Origin: Pseudooceanicola sp.
GTDB taxonomy: Bacteria; Pseudomonadota; Alphaproteobacteria; Rhodobacterales; Rhodobacteraceae
Assembly (NCBI RefSeq): GCF_029213205.1
Contig: NZ_JARGNH010000014.1
Span: forward strand, 1-64,000
Direction: 5' to 3'
DNA length: 64,000 nucleotides
Positions within the stretch are counted from its first letter, which is position 1. Every line of letters starts with the position of its first letter. The position numbers and the translations under genes are program-made. This document shows positions 1-64,000 of this stretch, piece after piece. Under the pieces are notes generated by a model. The model saw only the letters and a program-made list of their open reading frames with translations. It was not told the origin of the DNA and made no database searches.

Positions 1-153
1 CATAAAAAGCGCCAATCGGCGAGGATCAATGTGATCATCCGGGACGGAACACCTAATGGAAGCGGTGATTTCGGAAAACCAATCGCTCTACGACTCGCTC
101 AAGCTCAAGTCGGCTTGAACCGACGCTGCGGGCTCCTGCCCCTCCGTCTCCAA

Positions 154-179
154 GCCATGCCACCCACGGGTGGCATGGC
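154..179. terminator. Perfect inverted repeat gccatgccaccc/gggtggcatggc followed by CCCCTCTTTCC; terminator or attenuator-like hairpin upstream of the ABC permease
   Basis: 12-nt arms are exact reverse complements at 154-165 and 168-179, followed by a pyrimidine-rich tract. Confidence 0.5.
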
Positions 180-203
180 CCCTCTTTCCTTCGAGTAGAG
201 TAT

Positions 204-1049
204 ATGAGCACGAAAAAGAAATGGGCCGAAAAGCAGGCGGAGTTCACCTGGGGAATTGCTTCGCTCTCCCTGTTCGCTGGGCTGTGGGAACTGGTCTGGG
301 CCCTGGGCTGGGCCAATCCCCTGTTGCTGCCGCCACCGCATATATTCTTGTCGGACATACCCGGCACCCTGAAGTTCTTTGACACCTCCAACCAAATCGG
401 CGCGATCGGCGCCGGCGGTGGTGTGATCGCATTGCTGACCACGATCGCCTGGACCACCTTTCGCGTCATGGTCGGGCTATTCATCGGCTTTGTGCTCGGC
501 GTCGCCTCCGGGGCGCTGGTTCGCTACTTCGAACCGGTGCGGAAACTGTTCATGCCGCTGGTCAGCCTGCTGGCGCCGATCTCGCCGGTCGCCTGGTTGC
601 CGGTTTCGATCTTTCTGTTTGGCATTGGGAACGTTCCTGCGATCTTCCTGGTCTTCATCACCGTCTATTTCGCCATCCTGCTCTCGACCCAGAACCAGAT
701 CGAAACCGTGCCGGTGAACTACCTGCACCTGGCACGGATCATGGGCGCATCGCGCTGGCAGACATTCTCTCGCGTGGTGCTGCCAGCCATCCTGCCGGGG
801 CTATTCATGACGCTGCGACTGAACCTCTTCGCCGCTTGGATGGTGGTGCTGATCGCTGAGGCGATCGGCGTCGGCAGCGGGCTGGGCCAGATCGTTTCCG
901 TGGCCCGTTCGACCTTCAACGCCAAGCTGGTGTTCTTCACCATGGGTGTGATCGGTATCGCCGGTTTCACGTTCGATTACGCCCTACGCCAAATCCAGCA
1001 CAAGGTTTTGTGGTGGGTACAGACCAACAACGGAGGGTCGTCGAAATGA
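204..1049 (+). CDS. ABC transporter permease, nitrate/sulfonate/taurine (TauC/SsuC-like) type
   Basis: Multi-TM protein with a BPD permease EAA-like segment (ARIMGASRWQTFSRVVLPAILPGLFMTLR). Confidence 0.9.
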   Translation: MSTKKKWAEKQAEFTWGIASLSLFAGLWELVWALGWANPLLLPPPHIFLSDIPGTLKFFDTSNQIGAIGAGGGVIALLTTIAWTTFRVMVGLFIGFVLGVASGALVRYFEPVRKLFMPLVSLLAPISPVAWLPVSIFLFGIGNVPAIFLVFITVYFAILLSTQNQIETVPVNYLHLARIMGASRWQTFSRVVLPAILPGLFMTLRLNLFAAWMVVLIAEAIGVGSGLGQIVSVARSTFNAKLVFFTMGVIGIAGFTFDYALRQIQHKVLWWVQTNNGGSSK

Positions 1050-1831
1050 ACGCCAGTATCGCATGTAAAAACGTCTCGAAGACCTGGCCTGCGGATCGCG
1101 ATGAGGATCAGGTCGAGGCGCTTCGCTTTGTCAATTTCGACGTCGCCCCGGGCGAGTTCATCATCCTTCTCGGCCCCTCGGGCTGCGGCAAGTCTACCCT
1201 GCTCTACATGATCGCCGGGCTCGAACACCCGACATCCGGCAGCGTCTTGGCCCACGGCACGGCAGTCGACAAGCCCGATGCTGACCGAATCCTGATCTTC
1301 CAGGAGGCATCTCTGTTTCCCTGGCTGACGGTGGCTGAAAATGTCTCTTTCGGGCTGTCCTTGCAGGGCGCCTCAAAGGACGAACGGCGGCAGAAGGCCG
1401 AGGAATTGCTGCAAGAGGTCGGCCTGGCGGCAAGCGCCGACAAGCGACCCGACCAGCTCTCGGGCGGCATGCGACAGCGGGTGGCGGTGGCGCGCGCCTT
1501 GGCGATGCGGCCCAGCATCCTGATGATGGACGAGCCATTTGCCGCGCTCGACGTTCAAACCAGGTCAAAGATGCAGGGTTTCCTGCAACAGATCTGGCGC
1601 GAAAGTGGCGCCTCGGTGGTTCTGGTGACCCATTCCATCGAAGAGGCGATCGCTTTGGCTGACCGGGTGGTCGTCTTCACCGCCCGGCCCGGAAAAGTGA
1701 AGGAAATCGTGCCGATCGACTTGCCGCGGCCACGCAATCCGCGCGATCCGGCTTTCCGCGACCTGCAGGATCATTTGGCCGATCTCCTGGCGGAAGAGGT
1801 CGATAACGCCTTCGAGCAGCAGGAGTTGTAG
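1046..1831 (+). CDS. ABC transporter ATP-binding protein (TauB/SsuB-like)
   Basis: Walker A GPSGCGKSTLL, signature LSGGMRQR, Walker B ILMMDEPFAALD; ATGA overlap with the upstream permease. Confidence 0.93.
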   Translation: MNASIACKNVSKTWPADRDEDQVEALRFVNFDVAPGEFIILLGPSGCGKSTLLYMIAGLEHPTSGSVLAHGTAVDKPDADRILIFQEASLFPWLTVAENVSFGLSLQGASKDERRQKAEELLQEVGLAASADKRPDQLSGGMRQRVAVARALAMRPSILMMDEPFAALDVQTRSKMQGFLQQIWRESGASVVLVTHSIEEAIALADRVVVFTARPGKVKEIVPIDLPRPRNPRDPAFRDLQDHLADLLAEEVDNAFEQQEL

Positions 1832-1833
1832 CG

Positions 1834-2715
1834 GTGACTGCGTCCAGTTTGAACGTCGCCGCACTGCACCTGCCACCGGTGCCGCTCGGTGCCGTGCCGA
1901 TGCCCGAAATCGCACAGCCGTATCTTGACCAGGCGGCAGCGCGCGGGGCGCAGTTGGTGCTGTTGCCCGAAATCTTTGCCTGGCCCTTTTTCGGCGCCTG
2001 CCCGCCAGCCGATTGGCTCCATGCTGCCGAGCCGCTCGACGGGCCGACTGTCGGCTGGGCAGCGCGGCAGGCGACGCGGCTAGGCGTTTCGCTGCTGGTG
2101 CCCTTTGTTCAGGAAAGGCCGGACGGGAAACCACGCAACGCCGTTGCCTTCGTTTCGCCTGCGCGGCCGCCGGAGTTGGTGGCCCAGAAGATTCACCTGC
2201 CCCCCCGCGGCACCGCCCGCTATGGGGAAAGCGACCACTTCTCGCCCGGCCCGCCCATTGTGCGCTGTGTAGAGATTGCCGGGTTTTCGATCGCAGTCTT
2301 CATCTGTTTCGACCGTCGCTTCCCCGAGGTTTGGCGCGCCGCGCGCGCCGCTGGGGCGGACATGATTGCCTGCCCGGTCTCTGGCCCGGCAGACGAACCC
2401 GAGGATTTCTTTCTGACCGAGCTGCGGACCCATGCGCGAGAGAACGGCCTCTACGCTTTGACCGCAGGCCGGACCGGAAACGAAACGATGCCCAATGCGA
2501 ACAGCTTTCACCACAACGCACCGACTGCGCTGGTCCGGCCCGACGGTTCGGTTGCCAGGGTTCTGGAAGCAGAGGCGGCACCGGGCGTCATCTACGATGT
2601 CATCGCGGCGCGCGAAATCGAACGCGCCCGCAGCCAACGACCTCATTTTGAAATGAGGCGCACCATCCGGGGCGACACTGCCCCGCAAGAAGGACGGAAA
2701 GAATGTCTGAACTGA
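1834..2715 (+). CDS. Carbon-nitrogen hydrolase (nitrilase superfamily)
   Basis: Likely Glu-Lys-Cys triad contexts LLPEIFAWPFF, AQKIHLPP, VFICFDRRFPEVWR; GTG start. Confidence 0.85.
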   Translation: MTASSLNVAALHLPPVPLGAVPMPEIAQPYLDQAAARGAQLVLLPEIFAWPFFGACPPADWLHAAEPLDGPTVGWAARQATRLGVSLLVPFVQERPDGKPRNAVAFVSPARPPELVAQKIHLPPRGTARYGESDHFSPGPPIVRCVEIAGFSIAVFICFDRRFPEVWRAARAAGADMIACPVSGPADEPEDFFLTELRTHARENGLYALTAGRTGNETMPNANSFHHNAPTALVRPDGSVARVLEAEAAPGVIYDVIAAREIERARSQRPHFEMRRTIRGDTAPQEGRKECLN

Positions 2716-4241
2716 TTATCGAGGCGAAATGGATTGTCTGCGGCGTTGTCGATCGCGACAGCGTCGAAATTCTTGAGGATGCGGCGGTGCTGCAGCGTGA
2801 CGGGATCATCGTTGGCTTCGGCTCGGCCGCCGCGCTCCAGGCGCAGGCACCCGAAGCCGAGGTTCGCCGCTACCCGCATCACATGGTGCTGCCTGGCTTC
2901 GTCAACAGCCACCACCATGTCGGCCTGACACCGCTCCAACTCGGCTCGCCGGATTTCCCTCTCGAAATGTGGTTCGCCAGCCGCATCCCGGCACGGTCGA
3001 TCGACCTGTATCTCGACACGCTGTACTCCGCCTTTGAAATGATTTCTTCCGGTATCACCACGGTTCAGCACATCCACGGCTGGATGCGCGGTGGCTACGA
3101 GGTGATCGAGTCCGGCGCGCGCCAGGTGTGCAGCGCCTATCGCGATATCGGTATGCGGGCCTCCTACAGCTTCGCCATGCGTGAACAGAACCGGCTGGTC
3201 TACGAGGCTGACGAGGCGTTCTGTGCCCGTCTGCCAAAAGACCTGGGCGAACAGCTGGCCGTTTTCCTCAAGGCCCAGACCTTGGATCTCGAGGACAATT
3301 TCAAGCTTTTCGACCGCCTGACCGCCGACAATGCCGACGAAGGGCGTGTGGCGATCCAGCTGGCCCCGGCCAACCTTCACTGGTGTTCGGATGACAGCCT
3401 GGTGGCACTGGCGGAGAAGTCCCGCTCGGCGAATGTCCCAATGCACATGCATGTGCTCGAAACCGCCTACCAGAAAGAATATGCGCGTCGGCGCACCGGC
3501 AAGACGGCGGTGCGGCATCTTCACGACCTCGGGGTGCTGGGGCCGAACATGACCATGGGGCACAGTGTCTGGGTGACCGAAGAGGATCTCGAGATCGCCG
3601 CCCATACCGGCACCTGCGTCTGCCACAACTGCTCGTCCAATTTCCGCCTGCGTAGCGGCGTGGCGCCGCTGAACAGCTTTGCCCAAAAGGGGCTGACGGT
3701 GGCGATGGGGCTGGATGAGGCCGGAATCAACGACGACCGCGATATGCTGCAGGAGATGCGGCTGGTGCTGCGGGCCCACCGCACGCCTGGTATGGAGGAC
3801 GATGTCCCGACCTGCCCGCAGGTGCTGCGCATGGCGACCGAGCACGGCGCCCTGACCACCGCTTTCGGCGCCACCATCGGCAAGCTTGAAGCCGGGCGAC
3901 ATTTCGATGCCGTGGTGATCGACTGGAACAAGGCGACCTATCCCTACCAGGACGACGACATCCCGCCGCTTGACGTGGTAATCCAGCGGGCCAAGACCCA
4001 GGATGTCACAGCCGTGTTCTGCGACGGCGAGGCGATCTACGAGGACGGCCGCTTTACCCGGGTCGACCGCGACGCGGTGCTGGAAGAGATTGCCGAGACG
4101 CTGGCCAAGCCGCGCACGGCAGAAGACCTGGCGCGGCGCGCGCTGGGCCATCAGGTGCTGCCGCACGTAAAGAGCTTTTACGACAATTATACCAACGAAG
4201 AGACCCGGGTGCCGTTCTACACGCCGTCCTCGCGGGTCTAA
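2703..4241 (+). CDS. Metal-dependent amidohydrolase/deaminase (AtzB / guanine deaminase-like)
   Basis: LPGFVNSHHHVG metal motif, MHMHVLET, MGHSVW, GLDEAGINDD. Confidence 0.85.
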   Translation: MSELIIEAKWIVCGVVDRDSVEILEDAAVLQRDGIIVGFGSAAALQAQAPEAEVRRYPHHMVLPGFVNSHHHVGLTPLQLGSPDFPLEMWFASRIPARSIDLYLDTLYSAFEMISSGITTVQHIHGWMRGGYEVIESGARQVCSAYRDIGMRASYSFAMREQNRLVYEADEAFCARLPKDLGEQLAVFLKAQTLDLEDNFKLFDRLTADNADEGRVAIQLAPANLHWCSDDSLVALAEKSRSANVPMHMHVLETAYQKEYARRRTGKTAVRHLHDLGVLGPNMTMGHSVWVTEEDLEIAAHTGTCVCHNCSSNFRLRSGVAPLNSFAQKGLTVAMGLDEAGINDDRDMLQEMRLVLRAHRTPGMEDDVPTCPQVLRMATEHGALTTAFGATIGKLEAGRHFDAVVIDWNKATYPYQDDDIPPLDVVIQRAKTQDVTAVFCDGEAIYEDGRFTRVDRDAVLEEIAETLAKPRTAEDLARRALGHQVLPHVKSFYDNYTNEETRVPFYTPSSRV

Positions 4242-4268
4242 TCACGCGAAACAGAATGACAGGAAAGG

Positions 4269-4290
4269 CGCCCCCGCTCACGCGGGGGCG
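4269..4290. repeat. Intercistronic GC hairpin cgcccccgc-tcac-gcgggggcg
   Basis: Perfect 9-bp stem with a 4-nt loop between two co-directional genes. Confidence 0.7.
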
Positions 4291-4300
4291 ACGGGATGAC

Positions 4301-5044
4301 ATGCGCCTTCTTCTACTGAACGGAAACACCACCACCGCGATGACCGATCTATGCGCCGTCACAGCCCGAAGGGTGGCGCGGACAGGCACCGAGATCGTGC
4401 CGCTGACCGCATCCGAGGGCTCCGCGGTGATCACCACCAGGACCGAGAACGCCCTCGCCGAGGGACCGCTGCTGGAACTGCTTGCCAAACATGGCGACGG
4501 CGCCGAAGGTGTCTTGGTCGCGGTGTCCTTCGATACCGCGCTTGCGCCGCTGCGCGAGGCCGCGCGGGTGCCGGTCGTCGGCATGACCGAGGCGGCGCTG
4601 CATGTCGCCGCGCTGCTGGGCGGGCCGATCGGCTTTGTCGGGCCAGGCCTGCGCGCCCGCAACATCTATCGCGACGTCATCATCCAGAGCGGATTGAGCG
4701 ACCGGGTGACCGGGATCGCGACGCTCGACCTAACGCCCGAAGAATACCTCTCGCCCGAAGCCACCTGTGACCGGATCGTCGCTGCGGCGCAGACACAAAT
4801 CGCAGAAGGCGCCGAGAGCATCGTCCTGGCCGGCGCGGCGATGGCAGGCATGCAGCAGGCGGTGCAGGAAGCGCTGCCGGTTCCCGTGGTCGAGGGCATC
4901 GCCGCGGCTGTCGTGCTGCTCGAAGGTCTGGTCGATCTGGCCCCGCGCAAGCCTGAGACCGGCAGCTATGCAAGGCTGCCGCCGCGTGACGTCACTCAGC
5001 GTTCACACGCACTCGCCGGGTTGTTCCGGCCCGGGCCGCGATGA
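4301..5044 (+). CDS. Asp/Glu/hydantoin racemase family protein lacking both expected catalytic cysteines
   Basis: MRLLLLNGNTTTAMT N-terminus typical of the family; the two Cys motifs read LVAVSFD and IVLAGAAMAG. Confidence 0.8.
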   Translation: MRLLLLNGNTTTAMTDLCAVTARRVARTGTEIVPLTASEGSAVITTRTENALAEGPLLELLAKHGDGAEGVLVAVSFDTALAPLREAARVPVVGMTEAALHVAALLGGPIGFVGPGLRARNIYRDVIIQSGLSDRVTGIATLDLTPEEYLSPEATCDRIVAAAQTQIAEGAESIVLAGAAMAGMQQAVQEALPVPVVEGIAAAVVLLEGLVDLAPRKPETGSYARLPPRDVTQRSHALAGLFRPGPR

Positions 5045-5049
5045 GCACG

Positions 5050-5763
5050 TTACAGGCGCGTCATCTCGGCCCCGTCGCGCCACTTGCGAACCTCATCGCG
5101 CAGCACGGCTTCGAGATCGCTCTTCACCGGGGTCGTCGCCGTCGGCTTGAACCGTCGTTCGACCTTCAGCAGATGCGCGGCCATCGCATCAGCTGCGGCC
5201 GGCCCGTCGCGCTCTTCGATCGCATCGCAGATCCCGCGATGCTCGCTGATGCTGGTGTGGTGTTGCAGCGTGGCATCGAAATAGCTGTCCAGCATGATGG
5301 TGCGGATCAGCAATTCCTGCATCTGGCGGATGATGAAATCGTTCGCAGTCAGCTTGGCGAGTTCCAAATGGAACCCGCCGGACAGTCGATTCGAGGTCGC
5401 CAAGTCGCGCCCCAAAGCCGCATCTTCGATCTCGACATGGGCCTTGAGCCTGGCGAGATCCGTGTTGCTCGCGGTTTCGACGACCGACAGAACGATTCCG
5501 GTCTCGACGACGCGGCGGGCCTCGTAAAGCTGTCTGGTTTCGTCCAGCCCGGCATTGACGACGAAAGCCCCGCGATTGGGGATGAGGTCGATCAGCCGCT
5601 TGTGGCCAAGCTTGTGCAGAATCTTGCGAATTCGTTCCCGCGTGACGCCGAAAACCGCGACGAGTTTCAGTTCTCCCAGTTGCGTACCAGGCGCGAGCCG
5701 CGCCGACAGCAGCGTGTTGGTCAGGATCTCGTAAATCGCGTCTTCGTCAATCGTGGGGCACAT
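5050..5763 (-). CDS. GntR family transcriptional regulator (FCD/FadR subfamily)
   Basis: N-terminal wHTH (TQLGELKLVAVFGVTRERIRKILHKLGHKRLIDLIPNRGAFV) plus FCD C-terminal domain. Confidence 0.9.
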   Translation of the reverse strand: MCPTIDEDAIYEILTNTLLSARLAPGTQLGELKLVAVFGVTRERIRKILHKLGHKRLIDLIPNRGAFVVNAGLDETRQLYEARRVVETGIVLSVVETASNTDLARLKAHVEIEDAALGRDLATSNRLSGGFHLELAKLTANDFIIRQMQELLIRTIMLDSYFDATLQHHTSISEHRGICDAIEERDGPAAADAMAAHLLKVERRFKPTATTPVKSDLEAVLRDEVRKWRDGAEMTRL

Positions 5764-5803
5764 ATCGGAGGGTCTGCTTTGAAGCTTCGTCGGTCACGAA
5801 TAT

Positions 5804-5817
5804 GCACAATTGTTCAC
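5804..5817. promoter_or_regulatory. Candidate GntR operator, imperfect palindrome tgcACAATTGTtca
   Basis: 8-bp perfect palindrome acaattgt (5806-5813) in the divergent GntR/amidase intergenic region. Confidence 0.35.
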
Positions 5818-5933
5818 ACAGTGAAAGCAACTAGCCACGAAACAGCAAAAACGCAGTTTCAGCTCGTTGACGGCCAAACCGACGCGGGTTGCCGGCCTCA
5901 CTGCCGTGCTCGCCCGGACACGGAGCACGCATC

Positions 5934-7253
5934 ATGACCGCCAACCAGCTGACCGTCTCGCAGGCCCTCGAACGAATGCGCCGGGGCCTTCTGTCGCCAC
6001 AGGAACTGCTGACCGATTGTCTCGACCGGATCAGGCAGAAGGAAGACTCGACCCAGGCATGGCTCCATCTTGACGCCGAGGCGGCACAACGGTCTCTGGC
6101 CGCGCCGGACAAGGCGGCGGGCCAGCGCCTGCTGCCGGGCATCCCGGTGGGGATCAAGGACATCATCGACGTCCGCGGCATGCCGACCAGTTGCAATTCG
6201 CCGGCCAGTTCACACGACGCGGCGACGCGCGACGCGGCCTTCGTCGGACTTCTGCGCGCACAGGACGCGGTGATATTGGGAAAGACGGACACGGTCGAGT
6301 TTGCCTCGGGCGGGCGCCGCGCCCGGACCCGCAACCCGCATGATCCCCTGCGGACGCCAGGGGCGTCCTCGTCGGGATCGGCGGCGGCGGTTGCTGATTT
6401 CATGGTGCCGCTGGCCTTCGGCACCCAGACGGCGGGCTCGGTCATCCGCCCGGCGGTGTTCTGCGGCATCTACGGCTTCAAGCCCAGCCATGGCGCAATC
6501 AGCCTCGAAGGCGTCAAACCCGTCGCGCCCAGCGTCGACACGCTGGGCTGGTTTACGCGCTCCGCGGCTGACCTGGCGCTCGTCGCTGGTGGCCTCGGCC
6601 TCGCCCTGCCAGCCGCCACCGCCCCTTCGGTCGGGCTGAAGGGCTTGCGACTGGGGCTGTGTCGCACGCCCTATTGGCACCGCGCCGAGCTGGCCGGACG
6701 GGCTGTGCTCGACCGGGTTGCGGATCGCCTCAGCGCGGCCGGGGCGGAGCTGGTCGAGATCACCCTACCCGCGCCGTTCGACGGGCTGGCCGAGGCGCTC
6801 GACATCATCAGCCAGGCCGAGGGCGGGCGAGCGCTGCAGACAGAATACGTGACGCAGGGGACGCGTCTGGCCCCGGACTTCCGCCAGCGGGTCGAACAGG
6901 CATCTGCCCTCTCCGCCAACGAATTGCTGCCGGCGCTCGACCTCGTGGCGGCCTGCCGTCCCGCCTTTGACGCGCTGTTTCGCGATGGTCCCGACGCGCT
7001 GATCACGCTGGCTGCGCCCGGGGTTGCACCGCTGCTGGCCAAGGGGACAGGCGACCCGATCTTCTGCGGGATGTGGACCGCGCTCCATGCGCCAACCCTC
7101 GCCATTCCCGCCGGACGAGATCCGACCAGCGGGATGCCCATCGGGATACAGATCGTCGGCGCACGCCAGTCCGACGGGGCATTGCTGGCGCTTGGCGAGT
7201 GGATCGCCAAGGTGATAGATCCGGCAGCTTCGCCGGCCCGCGAGGAGAATTGA
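5934..7253 (+). CDS. Amidase (amidase signature family)
   Basis: GIPVGIKDIIDVRG, GASSSGSAAAVA and GTQTAGSVIRPA contain the Ser-cisSer-Lys residues. Confidence 0.92.
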   Translation: MTANQLTVSQALERMRRGLLSPQELLTDCLDRIRQKEDSTQAWLHLDAEAAQRSLAAPDKAAGQRLLPGIPVGIKDIIDVRGMPTSCNSPASSHDAATRDAAFVGLLRAQDAVILGKTDTVEFASGGRRARTRNPHDPLRTPGASSSGSAAAVADFMVPLAFGTQTAGSVIRPAVFCGIYGFKPSHGAISLEGVKPVAPSVDTLGWFTRSAADLALVAGGLGLALPAATAPSVGLKGLRLGLCRTPYWHRAELAGRAVLDRVADRLSAAGAELVEITLPAPFDGLAEALDIISQAEGGRALQTEYVTQGTRLAPDFRQRVEQASALSANELLPALDLVAACRPAFDALFRDGPDALITLAAPGVAPLLAKGTGDPIFCGMWTALHAPTLAIPAGRDPTSGMPIGIQIVGARQSDGALLALGEWIAKVIDPAASPAREEN

Positions 7254-8507
7254 ATGGATGAAACCGAACGCGAGGCCGGCCGCCAGCTGATGCGGCGGTG
7301 CGACCAGCTGGCAAGGTTCAGCGAGACGCCGGAGCACCTGACGCGGCGCTTCCTGACCGAACCTTACCGGGCCGCCCTCGACCAGGTGGCCGCCTGGATG
7401 CGTGGCGCCGGCATGGAGCCGCACAGCGACGCCGCCGGCAACCTGATCGGTCGTTACGAGGGCCAGCAGCCGGACAAGCCGGTGTTGCTGCTGGGCAGCC
7501 ATATCGACACTGTTGTTGGTGCCGGGCGCTATGATGGCATGCTGGGCGTTCTGGCCGCGATCGCTTGCGTCGAGCGGATGCAGGCCACGGGCTATCGCCC
7601 ACAACACCCGGTTGAGGTGATCGTCTTCGGCGACGAAGAGGGCGCCCGGTTCGGCGTCGCGATGATCGGCAGCCGGGCCTTTACCGGAACACTGCCGACA
7701 GAATGGCTGGACAAGACCGACGCCAGCGGCATGTCGCTGGCCTGCGCCCTGCGCGCCTACGGGCTCGCGCCCGACCGCCTGGGCGCGGCGCGGCGCGACC
7801 CGGCAACGCTGCTTGCCTATCTGGAATTGCATATCGAGCAGGGCACCAGGCTTGAACAGGCAGGTCTCCCGGTGGCCGCAGTCACCCGGATCAGCGCGGT
7901 AAAGCGGGCCCGGTTGCGCCTCACCGGGGCGTTGGGTCACGCGGGAACGGTCGCAATGTCCGAACGCCGCGATGCGCTGACCGGGATGGCAGAGGTCGTT
8001 CTCGCCGTCGAGGCGCTGGCGCGGCGTGGCGCTTGCATCGCCACCGTCGGCAACGTTACGGCCAAGCCCGGCGCCGCCAATGTCATCGCCGGCCATGCCG
8101 AGGCGCTCCTTGATATCCGCGCGCCCGAGAACGCGGCGCTGGAGGCCGCGTTGGCCGAGTTGACCACCACCGGCCAGGCCATTGCGACCCGCCGCGGCCT
8201 GAGCTTCACCGTCGAGACCTTCTATCATGCCCCGTCGGCCGCCTTCGCGCCCGGGTTGGTCCGGCTGGCCCAGCAGGCTCTGGGCCCTAGGGGGGCCGCC
8301 GCACCGGTGTTGATCAGCGCCGCCGGGCACGATGCCGCCATGCTGGCGCCGCTCGTTCCCTCGGTGATGCTTTTCGCCCGCTGCCGCGGCGGCATCTCGC
8401 ACGCGCCAGAAGAAGAAATCACCGCCGAGGACGCGGCGGCGGCGATCACTGCCTTTTCCACGCTGGTCGATCTGGTAGATCGCGCCGGCCCTGCCGCAAC
8501 CGTTTAA
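7254..8507 (+). CDS. M20 family hydrolase, N-carbamoyl-L-amino-acid hydrolase / allantoate amidohydrolase-like
   Basis: LLGSHIDTVVGAGRYDG, VFGDEEGARFG, LELHIEQGTRLEQ. Confidence 0.9.
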   Translation: MDETEREAGRQLMRRCDQLARFSETPEHLTRRFLTEPYRAALDQVAAWMRGAGMEPHSDAAGNLIGRYEGQQPDKPVLLLGSHIDTVVGAGRYDGMLGVLAAIACVERMQATGYRPQHPVEVIVFGDEEGARFGVAMIGSRAFTGTLPTEWLDKTDASGMSLACALRAYGLAPDRLGAARRDPATLLAYLELHIEQGTRLEQAGLPVAAVTRISAVKRARLRLTGALGHAGTVAMSERRDALTGMAEVVLAVEALARRGACIATVGNVTAKPGAANVIAGHAEALLDIRAPENAALEAALAELTTTGQAIATRRGLSFTVETFYHAPSAAFAPGLVRLAQQALGPRGAAAPVLISAAGHDAAMLAPLVPSVMLFARCRGGISHAPEEEITAEDAAAAITAFSTLVDLVDRAGPAATV

Positions 8508-8528
8508 CCACCCGAACTGGAGACACCG

Positions 8529-8942
8529 ATGAAAAAGCTTGAAGTCACCATTGCCAACATTGCCTTCGAGGCAAGGTTTGAAGAGGCTGCCGCCCCGCAG
8601 ACCGTCGCCGCCTTTCGTGCCCAATTGCCCTTCACCGGAAAAATCGTCCATGTCCGCTGGAGCGGCGAGGCTGTCTGGATCCCGCTGGGCGACAAGGATT
8701 TCGGCGTCGCCTACGAGAACCATACCAGCTATCCGGCACCCGGGCAGATCATCCTCTATCCCGGCGGAATCAGCGAGACCGAGATCCTGCTCGCCTATGG
8801 CGGGGTGCATTTCGCCAGCCGCATGGGCCAACTGGCGGGCAACCATTTCATCACCCTGACCTCCAATCTCGACAAACTGCCAGAGATCGGTCGCCGAGCT
8901 CTGTGGGACGGCGCGCAGGAGATCCGCTTCGAGGAGAAGTAA
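8529..8942 (+). CDS. DUF3830 family protein (predicted cyclophilin-like fold)
   Basis: Family-like sequence GKIVHVRWSGEAVWIPLGD...YPAPGQIILYPGGISETEILLAYGG. Confidence 0.75.
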   Translation: MKKLEVTIANIAFEARFEEAAAPQTVAAFRAQLPFTGKIVHVRWSGEAVWIPLGDKDFGVAYENHTSYPAPGQIILYPGGISETEILLAYGGVHFASRMGQLAGNHFITLTSNLDKLPEIGRRALWDGAQEIRFEEK

Positions 8943-8952
8943 CTGGCCGGCC

Positions 8953-9729
8953 CTACCGGGCGTGCAGGGCAGCCGGATCGAAACCGGCATAGGCTGGGAA
9001 TACGCTGCCCCAGCCAGTCACCCGGTTGGGATCGAGGCCGACAAGGCGCATTGTCTGGGCTGCGGTGATCGCGATGCTGTCGATCACCGGAATGCCGACC
9101 TCGGCCTCCAGCGCCGCGGCGACCTCTGCGCCACGGAAATTTGTGCAGGTGATCGCGATGGCATCTGGCTCAGCGCGGGCGACGCGGCGCACCATGTCGG
9201 CGACCTGGTCGGGCGCGTAGCTGCCGAAAGAGAAGTTGCCACGATCCTCCAGCCGCTGATCCGCAACCACTTCGATCCCGGCCGCATTGTAATTCTCGAT
9301 AATGCGGTCCTGGATCTCGGACAGGTAGGGCGTGACGAGGCCGATCCGTCGCACCTTGGAGAGACGGAAATAGTTGTCGAAGGCCAGCATCGTCGACGTT
9401 GCGGGAATGCCGGTCGCCTCGGTGATTGCCCGGCACAGGGCGCGGTCTCGGTCGAGGCCAAGCCAACTCGCCGAGGTGCCGTTCCAAGCGATGCAATGCG
9501 GGCGGGCCTCGGCCAATAGCCCGGCGGCCTCAAGGATCGGCGCAATCTCGAACTGGCTCTGCGACGCGCCTGACAGCGAGATCTCGACGACCCGGAAACG
9601 GCTGAAATGCACGCTGCCGGCCTCACCGAAAGGCGCGAACATGGCGGCGCTATAGGGTTCGAGCACCGTGTTGGAAGAGGGGGTGAGCATCCCGACGCGG
9701 CGATGATCTGTGGGTTGGTGGGTGGTCAT
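8953..9729 (-). CDS. Asp/Glu racemase superfamily protein, maleate isomerase / arylmalonate decarboxylase-like
   Basis: Family fold with AWNGTSASWLG in place of the first Cys motif and ITCTNFRG as the second Cys motif. Confidence 0.8.
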   Translation of the reverse strand: MTTHQPTDHRRVGMLTPSSNTVLEPYSAAMFAPFGEAGSVHFSRFRVVEISLSGASQSQFEIAPILEAAGLLAEARPHCIAWNGTSASWLGLDRDRALCRAITEATGIPATSTMLAFDNYFRLSKVRRIGLVTPYLSEIQDRIIENYNAAGIEVVADQRLEDRGNFSFGSYAPDQVADMVRRVARAEPDAIAITCTNFRGAEVAAALEAEVGIPVIDSIAITAAQTMRLVGLDPNRVTGWGSVFPAYAGFDPAALHAR

Positions 9730-10060
9730 GATGACTCCGCTGAATAACTGAGTGTCAGAGCCCCACCACAGCGAGCATCCCCCGGTTCGGCGTCGGCAGG
9801 CATAAGGCTTTTCGCAAGTATCTCCCACCCCCAACGGGAATGTAAATATCGCTCAGTCAACAACCACAGCCCTTTCAGGTCCGACCAAATTGCAACCGTC
9901 TTCTTTGAAAGCGGCCTCTGTGCCCTGTCGGGTCTCGATCTGCCCGCACCAGATCGGCAATCCTGGCTCTTGTAAGCCTCATCTGGGACACAAAACAGCA
10001 TCAATGCCCAGAACGCCGCAGTCAGAAAAGATTGTGTTTCAAATGGGTGCGATGCCCCCG

Positions 10061-10095
10061 ATGCCTCCGGCGGGAGTATTTGCAGAAAGCTGAAG
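10061..10095 (+). repeat. Interspersed REP-like element, copy A (gcctccggcgggagtatttgcagaaagctgaag)
   Basis: Shares the cctccggcggg-(a)gtattt core with copy D; intergenic. Confidence 0.55.
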
Positions 10096-10121
10096 ACAGG
10101 GGCCTTATACAGGGGCCTTAT
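10096..10121. repeat. 13-bp perfect tandem duplication (acaggggccttat)x2
   Basis: Read directly; the second copy contains the stop codon of the minus-strand ABC exporter. Confidence 0.95.
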
Positions 10122-11935
10122 GCGGCCTCTTCGGCCTGTTGGCGTGACCACAGCTGGGCGTAGCGGCCGTTGCGGGAAATCAGATCGGTATGGGTGCCCT
10201 CTTCGACGATCTGGCCGTTTTCCAGCACCACGATCCGGTCGGCATCGGCAATGGTGGAAAGACGGTGGGCGATCATCAGCACCGTGCGTCCCTGCCCGGC
10301 CCGGGCCAGGGCTGACTGGATGTCGCGCTCGGTCTCGGTGTCGAGCGCCGAGGTCGCCTCGTCCAGCAGCAGGATCGGCGGGTTTTTCAGCAGGGTGCGG
10401 GCGATGCCGACCCGTTGCTTTTCGCCGCCCGACAGTTTCAGCCCGCGCTCGCCGACCTTGGACTCATAACCTTCCGGCAATGTCAGGATGAAATCGTGGA
10501 TCTGGGCGGCCTTGGCCGCCGCCTCGATCTCGGCCTGGGTGGCGTCGGCTCGGCCATAGGCGATGTTGTAGCGGATGGTGTCGTTGAACAGCACCGTGTC
10601 CTGCGGCACCACGCCAATCGCATCATGCAGGCTGGTCTGGGTGACATCGCGCAGATCCTGACCGTCGATCCGGAGGGCGCCGCCGGTCACATCATAGAAC
10701 CGGAACAACAGCCGGCCGATGGTCGATTTCCCCGAGCCCGAGGCGCCGACAATCGCCACCTTCTGCCCGGCGCCAATGCGGATCGAGACCCCTTTCAGGA
10801 TCGCCCTGGCGGATTCGTAATCGAAATAGACATCGTCCAGAACCACCTCGCCGCCGCTGACCTTGAGCGCCGGGGCCCCCGGCTTGTCGGTGACCTCAGG
10901 CGGTTGATCCAGCAGGGTGAACATCTCGGCCATATCGACCAGCGCCTGGCGGATTTCACGGTAGACCGTGCCGAGAAAGTTCAGCGGCATGGTGATCTGG
11001 ATCATATAGGCGTTGACCATGACGAAATCGCCGACCGTCAGCGCCCCGGATTGCACCCCCATCGCCGCCATCACCATCACCCCGACCAGCCCGGCGGTGA
11101 TCAGCACCGATTGCCCGGCGTTGAGGAAGGCCAGCGAATAGGCGGTCTTCAGCGCCGCATTTTCATACGCCGCCATCGCCACGTCATAGCGCGCCGCCTC
11201 GCGGGATTCGGCGCCAAAATATTTAACGGTTTCAAAGTTCAGCAGACTGTCGATCGCCTTTTGATTGGCGTCGGTGTCCTGGTCGTTCATCTCTTTGCGC
11301 AGTTTTACCCGCCATTCGGTGACCTTGAAGGTAAAGGCGACATAGGCGGCCACCGTCACCACCACCACCATCAGATAGCGGATGTCGAACACCAGCCAGA
11401 GGATCACCGCCACCAGCGCCAGTTCCAGGATCAACGGCCCCATCGACAGCAGCATGAAGCGCAGCAGGAAATCGACGCCCTTGACCCCGCGTTCGATGAT
11501 CCGGCTGAGGCCGCCGGTGCGCCGGGTGATGTGATAGCGCATTGAAAGCCGGTGAATATGCGCGAAGGTCTCAAGCGCCAGCTTGCGCAGGGCGCGCTGC
11601 CCGACCCGGGCAAAGATCACGTCGCGCAATTGCTGAAACCCGACATTCAGCGCCCGCGCCACGCCATAGGCCACGGTCAGCCCGACGGCGCCCAGCACCA
11701 GCACCTTGTCGGCATTGTCGCCGGTACCGGCCAGCGCATCGACCGCCGCCTTGAAGAAGAACGGTGTCACCACCGCCACCAGTTTCGCCGCCAGCAGCGC
11801 CACCAGCGACCAGACCACCCGGCGTTTGACCCAAGGCTCATCCGCCGGCCAGAGATAGGGCCAGACCCGGGCAACGATGGCGCGGCCGTTATCCGGCATC
11901 TCGGTGGTGGTGATGGTGGTCCTGCCTCGGCGCAT
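10118..11935 (-). CDS. ABC exporter, fused permease-ATPase, Atm1/heavy-metal type
   Basis: N-terminal TM domain plus VAIVGASGSGKSTIGRLLFR, LSGGEKQRVGIARTLLKNPPILLLDEATSALD. Confidence 0.92.
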   Translation of the reverse strand: MRRGRTTITTTEMPDNGRAIVARVWPYLWPADEPWVKRRVVWSLVALLAAKLVAVVTPFFFKAAVDALAGTGDNADKVLVLGAVGLTVAYGVARALNVGFQQLRDVIFARVGQRALRKLALETFAHIHRLSMRYHITRRTGGLSRIIERGVKGVDFLLRFMLLSMGPLILELALVAVILWLVFDIRYLMVVVVTVAAYVAFTFKVTEWRVKLRKEMNDQDTDANQKAIDSLLNFETVKYFGAESREAARYDVAMAAYENAALKTAYSLAFLNAGQSVLITAGLVGVMVMAAMGVQSGALTVGDFVMVNAYMIQITMPLNFLGTVYREIRQALVDMAEMFTLLDQPPEVTDKPGAPALKVSGGEVVLDDVYFDYESARAILKGVSIRIGAGQKVAIVGASGSGKSTIGRLLFRFYDVTGGALRIDGQDLRDVTQTSLHDAIGVVPQDTVLFNDTIRYNIAYGRADATQAEIEAAAKAAQIHDFILTLPEGYESKVGERGLKLSGGEKQRVGIARTLLKNPPILLLDEATSALDTETERDIQSALARAGQGRTVLMIAHRLSTIADADRIVVLENGQIVEEGTHTDLISRNGRYAQLWSRQQAEEAA

Positions 11936-11992
11936 GCGCGGCCCCTCTTTCGCCCCGGACTTGCCGGATCGGGCGATCCGCGGTATCAGGGG

Positions 11993-12027
11993 ATATTGTT
12001 CAATATTTCATGAGTAGTTAAACAATG
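11993..12027. promoter_or_regulatory. Candidate ArsR-family operator, AT-rich imperfect inverted repeat attgttcaatattt...ttaaacaat
   Basis: attgtt (11995-12000) and aacaat (12021-12026) arms between divergent exporter and regulator genes, overlapping the regulator start. Confidence 0.4.
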
Positions 12028-12354
12028 GACCGGAGTCCAGCCCTCGCCGCCCTGTCGGCCCTGGCCCATGACACCAGGCTGGAGATCGTGCGCTTGCTGG
12101 TGCGCGGCGGTGACTGCGGCTTGGCGGCAGGCGAGATTTCCCGTGCCGTCAGCGTTTCGGCCTCTGGCCTGTCCTTTCATCTGCGCCATCTGGAACAGGC
12201 CGGTCTGGTCACTGCCCGGCCGGATGGCCGCCGGGTGATCTATAGCCTGGACCGGGCCCGGATCGGGGCGCTGATCAATTATCTGCTCAGCGATTGCTGT
12301 GCCGACGATCCCGAGGTGCGGGCCTGCTGCCTGCGCCCCTTGAACCTGCCTTAG
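12025..12354 (+). CDS. ArsR family HTH transcriptional regulator
   Basis: ALAHDTRLEIVRLLVRGG...SVSASGLSFHLRHLEQAGLVTARPDGRRVIYSL. Confidence 0.92.
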   Translation: MDRSPALAALSALAHDTRLEIVRLLVRGGDCGLAAGEISRAVSVSASGLSFHLRHLEQAGLVTARPDGRRVIYSLDRARIGALINYLLSDCCADDPEVRACCLRPLNLP

Positions 12355-13880
12355 GGCACTTTGAAGATCTGACCGGGATAGATCAGATCGGGGTCGCGGA
12401 TGCGGTCGCGATTGGCCTCGTAGACCTTGAGATATTGCACCCCGTCGCCAAAGTTCTCCCGGGCAATCGCCCATAGGGTAAAGCCGGGCTGCACCGTCAC
12501 CTGCATCACCCCGTTCTTCATCTGCGCCTTCAGCGCGTCACGCACGGCGGTCTCATCCTCGCGCTCGAACGGGGTTTCGGCGCGCGAGCGGACCGTGCCA
12601 TCCTCGTCGATCTCATCGACCCGCAGCGCATAGACGCCCTTGTCGACATCCGGCAGATCGGTGCGCCAGCTGCCGTCCTTGCCGATGCGGCTGTCGATCA
12701 CCTGGGTGTTGTTGAGATAGATGCGCACCACCCGGTCCGGGCTGCCACGTCCGCTGAGCTCGACATCGCCCTGATCGGAATAGGAGATCGTATCGAGCGA
12801 GACCTCGTCCATCACCTCGGGCGGGACATCGCCGGCTTGCAGGATGCGGGTCTTGTCCTCGCCAGCCAGAATCACCGTCGGCGGCAGTGCCGGGGCGGGT
12901 GTGCTGGGCTGATCGGCGGCCTCAACCGGCTTGGTCGGGGTCGCAGGCGCGGCGCCGTCGGGGGCCAGGCTGTCTGCGGCCGGGCTGACCGGGGCGCTGT
13001 CGGGTGCGGCGGCCACGGCGGCGGGTTCGACAGGGGCCTCGCCGGCGCCGGGGCGCGGCGCGCTGCCGGTGTCGGCGGCGGCGGTGGCATCGGCATCCGC
13101 CGGGCGGTCCGGCGCGGCGGCGACCTCGACCGGGTCGGCGCCGGGCATCGCCGGGATGTTGCCGGGTTCGGCGGGCGTGGGCAGAGCATCGACCGCAGCG
13201 GCGGCGGTTTTTGGCGGTGTCGCACTGGCCGGGGCCGTGTCCTTGGTCGCTGCGGCGGCAGCGGTTTCGACCGGGCTGCGCGGCGCCAGGATCACCCGGT
13301 CGGTCGAGGCCACCGGCCCTTCACCACCGGGACCAAACATCGCCAGGGTCAGAACCTGCGGCACATCAGCCAGCGGCAGCGACAGGAAGGTGGCGAATTT
13401 GCCATCGCCCCCGGTCATTTCGCGCGCCAGTTCGTTGCCATCCAGCTGCACCGCGATCCGCCAGCCCGGCGCCCCCTGCCCGGCAATCAGGGCCGAACCA
13501 TCGGCCTCGACCCGGACCACGTCAAAGGTCGGCGGGCCGGGCAGCGACGCCGGTTCCGGCGCGGGCGCGGCATCGGGCGCGGGGCTCGGGTCTGCCGCGG
13601 CCTCGGCGACGGGGGGGGCCGGCGTCTCGGCGGGGGTCGCAACCGGATCCGGCGCGCCATCGGCATTGGCAACCGGGGGTGTTTCAGGTGTCGGACCCGG
13701 TTTGGGATCGGCAGCGGGCGCATCCGCCTCGGGCGGCGTTGCGGCCAGCAGCGGCGCGGGGTCCTCCACATTACGCCCGGTCAATTCGGGATAGGCAACA
13801 AGGACGCCAACCGCGCCCGCCACGACGACAACGGCGGCAGCCGCTACAGGCCATCCGCCAATGGCTGCCAGTTTGCTCAT
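12351..13880 (-). CDS. LysM peptidoglycan-binding domain protein with Pro/Ala-rich region
   Basis: C-terminal LysM (VTVQPGFTLWAIARENFGDGVQYLKVYEANRDRIRDPDLIYPGQIFKVP); N-terminal hydrophobic anchor. Confidence 0.88.
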   Translation of the reverse strand: MSKLAAIGGWPVAAAAVVVVAGAVGVLVAYPELTGRNVEDPAPLLAATPPEADAPAADPKPGPTPETPPVANADGAPDPVATPAETPAPPVAEAAADPSPAPDAAPAPEPASLPGPPTFDVVRVEADGSALIAGQGAPGWRIAVQLDGNELAREMTGGDGKFATFLSLPLADVPQVLTLAMFGPGGEGPVASTDRVILAPRSPVETAAAAATKDTAPASATPPKTAAAAVDALPTPAEPGNIPAMPGADPVEVAAAPDRPADADATAAADTGSAPRPGAGEAPVEPAAVAAAPDSAPVSPAADSLAPDGAAPATPTKPVEAADQPSTPAPALPPTVILAGEDKTRILQAGDVPPEVMDEVSLDTISYSDQGDVELSGRGSPDRVVRIYLNNTQVIDSRIGKDGSWRTDLPDVDKGVYALRVDEIDEDGTVRSRAETPFEREDETAVRDALKAQMKNGVMQVTVQPGFTLWAIARENFGDGVQYLKVYEANRDRIRDPDLIYPGQIFKVP

Positions 13881-14028
13881 CTTTTATCCCCTGCCTGCGA
13901 CACAATCCTCGTCCCGCGGTTGAGCCGGTATATCAACAAGGCTAACAGGGGTCAAAAGCATGTTCCATCCCCCAGCCACGGGCCAGCTCCGGCCCGTTAC
14001 CGATACCAAGCCAGAGGGAAAATCCATA

Positions 14029-14586
14029 ATGACAAAGCTCTCCATCTGCGTGTTCTGCGGGTCGCGCAGCGGCACCCGCCCCACCTATGCCCGCGCCGCC
14101 GAGGATCTGGGCGGCAGGATCGCCGAGGCTGGCTGGCGGTTGGTCTATGGTGCCGGTGATGTCGGGCTGATGGGGCTGACCGCCCGCGCCGCGCAAACCG
14201 CGGGGGGCGACACCTTTGGGGTGATCCCGGTGCATCTGCTGAGCCGGGAAGTCGGCAAGCGCGACCTGACCCGCTTTGTGATCACCGAAACCATGCATGA
14301 GCGCAAGAAGGTGATGTTCATGAATTCCGACGCGCTGGTGGTGCTGCCGGGTGGCGCCGGATCGCTGGACGAATTCTTTGAGGTGCTGACCTGGCGCCAA
14401 CTCGGCCTGCATGACAAGCCGATCGTGCTGCTGAACATCGATGATTATTGGCAGCCGCTGCGCGCCCTGATCGATCATGTGATCGCCGAAGGCTTTGCTG
14501 ATGCCTCGCTCAGCACGCTGGTGCAGAGCGTTGACGACGTCCCGGCCTTGATGACGCTTCTCGACGCGCAGCTGCACCAGGGCTGA
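14029..14586 (+). CDS. LOG family protein (TIGR00730-type, cytokinin riboside 5'-monophosphate phosphoribohydrolase-like)
   Basis: SICVFCGSRSG, VVLPGGAGSLDEFFEVLTWRQLG (PGGxGTxxE-like motif). Confidence 0.9.
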   Translation: MTKLSICVFCGSRSGTRPTYARAAEDLGGRIAEAGWRLVYGAGDVGLMGLTARAAQTAGGDTFGVIPVHLLSREVGKRDLTRFVITETMHERKKVMFMNSDALVVLPGGAGSLDEFFEVLTWRQLGLHDKPIVLLNIDDYWQPLRALIDHVIAEGFADASLSTLVQSVDDVPALMTLLDAQLHQG

Positions 14587-14674
14587 CCCGCCTGCCCGGC
14601 GACCCGAAATCATTTGCCGCAAGAACCGGTGGTCGTTACGTTGGCACGGCTGCGATCGGCGACGGCAAAGAGAT

Positions 14675-15844
14675 GTGATCATCATGGATGCAATCATTGT
14701 AGGCGCCGGTCCCGCCGGGCTCGCCTCGGCGGCGATGCTGAAACGGCAGGGCTTTCATCCCATCGTTCTGGAGCGCAGCGATCAAGTCGGATCGGCCTGG
14801 CGCAGCCATTACGACCGGCTGCATCTGCACACCCATCGCACCCGCTCTGGCCTGCCCGGCCACCCGATGCCAAAGACCTATCCACGCTACCCCTCACGGG
14901 CGCAGGTGGTGAGCTATCTTGAGGATTACGCCAGAAATTTCGGCATCCGACCATTGTTTGAATCCGAAGTGACCTCGGTGCATCAGGACCAGGGCTGGAG
15001 CGTCAAGGCGGGTGGCAAGACCCATCGCGCCAAGGTCGTCGTCATCGCCTCTGGCCCGACAACCACGCCATTCAGCGCCAGTTGGCCGGGGCTGGACAGC
15101 TTTCCCGGTGAGGTCATACATTCCTCTGAGTACCGCAACCCGGCAGCGTTCATCGACAAACAGGTGCTGGTGGTCGGCTTTGGCAATTCCGGCGGCGAGA
15201 TCGCGATTGATCTGGTCGACAAGGGCATCCCGACTGCGCTGTCGGTGCGCGGCCCGGTCAATGTGATCCCGCAAGAGGTGTTCGGCATTCCGACCACCTC
15301 GCTGGTCTTTCTGCAAACCCTGTTCTCGCCCGCCATCGCCGATGCGCTGACCGCGCCGGTGATCCGCGCCTTTACCGGCGATATAGAAAAACTCGGGCTG
15401 CAACAGGCCGACAAGGGGCCGGTGCGCCAGGTCCTCGAGGATGGCCGGGTGCCGTTGATCGACATCGGCACCCTGGCGCGGCTGCGCGACGGGCGGCTGG
15501 TGTTGCGGCGCGGGATCGACAAGATCGAGGAGCGCAAAGTGGTGTTCAGCGATGGCCAGAGCGACGAGTATGACGCGATCCTGATGGCCACCGGCTATCG
15601 GGTCGATCTGCGCCAGATGCTGCCTGATGCCCATGACCTGCTGTCGCCCGAGGGCGCACCGCTGAACAGCGGCGCCGCCAGCGGCCGCGATGGGTTGTTC
15701 TTTTGCAGCTTTCGCCAATCCCCGATGGGTCAGCTTTACGCCATGGGCCAGGAGGCGCAGGCGATTGCCGCGGCGGCGGTGGCCCATACAAATCGCCCCG
15801 GCGCGGCGGAGGCCGAACCGGGGCGGTCAGATGCGCTGGTCTGA
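14675..15844 (+). CDS. Flavin-containing monooxygenase / NAD(P)-binding protein
   Basis: IIVGAGPAGLASAAMLKRQG and second Rossmann motif VVGFGNSGGEIAIDL. Confidence 0.88.
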   Translation: MIIMDAIIVGAGPAGLASAAMLKRQGFHPIVLERSDQVGSAWRSHYDRLHLHTHRTRSGLPGHPMPKTYPRYPSRAQVVSYLEDYARNFGIRPLFESEVTSVHQDQGWSVKAGGKTHRAKVVVIASGPTTTPFSASWPGLDSFPGEVIHSSEYRNPAAFIDKQVLVVGFGNSGGEIAIDLVDKGIPTALSVRGPVNVIPQEVFGIPTTSLVFLQTLFSPAIADALTAPVIRAFTGDIEKLGLQQADKGPVRQVLEDGRVPLIDIGTLARLRDGRLVLRRGIDKIEERKVVFSDGQSDEYDAILMATGYRVDLRQMLPDAHDLLSPEGAPLNSGAASGRDGLFFCSFRQSPMGQLYAMGQEAQAIAAAAVAHTNRPGAAEAEPGRSDALV

Positions 15845-15862
15845 CCCTTTGACAGGTCAGAC
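15839..15862. terminator. Inverted repeat gtctgacc-N8-ggtcagac between convergent FMO and sodB genes
   Basis: 8-bp perfect arms; convergent 3' ends; no clear T-run. Confidence 0.3.
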
Positions 15863-15873
15863 ATGATCAGCCG

Positions 15874-16473
15874 TCAAAGGCGACCGGCGACGTTTTCCCA
15901 ATCGACCAGCTTGTCGAGGAAGTTCGACAGATAGGCCGGACGCTTGTTGCGGAAATCGATGTAATAGGAATGCTCCCAGACATCGCAGCCGAGCAACGCG
16001 GTCTGGCCAAAGCACAACGGGTTGACGCCGTTCTCGGTCTTGGTGACCTTCAGGCTGCCGTCCTTGTCCTTGACCAGCCAGCACCAGCCCGATCCGAATT
16101 GTCCGGCACCGGCGGCGGCGAATTGGGTCTTGAATTCGGCAACCGAACCAAAGGCCTCGGTCAGCGCTTTTTCCAGATTGCCCGGCATCGTTTTGCCGCC
16201 CGGCCCCATCATTTCCCAGAACTGGGTGTGGTTCCAGTGCTGCGAGGCGTTGTTGAAGATGCCGTTCTGGGCCACCGCGCCGGACTGGTAGGTGCCCTTG
16301 ACGATCTCTTCGACCGATTTGCCTTCCCATTCAGAGCCTTTGACCAGGTTGTTGCCGTTGTCGACATAGGCCTTGTGGTGCAGGTCGTGGTGGTATTCCA
16401 GAGTCTCGCGCGACATGCCAAGATCGGCAAGTGCGTCATGGGCATACGGAAGATCGGGGAGTTCGAAAGCCAT
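15874..16473 (-). CDS. sodB: Superoxide dismutase, Fe type
   Basis: MAFELPDLPYAHDALADLGMSRETLEYHHDLHHKAYVDN, FGSGWCWLV, CDVWEHSYYIDFRNKRPAY. Confidence 0.95.
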   Translation of the reverse strand: MAFELPDLPYAHDALADLGMSRETLEYHHDLHHKAYVDNGNNLVKGSEWEGKSVEEIVKGTYQSGAVAQNGIFNNASQHWNHTQFWEMMGPGGKTMPGNLEKALTEAFGSVAEFKTQFAAAGAGQFGSGWCWLVKDKDGSLKVTKTENGVNPLCFGQTALLGCDVWEHSYYIDFRNKRPAYLSNFLDKLVDWENVAGRL

Positions 16474-16581
16474 CGGATTGTCCTTTCGGGATGGGTCAGA
16501 GGGTTCTGCCCCTAGATGTGACGGCAGGGCGCCCAAGGTCAAGGCCCGAACCCGAATTCACCGCAAGCAGCGCCTTGCTGG

Positions 16582-17157
16582 CTACGCGTAATGGCCGACC
16601 GTGCCCGCCGGATCGGCGGCGTTCGACAGGGCCGAAAACGCATACTCAGCCACCGAGCGAAAACAGATCAGCCCGAAATCACCCGCGCCCGCGCACCAGA
16701 AGGCGGCGGGCACCTGGGCCAGGCGGCTGCGTCGGAAACTGCCCGCCGGAAACGCCTTGGCCGAAAAATCGACCGGCGCCAGCTTGGCCAGCGTGTCGCG
16801 CACCGCCGCATCCGCGCCGCTGACCCGGATCATCGCCCTGGCATCGCTGACATCCAGTGCCAAATGATGCGCGCTCGCCAAATCCTTGGCGATCCGCTCC
16901 AGCGCCCGGGGCACCCGGTCGGCGGGCAGCACCAGCAGCAATTCATCCGGCGACATCCAGGCCAGCATCCCGTCACCGGCCAGTTCGACCCGACCCCGGC
17001 CCGGCATCGCGGTGCCGGTCAGCCCGGTGGTGACATTGCGCATCGTCGCGGTCGAGATATCGCCGCGCAGGGTGATCATCCCGCGCCGTGGCAGCTCGGC
17101 AACCTGCACCAGCCCGTCATAGGATTTGCCCAGCAGCGGCGTCAGGAGCTCAGACAT
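16582..17157 (-). CDS. soxG: Sarcosine oxidase gamma subunit
   Basis: Position at the end of soxBDAG and SoxG-like sequence (DVSDARAMIRVSGADAAVRDTLAKLAPVDF). Confidence 0.88.
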   Translation of the reverse strand: MSELLTPLLGKSYDGLVQVAELPRRGMITLRGDISTATMRNVTTGLTGTAMPGRGRVELAGDGMLAWMSPDELLLVLPADRVPRALERIAKDLASAHHLALDVSDARAMIRVSGADAAVRDTLAKLAPVDFSAKAFPAGSFRRSRLAQVPAAFWCAGAGDFGLICFRSVAEYAFSALSNAADPAGTVGHYA

Positions 17158-20100
17158 TCTGTTTCTCCCCGTCCTTGTCAAAAAACACCGGATCGACGAT
17201 CCGCGCCGACACCCGGCCGCCATCCAATTGGCCGAACTCGATCACCTCGCCTTGCCGGTCCGGCCCGTTCAGCACCAGCCCCATGGCAATCCCGCGTCCC
17301 AGCGTCGGCGAATGATAGGTCGAGGTGACCCGCCCGATGGTCACCGCCTGGCCGTTGGCATTGACCCCCGCGCCCAGCGCATAGGCGCCCTCTGGCAAGA
17401 CCGAGCCGTCAAGGGTTTCCAGCCCGACCAGTTTCCACCGGTTCGGGTCCGTCATATGGCTGCGCGCCTGCGCCCGTTTGCCGAGGTAATCGGTTTTCTT
17501 CTTTGAAATCGCCCAATCCAGCCCCAGGTCCTGCGGGATAACTGTACCGTCAGTCTCGTCGCCGATCATGATAAAGCCCTTTTCGGCGCGCATCACATGC
17601 AACGCCTCGGTGCCATAGGGCATCATGCCGAGCGGTGCCCCGGCCTCCAGCAGCCGGTCCCAGAGCGCCTGCCCTTGCGAGGCCGGCACCGCGATTTCGT
17701 AAGACAGCTCGCCGGAAAAGCTGATCCGGTAGATCCGCGCCTTGATCCCGGCGACCTCGCGATCCGCCCAGGCCATGAACGGAAAGGTTTGACTTTCCAT
17801 GCCCTCTGCCCCCAACGATTCGATCACTTCGCGGGCCTTCGGGCCGACCACCGCGATCTGGGCATAGTGTTCGGTGACATTGGCGGTATAGACCTGCCAG
17901 TCCCACCATTCGGTCTGCAGCCATTCCTCCATATGCGCGTGGATCCGCTCGGCGCCGCCGGTGGTGGTGTGGCAGAGGAAGGTGTCGTCATCCCAGCGCG
18001 CCACCACACCATCGTCGATGAGAAAGCCGTTTTCGCTGCACATCAGCCCATAGCGGCATTTTCCCGGTTTCAGGCTCGACATCATGTTGGTGTAGAGCAT
18101 GTCGAGGAACCGCCCCGCATCCGGCCCCTTGACCACGATCTTGCCCAGCGTCGAGGCATCGAGCAGCCCGACCCCACCGCGCACCTGGGTGATCTCACGC
18201 GCCACCGCCTCGGCGTGGCTTTCGCCGTCCTGCGGATAGCAATAGGGGCGACGCCAATGGCCAACCGGCTCCCACTGCGCGCCGTTTGCCTGGTGCCAGT
18301 CGTGCATCGGGGTGCGGCGCAGCGGCTGAAACAGATCGCCGCGCGCCTCACCGGCAATCGCGCCCATGCTGATCGGGGTGTAGGGAGGGCGGAAGGTGGT
18401 GGTGCCGACCGCCGGGATCGGCGCGTTCAGACTGCCCGCCAACACCGCCAGACCGTTGATATTGCTCAGCTTACCCTGATCAGTCGCCATCCCGAGGGTG
18501 GTATAGCGCTTGGCGTGTTCGACACTTTCAAACCCCTCCTGCGCGGCCAGTTGCACGTCGGACACCTTGACGTCGTTCTGATAATCCAGAAACGCCTTGG
18601 CGCGCAGCCCGGAGCCGGCCCCCTGCGGCATCATCCAAACCGGTTCGATCGGCGCCTCAGGCAGGTCGACGATCTCGGGCAGCGGCTGCGCCCTGCCGGA
18701 TCGGGCGCTGTGGCCGCAGCGTTCGGCAGCCTGCAACCCGGCCTGGTGCGCATTCGCCACCAGCGCGGCCAGGCCGAACTCGCCATCGGCGGCGCCTGCG
18801 GCGATCACAAAGGGCAGGCCATCGGCGCCGGTGGCGGCGCGATCGGCGTCGGGGCGGAACATCGCCTGCGCCTCGTCCCAGGTGAGCTTGCCGCCGCAAT
18901 GCGACCACAGATGCACCACCGGTGACCAGCCACCCGACATTGCCACCGCGTCACAGGGAATGGTTTCCAGCACCGCGCCCTCGCCCGCCTGGGCGCAGAT
19001 CGCCACCGCGGTGACCCGCTTGCCGCCCAGCACCCTGGCGATGCCGCGGCCGGTCTCGACCCGGATACCGGCGGCACGGGCCTGCGCCGCCAATGCGCCG
19101 CCACCACCCGGGCGGGCGTCGAGGATCGCGGGCACCGCAAGGCCCGCCGAATGCAGGGTCAGGGCGCTGCGATAGGCGTCATCATTATTGGTCACCACCA
19201 GGGTGCGATCTCCCGGTGACACCGCCCAATTGACCACGTAATCGCGAATCGCTGAGGCCAGCATCACCCCGGGCACATCATTGCCGGCAAAGCTGATCGG
19301 CCGCTCGATGGCCCCCGTCGCGGTGATGATCTGTGCCGCGCGGATCCGCCAGAGCCGGTGCCGGGGTCCCGGCGTGCCAGGCGCATGATCGCTGAGCCGC
19401 TCATAGCCCAGCACATAGCCGTGATCATAGACCCCCGCGCCCATCATCCGGTTGCGCATCCGCACATTCGGGCGCGCGGCCAGATCGGCCACCAGCGCCG
19501 CGCAATGGGCCTCTGCCTCCAGATCGCCGATCTGACCGCCATCGACCGGGGCACGACCGCCCCAATCGGCGCTTTGTTCGAGCACCAGCACCTCGGCGCC
19601 GGAGTCGGCGGCGGCCCTGGCGGCGGTCAGCCCGGCAATGCCGCCGCCGATCACCAGCACATCGGTGAAGGCGTAGAAGTGTTCATAGCGATCGGCGTCG
19701 CGCGCTGTCGGCGCCCGGCCCAGACCGGCAGATTGGCGGATGATCGGTTCGTAGAGATGTTTCCAGAAGGCGCGCGGCCATTGGAAGGTCTTGTAATAGA
19801 ATCCCGCGGGAAAGAATTGCGACACCCGCGCATTGACCGCGCCGATGTCGAAATCAAGGCTCGGCCAATGGTTCTGGCTCTGGGCACTCAGACCAGAGAA
19901 CAACTCCTGCGTCGTGGCGCGCTGGTTGGGTTCGAAAGACCCGCCCGCACCCAGCCCGACCAGGGCATTGGGCTCTTCGCTGCCGCTGGCGATCAGCCCG
20001 CGTGGCCGGTGATACTTGAAACTGCGCCCCAGCAGGGTCTGGTTGTTGGCCAGCAGCGCCGAGGCCAGCGTATCCCCCGCCTGACCGCTGAATTGTTTGC

Positions 20101-20170
20101 CGTTGAAGGTGAAGTCGAGGCGTTTTGATCGGTCGATCAGGCGCCCGCCCTTGGCAAGCCGGGTGCTCAT
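17150..20170 (-). CDS. soxA: Sarcosine oxidase alpha subunit
   Basis: MSTRLAKGGRLIDRSKRLDFTFNGKQFSGQAGDTLASALLAN; Rossmann VLVIGGGIAGLTAARAAADSG; C-terminal GCV-T-like domain. Confidence 0.95.
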   Translation of the reverse strand: MSTRLAKGGRLIDRSKRLDFTFNGKQFSGQAGDTLASALLANNQTLLGRSFKYHRPRGLIASGSEEPNALVGLGAGGSFEPNQRATTQELFSGLSAQSQNHWPSLDFDIGAVNARVSQFFPAGFYYKTFQWPRAFWKHLYEPIIRQSAGLGRAPTARDADRYEHFYAFTDVLVIGGGIAGLTAARAAADSGAEVLVLEQSADWGGRAPVDGGQIGDLEAEAHCAALVADLAARPNVRMRNRMMGAGVYDHGYVLGYERLSDHAPGTPGPRHRLWRIRAAQIITATGAIERPISFAGNDVPGVMLASAIRDYVVNWAVSPGDRTLVVTNNDDAYRSALTLHSAGLAVPAILDARPGGGGALAAQARAAGIRVETGRGIARVLGGKRVTAVAICAQAGEGAVLETIPCDAVAMSGGWSPVVHLWSHCGGKLTWDEAQAMFRPDADRAATGADGLPFVIAAGAADGEFGLAALVANAHQAGLQAAERCGHSARSGRAQPLPEIVDLPEAPIEPVWMMPQGAGSGLRAKAFLDYQNDVKVSDVQLAAQEGFESVEHAKRYTTLGMATDQGKLSNINGLAVLAGSLNAPIPAVGTTTFRPPYTPISMGAIAGEARGDLFQPLRRTPMHDWHQANGAQWEPVGHWRRPYCYPQDGESHAEAVAREITQVRGGVGLLDASTLGKIVVKGPDAGRFLDMLYTNMMSSLKPGKCRYGLMCSENGFLIDDGVVARWDDDTFLCHTTTGGAERIHAHMEEWLQTEWWDWQVYTANVTEHYAQIAVVGPKAREVIESLGAEGMESQTFPFMAWADREVAGIKARIYRISFSGELSYEIAVPASQGQALWDRLLEAGAPLGMMPYGTEALHVMRAEKGFIMIGDETDGTVIPQDLGLDWAISKKKTDYLGKRAQARSHMTDPNRWKLVGLETLDGSVLPEGAYALGAGVNANGQAVTIGRVTSTYHSPTLGRGIAMGLVLNGPDRQGEVIEFGQLDGGRVSARIVDPVFFDKDGEKQNV

Positions 20171-20197
20171 GCTGTGGCCTCCGGCGCGGTGGCACGG

Positions 20198-20250
20198 CGG
20201 GGGGCTGTCTGCCCCCCGCACCCCCCGAGAATATTTCTGGCAAGATGAAG
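20198..20250 (+). repeat. Interspersed REP-like element, copy B, inside the sox operon
   Basis: cggggggctgtctgccccccg hairpin then ccccccgagaatatttctggcaagatgaag. Confidence 0.75.
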
Positions 20251-20252
20251 GA

Positions 20253-20582
20253 TCATGATACGCTTTCCTGGGTCCAGCCGGGGCGTTTTTCCGCGATGCG
20301 GTCACGGAGCGCCTGTGGCGGCTCCGTGGTCTGCGCCGGGTAGGTGCCGAAGATTTCCAGGGTCTGGGTGCAGCGGGCGGCGTGGAACCACTTGCCGCAG
20401 CCGTTGACATGGCGCCAGCGCTCGAAATGCACGCCGCGCGGGTTTTGCCGCTGGAACAGATAGGTTTCGAAATCGCTGTCGGAACTGTCGGGGCCAAAAC
20501 GTTTGAGATGCGCCTCGCCGCCGCAGTGGAATTCGGTTTCCTCGGCACTCACGCCACAACAGGGGCAGGTCAGGATCAGCAT
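20253..20582 (-). CDS. soxD: Sarcosine oxidase delta subunit
   Basis: MLILTCPCCGVSAEETEFHCGGEAHLKRF zinc-binding N-terminus; GCGKWFHAARCTQT. Confidence 0.95.
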   Translation of the reverse strand: MLILTCPCCGVSAEETEFHCGGEAHLKRFGPDSSDSDFETYLFQRQNPRGVHFERWRHVNGCGKWFHAARCTQTLEIFGTYPAQTTEPPQALRDRIAEKRPGWTQESVS

Positions 20583-20664
20583 GGTGTCATCCTTTTCTCG
20601 GTCAGGCCCGGCTCAGCCGCGAGGGCCGCGCACATCCGTTTGACCAGGGCTTCGGAACCGGCCA

Positions 20665-21909
20665 TCAATGCGCCACCCCCGCCGCCACGCTTTCATCGAC
20701 AAAGCGGCCCTCGCGGAACCGCTCCAGCCCGAATTCGGCGGTCAGCGGCGAAGCGCCGGTCGCCATCAGCTCGGCAAAGCCCCAGCCGGAGCCGGGGATG
20801 GCCTTGAAACCACCGGTGCCCCAGCCGCAATTGATGAAACAGCCGTCGAGCGGGGTTCGTGACAAAATCGGTGAGCGGTCGCCGGTCATGTCGACGATGC
20901 CGCCCCATTGCCGCAGCATTTTCAGCCGCGAGATCATCGGGAAGGTTTCGACCAGGGCGCGCACGGTTTCCTCGATATGATGGAACGATCCGCGCTGGGT
21001 GTAATTGTTATAGCCATCGGCGCCGCCACCGATCACCATCTCGCCCTTGTCGGATTGGCTCATGTAGCCATGCACGGTGTTGGCCATCACCACCACATCC
21101 ATGCAGGGCTTGATCGGTTCGGAGACCAGCGCCTGCAGCGCCACGCTTTCAATCGGCAAGCGGAAGCCAGCCATTTCGGCCAGCACCCCGGAATGACCAG
21201 CGACCACCATCCCCAGCTTGGCGCAGTCAATCGCGCCCTTGCTGGTCTCAACCCCGGTGACCTTGCCGCCCTCAGAGCGCACCCCGGTCACCTCGCATTG
21301 CTGAATGATGTCGATGCCCATCGCCGAACAGGCGCGGGCATAACCCCAGGCCACCGCATCATGGCGCGCGGTGCCGCCGCGTGGCTGCCAGAGCGCACCA
21401 AGGACCGGGTAGCGCGGGCCGTCGATATTGATGATCGGGCAAAGCTGCCTGACCCGGTCCGGCCCGACGAATTCGGTTTCGACCCCCTGCAGCGCATTGG
21501 CATGGGCGGTGCGCAGATAGCCGCGTTTTTCATGTTCGGTCTGGGCCAGCATCATCACCCCACGCGGGCTGAACATGACATTGTAGTTCAGATCCTGACT
21601 GAGGGTCTCATACAGGCTGCGCGCCTTTTCATAGATCGCGGACGAGGAATCCTGCAGGTAGTTCGAACGGATGATCGTGGTGTTGCGCCCGGTGTTGCCG
21701 CCGCCGAGCCAGCCCTTTTCCAGCACCGCGACATTGGTGATGCCGTGGTTCTTGCCAAGGTAATAGGCGGTGGCCAACCCGTGGCCCCCGGCCCCGACGA
21801 TGATCACGTCATAGCGTTTTTTCGGCGCGGGTGCCGCCCAGGCGCGGTCCCAGCCGCTGTGATGGCGCAGCGCCTCGCGAGCGATGGCAAAGGCGGAATA
21901 GCGTTTCAT
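20665..21909 (-). CDS. soxB: Sarcosine oxidase beta subunit
   Basis: MKRYSAFAIAREALRHHSGWDRAW; FAD motif VIIVGAGGHGLATAYYLGKNHG. Confidence 0.96.
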   Translation of the reverse strand: MKRYSAFAIAREALRHHSGWDRAWAAPAPKKRYDVIIVGAGGHGLATAYYLGKNHGITNVAVLEKGWLGGGNTGRNTTIIRSNYLQDSSSAIYEKARSLYETLSQDLNYNVMFSPRGVMMLAQTEHEKRGYLRTAHANALQGVETEFVGPDRVRQLCPIINIDGPRYPVLGALWQPRGGTARHDAVAWGYARACSAMGIDIIQQCEVTGVRSEGGKVTGVETSKGAIDCAKLGMVVAGHSGVLAEMAGFRLPIESVALQALVSEPIKPCMDVVVMANTVHGYMSQSDKGEMVIGGGADGYNNYTQRGSFHHIEETVRALVETFPMISRLKMLRQWGGIVDMTGDRSPILSRTPLDGCFINCGWGTGGFKAIPGSGWGFAELMATGASPLTAEFGLERFREGRFVDESVAAGVAH

Positions 21910-22098
21910 CGGCGGCAGGCTCCGTCTGGATCGGGTGGGCCGGGTGGCTGGCCCTGTTCTGAACCCTTAGCGGATTTGTCCGCCGACCGGGAGCGTCATC
22001 TCAGATCACACTTGCGACATGGCTTGGCAAGCGCGGGCATTTGGCCTTTTTTGCCGCGGGCGCACGCGCTATGCAATGCGGGTTTAATCGGAGCGCCC

Positions 22099-23319
22099 AT
22101 GCTTTTCTGGATCATCGCAGCCGGCCTGTCGGCCAGTGTCGCCGGGCTGATCGGCCTGACGGCGCTGCGCGCGCCATCACGGGTCGCCGGGCCCGGCGGC
22201 GCCGATATCCCGGTCTATCGCGCGCAATTGGCCGAGGTCGCGCGGGATCAGGCGCGCGGGGTGATCGGCGCGGACGAGGCCGGGCGGCTGAGCAATGAAA
22301 TCGCCCGCCGGTTGCTGGCCGCCGATGCAGCGGCTCAGACCGGGGCCGAGTCAGTGACGCGGCGCCTGTCGCCTGGGCTTGTGGCGCTGCTGGCACTCTT
22401 GGTGGTCGGCGGCGCACTGGCGCTTTATACGCGGCTGGGCGCGCCGGGCTATGGCGACCTGCCGCTGGCGGACCGGCTGGCAATGGCCGCCGAGCTGCGC
22501 GACACCCGCCCCAGCCAGGCTGAGGTCGAGGCAAGCCTGCCGCCGAAGTCGCCTGTCGAGGTGGCCGAGGAATTCCAGACCCTGATGACGCGACTGCGCG
22601 ATGCGGTGGCCACCAGGCCCGGCGATTTGCAAGGTCACCGGTTGTTGGCCCGCAACGAGGCGTCGCTGGGCAATTTTCGCGCTGCCTATGCCGCGCAGGA
22701 ACAGGTTCTGATGATCCTGGGCACCACGGCTACGGCGCAGGATTACCTCGATTACGGCGAATACATGATCTATGCGGCGGGCGGCTATGTGTCGCCCAAA
22801 GCCGAAAGCGCCCTGCGCGCGGTGCTGAGCCGCGACGCCGAGAACGGTACGGCGCAATATTACCTCGGTGCAATGTGGCGCCAGACCGGGCGTCCGGATC
22901 TGGCATTTCGGATCTGGGACCGGCTGTTGCGGACCGGGCCAGAAAACGCCAGCTGGATCGCACCGATCCGCGCGCAGATCGACGAGGCCGCGATGCTGGC
23001 CGGGGTCACCTATGAACCGCCGCGCCCGAACGAAAGCCTGGCCGGGCCGAGTGCTGCGGATATCGATGCGGCAGGCGAGATGGATGTGACAGAGCGTCAG
23101 GATATGATCCGCGGCATGGTCACCCGGCTGGCAGAGCGACTGGCGACCCAGGGCGGGTCGGCAGCGGAATGGGCACGGCTGATCGGCGCCTACGGGGTGC
23201 TGGGAGAGACGGCGCGCGCCCGCACCATCCGCGACGAAGCGCGGCAGGTCTTTGCCGGGCGCAGTGCCGATCTGGCCACCATCGACGCCGCCGCCGCCGA
23301 GGCGGGACTGAACGAATGA
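22099..23319 (+). CDS. ccmI: Cytochrome c-type biogenesis protein CcmI
   Basis: MLFWIIAAGLSASVAGLIGLTALRAP, YRAQLAEVARDQARGVIGADEA, TPR-like C-terminus. Confidence 0.9.
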   Translation: MLFWIIAAGLSASVAGLIGLTALRAPSRVAGPGGADIPVYRAQLAEVARDQARGVIGADEAGRLSNEIARRLLAADAAAQTGAESVTRRLSPGLVALLALLVVGGALALYTRLGAPGYGDLPLADRLAMAAELRDTRPSQAEVEASLPPKSPVEVAEEFQTLMTRLRDAVATRPGDLQGHRLLARNEASLGNFRAAYAAQEQVLMILGTTATAQDYLDYGEYMIYAAGGYVSPKAESALRAVLSRDAENGTAQYYLGAMWRQTGRPDLAFRIWDRLLRTGPENASWIAPIRAQIDEAAMLAGVTYEPPRPNESLAGPSAADIDAAGEMDVTERQDMIRGMVTRLAERLATQGGSAAEWARLIGAYGVLGETARARTIRDEARQVFAGRSADLATIDAAAAEAGLNE

Positions 23320-23792
23320 TCCACGACGACATCGCCGATTTCGCCGCCGCGTTGCCGCCGTTCCGGGCGCTGGCCGGGATCGATCTGGGCGACAAGACCA
23401 TCGGCATAGCGGTGTCGGATGTGACACAGAGCGTCGCCACCCCGCTGAGCACCATCCGGCGCAAGAAATTCACCCCCGATGCCGAGGCGCTGATCGAGAT
23501 TCTGCGGCAACGCAATATCGGCGGTCTGATCTTTGGCCTGCCGCGCAATATGGACGGCTCCGAAGGGCCGCGCTGTCAGGCGACTCGCGCCTTTGCCCGC
23601 AATTTTCAGCGGATCCACGATCTGCCCATCGGGTTCTGGGATGAACGGCTGTCCACCGTCGCCGCCGAGCGGGCGCTGATCGAGGCGGACACCTCGCGAC
23701 GGCGCCGGGCCGAGGTCATCGATCATGTCGCGGCGGGTTATATCCTGCAGGGGGCGCTGGACCGGCTGCAGCATATGCGGAGTGCGGGATGA
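23316..23792 (+). CDS. ruvX: Holliday junction resolvase RuvX (YqgF family)
   Basis: LAGIDLGDKTIGIAVSD, LIFGLPRNMDGSEG, FWDERLSTVAAERALIE; ATGA overlap with ccmI. Confidence 0.93.
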   Translation: MIHDDIADFAAALPPFRALAGIDLGDKTIGIAVSDVTQSVATPLSTIRRKKFTPDAEALIEILRQRNIGGLIFGLPRNMDGSEGPRCQATRAFARNFQRIHDLPIGFWDERLSTVAAERALIEADTSRRRRAEVIDHVAAGYILQGALDRLQHMRSAG

Positions 23793-24028
23793 GCGACGAG
23801 ATCTGGCAGCGCGCCGAAATCGCCTCGCCCTGCATCAAGATTTGCCTGATCCACCCGGATGCGGGGCTGTGCACCGGCTGCCTGCGCAGCCGCGATGAAA
23901 TCACCATGTGGTCGCGCTATTCGGATCAGGAGCGCGCCGCGATCATCGCCGAATTGCCGACCCGCCAGCCGCGGCTCAGCCGCAGGCGCGGTGGTCGCAG
24001 CGGTCGGTTGCAGCGGGGCGGTGAATAG
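23789..24028 (+). CDS. DUF1289 domain protein
   Basis: SPCIKICLIHPDAGLCTGCLRSRDEI. Confidence 0.9.
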   Translation: MSDEIWQRAEIASPCIKICLIHPDAGLCTGCLRSRDEITMWSRYSDQERAAIIAELPTRQPRLSRRRGGRSGRLQRGGE

Positions 24029-24038
24029 GGTCTGAAAC

Positions 24039-24992
24039 CTAGGCCGCCTGATGCGCCGGGTACAGATCGATGTGATGCGCCCGCACCAGGCCATAACCGC
24101 CGGGCACAATCGCCACGACCTTGCCGCCCAGCGTCACCCGTGCAGTGCCGGGATTGGCCGGATCCTCGGAAATCCCGATCCGTCCGTCGCCCGTCTCTTC
24201 GCGGTTATAGGCGATCATGATCTGATCCGCTTCGGGATCAAAATCTTCGATCAGCAGCGGCGCCGCAGGGTTGGCGCGATGCGCCTTGCCAGAGGCGAAA
24301 CCGGTGTCAAAATCGTCGTCTTCATCCTCGTCGCGACGGGCCAGACCGATATCGGGGGCACCACCGCGGACCATGCCGCCAATCGCATCGGCGATCTTGG
24401 CCGCAGGCTTGGCCTCAGGCGCGCCTTCGACCTCCAGCAGGTCACCGCGCGCCATCGAGCTGATGAGATCGAGATCGACATCATCCTCGAACAGTTCGTC
24501 ATCCTCATCGGCGCTGTCCCAATCGCGCAGATCGCTTGCGCCATGAAACGCGCGGCGCTCGGCAATTTCGGGCGTGTCGTCCTCATCCAGATCGCCAGCA
24601 CCCGCGCTGGAATAATCCGCATCCACGTCAAAACCACCGATCACCGAACGGATGGTATCACCAACCGAGGCATCGGTTGCCTCAGCCATGGTTGCGAGGT
24701 GATCGTCCATCCCGGAGATGCCATCGCCCTCTCTGTCGAAATCATCTTCGACCACTGCGGCCAGCGGCAGATCGTCGGCGGCATCCTGCAGCGCCTTCTT
24801 GCTGCGCTTCTTGTTCTTGCGAGCCAGGTCGAACCCGAGGATGCCGATCCCGGCCCCTTCGTCTTCGTCCTCCGAGGTTTCGAATTCATCCATGTCATAC
24901 CGTGACGCCCCGGAATATTCCGGTTCGTTGGTGGTGGTGGTGAAATAGATGCCGATCGAGGCAAGGGCAAAAACGATGAGAAGCTCAAGCAT
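24039..24992 (-). CDS. Acidic membrane-anchored protein of unknown function
   Basis: N-terminal TM MLELLIVFALASIGIYFTT followed by long D/E-rich stretches; full-length uninterrupted ORF between annotated genes. Confidence 0.7.
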   Translation of the reverse strand: MLELLIVFALASIGIYFTTTTNEPEYSGASRYDMDEFETSEDEDEGAGIGILGFDLARKNKKRSKKALQDAADDLPLAAVVEDDFDREGDGISGMDDHLATMAEATDASVGDTIRSVIGGFDVDADYSSAGAGDLDEDDTPEIAERRAFHGASDLRDWDSADEDDELFEDDVDLDLISSMARGDLLEVEGAPEAKPAAKIADAIGGMVRGGAPDIGLARRDEDEDDDFDTGFASGKAHRANPAAPLLIEDFDPEADQIMIAYNREETGDGRIGISEDPANPGTARVTLGGKVVAIVPGGYGLVRAHHIDLYPAHQAA

Positions 24993-25089
24993 GGCGAGAA
25001 TCCTGCGGTTGGTTGCCGCATTTGTCGCCGCAGATTTAGGCCCGATCAGGGCCAGAGCAGGGCCATGTCAGGGAAACCCGGCGGCAGGA

Positions 25090-25914
25090 TCAGCCAATAA
25101 GCGCCTTGCGCAGCATGTTCAGCGCCACCAGAAACAGGAAGGCGGCAAAGATCCGGCGCAGCGGTTTCGGGTCGGTGGCATGGGCCAGTTTCACCCCCAG
25201 CGGCGTGGTGATCAGGGTCATCGCGATGACCACGAAGAACGCCGGCAGGTTCACCGCGCCAAGGCTGTAAGGCGGAACCGTCTGGCCCACGGGGGTATAG
25301 AACAGAAAGCCGGTGACCGAGGGCACCGCGATCAGCACACCAAAGCCCGAGGCGGTGGCGACCGCACGGTGGATCGGGCGAGCGTAGAGGGTCATCAACG
25401 GCACCCCGAAACTGCCGCCGCCAATCCCCATCAGCACCGACATGAAGCCGAGCAGAGGCGACAGCAGCGCGCGTTTCACCCCGGTCGGCATCGATTCGGC
25501 CAGCCGCCATTCGGGTTTGCCAAAGGCCAGGTAAAGGCCAACGACGATGCCCAGAACCCCGAACAGGATTTGCAGCGCCAGCGAGCGCACCGAGGCGGCG
25601 ACCAGCATCCCCAGCACCGCGCCGATGACGATGCCTGGCGCCCAGGTTTTTAGGATATCCCAATCGACCGCGCCCTTGCGATTGTGCGAATGCAGCGACC
25701 TGAGCGAGGTGACCACGATGGTGGCCAGCGAGGTGGCCAGACAGATCTGCATCAGGTTCGGCCCGCCATAGCCGAGGGTGGTGAAGGCGTAAAAGAATGC
25801 CGGCACCAGAACGATGCCACCGCCAACCCCGAGCAACCCGGCCAGCACCCCGGCAAAGGCGCCAATCACCAGCAGCAGGGCAAACATGGTAACCAGAAGG
25901 GTGGGATCGGGCAT
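25090..25914 (-). CDS. TSUP family transporter (TauE/SafE)
   Basis: GAFAGVLAGLLGVGGGIVLVPAFFYAF and second repeat LGFMSVLMGIGGGSFGVPLM. Confidence 0.9.
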   Translation of the reverse strand: MPDPTLLVTMFALLLVIGAFAGVLAGLLGVGGGIVLVPAFFYAFTTLGYGGPNLMQICLATSLATIVVTSLRSLHSHNRKGAVDWDILKTWAPGIVIGAVLGMLVAASVRSLALQILFGVLGIVVGLYLAFGKPEWRLAESMPTGVKRALLSPLLGFMSVLMGIGGGSFGVPLMTLYARPIHRAVATASGFGVLIAVPSVTGFLFYTPVGQTVPPYSLGAVNLPAFFVVIAMTLITTPLGVKLAHATDPKPLRRIFAAFLFLVALNMLRKALIG

Positions 25915-26092
25915 GATGTTTCCTTTGACGGGACTGGCAGCAGCAGAACCACCTTTTGCGCCGCATCGCAAGCTTGCGGGCGTCGCGGCCTTGGCATTCC
26001 CGGGCGTCGAACATAGCTTGCGCGGCGACTCGGCCCCCCCGCTCCCGCCCATGCCCGCGGCTTGCCGCCCCGTGCGCCCGAAAGGCTCCGAC

Positions 26093-27271
26093 ATGCTTCG
26101 CCTGGCGATAGTCCTCGGCCTGCTTGGCCTCATTGGCCCGTTTGCGGTCGATATGTATCTGCCCGCCCTGCCCCGCATCGCCCTCGATCTGGGCAGCAGC
26201 GAAGCGCAGGTGCAAATGACCCTGACCGCCTATTTCGCCACCTTCGGCCTGGGCCAGCTGTTCTATGGCCCGATGTCGGATCAGACCGGGCGCAAACCGC
26301 CGATCCTGCTGGGGCTGGCGGTGTTCCTGGCCGGGTCGCTGGGCGCGATGAGCGCCGGGGATGTGACCAGCCTGGCGCTCTGGCGGGCGCTGCAGGGGCT
26401 GGGCGGCGCGGCGCTGATGGTGGTCACGCGGGCGGTGATCCGCGACCGCTATACCGGGGCCGAGGCGACGCGGCTGATGGCGATGCTGATGCTTGTCATC
26501 TCGGTCTCGCCAATGCTGGCGCCGCTGGCCGGAGCCGGGGTGATCGCGGTGGCCGATTGGCGGGCGGTGTTCGGTGTGCTGGCCGGGCTGGCGCTGATCA
26601 GCCTGGTGCTGGCCTCGACGACGCTGCCCGAAACCCTGCCACGTGAGCGCCGGGTGCCGGTGAACCTGACCAATATGCGGCGCGGCGCCGGGGTGCTGCT
26701 GCGCGATCCGCTGTTCATGGGGCTGACCTTTATCGGCGGTTTCGGCATGGCCAGCTTCTTTGTCTTCATCGCCTCGGCCAGCTTTGTCTATTCCGGTGAA
26801 TTCGGGCTGAGCCCGACCGGGTTCTCCATCGCCTTCGCAATCAATGCCATCGGCTTTTTCTCAGCCTCGCAAGTGGCGGCCCCGCTGGGCATGCGGCTCG
26901 GGGTGGCAAAGGTGATCCGCCTGGCGGTGATCGGATTCTGCCTCAGCACCGCCACCCTGGCCCTGCTGGCGTTGTCCGGTCTGGCCGGGCTCTACACGAT
27001 CATCGCCGGGCTGTTCCTCGGCAATGCCTGCCTCGGCCTGGTGATCCCGACGACGATGGTTCTGGCGCTGGACGAGCATGGCGATATCGCCGGGCTGGCC
27101 TCGTCCCTGGGCGGCACCTTGCAGATGCTGGCGGGCGGGCTGATGATCCTGGTCTCGGGGCTGTTCTTTGACGGAACCGCAGTGCCGATGCTGCTGGTCA
27201 TCGCCGCCTGCGCCGGGATCAGCCTGACGCTGACCCTGATCATCCTGTCGCCACGGCGGCGGATTGCCTAA
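26093..27271 (+). CDS. MFS transporter, Bcr/CflA-like multidrug efflux
   Basis: FAVDMYLPALPRIALDLGSSEAQVQMTLTAYFATFGLGQLFYGPMSDQTGRKPP. Confidence 0.9.
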   Translation: MLRLAIVLGLLGLIGPFAVDMYLPALPRIALDLGSSEAQVQMTLTAYFATFGLGQLFYGPMSDQTGRKPPILLGLAVFLAGSLGAMSAGDVTSLALWRALQGLGGAALMVVTRAVIRDRYTGAEATRLMAMLMLVISVSPMLAPLAGAGVIAVADWRAVFGVLAGLALISLVLASTTLPETLPRERRVPVNLTNMRRGAGVLLRDPLFMGLTFIGGFGMASFFVFIASASFVYSGEFGLSPTGFSIAFAINAIGFFSASQVAAPLGMRLGVAKVIRLAVIGFCLSTATLALLALSGLAGLYTIIAGLFLGNACLGLVIPTTMVLALDEHGDIAGLASSLGGTLQMLAGGLMILVSGLFFDGTAVPMLLVIAACAGISLTLTLIILSPRRRIA

Positions 27272-27577
27272 CAGGGTGCCGAAACAGTCGCTTATCAGGA
27301 AGGCTGTCCCCGCATCAGGGCCGTTTCGCCTGATCGCGCCGTCCTTTGGCGGCTCGACATGTGCCCCGTGGATCGTCTCTCCGCGTCATGCGGCACGCAA
27401 AACCGGGGTGGTCTGGCGAGGTGGTTGGCGGCTATTGTCAGAGTGAACCACGGCCCGCTCGTCTCGTCCGTCCCGCGCATCCTCACCCCCGTCGGCGCGG
27501 CCCAAAGGGTGAACCATGTTCTCAAAGCCCTGTCGAGGCAGGGCTCGTTCAGCAACCTTTTGGGCCACGGAGGCGAC

Positions 27578-28282
27578 ATGGACAAGATCGTGATCCTCAC
27601 CGGGGCCGGCATATCGGCGGAAAGTGGGCTTGGCACCTTTCGCGGCGCCGGGGGGCTTTGGGAAAACCAGCGGATCGAGGATGTGGCGACGCCCGAGGGC
27701 TTTGCTCGCGATCCGCAGATGGTCATCGATTTCTACAACATGCGGCGCGGCAAGCACCGTGAGGTGCAGCCGAACGCGGCGCATCTGGCGCTGGCGCATC
27801 TGCAAGCCAGCTATCCAGGCGAGGTGGTGATCGTCACCCAGAATGTCGACCGGCTGCACGAACGCGGCGGCGCCAGCGCGGTGATTCATATGCATGGGGT
27901 GCTGGACGCGCTGTTGTGCAACGCCTGTGGCCACCGCTGGGGCTGGCCGTTCGAGCGCCGCCTCGACCTCGCCACCGCTTGCCCGCGCTGCGCCGATGCC
28001 CCGACCCGGCCCGATGTCGTCTGGTTCGGTGAAATGCCCTATCACATGGAGGAGATCGAGGCGCATCTGACGGGGTGCGACCTCTTCGTCGCGATTGGCA
28101 CCAGTGGCCAGGTCTACCCGGCGGCCGGGTTCGTGCGCGCCGCCGATCAGGCCGGGGCCGATACGCTTGAGATCAACCTCGAAGCCTCGGCGGTGCGCAG
28201 CGATTTCGCCCGCGCGATCATCGGCCCGGCCAGCCAAACCGTCCCCGCCTGGGTCGATGCGCTGCTGAGGCACCGAGTTTGA
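27578..28282 (+). CDS. cobB: NAD-dependent protein deacylase (sirtuin)
   Basis: ILTGAGISAESGLGTFRG, TQNVDRLHERGGA, HMHGVL, zinc Cys pairs CNAC and CPRC. Confidence 0.94.
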   Translation: MDKIVILTGAGISAESGLGTFRGAGGLWENQRIEDVATPEGFARDPQMVIDFYNMRRGKHREVQPNAAHLALAHLQASYPGEVVIVTQNVDRLHERGGASAVIHMHGVLDALLCNACGHRWGWPFERRLDLATACPRCADAPTRPDVVWFGEMPYHMEEIEAHLTGCDLFVAIGTSGQVYPAAGFVRAADQAGADTLEINLEASAVRSDFARAIIGPASQTVPAWVDALLRHRV

Positions 28283-28380
28283 GCCCGGCGGCGCCCCCCC
28301 CCCGCCCCGGCCAGGACTGGCGGTATCACGCTGATGTGCAGCCACGTTTCCCTTTCACGCCCGGCCCCCCCCGCCTATAA

Positions 28381-29496
<1,116 letters not shown>

Positions 29497-29571
29497 GCCG
29501 ACAAGACTCGCGCCAACGCCCTGACCCGGCGCCATGCGGCGGGAGATTTGGGCGTCAGGTGAAGGGAACCG

Positions 29572-30492
29572 ATGGCCAGGAACCGAGGACAGGACGAGGA
29601 TTATGTCGCTCCGCTCCGGCGTTTGCTGGTCGGGGTGTTGGTTCTGTGCCTGCTGTCGATCTTTCTGGTCTGGCGTATCGACAGCCCCCGGGTTGATCGG
29701 TTCCGCGCCCAGGTGGCGGATCGGCTGCTGCCCAATTTCGACTGGATGATGGCCCCGGTGACGGCAGCGGTGAACACCCTGCGCGATTTCCAATCCTATG
29801 ACCGGATCCGCGACCAGAACCGCGAATTGCGGCGCGAATTGCAGCAGATGAAGGCCTGGAAGGAAGCGGCGTTGCAGCTGGAACAGGAAAACGCCCGGCT
29901 GCTCGACCTGAACAATGTGCGACTGGATCCCCGGCTGACCTATGTCACCGGTGTGGTGATGGCCGACAGCGGCTCGCCGTTTCGCCAATCGGTGATGCTG
30001 AACGTCGGCAGCCGCGATGGCATCGTCGACGGCTGGGCGGCGATGGATGGGATCGGCCTGGTCGGACGGATCTCCGGCGTGGGCGAAAGCACGGCGCGGG
30101 TGCTGCTTCTGACGGACACCTCCAGCCGGATACCGGTGACCATTCAGCCCTCGGGCCAGCGGGCGATGCTGGCGGGCGACAACACCGCCGTGCCGCCGAT
30201 TGATTTTCTCGAAGACCCCGATCAGGTGCGCCCCGGCGACCGGGTGATCTCTTCCGGCGATGGCGGGGTGTTCCCCGCCGGGCTGCTGGTCGGCCAGGTG
30301 GCACAGGATTCCGGTGGCCGCCTGCGGGTGCGCCTGGCCGCCGATTACGAGCGGCTGGAATTTCTACGGGTGCTGCGCCATCTGGGCACCGAAATCGTCA
30401 CCGATCCCGGCGCCATGGTGGCCCCGGCAACCCGGCCCGAGGCCCAACCGCAGAGCAATGCCGAGGCCGCAAGCGAGCCCAACAATGGCTGA
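29572..30492 (+). CDS. mreC: Rod shape-determining protein MreC
   Basis: MreC-like TM and coiled-coil region; position after mreB. Confidence 0.96.
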   Translation: MARNRGQDEDYVAPLRRLLVGVLVLCLLSIFLVWRIDSPRVDRFRAQVADRLLPNFDWMMAPVTAAVNTLRDFQSYDRIRDQNRELRRELQQMKAWKEAALQLEQENARLLDLNNVRLDPRLTYVTGVVMADSGSPFRQSVMLNVGSRDGIVDGWAAMDGIGLVGRISGVGESTARVLLLTDTSSRIPVTIQPSGQRAMLAGDNTAVPPIDFLEDPDQVRPGDRVISSGDGGVFPAGLLVGQVAQDSGGRLRVRLAADYERLEFLRVLRHLGTEIVTDPGAMVAPATRPEAQPQSNAEAASEPNNG

Positions 30493-31036
30493 TCTGGTCC
30501 TCAGAACCGGGGCCGCGCGGCTCTGGCTGATGCGGCTGAGCTTTGCGCTGATCGGCCTTGCCATCATTCTGATCGACCTGATGCCGCTGGAAACCGCGCC
30601 GCGTCGCTGGGCCGGGCCGGACCTGCTGCTGGCGCTGATCTTTGCCTGGACGATCCGGCGACCCGCCTATGCGCCGTTGCTGATCGTGGCGCTGCTGATG
30701 CTGCTGTCGGATCTGATGCTGCAGCGCCCGCCCGGGCTGATGGCGGCGCTGGTGGTGCTGGGCTGCGAATGGCTGAAAGGCCGCGGGCGGGCGATGCGCG
30801 AATTGCCCTTTGCCGCCGAATGGCTGGCGGCAAGCGTGGCGATGGCCGGGGTGGTGATCGGCTATCGGGTGCTGCTGGTGGTCTTTGTCACCGACCTGCC
30901 GCCGCTGTTCCTGAACCTGATGCAATTGGTGGTCAGCGCCGCGATCTATCCGCTGGTGGTGCTGGCCTCGGTCCTGCTGTTCGGGTTGCGCAAGCAGAGC
31001 CCCGGCGAAGCCGCCGCGCTGGGAAGTCGGATATGA
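30485..31036 (+). CDS. mreD: Rod shape-determining protein MreD
   Basis: Hydrophobic small membrane protein overlapping mreC and mrdA. Confidence 0.88.
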   Translation: MADLVLRTGAARLWLMRLSFALIGLAIILIDLMPLETAPRRWAGPDLLLALIFAWTIRRPAYAPLLIVALLMLLSDLMLQRPPGLMAALVVLGCEWLKGRGRAMRELPFAAEWLAASVAMAGVVIGYRVLLVVFVTDLPPLFLNLMQLVVSAAIYPLVVLASVLLFGLRKQSPGEAAALGSRI

Positions 31037-32979
31037 GACGGCCGCGCCCACAGGACCGGCTGGAAAGCAGCCGCAAGATCACCCGGCGCGGGCTGATCCT
31101 GGCGGCCGGTCAGCTGGGCGTGATGGGCGTGCTGGGCTTCAGGATGCGCTATATGCAGGTCGATCAGGCCGATGAATTTCGTCTTCTGGCCGAAGAGAAC
31201 CGGGTGAACATCCGGCTGATCCCGCCTGCCCGGGGCGAGATTTTCGACCGCAACGGGCGTATTCTGGCACGCAACGAGCAGACCTATCGGATTGTCATGG
31301 TGCGCGAGGATGCCGGTGACGTCGACGCGGTCATCGCCCGGCTGTCGCGGCTGGTCGAACTCGACCCCGATGAGCTTGAAAAGGCAATGACCGAGATGAA
31401 ACGCTCGGCCCCGTTCCTGCCGATCACCCTGGCGGACCGGGTCGCCTGGGAGGATATCTCGCGCGTGGCGGTCAATGCCCCGGCCCTGCCCGGCGTCACC
31501 CCCGAGGTCGGGTTCAGCCGGGTCTATCCGCTGGCGGCGGATCTGGCCCATGTGGTCGGCTATGTCGGGCCGGTCAGCGATTACGACCTGAACCGGATCG
31601 AAGACCCGGACCAACTGCTGCGGATCCCGCGTTTCCAGATCGGCAAGGTCGGGATCGAGGCCAAGATGGAATCGCAGCTGCGCGGCAAGGCCGGGGCGCG
31701 ACGGCTTGAGGTCAACGCCACCGGGCGGGTGATGCGGGAATTGTCGCGGCGCGAGGGGCTTGAAGGCGCCAATCTGCAACTGACCATCGACCACCGCCTG
31801 CAAAACTATGTGCAGGCCCGGCTGGGCGAGGACAGCGCCTCGGCGGTGGTGATCGATTGCGAGACCGGTGATCTGCTGGCGCTGGCCTCATCGCCCAGCT
31901 TTGATCCCAACCTGTTTGTCAGCGGCATTTCGGTGGCCGATTACAAGGGGCTGACCGAAAACCCCTATCGCCCGCTGGCGGCCAAATCGGTGCAGGGCGC
32001 CTATCCGCCCGGATCGACCTTCAAGATGGTGACCGCACTGGCGGCGCTGGAAAGCGGCCTGATCAAGCCCGATGACACCCAGTATTGCCCCGGTTACCTT
32101 GAGGTCAGCGACCGCCGTTTTCACTGTTGGAAACGTGGCGGGCACGGCCATGTCGATCTGGAACAATCGCTGCGCGAAAGCTGTGACGTCTACTATTATG
32201 AGCTGGCGCTGGAAATCGGCATCGAACGGATTTCGGAAATGGCGCGGCGGCTGGGCATCGGCGTGCGCCATGACATTCCGCTGTCAGCAGTGGCGCAGGG
32301 GCTGGCCCCGACCAAGGCCTGGAAACAGCAGGTGCGCGGCGAGGATTGGCTGATTGGTGACAGCGTCAACTCGGCCATTGGTCAGGGGTTTGTGCTGGCC
32401 TCGCCGATGCAGCTGGCGGTGATGACGGCGCGGATCGCCACCGGGCGGGCGGTGTCGCCGCGAATCATCAAATCCATCGACGCCGTCGAACAACCCTCCG
32501 GCGCCGGGGCCAGCCTGGGACTCAACGAAAACAACCTGCGGCAGGTGCGCAAGGCGATGTTTCAGGTCTCCAACAACCGTCGTGGCACCGCCTATTCCAA
32601 CCGTATTGCCGAAGACACCATGCGGATGGCGGGCAAGACCGGCACCAGCCAGGTGCGCAACATCACCGCCGCCGAACGCGCCCGCGGGGTGTCGAGCAAC
32701 GACCAATTGCCCTGGGACCGGCGCGACCATGCGCTGTTTGTCGATTTCGCCCCCTATGACGCGCCCCGGATCGCGGTGGCGGTGGTGGTGGAACATGGCG
32801 GTGGTGGCTCGACCACGGCGGCGCCGATCGCCCGCGACGTCACATTGCAAGCGCTCTATGGCGACGACCCGCCGCTGTCGGCCTACCCGTCCAAGGACCG
32901 CGGCCGCATCCGCGCCCAGCAAGAGCGGCTGCGGGAACTGCGCCCGCCCGAGGACGTGAATGGAAAGAGCCGCGCATGA
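31033..32979 (+). CDS. mrdA: Penicillin-binding protein 2
   Basis: PPARGEIFDRNGRILA; transpeptidase PGSTFKM (SxxK) and KTGTSQ. Confidence 0.96.
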   Translation: MRRPRPQDRLESSRKITRRGLILAAGQLGVMGVLGFRMRYMQVDQADEFRLLAEENRVNIRLIPPARGEIFDRNGRILARNEQTYRIVMVREDAGDVDAVIARLSRLVELDPDELEKAMTEMKRSAPFLPITLADRVAWEDISRVAVNAPALPGVTPEVGFSRVYPLAADLAHVVGYVGPVSDYDLNRIEDPDQLLRIPRFQIGKVGIEAKMESQLRGKAGARRLEVNATGRVMRELSRREGLEGANLQLTIDHRLQNYVQARLGEDSASAVVIDCETGDLLALASSPSFDPNLFVSGISVADYKGLTENPYRPLAAKSVQGAYPPGSTFKMVTALAALESGLIKPDDTQYCPGYLEVSDRRFHCWKRGGHGHVDLEQSLRESCDVYYYELALEIGIERISEMARRLGIGVRHDIPLSAVAQGLAPTKAWKQQVRGEDWLIGDSVNSAIGQGFVLASPMQLAVMTARIATGRAVSPRIIKSIDAVEQPSGAGASLGLNENNLRQVRKAMFQVSNNRRGTAYSNRIAEDTMRMAGKTGTSQVRNITAAERARGVSSNDQLPWDRRDHALFVDFAPYDAPRIAVAVVVEHGGGGSTTAAPIARDVTLQALYGDDPPLSAYPSKDRGRIRAQQERLRELRPPEDVNGKSRA

Positions 32980-34124
32980 GCTATCTGGAATATTCGGTTC
33001 AGGCGACGCCCAGCGGCTTTCGCAAGATCCTTTACCTGAACTGGCCGCTGGCGCTGCTGCTGACCGCCGTCGCCTGTGTCGGCTTCCTGATGCTGTATTC
33101 GGTGGCGGGCGGCTCCTTCTCCCCCTGGTCCGAGGCACAGATCAAGCGTTTCCTCATCGGCTTTTCCCTGATGATCACCGTGGCGATGGTGCCGATCTGG
33201 TTCTGGCGCAATGTCTCGGGCGTCGCCTATCTCGGCGCCCTGGCAATGCTGTTGGCGGTGGAATTCTTTGGTGCCATCGGTATGGGCGCACAGCGCTGGA
33301 TCGATCTGGGATTCGTGCGGCTGCAACCCTCGGAACTGATGAAGGTCACCCTGGTGATGCTGCTGGCCGCCTATTACGACTGGCTGCCACTGCGCCGGGT
33401 GTCGCATCCGCTCTGGGTGGCGGTGCCGGTGCTGATCATCCTGGCGCCAACGGCGCTGGTGCTGGGTCAACCCGACCTCGGCACCGCCATCCTGCTGATG
33501 GCCGGGGGCGGCGCGATGATGTTCTTTGCCGGGGTGCATTGGGCCTATTTCGCAGCGGTGCTGGCGGCGGCGGGCGGGCTGGTGACGGCGGTGTTCCAGT
33601 CGCGCGGCACCGATTGGCAGATGCTTCAGGATTACCAATTCCGCCGGATCGACACCTTTCTTGACCCCTCCAATGACCCGCTCGGCGCCGGCTATCACAT
33701 AACCCAGTCCAAGATCGCGCTGGGATCGGGCGGCTGGACCGGGCGCGGCTTCATGCAGGGCACCCAGTCGCGGCTGAACTTCCTGCCGGAAAAGCACACC
33801 GATTTCATCTTTACCACCCTGGCCGAGGAATTCGGCTTTGTCGGCGCCGGGGCGTTGCTGGTGCTCTATGCGCTGATCATCGCCTTTTGCCTGCATTCGG
33901 CACTGACCAATGCCAGCCGCTATGGATCGCTGGTCACCCTGGGCATGGCGATGACCTTCTTTCTGTTCTTTGCGGTGAACATGTCGATGGTGATGGGGCT
34001 GGCGCCGGTGGTCGGGGTGCCGCTGCCGCTGGTGTCCTATGGCGGCTCGGCGATGGTGGTTCTGCTGATCGGCTTTGGCGTCGCGCAAAGCGCCCATGTC
34101 CACCGCCCGCGCAGCCGCCGCTGA
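32976..34124 (+). CDS. rodA: Rod shape-determining protein RodA
   Basis: SEDS features GAQRWIDLGFVRLQPSELMK, EKHTDFIFTTLAEEFGF. Confidence 0.96.
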   Translation: MSYLEYSVQATPSGFRKILYLNWPLALLLTAVACVGFLMLYSVAGGSFSPWSEAQIKRFLIGFSLMITVAMVPIWFWRNVSGVAYLGALAMLLAVEFFGAIGMGAQRWIDLGFVRLQPSELMKVTLVMLLAAYYDWLPLRRVSHPLWVAVPVLIILAPTALVLGQPDLGTAILLMAGGGAMMFFAGVHWAYFAAVLAAAGGLVTAVFQSRGTDWQMLQDYQFRRIDTFLDPSNDPLGAGYHITQSKIALGSGGWTGRGFMQGTQSRLNFLPEKHTDFIFTTLAEEFGFVGAGALLVLYALIIAFCLHSALTNASRYGSLVTLGMAMTFFLFFAVNMSMVMGLAPVVGVPLPLVSYGGSAMVVLLIGFGVAQSAHVHRPRSRR

Positions 34125-35068
34125 TGGTCACTGTCCTGTTCGCCGCCGCGCCCGACCTTTGGCCGCTCTATGAGGCGCCATTGCGCACCGCGCTGGCCGA
34201 GGCCGGGCTGCACGATGTAACGCTGTGTCCGAATCCGGCGCCGGATTTGACCCCGGAAGGTGTCGATTACATCGTCTATGCACCGCATGCCGGGCTGCGG
34301 GATTTCCGCCCCTTCACCCGTGCCAGGGCGGTGCTCAGCCTCTGGGCCGGGGTTGAGGGCATCGTCGACAACCCGACCCTGACCCAGCCGCTGTGTCGGA
34401 TGGTCGACGGCAGCCTCAGACAGGGCATGGTGGAGTGGGTCTGTGGCCAGGTGCTGCGCCATCACCTCGGGCTTGACCGGCTGCTGGCGCAGCAAGACGG
34501 GACCTGGGCGCCACAGGTGCCACCCCTGGCCCATGCCCGGCCCATCGGCATCCTCGGACTCGGCGAGCTGGGCCAGGCCTGTGGACAGGCGCTGGCCGGG
34601 CTCGGCTTTCCTGTCACCGGCTGGAGCCGCCGGGCCCACGATGTGCCCGGCCTGACCTGTCGGCACGGCGCCGAGGGATTGGCGACAACCCTTGCCGGAT
34701 CGGCGATCCTGGTGCTGCTGTTGCCGCTGACACCGGCCACCGAGGGGCTGCTGGATGCCACCGCCCTGACCCAGCTGCCCCGGGGCGCGGTGCTCCTCAA
34801 CCCCGGGCGCGGCGCGCTGATCGACGATGACGCGCTGATTGCCGCGCTGGACAGCGGCCAGATCGCCCATGCGACGCTGGATGTCTTCCGCCAGGAGCCG
34901 CTGCCTCCCGCGCATCCGTTCTGGGCGCATCCGCAGGTCACCGTCAGCCCGCATGTCGCCGCGGAAACCCGCCCCGAGAGCGCGGCACGGGTGATCGCCG
35001 AAAACATCCGCCGCAGCGAGGCTGGCGAAGACCTGCTGCATCGGGTCGACCGCGCCGCCGGGTATTGA
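34124..35068 (+). CDS. ghrA: Glyoxylate/hydroxypyruvate reductase A-like D-2-hydroxyacid dehydrogenase
   Basis: GILGLGELGQACGQALAGLGFPVTGWSR; LNPGRGALIDDDALIAALDSGQ; TGA/ATG overlap with rodA. Confidence 0.88.
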   Translation: MVTVLFAAAPDLWPLYEAPLRTALAEAGLHDVTLCPNPAPDLTPEGVDYIVYAPHAGLRDFRPFTRARAVLSLWAGVEGIVDNPTLTQPLCRMVDGSLRQGMVEWVCGQVLRHHLGLDRLLAQQDGTWAPQVPPLAHARPIGILGLGELGQACGQALAGLGFPVTGWSRRAHDVPGLTCRHGAEGLATTLAGSAILVLLLPLTPATEGLLDATALTQLPRGAVLLNPGRGALIDDDALIAALDSGQIAHATLDVFRQEPLPPAHPFWAHPQVTVSPHVAAETRPESAARVIAENIRRSEAGEDLLHRVDRAAGY

Positions 35069-35082
35069 AGCGCTGCGCGCGA

Positions 35083-35127
35083 TTGGGGCTCTGCCCCAAA
35101 CCCCGGGATATTTGAGACCAGAGGAAG
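35083..35127 (+). repeat. Interspersed REP-like element, copy C
   Basis: ttggggctctgccccaa hairpin then accccgggatatttgagaccagaggaag. Confidence 0.7.
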
Positions 35128-35250
35128 CAAAGGATTGTTAACCCGAATCGGGTTCGCTGGTTTGGCGGTACAGGCGGGGACGCCGATGATCGCACCAGGG
35201 GAAGGCCCCCTGCCAGACGCAGGGGGCTGGACCTCGGGCCTGCTCCACCT

Positions 35251-35300
35251 GCCGCTTCCTCTGGTTCCAAATATCCCCGCCGGAGGCCGCGCGGGGGCGG
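35251..35300 (-). repeat. Interspersed REP-like element, copy D, inverted relative to copy C
   Basis: Reverse complement reads gcggcctccggcggggatatttggaaccagaggaagcgg. Confidence 0.7.
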
Positions 35301-35570
35301 TCCACAGGACCGACACCGCACAAAAAGGCATGCGCCGTGCAACGGCGCACCGCTTGGACCCGCGTGCGGACCCGGGCGGATGATCTGGGTGGACTCTCCC
35401 GGCTGATCGCCATGGGACAGGCGCGCTGCGGATTCCCGGCGAGCGGGCCTTGACCTCCGCCCCAATAGCCCATAGAGAGCGCGGACAGAATTCACCGGGC
35501 GTCGCAAACGCGGCGCCGTTTCATTTGCATCAGGGCATCATCCGCCCGCGCATGTTCGAGGACTATAGCC

Positions 35571-35864
35571 ATGTCGCGCCGCTGCGAACTGACCGGTAAA
35601 GGCCCGATGACGGGCAACAATGTCAGCCATGCCAAAAACAGAACCCGCCGCCGGTTCCTGCCGAACCTGAACGACGTCTCGCTGCGTTCGGAGGCCTTGG
35701 GCCGCACCGTCAAGCTGCGGATCTGCGCCGCCGCGCTGCGCACCGTCGATCACCGCGGTGGGCTGGACAAGTTTCTGGCCAAGGCCAAAGACACTGAACT
35801 TTCCGCCGCCGCGCTGAAAGTGAAGAAAGAGATCGCCAAGCTGCAGGCCGCACCCGCCGCCTGA
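35571..35864 (+). CDS. rpmB: 50S ribosomal protein L28
   Basis: [37 protein letters not shown]. Confidence 0.98.
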
Positions 35865-35889
35865 GGCCGATGCCGATCCCGGACTTGAG

Positions 35890-35923
35890 CAGCCCCGTGC
35901 CGATCGGCCGGGGCTGTTTCCAT
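35890..35923 (+). terminator. Rho-independent terminator-like hairpin downstream of rpmB
   Basis: cagccccg / cggggctg stem followed by TTTCCATTT. Confidence 0.65.
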
Positions 35924-35965
35924 TTGTCGCGTGACCCTGACCGGCCAAACCCGTAAAACCGGCGC

Positions 35966-36310
35966 ATGCTTCTGCGCCCTGCCTTTGCCCTGCTGCTTGT
36001 CGCGCTCCTGACCCTGACCGGTCAGGCGGCGGCAATTGCGCGCGGCCAGCCTGGCGCCGCGGGCTGGGCCGAGCTCTGCACCGGCAGCGGCCCCGTCATG
36101 GTGGCGCTCGATTCCGCCGGGCAACCGATCGGCCCGGCGCATCTCTGCCCCGACAATGCCTTTCTGCTGCTGCAGGCGATCGCCGTGCAAGCGCCGGTCA
36201 TTGTCCCGCTCGACAGCCAGCGCCGGATCTTTCTGGCACTCGACATAATCACCGCCCACACGCCAGCAGCAGAGGCGCCCAGCGCCCGGGGGCCGCCTGT
36301 CCTGTCCTGA
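35966..36310 (+). CDS. Small secreted/membrane hypothetical protein, possibly DUF2946-like
   Basis: N-terminal signal-like segment; located directly upstream of the PCu(A)C gene. Confidence 0.5.
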   Translation: MLLRPAFALLLVALLTLTGQAAAIARGQPGAAGWAELCTGSGPVMVALDSAGQPIGPAHLCPDNAFLLLQAIAVQAPVIVPLDSQRRIFLALDIITAHTPAAEAPSARGPPVLS

Positions 36311-36336
36311 ACGACCATCGAATTCGCCTCTCAGGC

Positions 36337-36361
36337 ACAGACAAACAGACAGACAGACAGG
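36337..36361. repeat. Tetranucleotide (ACAG)n microsatellite
   Basis: cacagacaaacagacagacagacag immediately 5' of the PCu(A)C start codon (36371). Confidence 0.9.
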
Positions 36362-36370
36362 ACTGATCAC

Positions 36371-36889
36371 ATGCCAATTCGCCATTTGAAACGCACCGCA
36401 CTTGCCGTGGCGCTGGTGCTGACCCCGCTTTCCGCCCTGGCCGGGGATATCCAGGTCGAGGGCGCCTATGCCCGCGCCTCCTCAGCCATGGCCAAATCCG
36501 GCGCCGCCTTCATGACCCTTCACAATTCCGGCAGCGCCGATGATCGCCTGATCGACGCGCGCTCCGACATTGCCCAGCGGGTCGAATTGCACACCCATAT
36601 CGACGCCGGCAACGGGGTGATGCAGATGCGCCAAGACGAGGATGGCTTTCCGCTGCCCGCCGGAGGCGATGCCAAGCTGGCCCGCGGCGGCGACCATGTC
36701 ATGTTCATGGGGCTGAACCGGCCGATGAATCAGGGCGACATGATCACCGTCACCCTGGTGTTTGAGAAATCCGGCGAAATGACCGTCGAGATCCCCGTCG
36801 ATCTGAACCGCAAGCCGGATGCCGCAATGGGCATGGGTCATGGCAAGATGGGCAACGGCAACATGCAGCACGGCAAGATGTCGGATTGA
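36371..36889 (+). CDS. PCu(A)C family copper chaperone
   Basis: AYARASSAMAKSGAAFMTLHNSG, HTHIDAGNGVMQMR, VMFMGLNRPMNQGD; Met/His-rich tail. Confidence 0.92.
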   Translation: MPIRHLKRTALAVALVLTPLSALAGDIQVEGAYARASSAMAKSGAAFMTLHNSGSADDRLIDARSDIAQRVELHTHIDAGNGVMQMRQDEDGFPLPAGGDAKLARGGDHVMFMGLNRPMNQGDMITVTLVFEKSGEMTVEIPVDLNRKPDAAMGMGHGKMGNGNMQHGKMSD

Positions 36890-36909
36890 GCCGGTTGCCA
36901 GCCGCGCGC

Positions 36910-38571
36910 CTAGCGGGCGCGCAGGCTGGTGATCGTGGCGCTGGGTGACAGCGCCTCGGGGTCGAGGATCAGATGCAGGATCGCCGGTTTGCCACTGGCT
37001 TGCGCCTCGGCAAAGGCGGCGGCGAAATCCTCGGCCCGTTCCACCCGCTTGCCAAAGCCGCCATAGGCCTGCGCCAGGGCCGCGAAATCGGGATTGGTCA
37101 GGGAGGTGGCCTTGATGCGGGTAGGGAATTCACGCTCCTGGTGCATCCGGATGGTGCCATAGATGCCATTGTCGACCAGCACCACGATCACCGGGATGTC
37201 ATGATGCATACAGGTGGCAAATTCCTGCCCGGTCATCATGAAATCGCCGTCCCCCGCCAAGCAGACCACGGTCCGCTCGGGATGGGCACGTTTCGCAGCG
37301 ACAGCGGCGGGAAAGCCATAGCCCATCGAGCCGCTGGTCGGCGCCAGATGGGTGTTGAAGCGGCGGAAGCGGTAAAACCGGTTCAGCCAGATCGCGAAAT
37401 TGCCAGCCCCGTTGGTCAGGATCGCGTCGTCGGGCAGCTGATCGCGCATCCAGCACAGCACCTCGCCCATTTGCAGCGCCCCGGGGTTGGGCTCGGCGGT
37501 CTCTGACCAGTCGAGATAGGCGGCGCGGGCCGCGGCCACCCATTCGCCCTGATGCGGCGCTTCGGGCGCCAGCCCGTCAAGCGACGGCGCCATGCCCCGG
37601 GGGGTGGCGTTGATGCCGAGGGCGGGCTGATAGACCCGACCGATCTCATCCGCATCGGCATGGATATGCACCAGGGTCTGGTCGCCCGAGGGGATCGGCA
37701 GCAGGCTGTAGCTCTGCGAGGAAATTTCGGACATCCGGCTGTTCATCACCAGCACCAGATCGGCCTCGGTGATCGCCTTGAGCAGCTGCGGATTGGCGCC
37801 AAGGCTGAGGTCGCCGGCGTAATTGGGATGCTGTGCCGGCAACATCCCGGCGCGGCGGAACGCGGCGGCAAAGGGGATCGCATAGCGCTCGCAGAGCCCG
37901 GTGAAACTCTCCACCGCAGCGCTGTCCCAGCGCGAACCGCCGAAAATGGCGAAGGGGCGTTTGGCCCCGGCCAGCAGATCGCCGAGCCGGGCCACATCGG
38001 CGCCGGTCGGCGCCGTCTCGACCGGGGTGACCCGCGCCGCATCGGCGACGCTGACCACATCGTCGAGCATGTCTTCGGGCAGCGCCACCACCACCGGGCC
38101 GGGACGGCCCTGCATCGCGACGCGAAAGGCGCGGGCGACCAGCTCCGGGATCCGGGCGGCATCGTCGATTTCCACCACCCATTTGGCGACGGAGCCAAAG
38201 ACCGCGCTGTAATCCAGTTCCTGAAACGCCTCGCGGTGTTTCATGCCGCGCGCGACCTGGCCGACAAACAGGATCATCGGGGTCGAGTCCTGCGCCGCCA
38301 CATGCACGCCAGCGGCGGCATTGGTGGCGCCGGGGCCACGGGTGACAAAGCAGATGCCGGGCCGCCCGGTCAGCTTGCCCCAGCCTTCGGCGATCATCGC
38401 AGCCCCCCCCTCCTGGCGGCAGGTGAGCAGATCGACACCGGAGTCGATCAGCGCGTCCAGCACGCTGAGATAGCTCTCGCCAGGCACGCAAGACGCATGG
38501 CTGACGCCCTGGGCGCTGAGCTGGTCGACCAGCACCCTTGCACCGGTGCGTTCGCTGAGAATTGTGGACAT
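36910..38571 (-). CDS. Thiamine pyrophosphate-binding protein (acetolactate synthase large subunit-like)
   Basis: CRQEGGAAMIAEGWGKLTGRPGICFVTRGPGATNA; GDGDFMMTGQEFATCMHHDIPVIVVLVDN (TPP motif). Confidence 0.9.
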   Translation of the reverse strand: MSTILSERTGARVLVDQLSAQGVSHASCVPGESYLSVLDALIDSGVDLLTCRQEGGAAMIAEGWGKLTGRPGICFVTRGPGATNAAAGVHVAAQDSTPMILFVGQVARGMKHREAFQELDYSAVFGSVAKWVVEIDDAARIPELVARAFRVAMQGRPGPVVVALPEDMLDDVVSVADAARVTPVETAPTGADVARLGDLLAGAKRPFAIFGGSRWDSAAVESFTGLCERYAIPFAAAFRRAGMLPAQHPNYAGDLSLGANPQLLKAITEADLVLVMNSRMSEISSQSYSLLPIPSGDQTLVHIHADADEIGRVYQPALGINATPRGMAPSLDGLAPEAPHQGEWVAAARAAYLDWSETAEPNPGALQMGEVLCWMRDQLPDDAILTNGAGNFAIWLNRFYRFRRFNTHLAPTSGSMGYGFPAAVAAKRAHPERTVVCLAGDGDFMMTGQEFATCMHHDIPVIVVLVDNGIYGTIRMHQEREFPTRIKATSLTNPDFAALAQAYGGFGKRVERAEDFAAAFAEAQASGKPAILHLILDPEALSPSATITSLRAR

Positions 38572-38623
38572 GTTGGGCTCCTGTGTTCGGCGGCAGTGTT
38601 GCGGATTCGGACGGCAAGGGAAA

Positions 38624-38682
38624 GGGGGCGCGGCCCCCTCGGCCTGCGGCCTCACCCCCGGGATATTTCGGACCAGAGGAAG
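38624..38682 (+). repeat. Interspersed REP-like element, copy E
   Basis: gggggcgcggccccc and ggcctgcggcc hairpins then cacccccgggatatttcggaccagaggaag. Confidence 0.75.
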
Positions 38683-38695
38683 CGGGGGGCGCGGA

Positions 38696-39727
38696 TTAGC
38701 GGGCCAGGGCGGTGACGATATCCTGGGCGGTGATCTGGCCGATGATGGCACCGCCCGCCTGCACCGCCAGCGGGCCCGGCGCGGCGGCAAGGGCGGTGAT
38801 GGCGTCGGTCAGCGGTGCGTCGGCGGCGATGGCGGCGGCGAGGGTGATGGCCGCCGGGGTCTTTGGCGGTGTGGCGGACATCGCATCCCGCGCGGTCAGC
38901 ACCGCCAGCGGGTTCATATGGGCGACAAAATCGGCCACATGCGTGGTCGCCGGGCGGGCGATGATCTCGGCCGGGGTGCCGCATTGCACGATCCGCCCGC
39001 CATCGAGGATCGCGATCCGGTCGCCGAGCTTGAACGCCTCGTCGAGGTCATGGCTGACAAACAGGATGCTGCGCCGCAGCTGGGTTTGTACCTCAAGCAA
39101 CTCGTCCTGCAAGCGGCTGCGGATCAGCGGATCGAGGGCCGAGAACGGTTCGTCCATCAACAGCACCGGCGCATCGGTGACAAAGGCCCGGGCCAGACCG
39201 ACGCGCTGCTGCATACCGCCCGACAATTCCGAGATCTTGCGATCGGCCCAGTCGCCGAGCCCGACCAGGGCCAGCTTTTCCTCGGCCCGCCGGTCGCGTT
39301 CGGCCCGGTCAAGCCCGGCCAGTTCCAGCCCCAGACCGACATTGTCGCGCACATTGCGCCAGGGCAGCAGGCCGAAATGCTGAAACACCATGGCGACGCA
39401 ATCGCGGCGCAGATGCAGCAGCGCCTCGGGCCCGGCATCGGGCAGTTGGCAGGACCAATCGCCATCGCGCACCGTGACCCGGCCACGGCTGATCGGGGTC
39501 AGCCCGTTCACCGCCCTGAGCAGCGTCGATTTGCCCGATCCCGACAGCCCCATCAACACCAGGATTTCGCCCCGCTTCAGGGTCAGCGAGCAATCATGCA
39601 CCCCCAGCACCTGCCCGGTCTCTGCCTGCACCTCTTCCCGCGACAGACCCTGGTCGATCAGCGGCAGCGCCGCCTCGGGGCGTGGCCCGAACACCACCGA
39701 GACCTTGTCAAAGATCACCGCGCTCAT
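38696..39727 (-). CDS. choV: Choline/betaine ABC transporter ATP-binding protein
   Basis: VLMGLSGSGKSTLLRAVNGL, LSGGMQQRVGLARAF, VLLMDEPFSALDPLIR; ProV/ChoV architecture. Confidence 0.88.
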   Translation of the reverse strand: MSAVIFDKVSVVFGPRPEAALPLIDQGLSREEVQAETGQVLGVHDCSLTLKRGEILVLMGLSGSGKSTLLRAVNGLTPISRGRVTVRDGDWSCQLPDAGPEALLHLRRDCVAMVFQHFGLLPWRNVRDNVGLGLELAGLDRAERDRRAEEKLALVGLGDWADRKISELSGGMQQRVGLARAFVTDAPVLLMDEPFSALDPLIRSRLQDELLEVQTQLRRSILFVSHDLDEAFKLGDRIAILDGGRIVQCGTPAEIIARPATTHVADFVAHMNPLAVLTARDAMSATPPKTPAAITLAAAIAADAPLTDAITALAAAPGPLAVQAGGAIIGQITAQDIVTALAR

Positions 39728-40602
39728 TTGCGCCCCCTGCCCCGTACCCGCAGCATCCGGTCGAGCACGATGGCCACCACCACGATGACAAAGCCGCTTT
39801 CAAAGCCAAGCGCGGTGTTCACCTGGTTGAGCGCCCGCACCACCGGCACCCCGAGCCCGTCAGCCCCGACCAACGCCGCGATCACCACCATCGACAGCGA
39901 CAGCATGATCGTCTGGTTCAGCCCGGCCATGATCTGGGGCAGCGCGAAGGGCAATTCGATCTTCCAGAGTGTCTGACCCGGGGTGGCGCCAAAGGCGGCG
40001 GCGGTTTCAAGCAGCGGTTTCGGGGTCGAGGACACCCCGAGATGGGTCAGCCGGATCGGCGCCGGCAGCACAAAGATCACCGTGGCAATCAGCCCGGGCA
40101 CCATACCGATGCCAAAGAACACGATCGCCGGGATCAGGTAGACAAAGGTCGGCAGGGTCTGCATCAGGTCGAGCACCGGCTGCATCCAGGCATAGGCGCG
40201 CGGGCGATGCGCGGCGGCGATGCCAAGGGGCACGCCGATGCCCATGCAGACCAGGCAGGCCGACATCACCAGGGTCAGGCTCTCGGTCATTTCCTCCCAG
40301 TACCCCTGGTTGAGGATAAAGAGGAACCCGGCAGCCACCAGCAGGCAGGTCTGCCAGCGGCGTTGCAGCCCCCAGGTGAGCGCGGTGAACAGGGCGATGA
40401 TGATCAGCGGATGCGGGGTTTGCAGCGCCCAGAGCAACCCGTCGATCAGCGATTCCAGCGCATCCGCCAGCGCGTCAAAGGCAAAGCCGCCCTTGTGCTC
40501 CAGCCAGTCGAACCCGGCCCCGGCCCATTTGCCGACCGGGATCTTGGTGTCGGTCAACCAGCCGAGCATGGTGCGCCAGCTGTCGGGGCAACCATTGGCC
40601 AT
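39724..40602 (-). CDS. choW: Choline/betaine ABC transporter permease
   Basis: ProW/ChoW-like multi-TM protein (AAAFGATPGQTLWKIELPFALPQIMAGLNQTIMLSLSMVVIAALVG). Confidence 0.9.
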   Translation of the reverse strand: MANGCPDSWRTMLGWLTDTKIPVGKWAGAGFDWLEHKGGFAFDALADALESLIDGLLWALQTPHPLIIIALFTALTWGLQRRWQTCLLVAAGFLFILNQGYWEEMTESLTLVMSACLVCMGIGVPLGIAAAHRPRAYAWMQPVLDLMQTLPTFVYLIPAIVFFGIGMVPGLIATVIFVLPAPIRLTHLGVSSTPKPLLETAAAFGATPGQTLWKIELPFALPQIMAGLNQTIMLSLSMVVIAALVGADGLGVPVVRALNQVNTALGFESGFVIVVVAIVLDRMLRVRGRGRK

Positions 40603-40667
40603 TGCGACGCCCCTGGCCGCCGCAATGCGCACGGCGGCCAGGGGCGCGAACGGCTCCGCATCGGCAT

Positions 40668-41591
40668 TTACTCGAAGCTGGCCGTCAGCGCCGCGACGGC
40701 GTCGCCGCCCGCCTCGGTCGTCACCCCGTCCAGCCAGACTATCCAGACCTCGGGATGCGCCTTCAGCCAGGCTTCTGCCGCCTTTTCAGGGTCGCTGCCA
40801 TCGTCGAGGATGGCGCCCATGATCTCGTTCTCCATCGCCAGGGTGAAGGAAAGATTGCCGAGGAAGGCGCCGAGATTGGGGCATTCGCCCGCCAGCCCCT
40901 TGCGGGTGTTGGTGAACACTGTCGCACCGCCCAGATTGGGGCCAAAGAAATCATCACCGCCTTGCAGATAGGTCAGATCGAAATTGGCGTTCATCGGATG
41001 CGGTTCCCAGCCCAGGAACACCACCGGCTCGCCCTTTTCGGTTGCGCGTTTCACCTGCGCCAGCATCCCCTGTTCCGAGCTTTCGACCACCTCGAACCCG
41101 GTCAGGCCAAAGGCATTGCCATTGATCATGTCGAGGATCAGCCGGTTGCCGTCATTGCCCGGCTCGATGCCATAGATCTTGCCTTCAAGCGCGTCCTTGT
41201 GAGCGGCGATATCGGCGAAATTGCCGATCCCGAGGTCGGCGGCGACGCGATTGACCGCCAGGGTGTATTTCGCGCCTTCCAGATTGGCGCGCAGGGTTTC
41301 GACGCTGCCATTGTCGCGATAGGGGGCGATATCAGCTTCCATCGTCGGCATCCAATTGCCGAGAAACACGTCGATATCGCCCTGCGACATCGCGGTGTAG
41401 GTGACCGGAACCGACAGCAGCTTGGTGTCGGTTTCATAGCCCAGCGCCTTGAGCACCCGCGTCGAGGCGGCGGTGGTGGCCGTGATATCGGTCCAGCCGA
41501 CATCAGAGAACACCACCTTGTCGCAATCGGCCCAGGCCGCGCCGGTGCTGATCCCAAATGCCAGCACACTCACCAAACCCTGTTTCATCAT
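40668..41591 (-). CDS. choX: Choline/betaine ABC transporter substrate-binding protein
   Basis: Signal peptide; FSDVGWTD, FLGNWMP, AKYTLAV, LGWEPHPMN aromatic-cage contexts. Confidence 0.9.
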   Translation of the reverse strand: MMKQGLVSVLAFGISTGAAWADCDKVVFSDVGWTDITATTAASTRVLKALGYETDTKLLSVPVTYTAMSQGDIDVFLGNWMPTMEADIAPYRDNGSVETLRANLEGAKYTLAVNRVAADLGIGNFADIAAHKDALEGKIYGIEPGNDGNRLILDMINGNAFGLTGFEVVESSEQGMLAQVKRATEKGEPVVFLGWEPHPMNANFDLTYLQGGDDFFGPNLGGATVFTNTRKGLAGECPNLGAFLGNLSFTLAMENEIMGAILDDGSDPEKAAEAWLKAHPEVWIVWLDGVTTEAGGDAVAALTASFE

Positions 41592-41760
41592 CCCATACTT
41601 CCCCTGTTCGCTGCGCCGCGCTGGCCGCGTGTCTGATTGATTGACCAGGGGGCCCGATCTTCAGGCCCCGGCTGGTCATATTCCGGTTACCCTAGAGTAA
41701 GCCGTGGATATGTCGAAGACAAACCGCTGAATCGGGCCGGATGGTCGCAGGCGCGCGCCC

Positions 41761-42651
41761 CTATCCAGGCGCCATCGCCGGGTCACTCTCCGCCGCCAGC
41801 GCCATGTCGAGAAAGGCACGGATCACCCGGACCTCGCGACGCTGGTCGAGATAGACCACCGCCTCCTCCATCGTCAAACCGTCCGGCGGGGTCAGCGGCA
41901 GCGCCACCAATCGCGTGTCCGAGCCGAATTCCGCCCGGCTGACAAAGCCGACACCGCCGCCCGCCGCCACGATTTCGCGCACCGCCTCGCGGCCCTCTGC
42001 CTCGATCGCCGGGCGCAGGGTCAGCCCGGCGGCGCGGGCGGCGGCGAGCAGTTTGGCGCGGGTCTTGGACCCCGCCTCGCGCAGCACCAGCGGCTGGTTC
42101 ACCAGCTCGGCCAACGGCAAGTCCTGACGCCTGGCCAGCGGGGAATCGCGGCTGACAAAGGCAACAATCGGCGCCGCCGAAAGGATCGTCCCGGTCAGCC
42201 CGGCGGCATCCGGCATCGCGCCCATCACCCCGACATCGGCGGCATAGGATTTCAGCGCCGCCACCACCTGATCGGAATTGCCCGACGACAGGGTGATCCG
42301 CACCCCCGGGTAACGGGCGCGAAACGCGGCCAGGCTGCGCAGCAGGTGGTGCGGCGCGTCGGCCATGATCCGCAGATGCCCGGTTCTGAGCGACCGGTTC
42401 TGCGACAAATATTCGCCCGCCTCCTGCTCGGCCTCGAACATGCGCCGGGTGATGCGCAGCAAATCCTCACCGGCGGCGGTCACTGTCACCTGCCTGTGAC
42501 CTCGATCAAAGAGAAGCAGGTCATAGGCCTGTTCCAATTGCCGGACCTGATCAGACAGCGCCGGTTGCGTCAGGTTCAACACCGCTGCGGCACGCGAGAA
42601 GCCGCCGCAGATGGCCACATGATGAAAGGCACGCAGCTGGGCGTAACGCAT
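41761..42651 (-). CDS. LysR family transcriptional regulator
   Basis: MRYAQLRAFHHVAICGGFSRAAAVLNLTQPALSDQVRQLEQAYDLLLFDR HTH. Confidence 0.95.
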   Translation of the reverse strand: MRYAQLRAFHHVAICGGFSRAAAVLNLTQPALSDQVRQLEQAYDLLLFDRGHRQVTVTAAGEDLLRITRRMFEAEQEAGEYLSQNRSLRTGHLRIMADAPHHLLRSLAAFRARYPGVRITLSSGNSDQVVAALKSYAADVGVMGAMPDAAGLTGTILSAAPIVAFVSRDSPLARRQDLPLAELVNQPLVLREAGSKTRAKLLAAARAAGLTLRPAIEAEGREAVREIVAAGGGVGFVSRAEFGSDTRLVALPLTPPDGLTMEEAVVYLDQRREVRVIRAFLDMALAAESDPAMAPG

Positions 42652-42683
42652 CGGAGATATCCATAAGTCAGACTGATGTATTT

Positions 42684-42698
42684 ATCGTAACAAACGAT
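42684..42698. promoter_or_regulatory. Candidate LysR box ATC-N9-GAT (atcgtaacaaacgat)
   Basis: Inverted repeat atcgt-N5-acgat in the divergent LysR/phnW region. Confidence 0.4.
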
Positions 42699-42762
42699 TT
42701 CCCATATGGCAAAGCCTCTGCCATCCTGACTCCAGCGCCCTGTCGCGCCCGAGCGAGCTGCC

Positions 42763-43965
42763 ATGCCCCATCCCTTGCCCCCGACCGCCAAGATGCCACC
42801 TGCACGAATCGCCGACCCTGCCAGCGGCGCGCCGTTTCTGCTGACCCCCGGGCCGCTGACCACCTCGGCCGAGGTCAAGCGCGCGATGTTGCGCGACTGG
42901 GGGTCCTGGGACGATGATTTCCGCGCGATGACCGCCGAGATGCGCCAACGGCTGCTGGCGATTGCCGGTGACCGGGGCGATTACGACTGCGTGCCGATGC
43001 AGGGCTCGGGGTCGTTCTGTGTCGAGGCGATGCTGGGCAGTTTCGTGCCGCGTGACGGCAAGGTTCTGGTGCTGGCCAATGGCGCCTACGGGCTGCGCGC
43101 GGCGCAGACGCTCGCCTATCTGGGGCGCGGCTGCAGCCTGATCGACAAGGGCGATTACCTGCCACCGCGCGGTGCCGAGGTCAGCGCCGCCTTGGCCGCC
43201 GATCCGGCGATCACCCATGTGCTGGCGATCCATTGCGAAACCTCATCAGGGATCCTGAACCCGCTGGCGGAAATCGCTGAGGTGACGGCGCAGGCGGGGC
43301 GCGAATTGCTGGTCGACAGCATGTCGGCCTTTGGCGCGCTGCCGCTGGATGTGACCGAAATCCAGGTCGAGGCGTTTGTCTCGTCCGCCAATAAATGCAT
43401 CGAGGGCGTGCCCGGCTTCGGCTTTGTCATTGCCCGCAAATCCACCCTGGCGGCGGCCAAAGGCAACAGCCATTCGCTGGCGCTGGACCTCTATGCGCAA
43501 TGGCAGGTGATGAACACCACCGGCCAGTGGCGCTTTACCCCGCCGACCCATGCCGTCGCCGCCTTTCTGACCGCGCTCAGGGCGCATGAGGCCGAAGGCG
43601 GGGCGTCAGCGCGACTGGCCCGCTACACCAACAACCGCGATATCGTGGTCGCCGGAATGCGCGCCATCGGCTTTGAAACCTTGCTCGACGATGCCTGGCT
43701 CAGCCCGATCATCGTCACCTTCTTTTGCCCCGCCGATCCCGCCTTTGACTTCGCGCGGTTCTACGCCGCGATGAAGGCGCGCGGGTTCATCATCTACCCT
43801 GGCAAGCTGACCGTCGCCGAAAGCTTCCGCATCGGTTGTATCGGCCAGATGGACGGGGACATCATGCTGCGCGCCGCCGCCGCCGAGGCGCTGGCCGAAC
43901 TCGACGTCCGCTCGGCCGCCCCGCCCGAGGCCGCAAAGGCCGCCCGCGCCCAACTTGTCGCCTAA
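42763..43965 (+). CDS. phnW: 2-aminoethylphosphonate--pyruvate transaminase
   Basis: [56 protein letters not shown]; operon with phnA and phnY. Confidence 0.93.
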
Positions 43966-43980
43966 TCTGAAAGGATTCCG

Positions 43981-45234
43981 ATGAACGCCCCCACCCGCAC
44001 CAAGGTTACCGTCAATGACCGCAGCTATCCCTGGCCGCTGCGCCCGGCCATCGCGATCTGCCTGGACGGCTGCGAACCTGCCTATCTTGAGGTGGCGATC
44101 GCCGCGGGGCAAATGCCCAACCTCGCCCGGATCCGCCAGACCGGCAGCGACCGGCTGGCGCATTCGGTGATCCCGTCCTTCACCAATCCCAACAACCTGT
44201 CGATTGCCACCGGGTGCCCGCCCGCCGTGCATGGCATCTGCGGCAATTACCTGTTCGAGCCGGAAACCGGCGAAGAGGTGATGATGAACGACGTCCGATT
44301 CCTGCGCGCGCCGACCGTCTTTGCCGCCTTCCAGCAGGCCGGGGCCAAGGTCGCCATCGTCACCGCCAAGGACAAGCTGCGGGCGCTGCTCGGCGCCGGG
44401 CTGACCCATGGCGCCGAGGGGGCGATCTGCTTCTCCTCGGAAAAATCCGATACCACCACCCTGGCCGAACATGGGGTCGACACGGCCAACCTCTGGCTGG
44501 GCCGTCCGGTGCCCGAGGTCTATTCGGCGGAACTATCGGAATTCGTGTTTGCCGCCGGGGTCAAGCTGCTGCGCGAGCAGCGACCGGACCTGATGTATCT
44601 GACCACCACCGATTATGTGCAGCACAAATTCGCCCCCGAGGATGCCGAGGCGCAGGCGTTTTACGCGATGTTCGACCGCTACCTGGGCGAGCTCGACGCG
44701 TTGGGGGCTGCCATTGTGGTGACCGCCGATCATGGGATGAAAGCCAAGCATGACGCCAGCGGCGCCCCCAATGTGATCTATGTGCAGGACCTGCTTGACG
44801 ACTGGCTGGGCCAGGGTGCCGCGCGGCTGATCCTGCCGATCACCGACCCCTATGTGGTGCATCACGGCGCGCTTGGCGGCTTTGCCACCGCCTATCTGCC
44901 GGATGGCGCCGACCGCGCCGACATCATCGCCCGGCTCACCGCACGCCCCGAACTGATCGCGGTTATGAGCCGCGAAGCGGCGGTGGCACGGTTCGAACTG
45001 CCCGCCGACCGGATCGGCGATATCGTGATGATCTCCAGCGAAACCATGACCATCGGCACCTCGGCGGAGCGCCACGATCTGGCGGCGCTGAAGGAACCGC
45101 TGCGCAGCCATGGCGGGCTGACCGAACAGGTGGTGCCGTTCATCGTCAACCAGGCGCTGCCCGACCTGCCCGGCGCGCCGGAGCTGCGCAATTTCGACGC
45201 GCTCTATTTCGCCTGCATGGCGGCGGCGACATGA
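43981..45234 (+). CDS. phnA: Phosphonoacetate hydrolase
   Basis: [49 protein letters not shown] (alkaline phosphatase superfamily). Confidence 0.93.
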
Positions 45235-46682
45235 AGGACATCGCCCCGCCCCGCCATGAGCCGATGCGCATCGCCGGACGCAAGGTCGATGCCGAGGCGG
45301 TGATCGAGGTGCGCTACCCCTGGGATGACAGCGTGGTCGGCACCGTCCCCGCTGCCAGCGCCGCGCAGGTGCGCGCGGCCTTTGCGATTGCCGCGCGCTA
45401 TCGCGCCCGGCTGACCCGGCATGAGCGTCAGGCGATCCTGATGCGCGCCGCCGACCTGCTGGCGGCGCGGCGCGAATCGCTGTCCGGGTTGATCACCCTG
45501 GAATTGGGCGTCAGCCGCGCCGATGCCCGCTATGAGGTCGGGCGGGCGGTGGATGTCTTTGCCCTGACCGCACAGATGTGCCTGCAGGACGATGGCCAGA
45601 GCTTTGCCTGCGACATCACCCCGGGCGGCAAGGCACGGCGGATCTTTACCCTGCAGGAACCGCTGCGCGCGATATCGGCGATCACCCCGTTCAATCACCC
45701 GTTGAACATGATCGCTCACAAGGTCGCCCCGGCGATCGCCACCAACAATTGCGTGGTGCTGAAGCCGACCGAACAGACCCCGATGACCGCGCTGATGCTG
45801 GCCGATATCCTCTATGAAGCCGGGTTGCCGCCGGAAATGCTGTCGGTGGTCACCGGCTGGCCCGCTGAGATCGGTGATGAAATGATCCTCAATCCGGCGG
45901 CAGAGCTGATCACCTTTACCGGTGGCGTGGCGGTGGGCAAGCTGATCGCCGCCAAAGCCGGTTACACGCGTAAGGTGCTGGAACTCGGCGGCAATGACCC
46001 GCTGATTGTGCTGAATGACCTGGATGACGACGACCTGGCGCGCGCCGCCGATCTGGCGGTCACCGGCGCGACCAAGAATTCCGGCCAGCGCTGCACCGCG
46101 GTGAAACGCATTCTGGTGCAGGACTCGGTCGCCGACCGCTTTGTGCCGCTGCTGCTGGACCGGGCCCGGGCGATCCGCTTTGGCGATCCGATGGATCCGG
46201 CGACCGAGCTGGGCTGCGTGGTTTCCGCCGAGGCGGCAGCGCTGTTCGAACGCCGGGTGCAGCAGGCCGCCGAGGGGGGCGCCGATCTGCTCTATCATCC
46301 GGGCCGTCGCGGCGCGCTGTTGCCGCCGATCGTGCTGGACCGGGTCGATCCGGCCAGCGAATTGGTGCGCGAGGAAACCTTTGGCCCGGTGATCCCGGTG
46401 ATCCGGGTGCCCGATGAGGATGACGCGGTGATCGCGATTTCCAACGGCACGGCTTTCGGGCTGTCCTCGGGCGTCTGCACCCATGATTACCGCCGCATGC
46501 AGCGCTATATCCACGGGCTGAACGTCGGCACGGTGAACATTTGGGAGGTGCCCGGCTATCGCACCGAAATGTCGCCCTTTGGCGGCATCAAGGACTCCGG
46601 CAACGGCGCCAAGGAGGGCGTGGTGGAGGCGATGAAAAGCTACACCAACCTCAAGACCTTTAGCCTGCCCTGGGCGGGCTGA
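45231..46682 (+). CDS. phnY: Phosphonoacetaldehyde dehydrogenase (ALDH superfamily)
   Basis: ALDH motifs [24 protein letters not shown]; third gene of phnWAY. Confidence 0.92.
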
Positions 46683-46711
46683 GCTTAGCCGGGGCCTGAG
46701 TTCGAACCGCG

Positions 46712-46779
46712 CGGGGGGCTGTCTGCCCCCCGACGCGCTGCGCGCGTCCCCCCCGAGGATATTTTTTACCAGAGGAAGT
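46712..46779 (+). repeat. Interspersed REP-like element, copy F
   Basis: cggggggctgtctgccccccg (identical 21-mer to copy B), second hairpin gacgcgc-tgc-gcgcgtc, then ccccccgaggatattttttaccagaggaag. Confidence 0.8.
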
Positions 46780-46790
46780 TGGGTGTCGGA

Positions 46791-48293
46791 TCAGGCGCCC
46801 TGCGCCAACCCGGTCAGGCGGCGGTCACGGCGTTCCGCCATCCGGTCGAGCATCTTGCCGCGCAGCCGGGCGATCTGTGGCAGATAGGCCGGATCAGTGG
46901 CGAGGTTGCTGACCTCATCCGGGTCATTTTGCAAATCGAACAGCATCGGTGCCACCCCGCCGCCGAAATGCACATATTTCCAGCGGTCCTCGCGCAGGAT
47001 CGTGGCGCCCGCCTGATATTCGCTGAGGCCGAGATGCTGCATGAACCGGGTCGGATCCTGGGGATGGCCGAAATCGGCCTCGGCCAGCAGCGCGTCACGC
47101 CAATCCGCGGGCGGGATGCCGGTGCCGAACGGCAACAGCGAACGCCCGTCCATCGCTGCCGGCACCTCCAGGCCGATCCAGTCGAGGATGGTCGGGGTGA
47201 CATCGACGCTTTCGGTGAGCGCGGTGACACGGGCGCCCGCAGCGGCACCGGGGACCCGCAGGATCAGCGGCACATGGAAGGCGGCGTCAAACACGCTTTC
47301 CTTGCCGAACATCGCCTTGTCCCCCAGCATTTCGCCATGATCGGCGGTCAGCACGATCAGTGTGTCGCGGTCCTGACCCGTCGCGGCCAGCCAGTCCAGA
47401 ACCCGGCCGAAATGATGGTCGACCTCGGCCACCAGCCCCAGGTAGACGGCGCGCAGATCGGCAAGCATCGCAAGCGACAGCGCCCGGTTGTCGCCGTCAT
47501 GGCCATGAAACAGCGACCGGTTCGAAGGCCGCGAGAACCAGGCCTCGACAAATGGGTGATCCGGCGCCGCAAGGTTGGGCGCCGGTAAAGCGGCGGCGTC
47601 GATCAGCCGGTTCCAGGGCGCCGGGGCGACCAGCGGCGGATGCGGCCGGATATAGGCGAGATGGGCAAACCAGGGGCCGAAGTCGCGGCGATAGTCCAGC
47701 GCCTCCAGCGTCCGGGTGGTCAGGTAAGCGGTGTCGGAATCTGCGGCCGCAAAGATCGCCGGATCGCGCGGGCCACCATTGCCGGAGGGCACGTAATAGC
47801 TGGGCCAGCCGTCCTCGCGCAGGTGGATGTCATAGCCCTTGGCGCGCAAATCGGCGGGCCATGCGCGCCCCGCCTCCATCTGCATTTCCACCACCTCGCG
47901 AAAGCCCGGCGCCACCCCCTCATAGACGCTGAGGTCCGGATCCTCGGGATCGCGACCGGTCGGATCGGGGGCAATGTCGGTATAGCCGAACAGCAAAGGT
48001 TCATAACCCGCCCGGCGCGCCTCGGTGGCGATGGTGGCGTGGTGGCGGGCCAGCGGGGTGCCGTTGCGGATTGCACGGTGGTTCATCGCATAGAGCCCGG
48101 TCAGCAACGAGGCGCGGGCCGGGCCGCAAGGCAGTGTGACGGTGAAATGGTTCTCGAACAGGATACCGCTGGCAGCAAGCCGGTCGAGGTTGGGGGTCGG
48201 CACATGTGGGGCCAGCGGTCCGGTGAGGATTGAGGCCACGCATTGATCGAGCGTGACAAAGAGGACATTGCCGGGGCCGGTTGGTCGGGTCAT
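46791..48293 (-). CDS. Sulfatase / phosphonate monoester hydrolase (PMH)-like, formylglycine-dependent
   Basis: CGPARASLLTGLYAMNHRA (CxPxR sulfatase signature in PMH-like context), YIRPHPPLVAPAPWN, VLTADHGEMLGD. Confidence 0.85.
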   Translation of the reverse strand: MTRPTGPGNVLFVTLDQCVASILTGPLAPHVPTPNLDRLAASGILFENHFTVTLPCGPARASLLTGLYAMNHRAIRNGTPLARHHATIATEARRAGYEPLLFGYTDIAPDPTGRDPEDPDLSVYEGVAPGFREVVEMQMEAGRAWPADLRAKGYDIHLREDGWPSYYVPSGNGGPRDPAIFAAADSDTAYLTTRTLEALDYRRDFGPWFAHLAYIRPHPPLVAPAPWNRLIDAAALPAPNLAAPDHPFVEAWFSRPSNRSLFHGHDGDNRALSLAMLADLRAVYLGLVAEVDHHFGRVLDWLAATGQDRDTLIVLTADHGEMLGDKAMFGKESVFDAAFHVPLILRVPGAAAGARVTALTESVDVTPTILDWIGLEVPAAMDGRSLLPFGTGIPPADWRDALLAEADFGHPQDPTRFMQHLGLSEYQAGATILREDRWKYVHFGGGVAPMLFDLQNDPDEVSNLATDPAYLPQIARLRGKMLDRMAERRDRRLTGLAQGA

Positions 48294-48332
48294 TGCGTCG
48301 GGCCGGTGGCGTGTCGGGTGGCTGCGGCCGGA

Positions 48333-48384
48333 CCGGGGGTTTCACACCCCCGGACCCCCGTGGAATATTTTTGGCAAGATGAAG
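48333..48384 (+). repeat. Interspersed REP-like element, copy G
   Basis: ccgggggtttcacacccccgg hairpin then acccccgtggaatatttttggcaagatgaag. Confidence 0.75.
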
Positions 48385-48405
48385 CGGGCGGCTGGGTTGG
48401 GTTGA

Positions 48406-49434
48406 TCATCTGGGCGACCGGGCACTGGCGGCGGGACGGGAGAAGTCGAAATCAGCGGCGAAATGGCAGGCGGCGCGATGCCCCGGCGCCACCTCGCGCA
48501 GGGCTGGAACGCTGGTCTTGCAGGCGTCCTGGGCAAAGCGGCAGCGGGTGTGGAATTTGCATCCTGCAGGCGGGTTGGCCGGCGACGGAATTTCGCCCTC
48601 AAGCTTTTCCGCGGTTTTCGGCGCGTCCGGGTCCAGCGCCGGGATCGCCGAGAACAGCGCCGAGGTATAGGGGTGGCGCGGTCGGGCAAAGAGGCTGCGG
48701 GTCGGGGCGACCTCGACGATCTGGCCGAGATACATCACCGCCACCGCGTCGCAGACATGGGCGACCACCGAGAGGTCGTGGCTGATGAACAGAAAGCCGA
48801 TGCCCATATCGGCCTGGATCTGTTTCAGCAGGTTCAGCACATCGGCCTGGATCGAGACATCGAGCGCCGCGACGCTTTCATCGGCGACCACGAAGCGCGG
48901 GCCCGAGACCAGCGCCCGGGCGATCGAGATCCGCTGCCGCTGACCGCCGGAAAAGGCATGTGGGAAGCGGCGCAGATGTTCGAGGTTGAGGCGGCATTTC
49001 GCCGCAATCTCGCGCACCCGCTCATCGGTTTCAGCGCGGCTTTTCGTCAGGCTCATCACCTCGAGCGGCTCGGCGATGATGTCGCGCACTGTCATCCGCG
49101 GGCTCAGCGCGGCGTAAGGGTCCTGAAAGATCAGCTGGGCGCGCTTGCGGTAGTCTTTCAGATCCGCGCCCTTGAGGCTGGTCAGATCAAAGCTGCGCTC
49201 ACCATCGCGATAGGCGATCGTGCCGGCACTGATCGGCGCCGCCTTGAGCAAGGCCCGCCCCAGCGTGGTCTTGCCCGAGCCGCTTTCGCCGACCAGGCCG
49301 AAGAACTGGCCGCGCTGGATCGAGATCGACACGCCGTCAACCGCGTTCAGCTTTGACCGACTGCCCAGCAGGCCGCGGCCCAGCGGGTAGCTGACGGTGA
49401 GGTCGCGGGCGGCGATCAGGGGATCCTGGCTCAT
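48406..49434 (-). CDS. Dipeptide/oligopeptide ABC transporter ATP-binding protein (DppF-like)
   Basis: LVGESGSGKTTLGRALL, FSGGQRQRISIARAL; C-terminal oligopeptide Cys motif CKFHTRCRFAQDACK. Confidence 0.92.
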   Translation of the reverse strand: MSQDPLIAARDLTVSYPLGRGLLGSRSKLNAVDGVSISIQRGQFFGLVGESGSGKTTLGRALLKAAPISAGTIAYRDGERSFDLTSLKGADLKDYRKRAQLIFQDPYAALSPRMTVRDIIAEPLEVMSLTKSRAETDERVREIAAKCRLNLEHLRRFPHAFSGGQRQRISIARALVSGPRFVVADESVAALDVSIQADVLNLLKQIQADMGIGFLFISHDLSVVAHVCDAVAVMYLGQIVEVAPTRSLFARPRHPYTSALFSAIPALDPDAPKTAEKLEGEIPSPANPPAGCKFHTRCRFAQDACKTSVPALREVAPGHRAACHFAADFDFSRPAASARSPR

Positions 49435-50447
49435 GCGCCCGCCCCTTCGCGCCGGGTTGCAGCCGGGGCTTCGGCGTAATGGCAGGCCACCGCGTGACCC
49501 TCGCCGAAGTCGCGGCTCGGCGGCACCTCGCGGTCGCAATGACCGGCGCGGGCGATGCCGCAGCGGGTGTGAAACACGCAGCCTGACGGCCGGTTCAGCG
49601 GCGAGGGAATATCGCCCGGGATCGGCGTCAGAGCGGCGTCGAGATCGTCGAGCTTGGGCAGCGCCTCGATCAGGCCACGGGTGTAGAGATGGCGCGGATC
49701 CCGGATCACCTGGCGGACGCTGCCGGTTTCCACGATCCGGCCGAGATACATCACCGCCACCCGGTCGGCGGTCTGCGCGATCACCCCGAGGTCATGGGTG
49801 ATGAACAGGATGCCCATGCCAAACTCGGCCACCAGATCCTTCATCAGGTCGATCACCTGCGCCTGGATCGTCACATCCAGCGCCGTGGTCGGTTCATCGG
49901 CAATCAGCAAATTCGGCGAGGTCGACAGCGCCATGGCGATCATCGCCCGCTGCCGCATGCCGCCGGAGAACTCAAAGGCGAACTGGTCAAAGCGCTTGTC
50001 CGGCGCCGGAATGCCGACCCGGTCCAGCATGTCGATGGCATGCGCCTTGGCCTGCGCTTTGCTCATCCGGGTGTGGATCAGCAGCTGTTCGACCATCTGT
50101 TCGCCAACCGTGATCGCCGGGGCGAAACTGGCCATCGGTTCCTGAAAGATCATCGAGACCGCGCCACCGCGCACCTGTTCCATGTCACGCTCGCGCTTCA
50201 GCGCCAGCACATCGGTCACCCCGGCCTCGGTGGTCAGCCGGATTTGGCTGGCCGGGCCATAGACGGCGTTGTCGGCGTTCAGACGCATCAGTGCCTTGGC
50301 GGTCACCGACTTGCCCGAGCCGCTTTCCCCGACCAGGCCCAAAACTTCGCCTGGGGCGATGTCAAAGGACAGGTCCTCGACGGCCGTGACCAGGCCCTCG
50401 TCGGTGCGGAAACGGATCGACAGATCCCGGACTGACATCAGGCTCAT
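49431..50447 (-). CDS. Dipeptide/oligopeptide ABC transporter ATP-binding protein (DppD-like)
   Basis: LVGESGSGKSVTAKALMRL, FSGGMRQRAMIAMAL, CVFHTRCGIARAGHCD. Confidence 0.92.
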   Translation of the reverse strand: MSLMSVRDLSIRFRTDEGLVTAVEDLSFDIAPGEVLGLVGESGSGKSVTAKALMRLNADNAVYGPASQIRLTTEAGVTDVLALKRERDMEQVRGGAVSMIFQEPMASFAPAITVGEQMVEQLLIHTRMSKAQAKAHAIDMLDRVGIPAPDKRFDQFAFEFSGGMRQRAMIAMALSTSPNLLIADEPTTALDVTIQAQVIDLMKDLVAEFGMGILFITHDLGVIAQTADRVAVMYLGRIVETGSVRQVIRDPRHLYTRGLIEALPKLDDLDAALTPIPGDIPSPLNRPSGCVFHTRCGIARAGHCDREVPPSRDFGEGHAVACHYAEAPAATRREGAGA

Positions 50448-51613
50448 TTCTTGACCCCCGCATAAGGGTCGGCGGCGTCGCGCAACCCGTCGCCGACATA
50501 GACAAAGGCCATCACCAGGGCGATGAAGAACAGCACCGGGATGAAATACCATTGGTAGTTCAGCAGCACGTCGGCGCTGGTCGTGTTCTGCAACATCACC
50601 CCCAGCGAATTCACCGGGTCCTTCAGCCCCAGGCCGATGAACGACAGAGCCGTTTCGCTGAGCACGATATAGGGAAACGAGATCACCAGGTCGACGATGA
50701 TATAGCTGGTGAAACTGGGCAGCAGATGGCGGCGGATGATATGTCCGGCGCCCGCCCCCTGCAACTGTGCTGCCAGCACATATTCCTGATTGCGCTCGAC
50801 CAGCAGATGGGTGCGCACCCGCCGCGCCAGGGTCGGCCAATTGATGAATCCGATGATGATCGAGATAAAGAAGAACCGCATCTCGGAGGACCATTCCTGT
50901 GGAATGAACGCGGCAATGGCCATGAACAGCGGAATGATCGGAATGGTTCGGATCGCGTCGGTCACCATCTGGATCACCCCGTCGATCCAGCCGCCGAAAT
51001 ACCCGGCGATGCCACCGATCATCAGCGCCATGACAAAGGAGATCATCACCCCCAGCGCGCCAACCGCCAGCGAGGTATAGATCGCATGCAGGGTGCGCGA
51101 AAAGATGTCCTTGCCGGTGTCATCTGTGCCGAACAGATGGACAAAGCCCTTGTCGACGCCAAACAGATGCAGGTTGGATTTGACCGGCCCGATCGAATAA
51201 TCCCAGTCGCGCACGAACATCTGGACATAACGCCGATCCTCGGTGTCGATGGTGGTCACCCAGCGGAAATTGGTCTTGATCGACCGCTCGCGTTTGACCC
51301 CATAGATAAACGGCCGCCAGGAACATCCGTTGTCGTCGCAAAACTTCGGCAGTTGCGGCGCACCATTGGTGTAATCCTTGTCGCGGCCCTTGATCGTGGG
51401 ATCATGCGGCGACAGGAACGGCGCGAATATCCCGGTCAGGATCAGCCCGATCAGGATGATCCCGGCGATCATCGCGCTGGTGTTGCGGCGAAACCGGGCC
51501 CAGATCAGCTGATATTGCGAGGCGGTGAAATAGGCCTCGCGCGCCCGCTGGCTGGCGTCATCCTCGGCGCCCGCAAGCGGCGGTGTCTTGATCTCGGCCG
51601 GGCTCATCGGCAC
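50444..51613 (-). CDS. Dipeptide-type ABC transporter permease (DppC-like) with an extended periplasmic segment
   Basis: DppC/YejE-like core (LARRVRTHLLVERNQEYVLAAQLQGAGAGHIIRRHLLPSF). Confidence 0.9.
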   Translation of the reverse strand: MPMSPAEIKTPPLAGAEDDASQRAREAYFTASQYQLIWARFRRNTSAMIAGIILIGLILTGIFAPFLSPHDPTIKGRDKDYTNGAPQLPKFCDDNGCSWRPFIYGVKRERSIKTNFRWVTTIDTEDRRYVQMFVRDWDYSIGPVKSNLHLFGVDKGFVHLFGTDDTGKDIFSRTLHAIYTSLAVGALGVMISFVMALMIGGIAGYFGGWIDGVIQMVTDAIRTIPIIPLFMAIAAFIPQEWSSEMRFFFISIIIGFINWPTLARRVRTHLLVERNQEYVLAAQLQGAGAGHIIRRHLLPSFTSYIIVDLVISFPYIVLSETALSFIGLGLKDPVNSLGVMLQNTTSADVLLNYQWYFIPVLFFIALVMAFVYVGDGLRDAADPYAGVKK

Positions 51614-51639
51614 AGCGACGACCCGGCAGTCGCCCCCCC

Positions 51640-51710
51640 GCTTCCTCTGGTCGAAAATATCCTCGGGGGGAGTCGCGACAGCGTCGCGGCGGGGGGCGGA
51701 CAGCCCCCCT
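51640..51710 (-). repeat. Interspersed REP-like element, copy H
   Basis: Reverse complement: ggggggctgtccgcccccc, cgcgac-gct-gtcgcg, then tccccccgaggatattttcgaccagaggaagcgg. Confidence 0.8.
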
Positions 51711-51743
51711 GCCCGGTGCGAACCTGCGGCAGGTCTGACATGC

Positions 51744-52754
51744 TCATCTCCCCATCACCGATTTGCGCACTCTCGGATCGATCAGCGCCAACGCCAGATC
51801 GGTGAGAAAATTCAGGCTCACGATGGTCGCGGTCAGCATGAAGATGATCGCCCCCGCCAATTGCTGATCATTCGACCGCGCCAGGCTTTCCAGCAGCAGC
51901 GCACCGGCTTCGGTCAGGGTCAGGATCACCGCGACAATCGGCAATTCGTTGAAGATCCGGTTGAGGTCAAAGCCCAGCGAATTGATGATCGGCCCCAGCG
52001 CATGCCTTGCCGGATAGCGCCAGAGCAAGCGGCGGCCATAAAGCCCGCGCGCCCGTGCTGCGGTGACATAGAGCTTGCCGTTCTCATCCAGCATCAAGGC
52101 CCGCACCGTTTGCAGCGCAAAGGCAGTGGCCGACCAGCCGAGGATGAACACCGGGAGCCAGGCCCGGCTGAGGAAATCCAGGAATTTGGCCACCGACCAG
52201 GGTGCGTCGCGGTATTCGGGCGAAAACAGCCCGGTCAGGCTGTCGCCCCAGAGCACCGTTGAGACCAACATGATCATCAGCGCCAGCAGGAAATTTGGCA
52301 TCGCCAGCCCCAGGTAGCTGACAAAGCGCAGCGATCCGTTCAGCAAGACGGATTTCGACGAGGCCGCTATGATCCCCACCGGGATTGCTATGAGATAGGC
52401 GAATAACAGCGCTGCGAAACAGATCGCCGCCGAAATCGCGAATTTGTCGCCCAACAGATCGTTGATGTTCAGCCGCAGGATGCAGCTGTCGCCGAAATCG
52501 CCATGCACAAAGACATTGCCGACCCAGCTGCCCCAGCGGATCAGGAACGGCCGGTCCAGGCCCAGGCGCCGTTCCTCGGCCTCGATATCAGCGATGGAAA
52601 TGCCCGAACCTTGGGTGTTCTTGAAGGCGAGATAGCGTTCCGCGCAGGTGCCCGGCACCAGCTCCATCAAGGTAAAGACAATCAGCGATACCAGCAGCAG
52701 GGTGAACAGCGCCATCGCGGCGCGGATCACGGCGAATCTCGCGAAGTGCAGCAT
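51744..52754 (-). CDS. Dipeptide-type ABC transporter permease (DppB-like)
   Basis: DppB-like N-terminus MLHFARFAVIRAAMALFTLLLVSLIVFTLMELVPG and downstream permease region. Confidence 0.9.
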   Translation of the reverse strand: MLHFARFAVIRAAMALFTLLLVSLIVFTLMELVPGTCAERYLAFKNTQGSGISIADIEAEERRLGLDRPFLIRWGSWVGNVFVHGDFGDSCILRLNINDLLGDKFAISAAICFAALLFAYLIAIPVGIIAASSKSVLLNGSLRFVSYLGLAMPNFLLALMIMLVSTVLWGDSLTGLFSPEYRDAPWSVAKFLDFLSRAWLPVFILGWSATAFALQTVRALMLDENGKLYVTAARARGLYGRRLLWRYPARHALGPIINSLGFDLNRIFNELPIVAVILTLTEAGALLLESLARSNDQQLAGAIIFMLTATIVSLNFLTDLALALIDPRVRKSVMGR

Positions 52755-52876
52755 CAGTTCCCTGTCGTCCCCTTGGCCGGATCTTCGGCCTTGTTGGGAA
52801 CCGGGCGATGGCTCAGCGCCGCCCGGTCCGTCGGTTCATCCGGCCCTGAGGGGCCCGGTATTGTCAGGCCCGAGGA

Positions 52877-54928
52877 CTATTCCGACAAATACCATTGCGC
52901 CGGCATATAGGGCAGCGTGCGGTAATATTCGTAGGATTGGGTCTTGAACTCGGGGAAGTTCTTCAGCGCGTTGCGGTGATAGATCACGTTGGGCGCCTGC
53001 ACGGTGCCGATGAACAGCAGGTTTTCGGCGGTGGCTTTTGCCAGACGAGCCCCCGCTGCGGCCTGTTCGGGCGATCCGGGGTTGGCCCCCTGGAACGCAT
53101 CCGCATCGGCCATCATCGTTTTCACCCAAGCCGGCGGCTCGACGCCATTGGCGCCTTTGCTGTCCACCCATTCGGCCCAGAGCATCCCGGTCCGGTGAGC
53201 AAAGTAGTTCTCGAACGGTGGCACGAACAATTCCTTGTTGCCCATCACGATCGCTGTCGGCTGGCCTTTTTCCCAGGCCCCGACATCCAGCTGGTTGGAG
53301 GATTGCGCCGAGCGATATTCATCCGGCGTCACCTCTTTCACCGTCGTCTGCACGCCGACGTCGGACCAGTATTGCGCAACCAGTTCGACAACTTCGCTGC
53401 CAATGCCCTGGGTGGCGAACTGGATGTTCAGCACCATCTTGCTGCCATTGGACAATTCGCGGAAACCGTCGCCATCCTTGTCGATCATGCCGATACCATC
53501 CAGCAGCGCCTTGGCGGCGTCGGGGTCGTAAGCGGCATAGAGTTTTTCAAGCGCGGAATCGACAAAGCTCGGGGTTGGCGAGAAGGCGACGAATTGCTTT
53601 GGCACGCCCTGACCAAAGAACGAGGTTTCGTTCAGCTCGTCCCGGTTGATCGCCAGCGACATCGCTTTGCGGAAGTCGAGATTGCCGAACAGCGCGCGCT
53701 TGGCCATATCCTCGCTGGTCACGTTGAACGAAAAGGTCGGCATCGCGATGGTCGGCGCCAATTGGACGGTGAAATCGCCCTTTTCCATATTGTCGAGCAG
53801 CAGCGGTGCGGCGGCCAGGGTCAGCGACTGCGATTTGTAGTCGACCTCGGCATTCACCAGTTTCAGCAGGCGCACCTCGTTGTCATTGGCATAAAGTTCG
53901 TCCTGGCGGCTGATATAGGGCAGCTGCTGGCCAATGGTGTCGACCATGAAGAAATAGGGGTTGGCGACCAGTTTGCGGCCTTCGGTCGTTTCCTGCACAT
54001 AGATGTGGGATTCAAGCGTCGGATAGGTGCCTTTGCCGAGGCAGGCGACCTTGTCGGCATTGTTCAGCATCGGCGTCGGCGTGTCGGTCCAGTCCGAATT
54101 GCCGTAATAGGCCGAAATCACCGAGAGGCCGGTGTCAAAGCCGCATTTCTGCGCCAGCGCATCGGCATCGGGGTTCAGATCCGGGTGATATTGCCCGAGG
54201 AAATGCTTGGGCTGGAACGCCTGGGCATAGATCGTGGCGAAACTGGCCAGCAGGCCGGGCTTGGGCGATGGCAGGTTAAAGACGACGGTTTCGGCGTCCG
54301 GGGTCTCAACCTCCATCCGCTTGTCGGCAACCAGCACATAGCCTTTCGGCTTTTCGATCACCTTGGAATCGAGCGCCAGGTTGTCATACCAGAACTTCAC
54401 ATCAGCCGAGGTGAACGGCGCGCCGTCCGACCACTTGTGGCCCTTGCGCAGCTTGAAAGTCAGCTGGGTGAAATCGTCGTTCCAGTCCCAGGATTTGGCG
54501 ACCATCGGCACAATGGTTTGCAGATCGTCGGAATAGCGCACCAGATTCACATGACGCACCGACAGGAAATCCGAGGTCCCGGCTTCGGTGGCATTGGACA
54601 GCGCATGGAAGGTGCCGCCGTATTTGCCCGTCGAGTCGTAGGGCACCACCACCAGCGGCTCTGCCGGCAGGCGATCGGCCAGGGCCGGAAGCGCCGGATT
54701 GCCGAGGATCTCAGCGTTCAGCGCCGCCATCTCCGGATTGCTGGAAAACTCCATCTTGCAATTGGCGGCGGTTTCGAAATCGGCCAGATCATATTGCTGG
54801 GGATAGCTGCCTGCGGCGACCCCGGCCATATCGGCCTGGGTGACGGCCGGGCAATTCGCCCAGGCGCCACTGCCCAAAAGGCAGGTGGCGGCGGCCGAAA
54901 TCAGCAGCGTTCGGGTGTGACGGGTCAT
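52877..54928 (-). CDS. ABC transporter substrate-binding protein, family 5 (peptide/opine-type, large)
   Basis: Signal peptide MTRHTRTLLISAAATCLLGSGAWA; FKLRKGHKWSDGAPFTSADVKFWYDN SBP_bac_5 motif. Confidence 0.93.
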   Translation of the reverse strand: MTRHTRTLLISAAATCLLGSGAWANCPAVTQADMAGVAAGSYPQQYDLADFETAANCKMEFSSNPEMAALNAEILGNPALPALADRLPAEPLVVVPYDSTGKYGGTFHALSNATEAGTSDFLSVRHVNLVRYSDDLQTIVPMVAKSWDWNDDFTQLTFKLRKGHKWSDGAPFTSADVKFWYDNLALDSKVIEKPKGYVLVADKRMEVETPDAETVVFNLPSPKPGLLASFATIYAQAFQPKHFLGQYHPDLNPDADALAQKCGFDTGLSVISAYYGNSDWTDTPTPMLNNADKVACLGKGTYPTLESHIYVQETTEGRKLVANPYFFMVDTIGQQLPYISRQDELYANDNEVRLLKLVNAEVDYKSQSLTLAAAPLLLDNMEKGDFTVQLAPTIAMPTFSFNVTSEDMAKRALFGNLDFRKAMSLAINRDELNETSFFGQGVPKQFVAFSPTPSFVDSALEKLYAAYDPDAAKALLDGIGMIDKDGDGFRELSNGSKMVLNIQFATQGIGSEVVELVAQYWSDVGVQTTVKEVTPDEYRSAQSSNQLDVGAWEKGQPTAIVMGNKELFVPPFENYFAHRTGMLWAEWVDSKGANGVEPPAWVKTMMADADAFQGANPGSPEQAAAGARLAKATAENLLFIGTVQAPNVIYHRNALKNFPEFKTQSYEYYRTLPYMPAQWYLSE

Positions 54929-55272
54929 GGTTCCCTCCGTTCCTGTCGTAACCTGACCGGCTCTACCCGGCCCTTGTATCGAATTTGTAACGCTTAGAGA
55001 TACGAGCGCCGCATTGGGCACCGACCTCAGGGATGTTGCGCGGGGTTGTCTTGATCCGTCAAGCTTTCGCGAAAATTTCGACGCCTTTCGCCGGGTCACC
55101 TCTCAATTTCTGGGCATCCACGAAATCGGCGTCGCCCCGGGCGATCGAGCTATTGAGCCTGCCAATCCGGCACATTGGCAAAGCCTAAAACATGGTTCTG
55201 CAGCCTCGCCACAAGATATGGCTGATCCGGATTGACCCGCCTATGCTGCAAGAAACCCGAGAAAGGACCGCC

Positions 55273-56484
55273 ATGCCTCGCCAGATCAGCCATGACTTCC
55301 GTGCCGTCAGCCGCCCCCTCCGCCTGCACAGCGGCAACGGCGCGCTTGAACAGCTGGGGCCGGAACTGGCCCGCGCCGGGATCAACCGGGCACTGCTGAT
55401 TACCGGGCGGTCGCTGGCCGAGGGCACGGATCTGGTCGACCGGATGCAGGCGTCGGCAGAGGGCCGGATCGCCGCAGTCTTTGGCGCGATGCGCAAGGAC
55501 ACGCCACTGCCCGATGTGCAGGCGGCCACCGCGCTGGCGCGTGAGGTCGATGCCGACGGGCTGATCGCGTTGGGCGGCGGCAGTGTCATCCAGGGGGCAA
55601 GGGTCACCGCGATCCTGCTGGCCGAAACCGGCACCCCTGAGGCGCTGGCGACGCAATATCCCGATGACGGCCCGGCGATCAGCCCGCGGCTGCTGGCGCC
55701 GAAACTGCCGATCTTCAACGCGCTGACCATCGGCACCACCGCCCAGGATCGGGGCGGATCGCCGGTCAAGGCGCCGGAATTGGGCCGTCGGCTGGAATAT
55801 TTCGATCCCAAGACCCGCCCCGCCGCGCTGTTCTGGGACCGCGATGCGCTGGCCACCGCGCCCGAGTCGATGCTGCGCGCCACCGTCGCGATGACCTATT
55901 GGCGCGCCCTGCTCGACATGGGCGCCAGCACCGCCAACGTGCTGGCCGATCTGAACCGCGCGCAGGTCTGGACCCTGACCAAGGGGATGCAGCGGGCGCT
56001 GGCCGCCGGTGATGACGGTGATGCACTGCGCGGCGATCTCTGCGTTGCCACCTGGCTGCAGAACCGAGCCGTCGATGACGGCGCCCGACCGGTGGAAACC
56101 TGGGTGTCGCGGCTGACCTATGCGTTTTCGGTGGCGCTGTTTCATCAGCATGGCGATCTGGCACAGGGCGCCGCAACCTCGGCACTCGCCCCGTCGATCC
56201 TGCGCGAAATGGGCGCCCGCGACCCCGCCGCGATGGCGGGCATGGCCGAAGCTCTGAGCATCGAGGGCCGCGCCGCCGCCGACCTGCCGCAGGTGATTGC
56301 CGACCGCCTCACCAGCGACCTTGCCGCCCTTGGCCATGCCACCGACCTGACCGCCCTTGGCATTTCGCCGGACGGCGTCACTGCGATGCTCGACAATGCG
56401 ATGTCGAATTTCAACGCCGACCCGCGCCGCGAGTTCCGCCGCGAACGTGACCGACTGGCTGAGGTTCTGGCCGCCTGCTGGTAG
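55273..56484 (+). CDS. Iron-containing alcohol dehydrogenase-fold protein with degenerate metal/cofactor motifs
   Basis: GLIALGGGSVIQGAR, TIGTTAQDRG, YFDPKTRPAALFWDRDAL; fold recognisable, several catalytic ligands replaced. Confidence 0.75.
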   Translation: MPRQISHDFRAVSRPLRLHSGNGALEQLGPELARAGINRALLITGRSLAEGTDLVDRMQASAEGRIAAVFGAMRKDTPLPDVQAATALAREVDADGLIALGGGSVIQGARVTAILLAETGTPEALATQYPDDGPAISPRLLAPKLPIFNALTIGTTAQDRGGSPVKAPELGRRLEYFDPKTRPAALFWDRDALATAPESMLRATVAMTYWRALLDMGASTANVLADLNRAQVWTLTKGMQRALAAGDDGDALRGDLCVATWLQNRAVDDGARPVETWVSRLTYAFSVALFHQHGDLAQGAATSALAPSILREMGARDPAAMAGMAEALSIEGRAAADLPQVIADRLTSDLAALGHATDLTALGISPDGVTAMLDNAMSNFNADPRREFRRERDRLAEVLAACW

Positions 56485-56706
56485 GCTTATCCCGATATCT
56501 GTCATTCACCGGGCAAACCGGATTGACGACTTTACAAGTGACCGACCGGCAGGTTGAATATCGACCATGCCACGTTGCTGCCAAAGCAGGCCGTCGGATT
56601 GCGACGCCCTGCACGGCTTGGGAGCGCGGCAATGGTTTACCAATTTGTCGCCGGCCGGGCCACCGCCCGCCCGTCGCGAAACGCCGAAAAAGGAAGGTCG
56701 AAACCG

Positions 56707-57894
56707 ATGAACGCCCAGGACAGTCAACTGGCTGCCTTCCGTGCCGAAGCACGGGAATGGTTAGCCAAGAATTTCCCCAAAAGCCTGACCGGCAAACGCG
56801 ACGTGTTGATGGATATCGCACCGCGCTACCCCGAGGGTGAGGATTGGGCCGCGTGGAAAACCGCGATGGGCGACAAGGGTTGGGGCACCCCGACCTGGCC
56901 GACCGAATATGGCGCCGGCGGGCTGAGCCGCCAAGAGGCCATGATCCTGGACGATGAGATCGAGCGCATCGGCGCCTTCAACCCAATCGTCGGCATGGGC
57001 GTCAACATGCTTGGACCGACGCTGCTGGAATTCGGCACCGACGAACAGCGGGCCCAGCACCTGCCGCTGGTGGTGCGTGGCGCGGTGAACTGGTGCCAGG
57101 GTTATTCCGAGCCGGGCGCCGGGTCTGACCTCGCCTCGCTGAAAACCAAGGCCGAGGACAAGGGCGACCATTACCTGGTCAACGGTCAGAAAATCTGGAC
57201 CTCCGGTTCGATGTATGCCGATTGGTGTTTCTGCCTGGTGCGGACCTCGAATGATCACAAGCACGAGGGTATCTCGTTCCTGCTGATCGACATGCACAGC
57301 CCCGGCGTCGAAGTCCGCCCGATCACCCTGATTTCCGGCAAACAGACCTTTGCCGAGGTGTTCTTTACCGATGTGAAAGTCGAAAAGGGCAACCTGGTCG
57401 GCGACCTGCGGCAGGGCTGGACCATCGCCAAGCGGCTGATGCAGCACGAACGGAACGGCATCGGCGCCCGCAAGGTTTCGGTCGGTGAACTGCGCCCGGT
57501 GCATGAGGTGGCCAAGGAATACATCGGCACCGACGACCAGGGCCGACTGTCGGATTATGACCTGCGCGCCCGGATCGCCCGCCACCAGATGTGGGAACGC
57601 GCCCAGCGCCTGACCGTCGCGCGCGTCGTCGAGGAATCAAAACAGGGGCCGTCCGAGGCGACCTCGGTGATGAAAAACGCGGGCTCGGTCTCGATCCAGA
57701 CCCGCGAAGAGCTGCTGATGGAGATCATGGGCAATCGTGGCATCGGCTGGGAGGGCGACGACTATCTGCCTGTCGAAATAGAACAGACTCGTCAGATGCT
57801 GCAGAACAAGGCCAACTCGATCTACGGCGGCACCTACGAAATCCAGGCCAACATTATTTCAAAACGCATCCTCGGGATGCTGGACCACCAGTAG
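56707..57894 (+). CDS. Acyl-CoA dehydrogenase family protein (large, FadE-like)
   Basis: GYSEPGAGSDLASLKTKAEDKGDHYLVNGQKIWTSG. Confidence 0.93.
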   Translation: MNAQDSQLAAFRAEAREWLAKNFPKSLTGKRDVLMDIAPRYPEGEDWAAWKTAMGDKGWGTPTWPTEYGAGGLSRQEAMILDDEIERIGAFNPIVGMGVNMLGPTLLEFGTDEQRAQHLPLVVRGAVNWCQGYSEPGAGSDLASLKTKAEDKGDHYLVNGQKIWTSGSMYADWCFCLVRTSNDHKHEGISFLLIDMHSPGVEVRPITLISGKQTFAEVFFTDVKVEKGNLVGDLRQGWTIAKRLMQHERNGIGARKVSVGELRPVHEVAKEYIGTDDQGRLSDYDLRARIARHQMWERAQRLTVARVVEESKQGPSEATSVMKNAGSVSIQTREELLMEIMGNRGIGWEGDDYLPVEIEQTRQMLQNKANSIYGGTYEIQANIISKRILGMLDHQ

Positions 57895-57906
57895 GGAGGG
57901 GCGACC

Positions 57907-59037
57907 ATGGCTGTATTGACAGAAGAACAACAAATGCTGCGCGACGGAGCGCAGGAATGGGTGAGCAAACGCGCACCGGTCTCAGCGTTCCGCGCCACCC
58001 GCGACAGCGGTGCGGTGTTCGACCCCGCGCTCTGGAAAGAGATCGCCGAAATGGGCTGGGCCGGGATGGTCGTACCCGAGGCGCAGGGCGGATCGGATTT
58101 TGGCCTGACCGGCATGGGTCTGGTGCTTGAGGAAATGGGCAAGACGCTGGTCGCCTCGCCGCTGTTCATCTCGGGGCTGGTTGCGGCAAGCGCGATCAAG
58201 AGCATCGGCAATGATGCTCAGAAAGCCGACTGGCTGACGAAAATCGCCGATGGCTCGGCAATCGTGACCCTGGCAATTGATGAGGGCACCCGCCACAACA
58301 CCGCCCAAACCGCGATGCAAGCGCAAGCTGATGGCGACGGCTTCACCCTGTCCGGCACCAAGGTGCAGGTCATTGAAGGCATTGCCGCCGATGCGTTCCT
58401 GGTGCTGGCGCGAACCTCTGGCGCCGCCGGCGACACCGATGGGCTGACCCTGTTCCTGGTGCCCGCAAACAGCGCCGGGATCACCCGGACACAACTCAAG
58501 ACCTTTGATTCTCGCGGTCACGCCAAGGTGGTGTTCGACGGTGTTAAGGTCGGCAAGGACGCGGTTGTCGGCACAATCGGCGGCGCCCATGCCCCGCTGG
58601 AAAAAGTGCTGGATGTGGCACGGGTCGGCATCGCCTGCGAAATGCTGGGGCTTTGCCAACAAGCCTTTGATACCACTTTGGAATATCTGAAAACCCGGGT
58701 GCAGTTCAACACCATTCTGGCACAGTTCCAGGCGCTTCAGCACCGGATGGCGGATCTGTTCATGGAGTTGCAACTGGCGCGTTCGGTCATCGAACATGCG
58801 GTGCGTGAGATCGACGCGGGCGGCGACGGCGCCGAAGAGGCGGCGATCCTGGCCAAGGGCTTTGTCGGCGACGTGGCAAACAAGATGTCGCGGCAGATGA
58901 TTCAGCTGCACGGCGGTATCGGTATGACCGACCAATATGACGCCGGGTTCTACATCAAGCGCTCGCGGGTGCTGGAAGCGACCTTTGGCAATCAGTCCCA
59001 GCAGAGCGAACGCTGGGCAAATCTGCACGACTATTGA
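57907..59037 (+). CDS. Acyl-CoA dehydrogenase family protein (second subunit)
   Basis: ACAD C-terminal RVLEATFGNQSQQSERWANLHDY, QLHGGIGMTDQYDAGFYIKR. Confidence 0.93.
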   Translation: MAVLTEEQQMLRDGAQEWVSKRAPVSAFRATRDSGAVFDPALWKEIAEMGWAGMVVPEAQGGSDFGLTGMGLVLEEMGKTLVASPLFISGLVAASAIKSIGNDAQKADWLTKIADGSAIVTLAIDEGTRHNTAQTAMQAQADGDGFTLSGTKVQVIEGIAADAFLVLARTSGAAGDTDGLTLFLVPANSAGITRTQLKTFDSRGHAKVVFDGVKVGKDAVVGTIGGAHAPLEKVLDVARVGIACEMLGLCQQAFDTTLEYLKTRVQFNTILAQFQALQHRMADLFMELQLARSVIEHAVREIDAGGDGAEEAAILAKGFVGDVANKMSRQMIQLHGGIGMTDQYDAGFYIKRSRVLEATFGNQSQQSERWANLHDY

Positions 59038-59049
59038 GGAGAAACCGAC

Positions 59050-59913
59050 ATGGGTGTTCCCTATCCCGACCTGCTTGAGATGAGCTCAAAAGGTGACGAT
59101 TGTTCTTATACCGACCGCGAGGTCATGCTCTATGCGCTTGGCATCGGCATGGGTGAGGATCCGCTGGGTGACGATGAGCTGGCTTTCGTCAACGAAGGCT
59201 GGCTGACCGCCCGCGATCCGCAACTGAAAGTGGTGCCGACCTTCGCCAGCGCCTTTGGCTATTCCTCGCGCCCCCCGGCCCTTCCGTTGAACCGGGTCAA
59301 GGTGGTCGATGCGGCCCGTGACATCCTGTTCCACAAGCCATTGCCGATTGCCGCCAAGGTGTCAGCCGACAGCAGCTATATCGGCGCCTGGGACAAAGGC
59401 GACAAGGGCGCGATCATCCAGCGCGAAACCGTGGTCCGCGACGCCTCGGGCGATCCGGTCTGCACCATTCGCGGGATGAGCTTTGCCCGCGGCGACGGCC
59501 ATTTCGGTGGCCCGACCAATGGCGCGCCGGAACCGCATCCCACCCCGGACCGGGCCCCGGACATGAGCGTGGATATCACCACGCGGGACAATCAGGCGCT
59601 GATTTTCCGCCTGTCCGGTGACCGTAACCCGCTGCATTCGGACCCGGAATTCGGGCGCAAGGCCGGGTTCGACAAACCGATCCTGCACGGCATGTGCACC
59701 TATGGCATCACCTGCCGGGCGGTGCTGTCGACCTATGCCGACTGGGATCCCAACGCCTTTCGCCGCCATGCCGCACAATTCCGCGCGCCGGTCTATCCCG
59801 GCGAAACAATCACCGTGGACATGTGGAAAGACGGCGGCACCATCAGCTTTGAGGCACATGTCAAGGCACGCGGCGTGACCGTGGTGAAACACGGGCTGAC
59901 CGAACTCGGTTAA
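59050..59913 (+). CDS. MaoC-family dehydratase (MFE-2 type 2-enoyl-CoA hydratase-like)
   Basis: Hotdog hydratase-2 motif LSGDRNPLHSDPEFGRKAGFDKPILHGMCTYGI. Confidence 0.93.
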   Translation: MGVPYPDLLEMSSKGDDCSYTDREVMLYALGIGMGEDPLGDDELAFVNEGWLTARDPQLKVVPTFASAFGYSSRPPALPLNRVKVVDAARDILFHKPLPIAAKVSADSSYIGAWDKGDKGAIIQRETVVRDASGDPVCTIRGMSFARGDGHFGGPTNGAPEPHPTPDRAPDMSVDITTRDNQALIFRLSGDRNPLHSDPEFGRKAGFDKPILHGMCTYGITCRAVLSTYADWDPNAFRRHAAQFRAPVYPGETITVDMWKDGGTISFEAHVKARGVTVVKHGLTELG

Positions 59914-59954
59914 GCACCCAACAGCAAATTCAAACCAATCTAAACGGAGGAAAC

Positions 59955-60821
59955 ATGGGACTTCTTGACGGCAAGGTTGCCATCATCACCGGGGCGGGCA
60001 ACGGCCTCGGCGCGGCATATGCGAAACTCTTTGCAGCTGAGGGCTGTAAGGTTCTGGTCAATGATCTGGGCGGCGCCCGCGACGGCTCCGGCGCGTCGAT
60101 CGGCGCGGCACAGGCGGTGGTGAACGAAATCACCGCAGCCGGTGGCACCGCCATCGCCAATGGCAATGACGTCTCCAGCATGGAAGGCGGCCAGGCGATT
60201 TTCGATCAGGCCATCGGCGAATGGGGCAAAGTTGACATCCTGATCAACAACGCCGGGATCCTGCGCGACGAGACCTTCCACAAAGGCACCGAAGAGAACT
60301 GGGATCTGGTGCTCAAGGTGCACCTCAAGGGCACCTATTGCTGCACCAAACCGGTCTGGAAATGGATGCGCGACAATGGTGGCGGCGTCGTGGTCAACAC
60401 CACCTCGACCTCGGGTCTCCTGGGCAACTTCGGCCAGACCAACTATGGCGCGGCCAAGGCCGGGATCGCTGGCCTGACCCGCAACCTAGCCATCGAAGGG
60501 CGCAAATACGGGATCCGCGTCTGGGGCATGTCACCCGGCGCGTTGACCCGGATGACCTCGGATCTGCCGCGGTATCGCGAAATGGCCGAAAGCGGTGAGG
60601 AGTTCCCGGTGACGGGCCAGCCCGACACCATCGCCCAGGCGATGCTCTACATGTGTTCGGACCTCTCCGGCGATCAGACCGGCAAGTTCATGCATGTCGC
60701 CCGTCAGGGCGTGGCCGAGCTGAAGGTCATGCGCTCCGATGGCTGGGAACCGACCCATGCCTATACCGCGCAGGAAATTGCCGACAATTACGACAAAGTG
60801 TTCTTTCCCGACGCCTCCTGA
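59955..60821 (+). CDS. SDR family oxidoreductase (MFE-2 type 3-hydroxyacyl-CoA dehydrogenase-like)
   Basis: VAIITGAGNGLGAAYAKLFAAEGCKVLVNDLGGARDGSG; NNAGILRD; YGAAK. Confidence 0.93.
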   Translation: MGLLDGKVAIITGAGNGLGAAYAKLFAAEGCKVLVNDLGGARDGSGASIGAAQAVVNEITAAGGTAIANGNDVSSMEGGQAIFDQAIGEWGKVDILINNAGILRDETFHKGTEENWDLVLKVHLKGTYCCTKPVWKWMRDNGGGVVVNTTSTSGLLGNFGQTNYGAAKAGIAGLTRNLAIEGRKYGIRVWGMSPGALTRMTSDLPRYREMAESGEEFPVTGQPDTIAQAMLYMCSDLSGDQTGKFMHVARQGVAELKVMRSDGWEPTHAYTAQEIADNYDKVFFPDAS

Positions 60822-60844
60822 GGCGACACGGATAAGCTGACGAC

Positions 60845-60878
60845 AAAGGGGCGCCTGCGGCGCCCCTTTGATTTTTTG
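60845..60878 (+). terminator. Rho-independent terminator after the SDR gene
   Basis: 11-bp perfect stem aaaggggcgcc-tgc-ggcgccccttt followed by GATTTTTTG. Confidence 0.9.
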
Positions 60879-60909
60879 CGGTGATACCGATGGATGTTCC
60901 CGGGCGCCC

Positions 60910-61254
60910 ATGACATCCAGCGCCCGACACCGTCCCCCCGAACCGGAGCTCAAACAGACCGTGGAGCCTGCCGATCTGCCGCGCGGCCTGTTCTGGGGTA
61001 TGCTCACCGGCCTCACCTCGTTCAATTCGCATTCCGACACGCCGCTGTTCCAGACCTATGTGCTGTCGCAAAAGCCGCCCGAGCAGACATTTGCCGCGAC
61101 CACGACCCTGACCTTTGCTGCGATCAACCGGGCGGAACGGGTCCATGTGCGGCAGCTCCAGATTGCGCTGTTGTTGCCGTCGTTGCGGTTGATCTGGCAC
61201 GAGATCGCCCGGCTGAGTCAAGCCTCAGCCTGGCCGTGCCTCCGATGCGGTTAA
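60910..61254 (+). pseudogene. Degenerate C-terminal fragment of a TauE/SafE (TSUP) transporter
   Basis: GLFWGMLTGLTSFNSHSDTPLFQTYVLSQKPPEQTFAATTTLTFAAIN resembles TSUP GFxSFxSHAGGPPxxVYxLPQ...FAxTTxxFFAxxN, but truncated. Confidence 0.6.
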
Positions 61255-61302
61255 CCTCTTGTCAACTCTGTGCCCCCTAGGCTGATTCGATGGGGGGTCA
61301 GC

Positions 61303-62826
61303 ATGATTTCACGCGCCTATACGGTTGCTTTTCAGGGGGTTGAGCCACGCCCGGTCGAGGTGCAATGCGCGGTCACCCCCGGCATGCCCGCCTTTTCCAT
61401 CGTCGGCCTGCCCGACAAGGCGGTGAGCGAGGCGCGCGACCGTGTGCGCACCGCCCTGACCGCCCTGCGCATCGCCCTGCCCTCGCGGCGGATCACGGTG
61501 AACCTGTCGCCCGCCGATCTGCCCAAGGAGGGCAGCCATTTCGACCTGCCGATCGCCCTGGCGCTGCTCACCGCGATCGAGATTATCCCAGCCGACGTCA
61601 GCGAACGCTATCTGGCACTGGGCGAATTGTCGCTGGACGGTTCGCTGGTGCCGGTGCTCGGCGCCCTGCCCGCCGCGATGGCCGCCGCCGAACAGGAGCG
61701 CGGGTTGATCTGCCCCGCCGCCTCGGGCGCTGAAGCCGCCTGGATCGGCGCGGCCGAGGTCATCGGTGCCGCCAGCCTCGGCGATCTGGTGCGCCATTTT
61801 TCAGGTCAGGCACCGATCCAGCCCGCCGAACCCGGCGAGGTGGCGATGGACAAGAGCCTGCTGGATCTGCGCGACGTCAAGGGTCAGGAACGTGCCAAGC
61901 GGGCATTGGAAATCGCCGCCGCCGGACGCCACCACCTGTTTCTGGTCGGCACCCCGGGCAGCGGCAAATCGATGCTCGCCGCCCGGCTACCCTCGATCCT
62001 GCCGCCGCTGACCGCAGAAGAGGCGCTGGAAACCTCAATGATCCATTCGCTGTCCGGCCTGTTGACCCGCGGCGGCATTTCCCGTGCCCGACCGTTTCGC
62101 GAGCCGCATCACACCGCCTCGATGGCGGCCATCGTCGGCGGCGGGCGCGGCTCCAAACCCGGCGAGATCTCGCTGGCGCATAACGGGGTTCTGTTCCTGG
62201 ACGAATTGCCGGAATTTTCCCGCCCGGTGCTCGAAACCCTGCGCCAACCGGTTGAATCCGGCGAAGTCGTGGTGTCGCGCGCCAATGCCCATGTCCGCTA
62301 TCCGGCGCGGTTCCTGCTGATTGCCGCCGCCAACCCCTGCCGCTGTGGCTATCTGCCGGATCCGAACCGCGCCTGCGCCCGGGCGCCGGGCTGCGGATCC
62401 GATTACCTCGGTCGGATTTCGGGGCCGCTGCTGGACCGGTTCGATCTGCGGGTCGAGGTGCCGCCGGTGGCCTTTTCCGACCTCGGCCATGCCCCTTCGG
62501 GCGAAAGCTCGGCCCAGGTCGCGGCCCGGATCGCCACCGCCCGCGCGGTGCAGGCGGCGCGCTTCTCCGTCGCATCGGGCCAGCGGCTGAACGCCGATCT
62601 GGTCGGCGCGGATCTGGAAAGCTTTGCCAGCCCGGACGCGCCGGGGAAGACCCTGCTGACCCAGGCCGCGGAACGCTTTGGCCTGTCGGCGCGGGGCTAT
62701 CACCGGATCCTCAGGGTGGCGCGTACCATCGCCGATCTCGACGGTGCCGCGGCGGTGCAGCGCGATCACATTGCCGAAGCCATCGGCTTTCGCCTCACCA
62801 CGCTCAAGGAAACCGTGCCCGGATGA
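61303..62826 (+). CDS. YifB family Mg chelatase-like AAA ATPase (ComM-like)
   Basis: GMPAFSIVGLPDKAVSEARDRVRTAL, GTPGSGKSMLAARLPSILPPL, NPCRCGYLPD. Confidence 0.95.
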   Translation: MISRAYTVAFQGVEPRPVEVQCAVTPGMPAFSIVGLPDKAVSEARDRVRTALTALRIALPSRRITVNLSPADLPKEGSHFDLPIALALLTAIEIIPADVSERYLALGELSLDGSLVPVLGALPAAMAAAEQERGLICPAASGAEAAWIGAAEVIGAASLGDLVRHFSGQAPIQPAEPGEVAMDKSLLDLRDVKGQERAKRALEIAAAGRHHLFLVGTPGSGKSMLAARLPSILPPLTAEEALETSMIHSLSGLLTRGGISRARPFREPHHTASMAAIVGGGRGSKPGEISLAHNGVLFLDELPEFSRPVLETLRQPVESGEVVVSRANAHVRYPARFLLIAAANPCRCGYLPDPNRACARAPGCGSDYLGRISGPLLDRFDLRVEVPPVAFSDLGHAPSGESSAQVAARIATARAVQAARFSVASGQRLNADLVGADLESFASPDAPGKTLLTQAAERFGLSARGYHRILRVARTIADLDGAAAVQRDHIAEAIGFRLTTLKETVPG

Positions 62827-63691
62827 ACCCGGCCGCGCCACGCAGAACCGCGTCGGCCTCGGGCAGCCAGCCCTGAAAGATCGCCACCACATGCGGCAGA
62901 TCGGCCCAGAGGTCGAGGCTGACCTCAGCCCCCTGCCCGCGCAGATGCTCGGTCATCCGCAGGGTATCGTCGCGCAGGATCTCGGTCTGGCCGACATGCA
63001 GCCAGACCGGCGGACAATCCGGGAAATCGGCAAACAATGGCGAGACGCCGGGATCGCGCGGATCCGCCCCGGCCAGATAGCAATCCCGCGCCTCTTCCAG
63101 CCTGCCGACCGGCAACAGCGCTTCGGCCCGGGCATTCTCGCGCAGCGAAGCGCTAGAAGCGGTCAGATCGGCCCAGGGCGACATCGCCAGCAGGGCGGCG
63201 GGGCGTTCGCCGCGTTTCAGCAGCCGCGCCAGCAGCGCCAAGGCCAGCCCGCCCCCCGAGGAATCACCGCCGAGGACAATCTGATCGGCCCGCAGCCCGG
63301 AATGGCGCAACCCGTCCCAAACCGCCTCCACATCGCTCAATGCCGCGGGAAACGGATGCTCGGGCGCGAGGCGAAACTCCGGCAGGCAGGCGCGGGTGCC
63401 GCTCATCGCCGCCAGCCGTGCCAGCATCGCCCGGTGGGTGGCAGCACCGCCCATCAGATACGCGCCGCCATGCAGCCAGAGGATCACCGGCGCACCAAAG
63501 GCCCCCGCCTCGGCCCAGGTCACCGACACGCCACCAAGACGAGAGTCACGATACCAGGCATGGGCCGGGTCGCGAAACATCCAGGCCTGACCGGCAAACC
63601 GCGCCCGCGCCGCCTGTGGTGACAACCGCGCCAGCGCCGGTTTTTCGACCCGTCGCAGCCAGAAATCGAGCAGGCGCAGACGCAGCGACAC
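62804..63691 (-). CDS. Alpha/beta hydrolase (HSL/esterase family)
   Basis: VILWLHGGAYLMGG oxyanion motif and GGDSSGGGLALALL nucleophile elbow. Confidence 0.92.
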   Translation of the reverse strand: MSLRLRLLDFWLRRVEKPALARLSPQAARARFAGQAWMFRDPAHAWYRDSRLGGVSVTWAEAGAFGAPVILWLHGGAYLMGGAATHRAMLARLAAMSGTRACLPEFRLAPEHPFPAALSDVEAVWDGLRHSGLRADQIVLGGDSSGGGLALALLARLLKRGERPAALLAMSPWADLTASSASLRENARAEALLPVGRLEEARDCYLAGADPRDPGVSPLFADFPDCPPVWLHVGQTEILRDDTLRMTEHLRGQGAEVSLDLWADLPHVVAIFQGWLPEADAVLRGAAGFIRARFP

Positions 63692-63694
63692 GGC

Positions 63695-64000
63695 TCAGCC
63701 CCGCTTGGCTTCGATCGCGTCCCAGATCGCGGCGGCGGCGTTGATGCCGTCAAAGCGCTCAAGCTCCTGGATTCCGGTGGGCGAGGTCACGTTGATCTCG
63801 GTCAGATAATCGCCAATCACGTCAATGCCGACGAACACCTGACCCTTTTCGCGCAGCACCGGGCCGATGGCAGCACAGATCTCGCGGTCACGCTCGGTCA
63901 GCCCGACCTGCTCCGGACGCCCGCCGACATGCATGTTCGACCGGGTTTCGCCCTGGGCGGGCACCCGGTTGATCGCGCCGATCGGTTCGCCATCGACCAG
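63695..64000 (-). CDS. gshB: Glutathione synthase, C-terminal part (runs off the window)
   Basis: [17 protein letters not shown]...[28 protein letters not shown]. Confidence 0.95.

Follow-up and report, generated by a model that had tools for sequence, protein, structure and literature searches.

A conserved variant of the hydantoin/allantoin racemase family without catalytic cysteines, encoded among amide-hydrolase genes of Pseudooceanicola sp.

Allantoin and hydantoin racemases (EC 5.1.99.3 / 5.1.99.5) possess a catalytic cysteine dyad, Cys79 and Cys184 in KpAllR of Klebsiella pneumoniae (3QVJ/3QVK). The allantoin racemase PfAllR of Pseudomonas fluorescens (5LFD/5LG5), a solved structure with glycine at the first site, is said, after Cendron et al. 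2016, to use Glu78, three residues past that site, instead of the first cysteine. In KpAllR numbering, Asn12, Thr118 and Thr119 hydrogen-bond the substrate (PMC12661438). The allantoin-hydantoin subfamily also contains NozR and OpaE (diketopiperazine and oxepinamide isomerases), which expand its substrate range and retain a Cys-Cys dyad that is essential by mutation (PMC10156859, PMC12661438): Cys to Ala exchange in NozR leaves no detectable activity (PMC10156859), while in OpaE one single cysteine mutant keeps 4.8% and C199S and the double mutant ≤0.3% (PMC12661438). Arylmalonate decarboxylase (AMDase; G74/C188), a member of the same superfamily whose natural substrate is stated to be unknown, carries glycine followed by Thr-Ser at the first site and cysteine at the second (PMC4996985), and is a precedent for a one-cysteine decarboxylase on the racemase fold. 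A search of the open-access literature found no description of a cysteine-free member of the family.

The window analysed here is a stretch of 64,000 nucleotides from Pseudooceanicola sp. (contig NZ_JARGNH010000014.1); the contig starts where the window starts, and sequence upstream of position 1 is therefore missing from the gene order. The open reading frame at 4301-5044, initially annotated as hydantoin-racemase-like, was found at these coordinates, with both DNA segments as given in that annotation and a match to PF01177. The genes and residues considered below are:

204..1049, plus strand: ABC transporter permease of the Tau/Ssu/nitrate type (PF00528; NCBIfam below cut-off)
1010..1831, plus strand: ABC transporter ATP-binding protein (PF00005)
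1834..2715, plus strand: carbon-nitrogen hydrolase, nitrilase superfamily (PF00795)
2703..4241, plus strand: TRZ/ATZ-type amidohydrolase, directly upstream of the racemase-like gene and in the same orientation (PF01979)
4301..5044, plus strand: cysteine-free hydantoin/allantoin-racemase-like protein, "VS-G" class, 247 aa (PF01177, AF2 model, Foldseek)
4523..4525, plus strand: Val75, codon gtg, aligned with catalytic Cys79 of KpAllR (alignments and two models)
4526..4528, plus strand: Ser76, codon tcc, aligned with Phe80 of KpAllR and not with the cysteine; invariant in the clade
4532..4534, plus strand: Asp78, codon gat, three residues past the lost first cysteine, at the position of PfAllR Glu78 (alignments)
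4832..4834, plus strand: Gly178, codon ggc, aligned with catalytic Cys184 of KpAllR (alignments)
5050..5763, minus strand: GntR/FCD transcriptional regulator, convergent with the racemase-like gene (PF07729, PF00392)
5934..7253, plus strand: amidase of the amidase signature family (PF01425)
7254..8507, plus strand: M20 hydantoinase/carbamoylase-family amidohydrolase (TIGR01879, over cut-off)
8953..9729, minus strand: AMDase / maleate-isomerase-like protein (PF17645, PF01177; alignments)

Between the TRZ/ATZ gene and the racemase-like gene lies a perfect 9-bp hairpin, CGCCCCCGC-TCAC-GCGGGGGCG (4269-4290), present as a single perfect copy in the window; it has no T run, and its centroid energy of -21.9 kcal/mol is unexceptional for the composition (z -1.8). 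Elsewhere in the genome a further racemase-like protein is encoded (L002, G000:C53:107495-107983), with cysteine at the first site and aspartate at the second by low-identity alignment (NCFYDPGL / PGDGVMNDF) and no NCBIfam match.

The likely start codon of the racemase-like gene is the ATG at 4301, orthologues opening with the same MRLLLxN. In silico analysis of the 247-residue product gave PF01177 as the sole Pfam match (E 9.1e-35; 120.8 bits against a cut-off of 31) over nearly the whole profile, and by this profile the protein belongs to the Asp/Glu racemase superfamily; no NCBIfam model matched it. The nearest solved sequences by phmmer are PfAllR (5LFD, E 2e-21) and KpAllR (3QVK/3QVJ, 8e-21 and 1e-20). 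A two-domain pseudosymmetric racemase fold is predicted by the AlphaFold2 model (pLDDT 91.7), whose best Foldseek matches are allantoin racemases (TM 0.88 for 3QVJ and 0.90 for 5LFD), whereas the overall TM with AMDase is only about 0.6. Besides fold and length, the query shares with KpAllR (i) Asn12, here Asn9; (ii) Asp82, here Asp78; and (iii) a glycine-rich turn after the second site.

The first site is encoded by gcg gtg tcc ttc gat acc (A-V-S-F-D-T) and the second by ctg gcc ggc gcg gcg atg (L-A-G-A-A-M). At the first, HVIA-C79-F-G-D-P-G of KpAllR faces VLVA-V75-S-F-D-T-A of the query, and since both sequences are equally long from there to the next anchor (PVIG / PVVG) by phmmer, the alignment is ungapped and Cys79 corresponds to Val75. 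The same register is obtained with phmmer against KpAllR, with MAFFT and with hmmalign to a profile of Cys-Cys members, and under the last two methods it holds for 17/17 members of the clade to which the query belongs. In AlphaFold models, the query and L037, a paralogue bearing Cys75, have strand 70-73, helix 81-87 and strand 92-94 at the same residue numbers. The initial annotation was right that both catalytic positions are substituted, as Val75 and Gly178 in all alignments, and that the second cysteine (Cys184) has given way to glycine, but it assigned the first to serine; Ser76 stands one residue off, and the ungapped register, all alignments and the two models rule it out as the direct replacement. 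The query has just two cysteines, C18 and C156; neither is conserved in the clade, and member L050 contains none at all by hmmalign, so that no other cysteine could have taken over catalysis.

In these alignments Val75 and Gly178 occupy the places of the classical dyad, and only Asn9 is kept of the substrate-binding set Asn12, Thr118 and Thr119, the two threonines being replaced by Gly114 and Pro115. The loop-B Val150-Leu151 of Cys-Cys members (97% and 91%) is lost, and the "PVL" motif is absent. PfAllR and the query both lack the first cysteine and carry a carboxylate three residues on; however, PfAllR has Gly rather than Val at the first site, Glu rather than Asp78 at this third position, and keeps the second cysteine where the query has Gly178. 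The Val75-Ser76 and Gly178 of the query likewise differ from the AMDase pattern of Gly-Thr-Ser and Cys, and from NozR and OpaE, in which the dyad is intact.

Whole-genome and genome-contig searches, seeded with the query and an eight-row alignment, yielded about 100 distinct homologues. Their site pairs (class names coined here) are C-C 35, A-G 26, VS-G 17, C-G 16, G-C 6, S-G 1 and C-D 1, counts that are biased towards the query, as was the search model. The VS-G motif, [V/I/M]75-S76-x-D78 with G178, is common to 17 sequences from several families, mostly Alphaproteobacteria and at least one from another class (G518); no viral homologues were found. These sequences form one clade in a maximum-likelihood tree built without the motif columns (SH-aLRT 97), on which the site-pair states change only 6 times over 101 rows. 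VS-G would close a series that runs from C-C through C-G and A-G, for which confidence is moderate, the deeper branching order having a support of 85 in a tree made by a quick method.

Within VS-G (n=17), S76, D78, E97 and G178 are conserved at 100% and R47 at 94%. Serine at position 76 is unique to this class, the residue being phenylalanine in 91-100% of C-C, C-G and A-G sequences. Arg47 is found in 94/80/93% of VS-G/A-G/C-G members, and His, Tyr or Phe stands there in C-C; as the loss of the second cysteine to glycine goes together with this arginine, the pocket is remodelled and not eroded. The substrate-contact Asn is retained in all classes, while the Thr118/Thr119 positions are mostly lost in VS-G (Phe in 70% at 119). 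The C-G and A-G classes (e.g. L029, L044, L116) share with the query Arg47 and the Gly178-Ala-x-x-A-G turn, and A-G shares the cysteine-free state and the type of cluster as well; in contrast to the query, C-G retains the first cysteine, and A-G has Ala-Phe-Gly-Asp-Pro-Gly where VS-G has Val-Ser-Phe/Tyr-Asp-Thr.

The gene is accessory, as only this genome of the 23 in its genus has one, and it was likely acquired by horizontal transfer. Such rarity is what a decayed racemase copy heading for loss might show, yet this explanation is highly improbable: the reading frame is intact, conservation is strong, and all 17 clade members, from several families, share the substitutions. Clade-wide conservation of the replaced residues refutes decay, and no member of the clade carries the normal cysteines. 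At the level of sequence, the gene is a real, conserved variant of the racemase family and not a broken one.

A classical two-cysteine proton shuttle is impossible for this protein because both thiols are gone, and to this extent the initial claim that a two-base racemase mechanism cannot operate stands; in its general form the claim is overstated, given PfAllR with its glycine first site. By the reported use of Glu78 in PfAllR, loss of the first cysteine alone would not preclude proton transfer. A true racemase or epimerase with non-cysteine bases could rely on Asp78, at the position of that glutamate, and acidic C-H substrates such as 5-substituted hydantoins or dihydropyrimidines would need only weak bases; hydantoinase genes lie near 17/26 A-G relatives, a setting in which hydantoin racemases are useful. 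On the other hand, the second site offers no comparable substitute, with neither acid nor base at Gly178 or three residues on (Met181), cysteine mutants of NozR and OpaE are dead or nearly so (PMC10156859, PMC12661438), the threonine contacts and loop B are changed, and a PRK13404-type hydantoinase is absent from the first 13 kb of the window. Ordinary racemisation by the query is thus unlikely, and the racemase explanation as a whole is improbable, although better placed than decay.

The leading explanation, at about even odds, is that the query, a member of the conserved cysteine-free VS-G subfamily, works as an enzyme in a catabolic cluster for cyclic amides, imides or ureides. The partners in such a pathway would be the TRZ/ATZ amidohydrolase, the carbon-nitrogen hydrolase, the amidase, the M20 carbamoylase and ABC uptake. 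The retention of Asn9, Asp78 and the Gly178-Ala179 turn suggests that the racemase pocket may still bind a small amide- or ureide-type molecule; with the Thr118/Thr119 positions and the loop-B motif altered, this substrate is probably not allantoin. A group other than a thiol would serve as the catalytic base; the best candidate is Asp78, perhaps with Arg47, Glu49, Ser76 and Thr79; however, Asp78 may be structural, being invariant in the Cys-Cys racemases as well as in VS-G and A-G. As the second site holds nothing comparable to Glu78/Asp78, racemisation would be a less likely outcome than a one-sided reaction of acid/base type, such as tautomerisation, decarboxylation, elimination or hydration.

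The main rival to such a catabolic enzyme is a binding protein, namely a non-catalytic pseudoenzyme that would hold a hydantoin- or ureide-like metabolite and serve as sensor, chaperone or regulatory partner of the cluster hydrolases. The exchange of both thiols for inert Val and Gly speaks for it, as does the absence of any evident substitute for the second thiol, and hetero-oligomers would be permitted by racemase-like genes lying near each other: VS-G with C-G (L036/L037, at 4.4-5.1 kb and 6.0-6.7 kb), VS-G with A-G (L115) and A-G with A-G (L145, L152). Pairing with a second racemase-like subunit is not a fixed arrangement, though, for it occurs at few loci and most have no racemase-like partner; moreover, the fixed polar residues S76, D78, R85 and E97, and mostly R47, in 17 sequences exceed the needs of a scaffold. 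Conservation and operon context favour an enzyme over a binding protein, which is a somewhat doubtful explanation but a stronger one than the racemase.

The gene neighbourhoods of relatives were surveyed in 79 stretches with 85 racemase-like genes (the VS-G locus L035 = L110 being counted twice). Cysteine-free members were found near hydantoinase, PuuE-like, amidase or TRZ/ATZ genes. Within 8 kb, a hydantoinase accompanies 19/43 cysteine-free against 4/42 Cys-bearing genes, an amidase 15/43 against 3/42, a PuuE-like gene 19/43 against 8/42, and an AMDase-like gene 16/43 against 0/42 (Fisher p 5.5e-6); p-values in this comparison do not correct for relatedness, and the neighbour profiles derive in part from the surveyed loci themselves. 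The AMDase-like enrichment is unchanged at a looser cut-off. A reverse search with the AMDase-like family gave 30 places. An A-G or VS-G gene lies within about 9 kb at 12 of them and a C-C or C-G gene at none; the other 18 are without any of these classes. The AMDase-like gene is no obligate partner, as 18 AMDase-like loci selected from outside the existing set have no hydantoin-racemase-like gene; a hydantoinase is present in the stretch at 10/18.

Members of the AMDase-like family have the site arrangement of AMDase, Gly-Thr-Ser in the first and Cys in the second, but by alignment are only distant kin of AMDase itself. The family's representative in the window (8953-9729, minus strand) has WNGTSASW and CTN as its first and second sites, an AMDase-type Gly/Cys pattern with Thr-Ser, yet its TPSSN N-terminus resembles maleate isomerases. 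In other genomes the AMDase-like gene often stands beside a PRK13404-type hydantoinase.

The same module of ABC transporter, carbon-nitrogen hydrolase and TRZ/ATZ genes lies beside the VS-G protein of the window and beside an A-G protein (L122 = G554). On plasmid pMaq22A_2p of Methylobacterium aquaticum (L178), the module of ABC transporter, carbon-nitrogen hydrolase and amidohydrolase, the last 74.5% identical in DNA to that of the window, has no racemase-like gene and adjoins a polysaccharide-deacetylase-family (PuuE-like) gene. As the module there lacks the racemase-like gene and has the PuuE-like gene instead, the racemase-like protein is not indispensable. Cyclic imide hydrolases are among the members of the PuuE-like fold family (PMC9304392).

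A wider proposal, held tentatively, is that the A-G and VS-G branch constitutes a catalytic class new to the racemase fold, which would carry out a different, non-thiol reaction on cyclic or ring-opened amide intermediates, in one pathway with the AMDase-like decarboxylase/isomerase and a hydantoinase. The proximity of cysteine-free members to AMDase-like and hydantoinase genes offers a testable pathway lead for such decarboxylase-like proteins. The gradation from C-C through C-G and A-G to VS-G is a natural experiment in the repurposing of a two-thiol racemase pocket. For such proteins the database label "aspartate/glutamate racemase family" misleads, since the defining residues of the activity are missing from a substantial, conserved branch.
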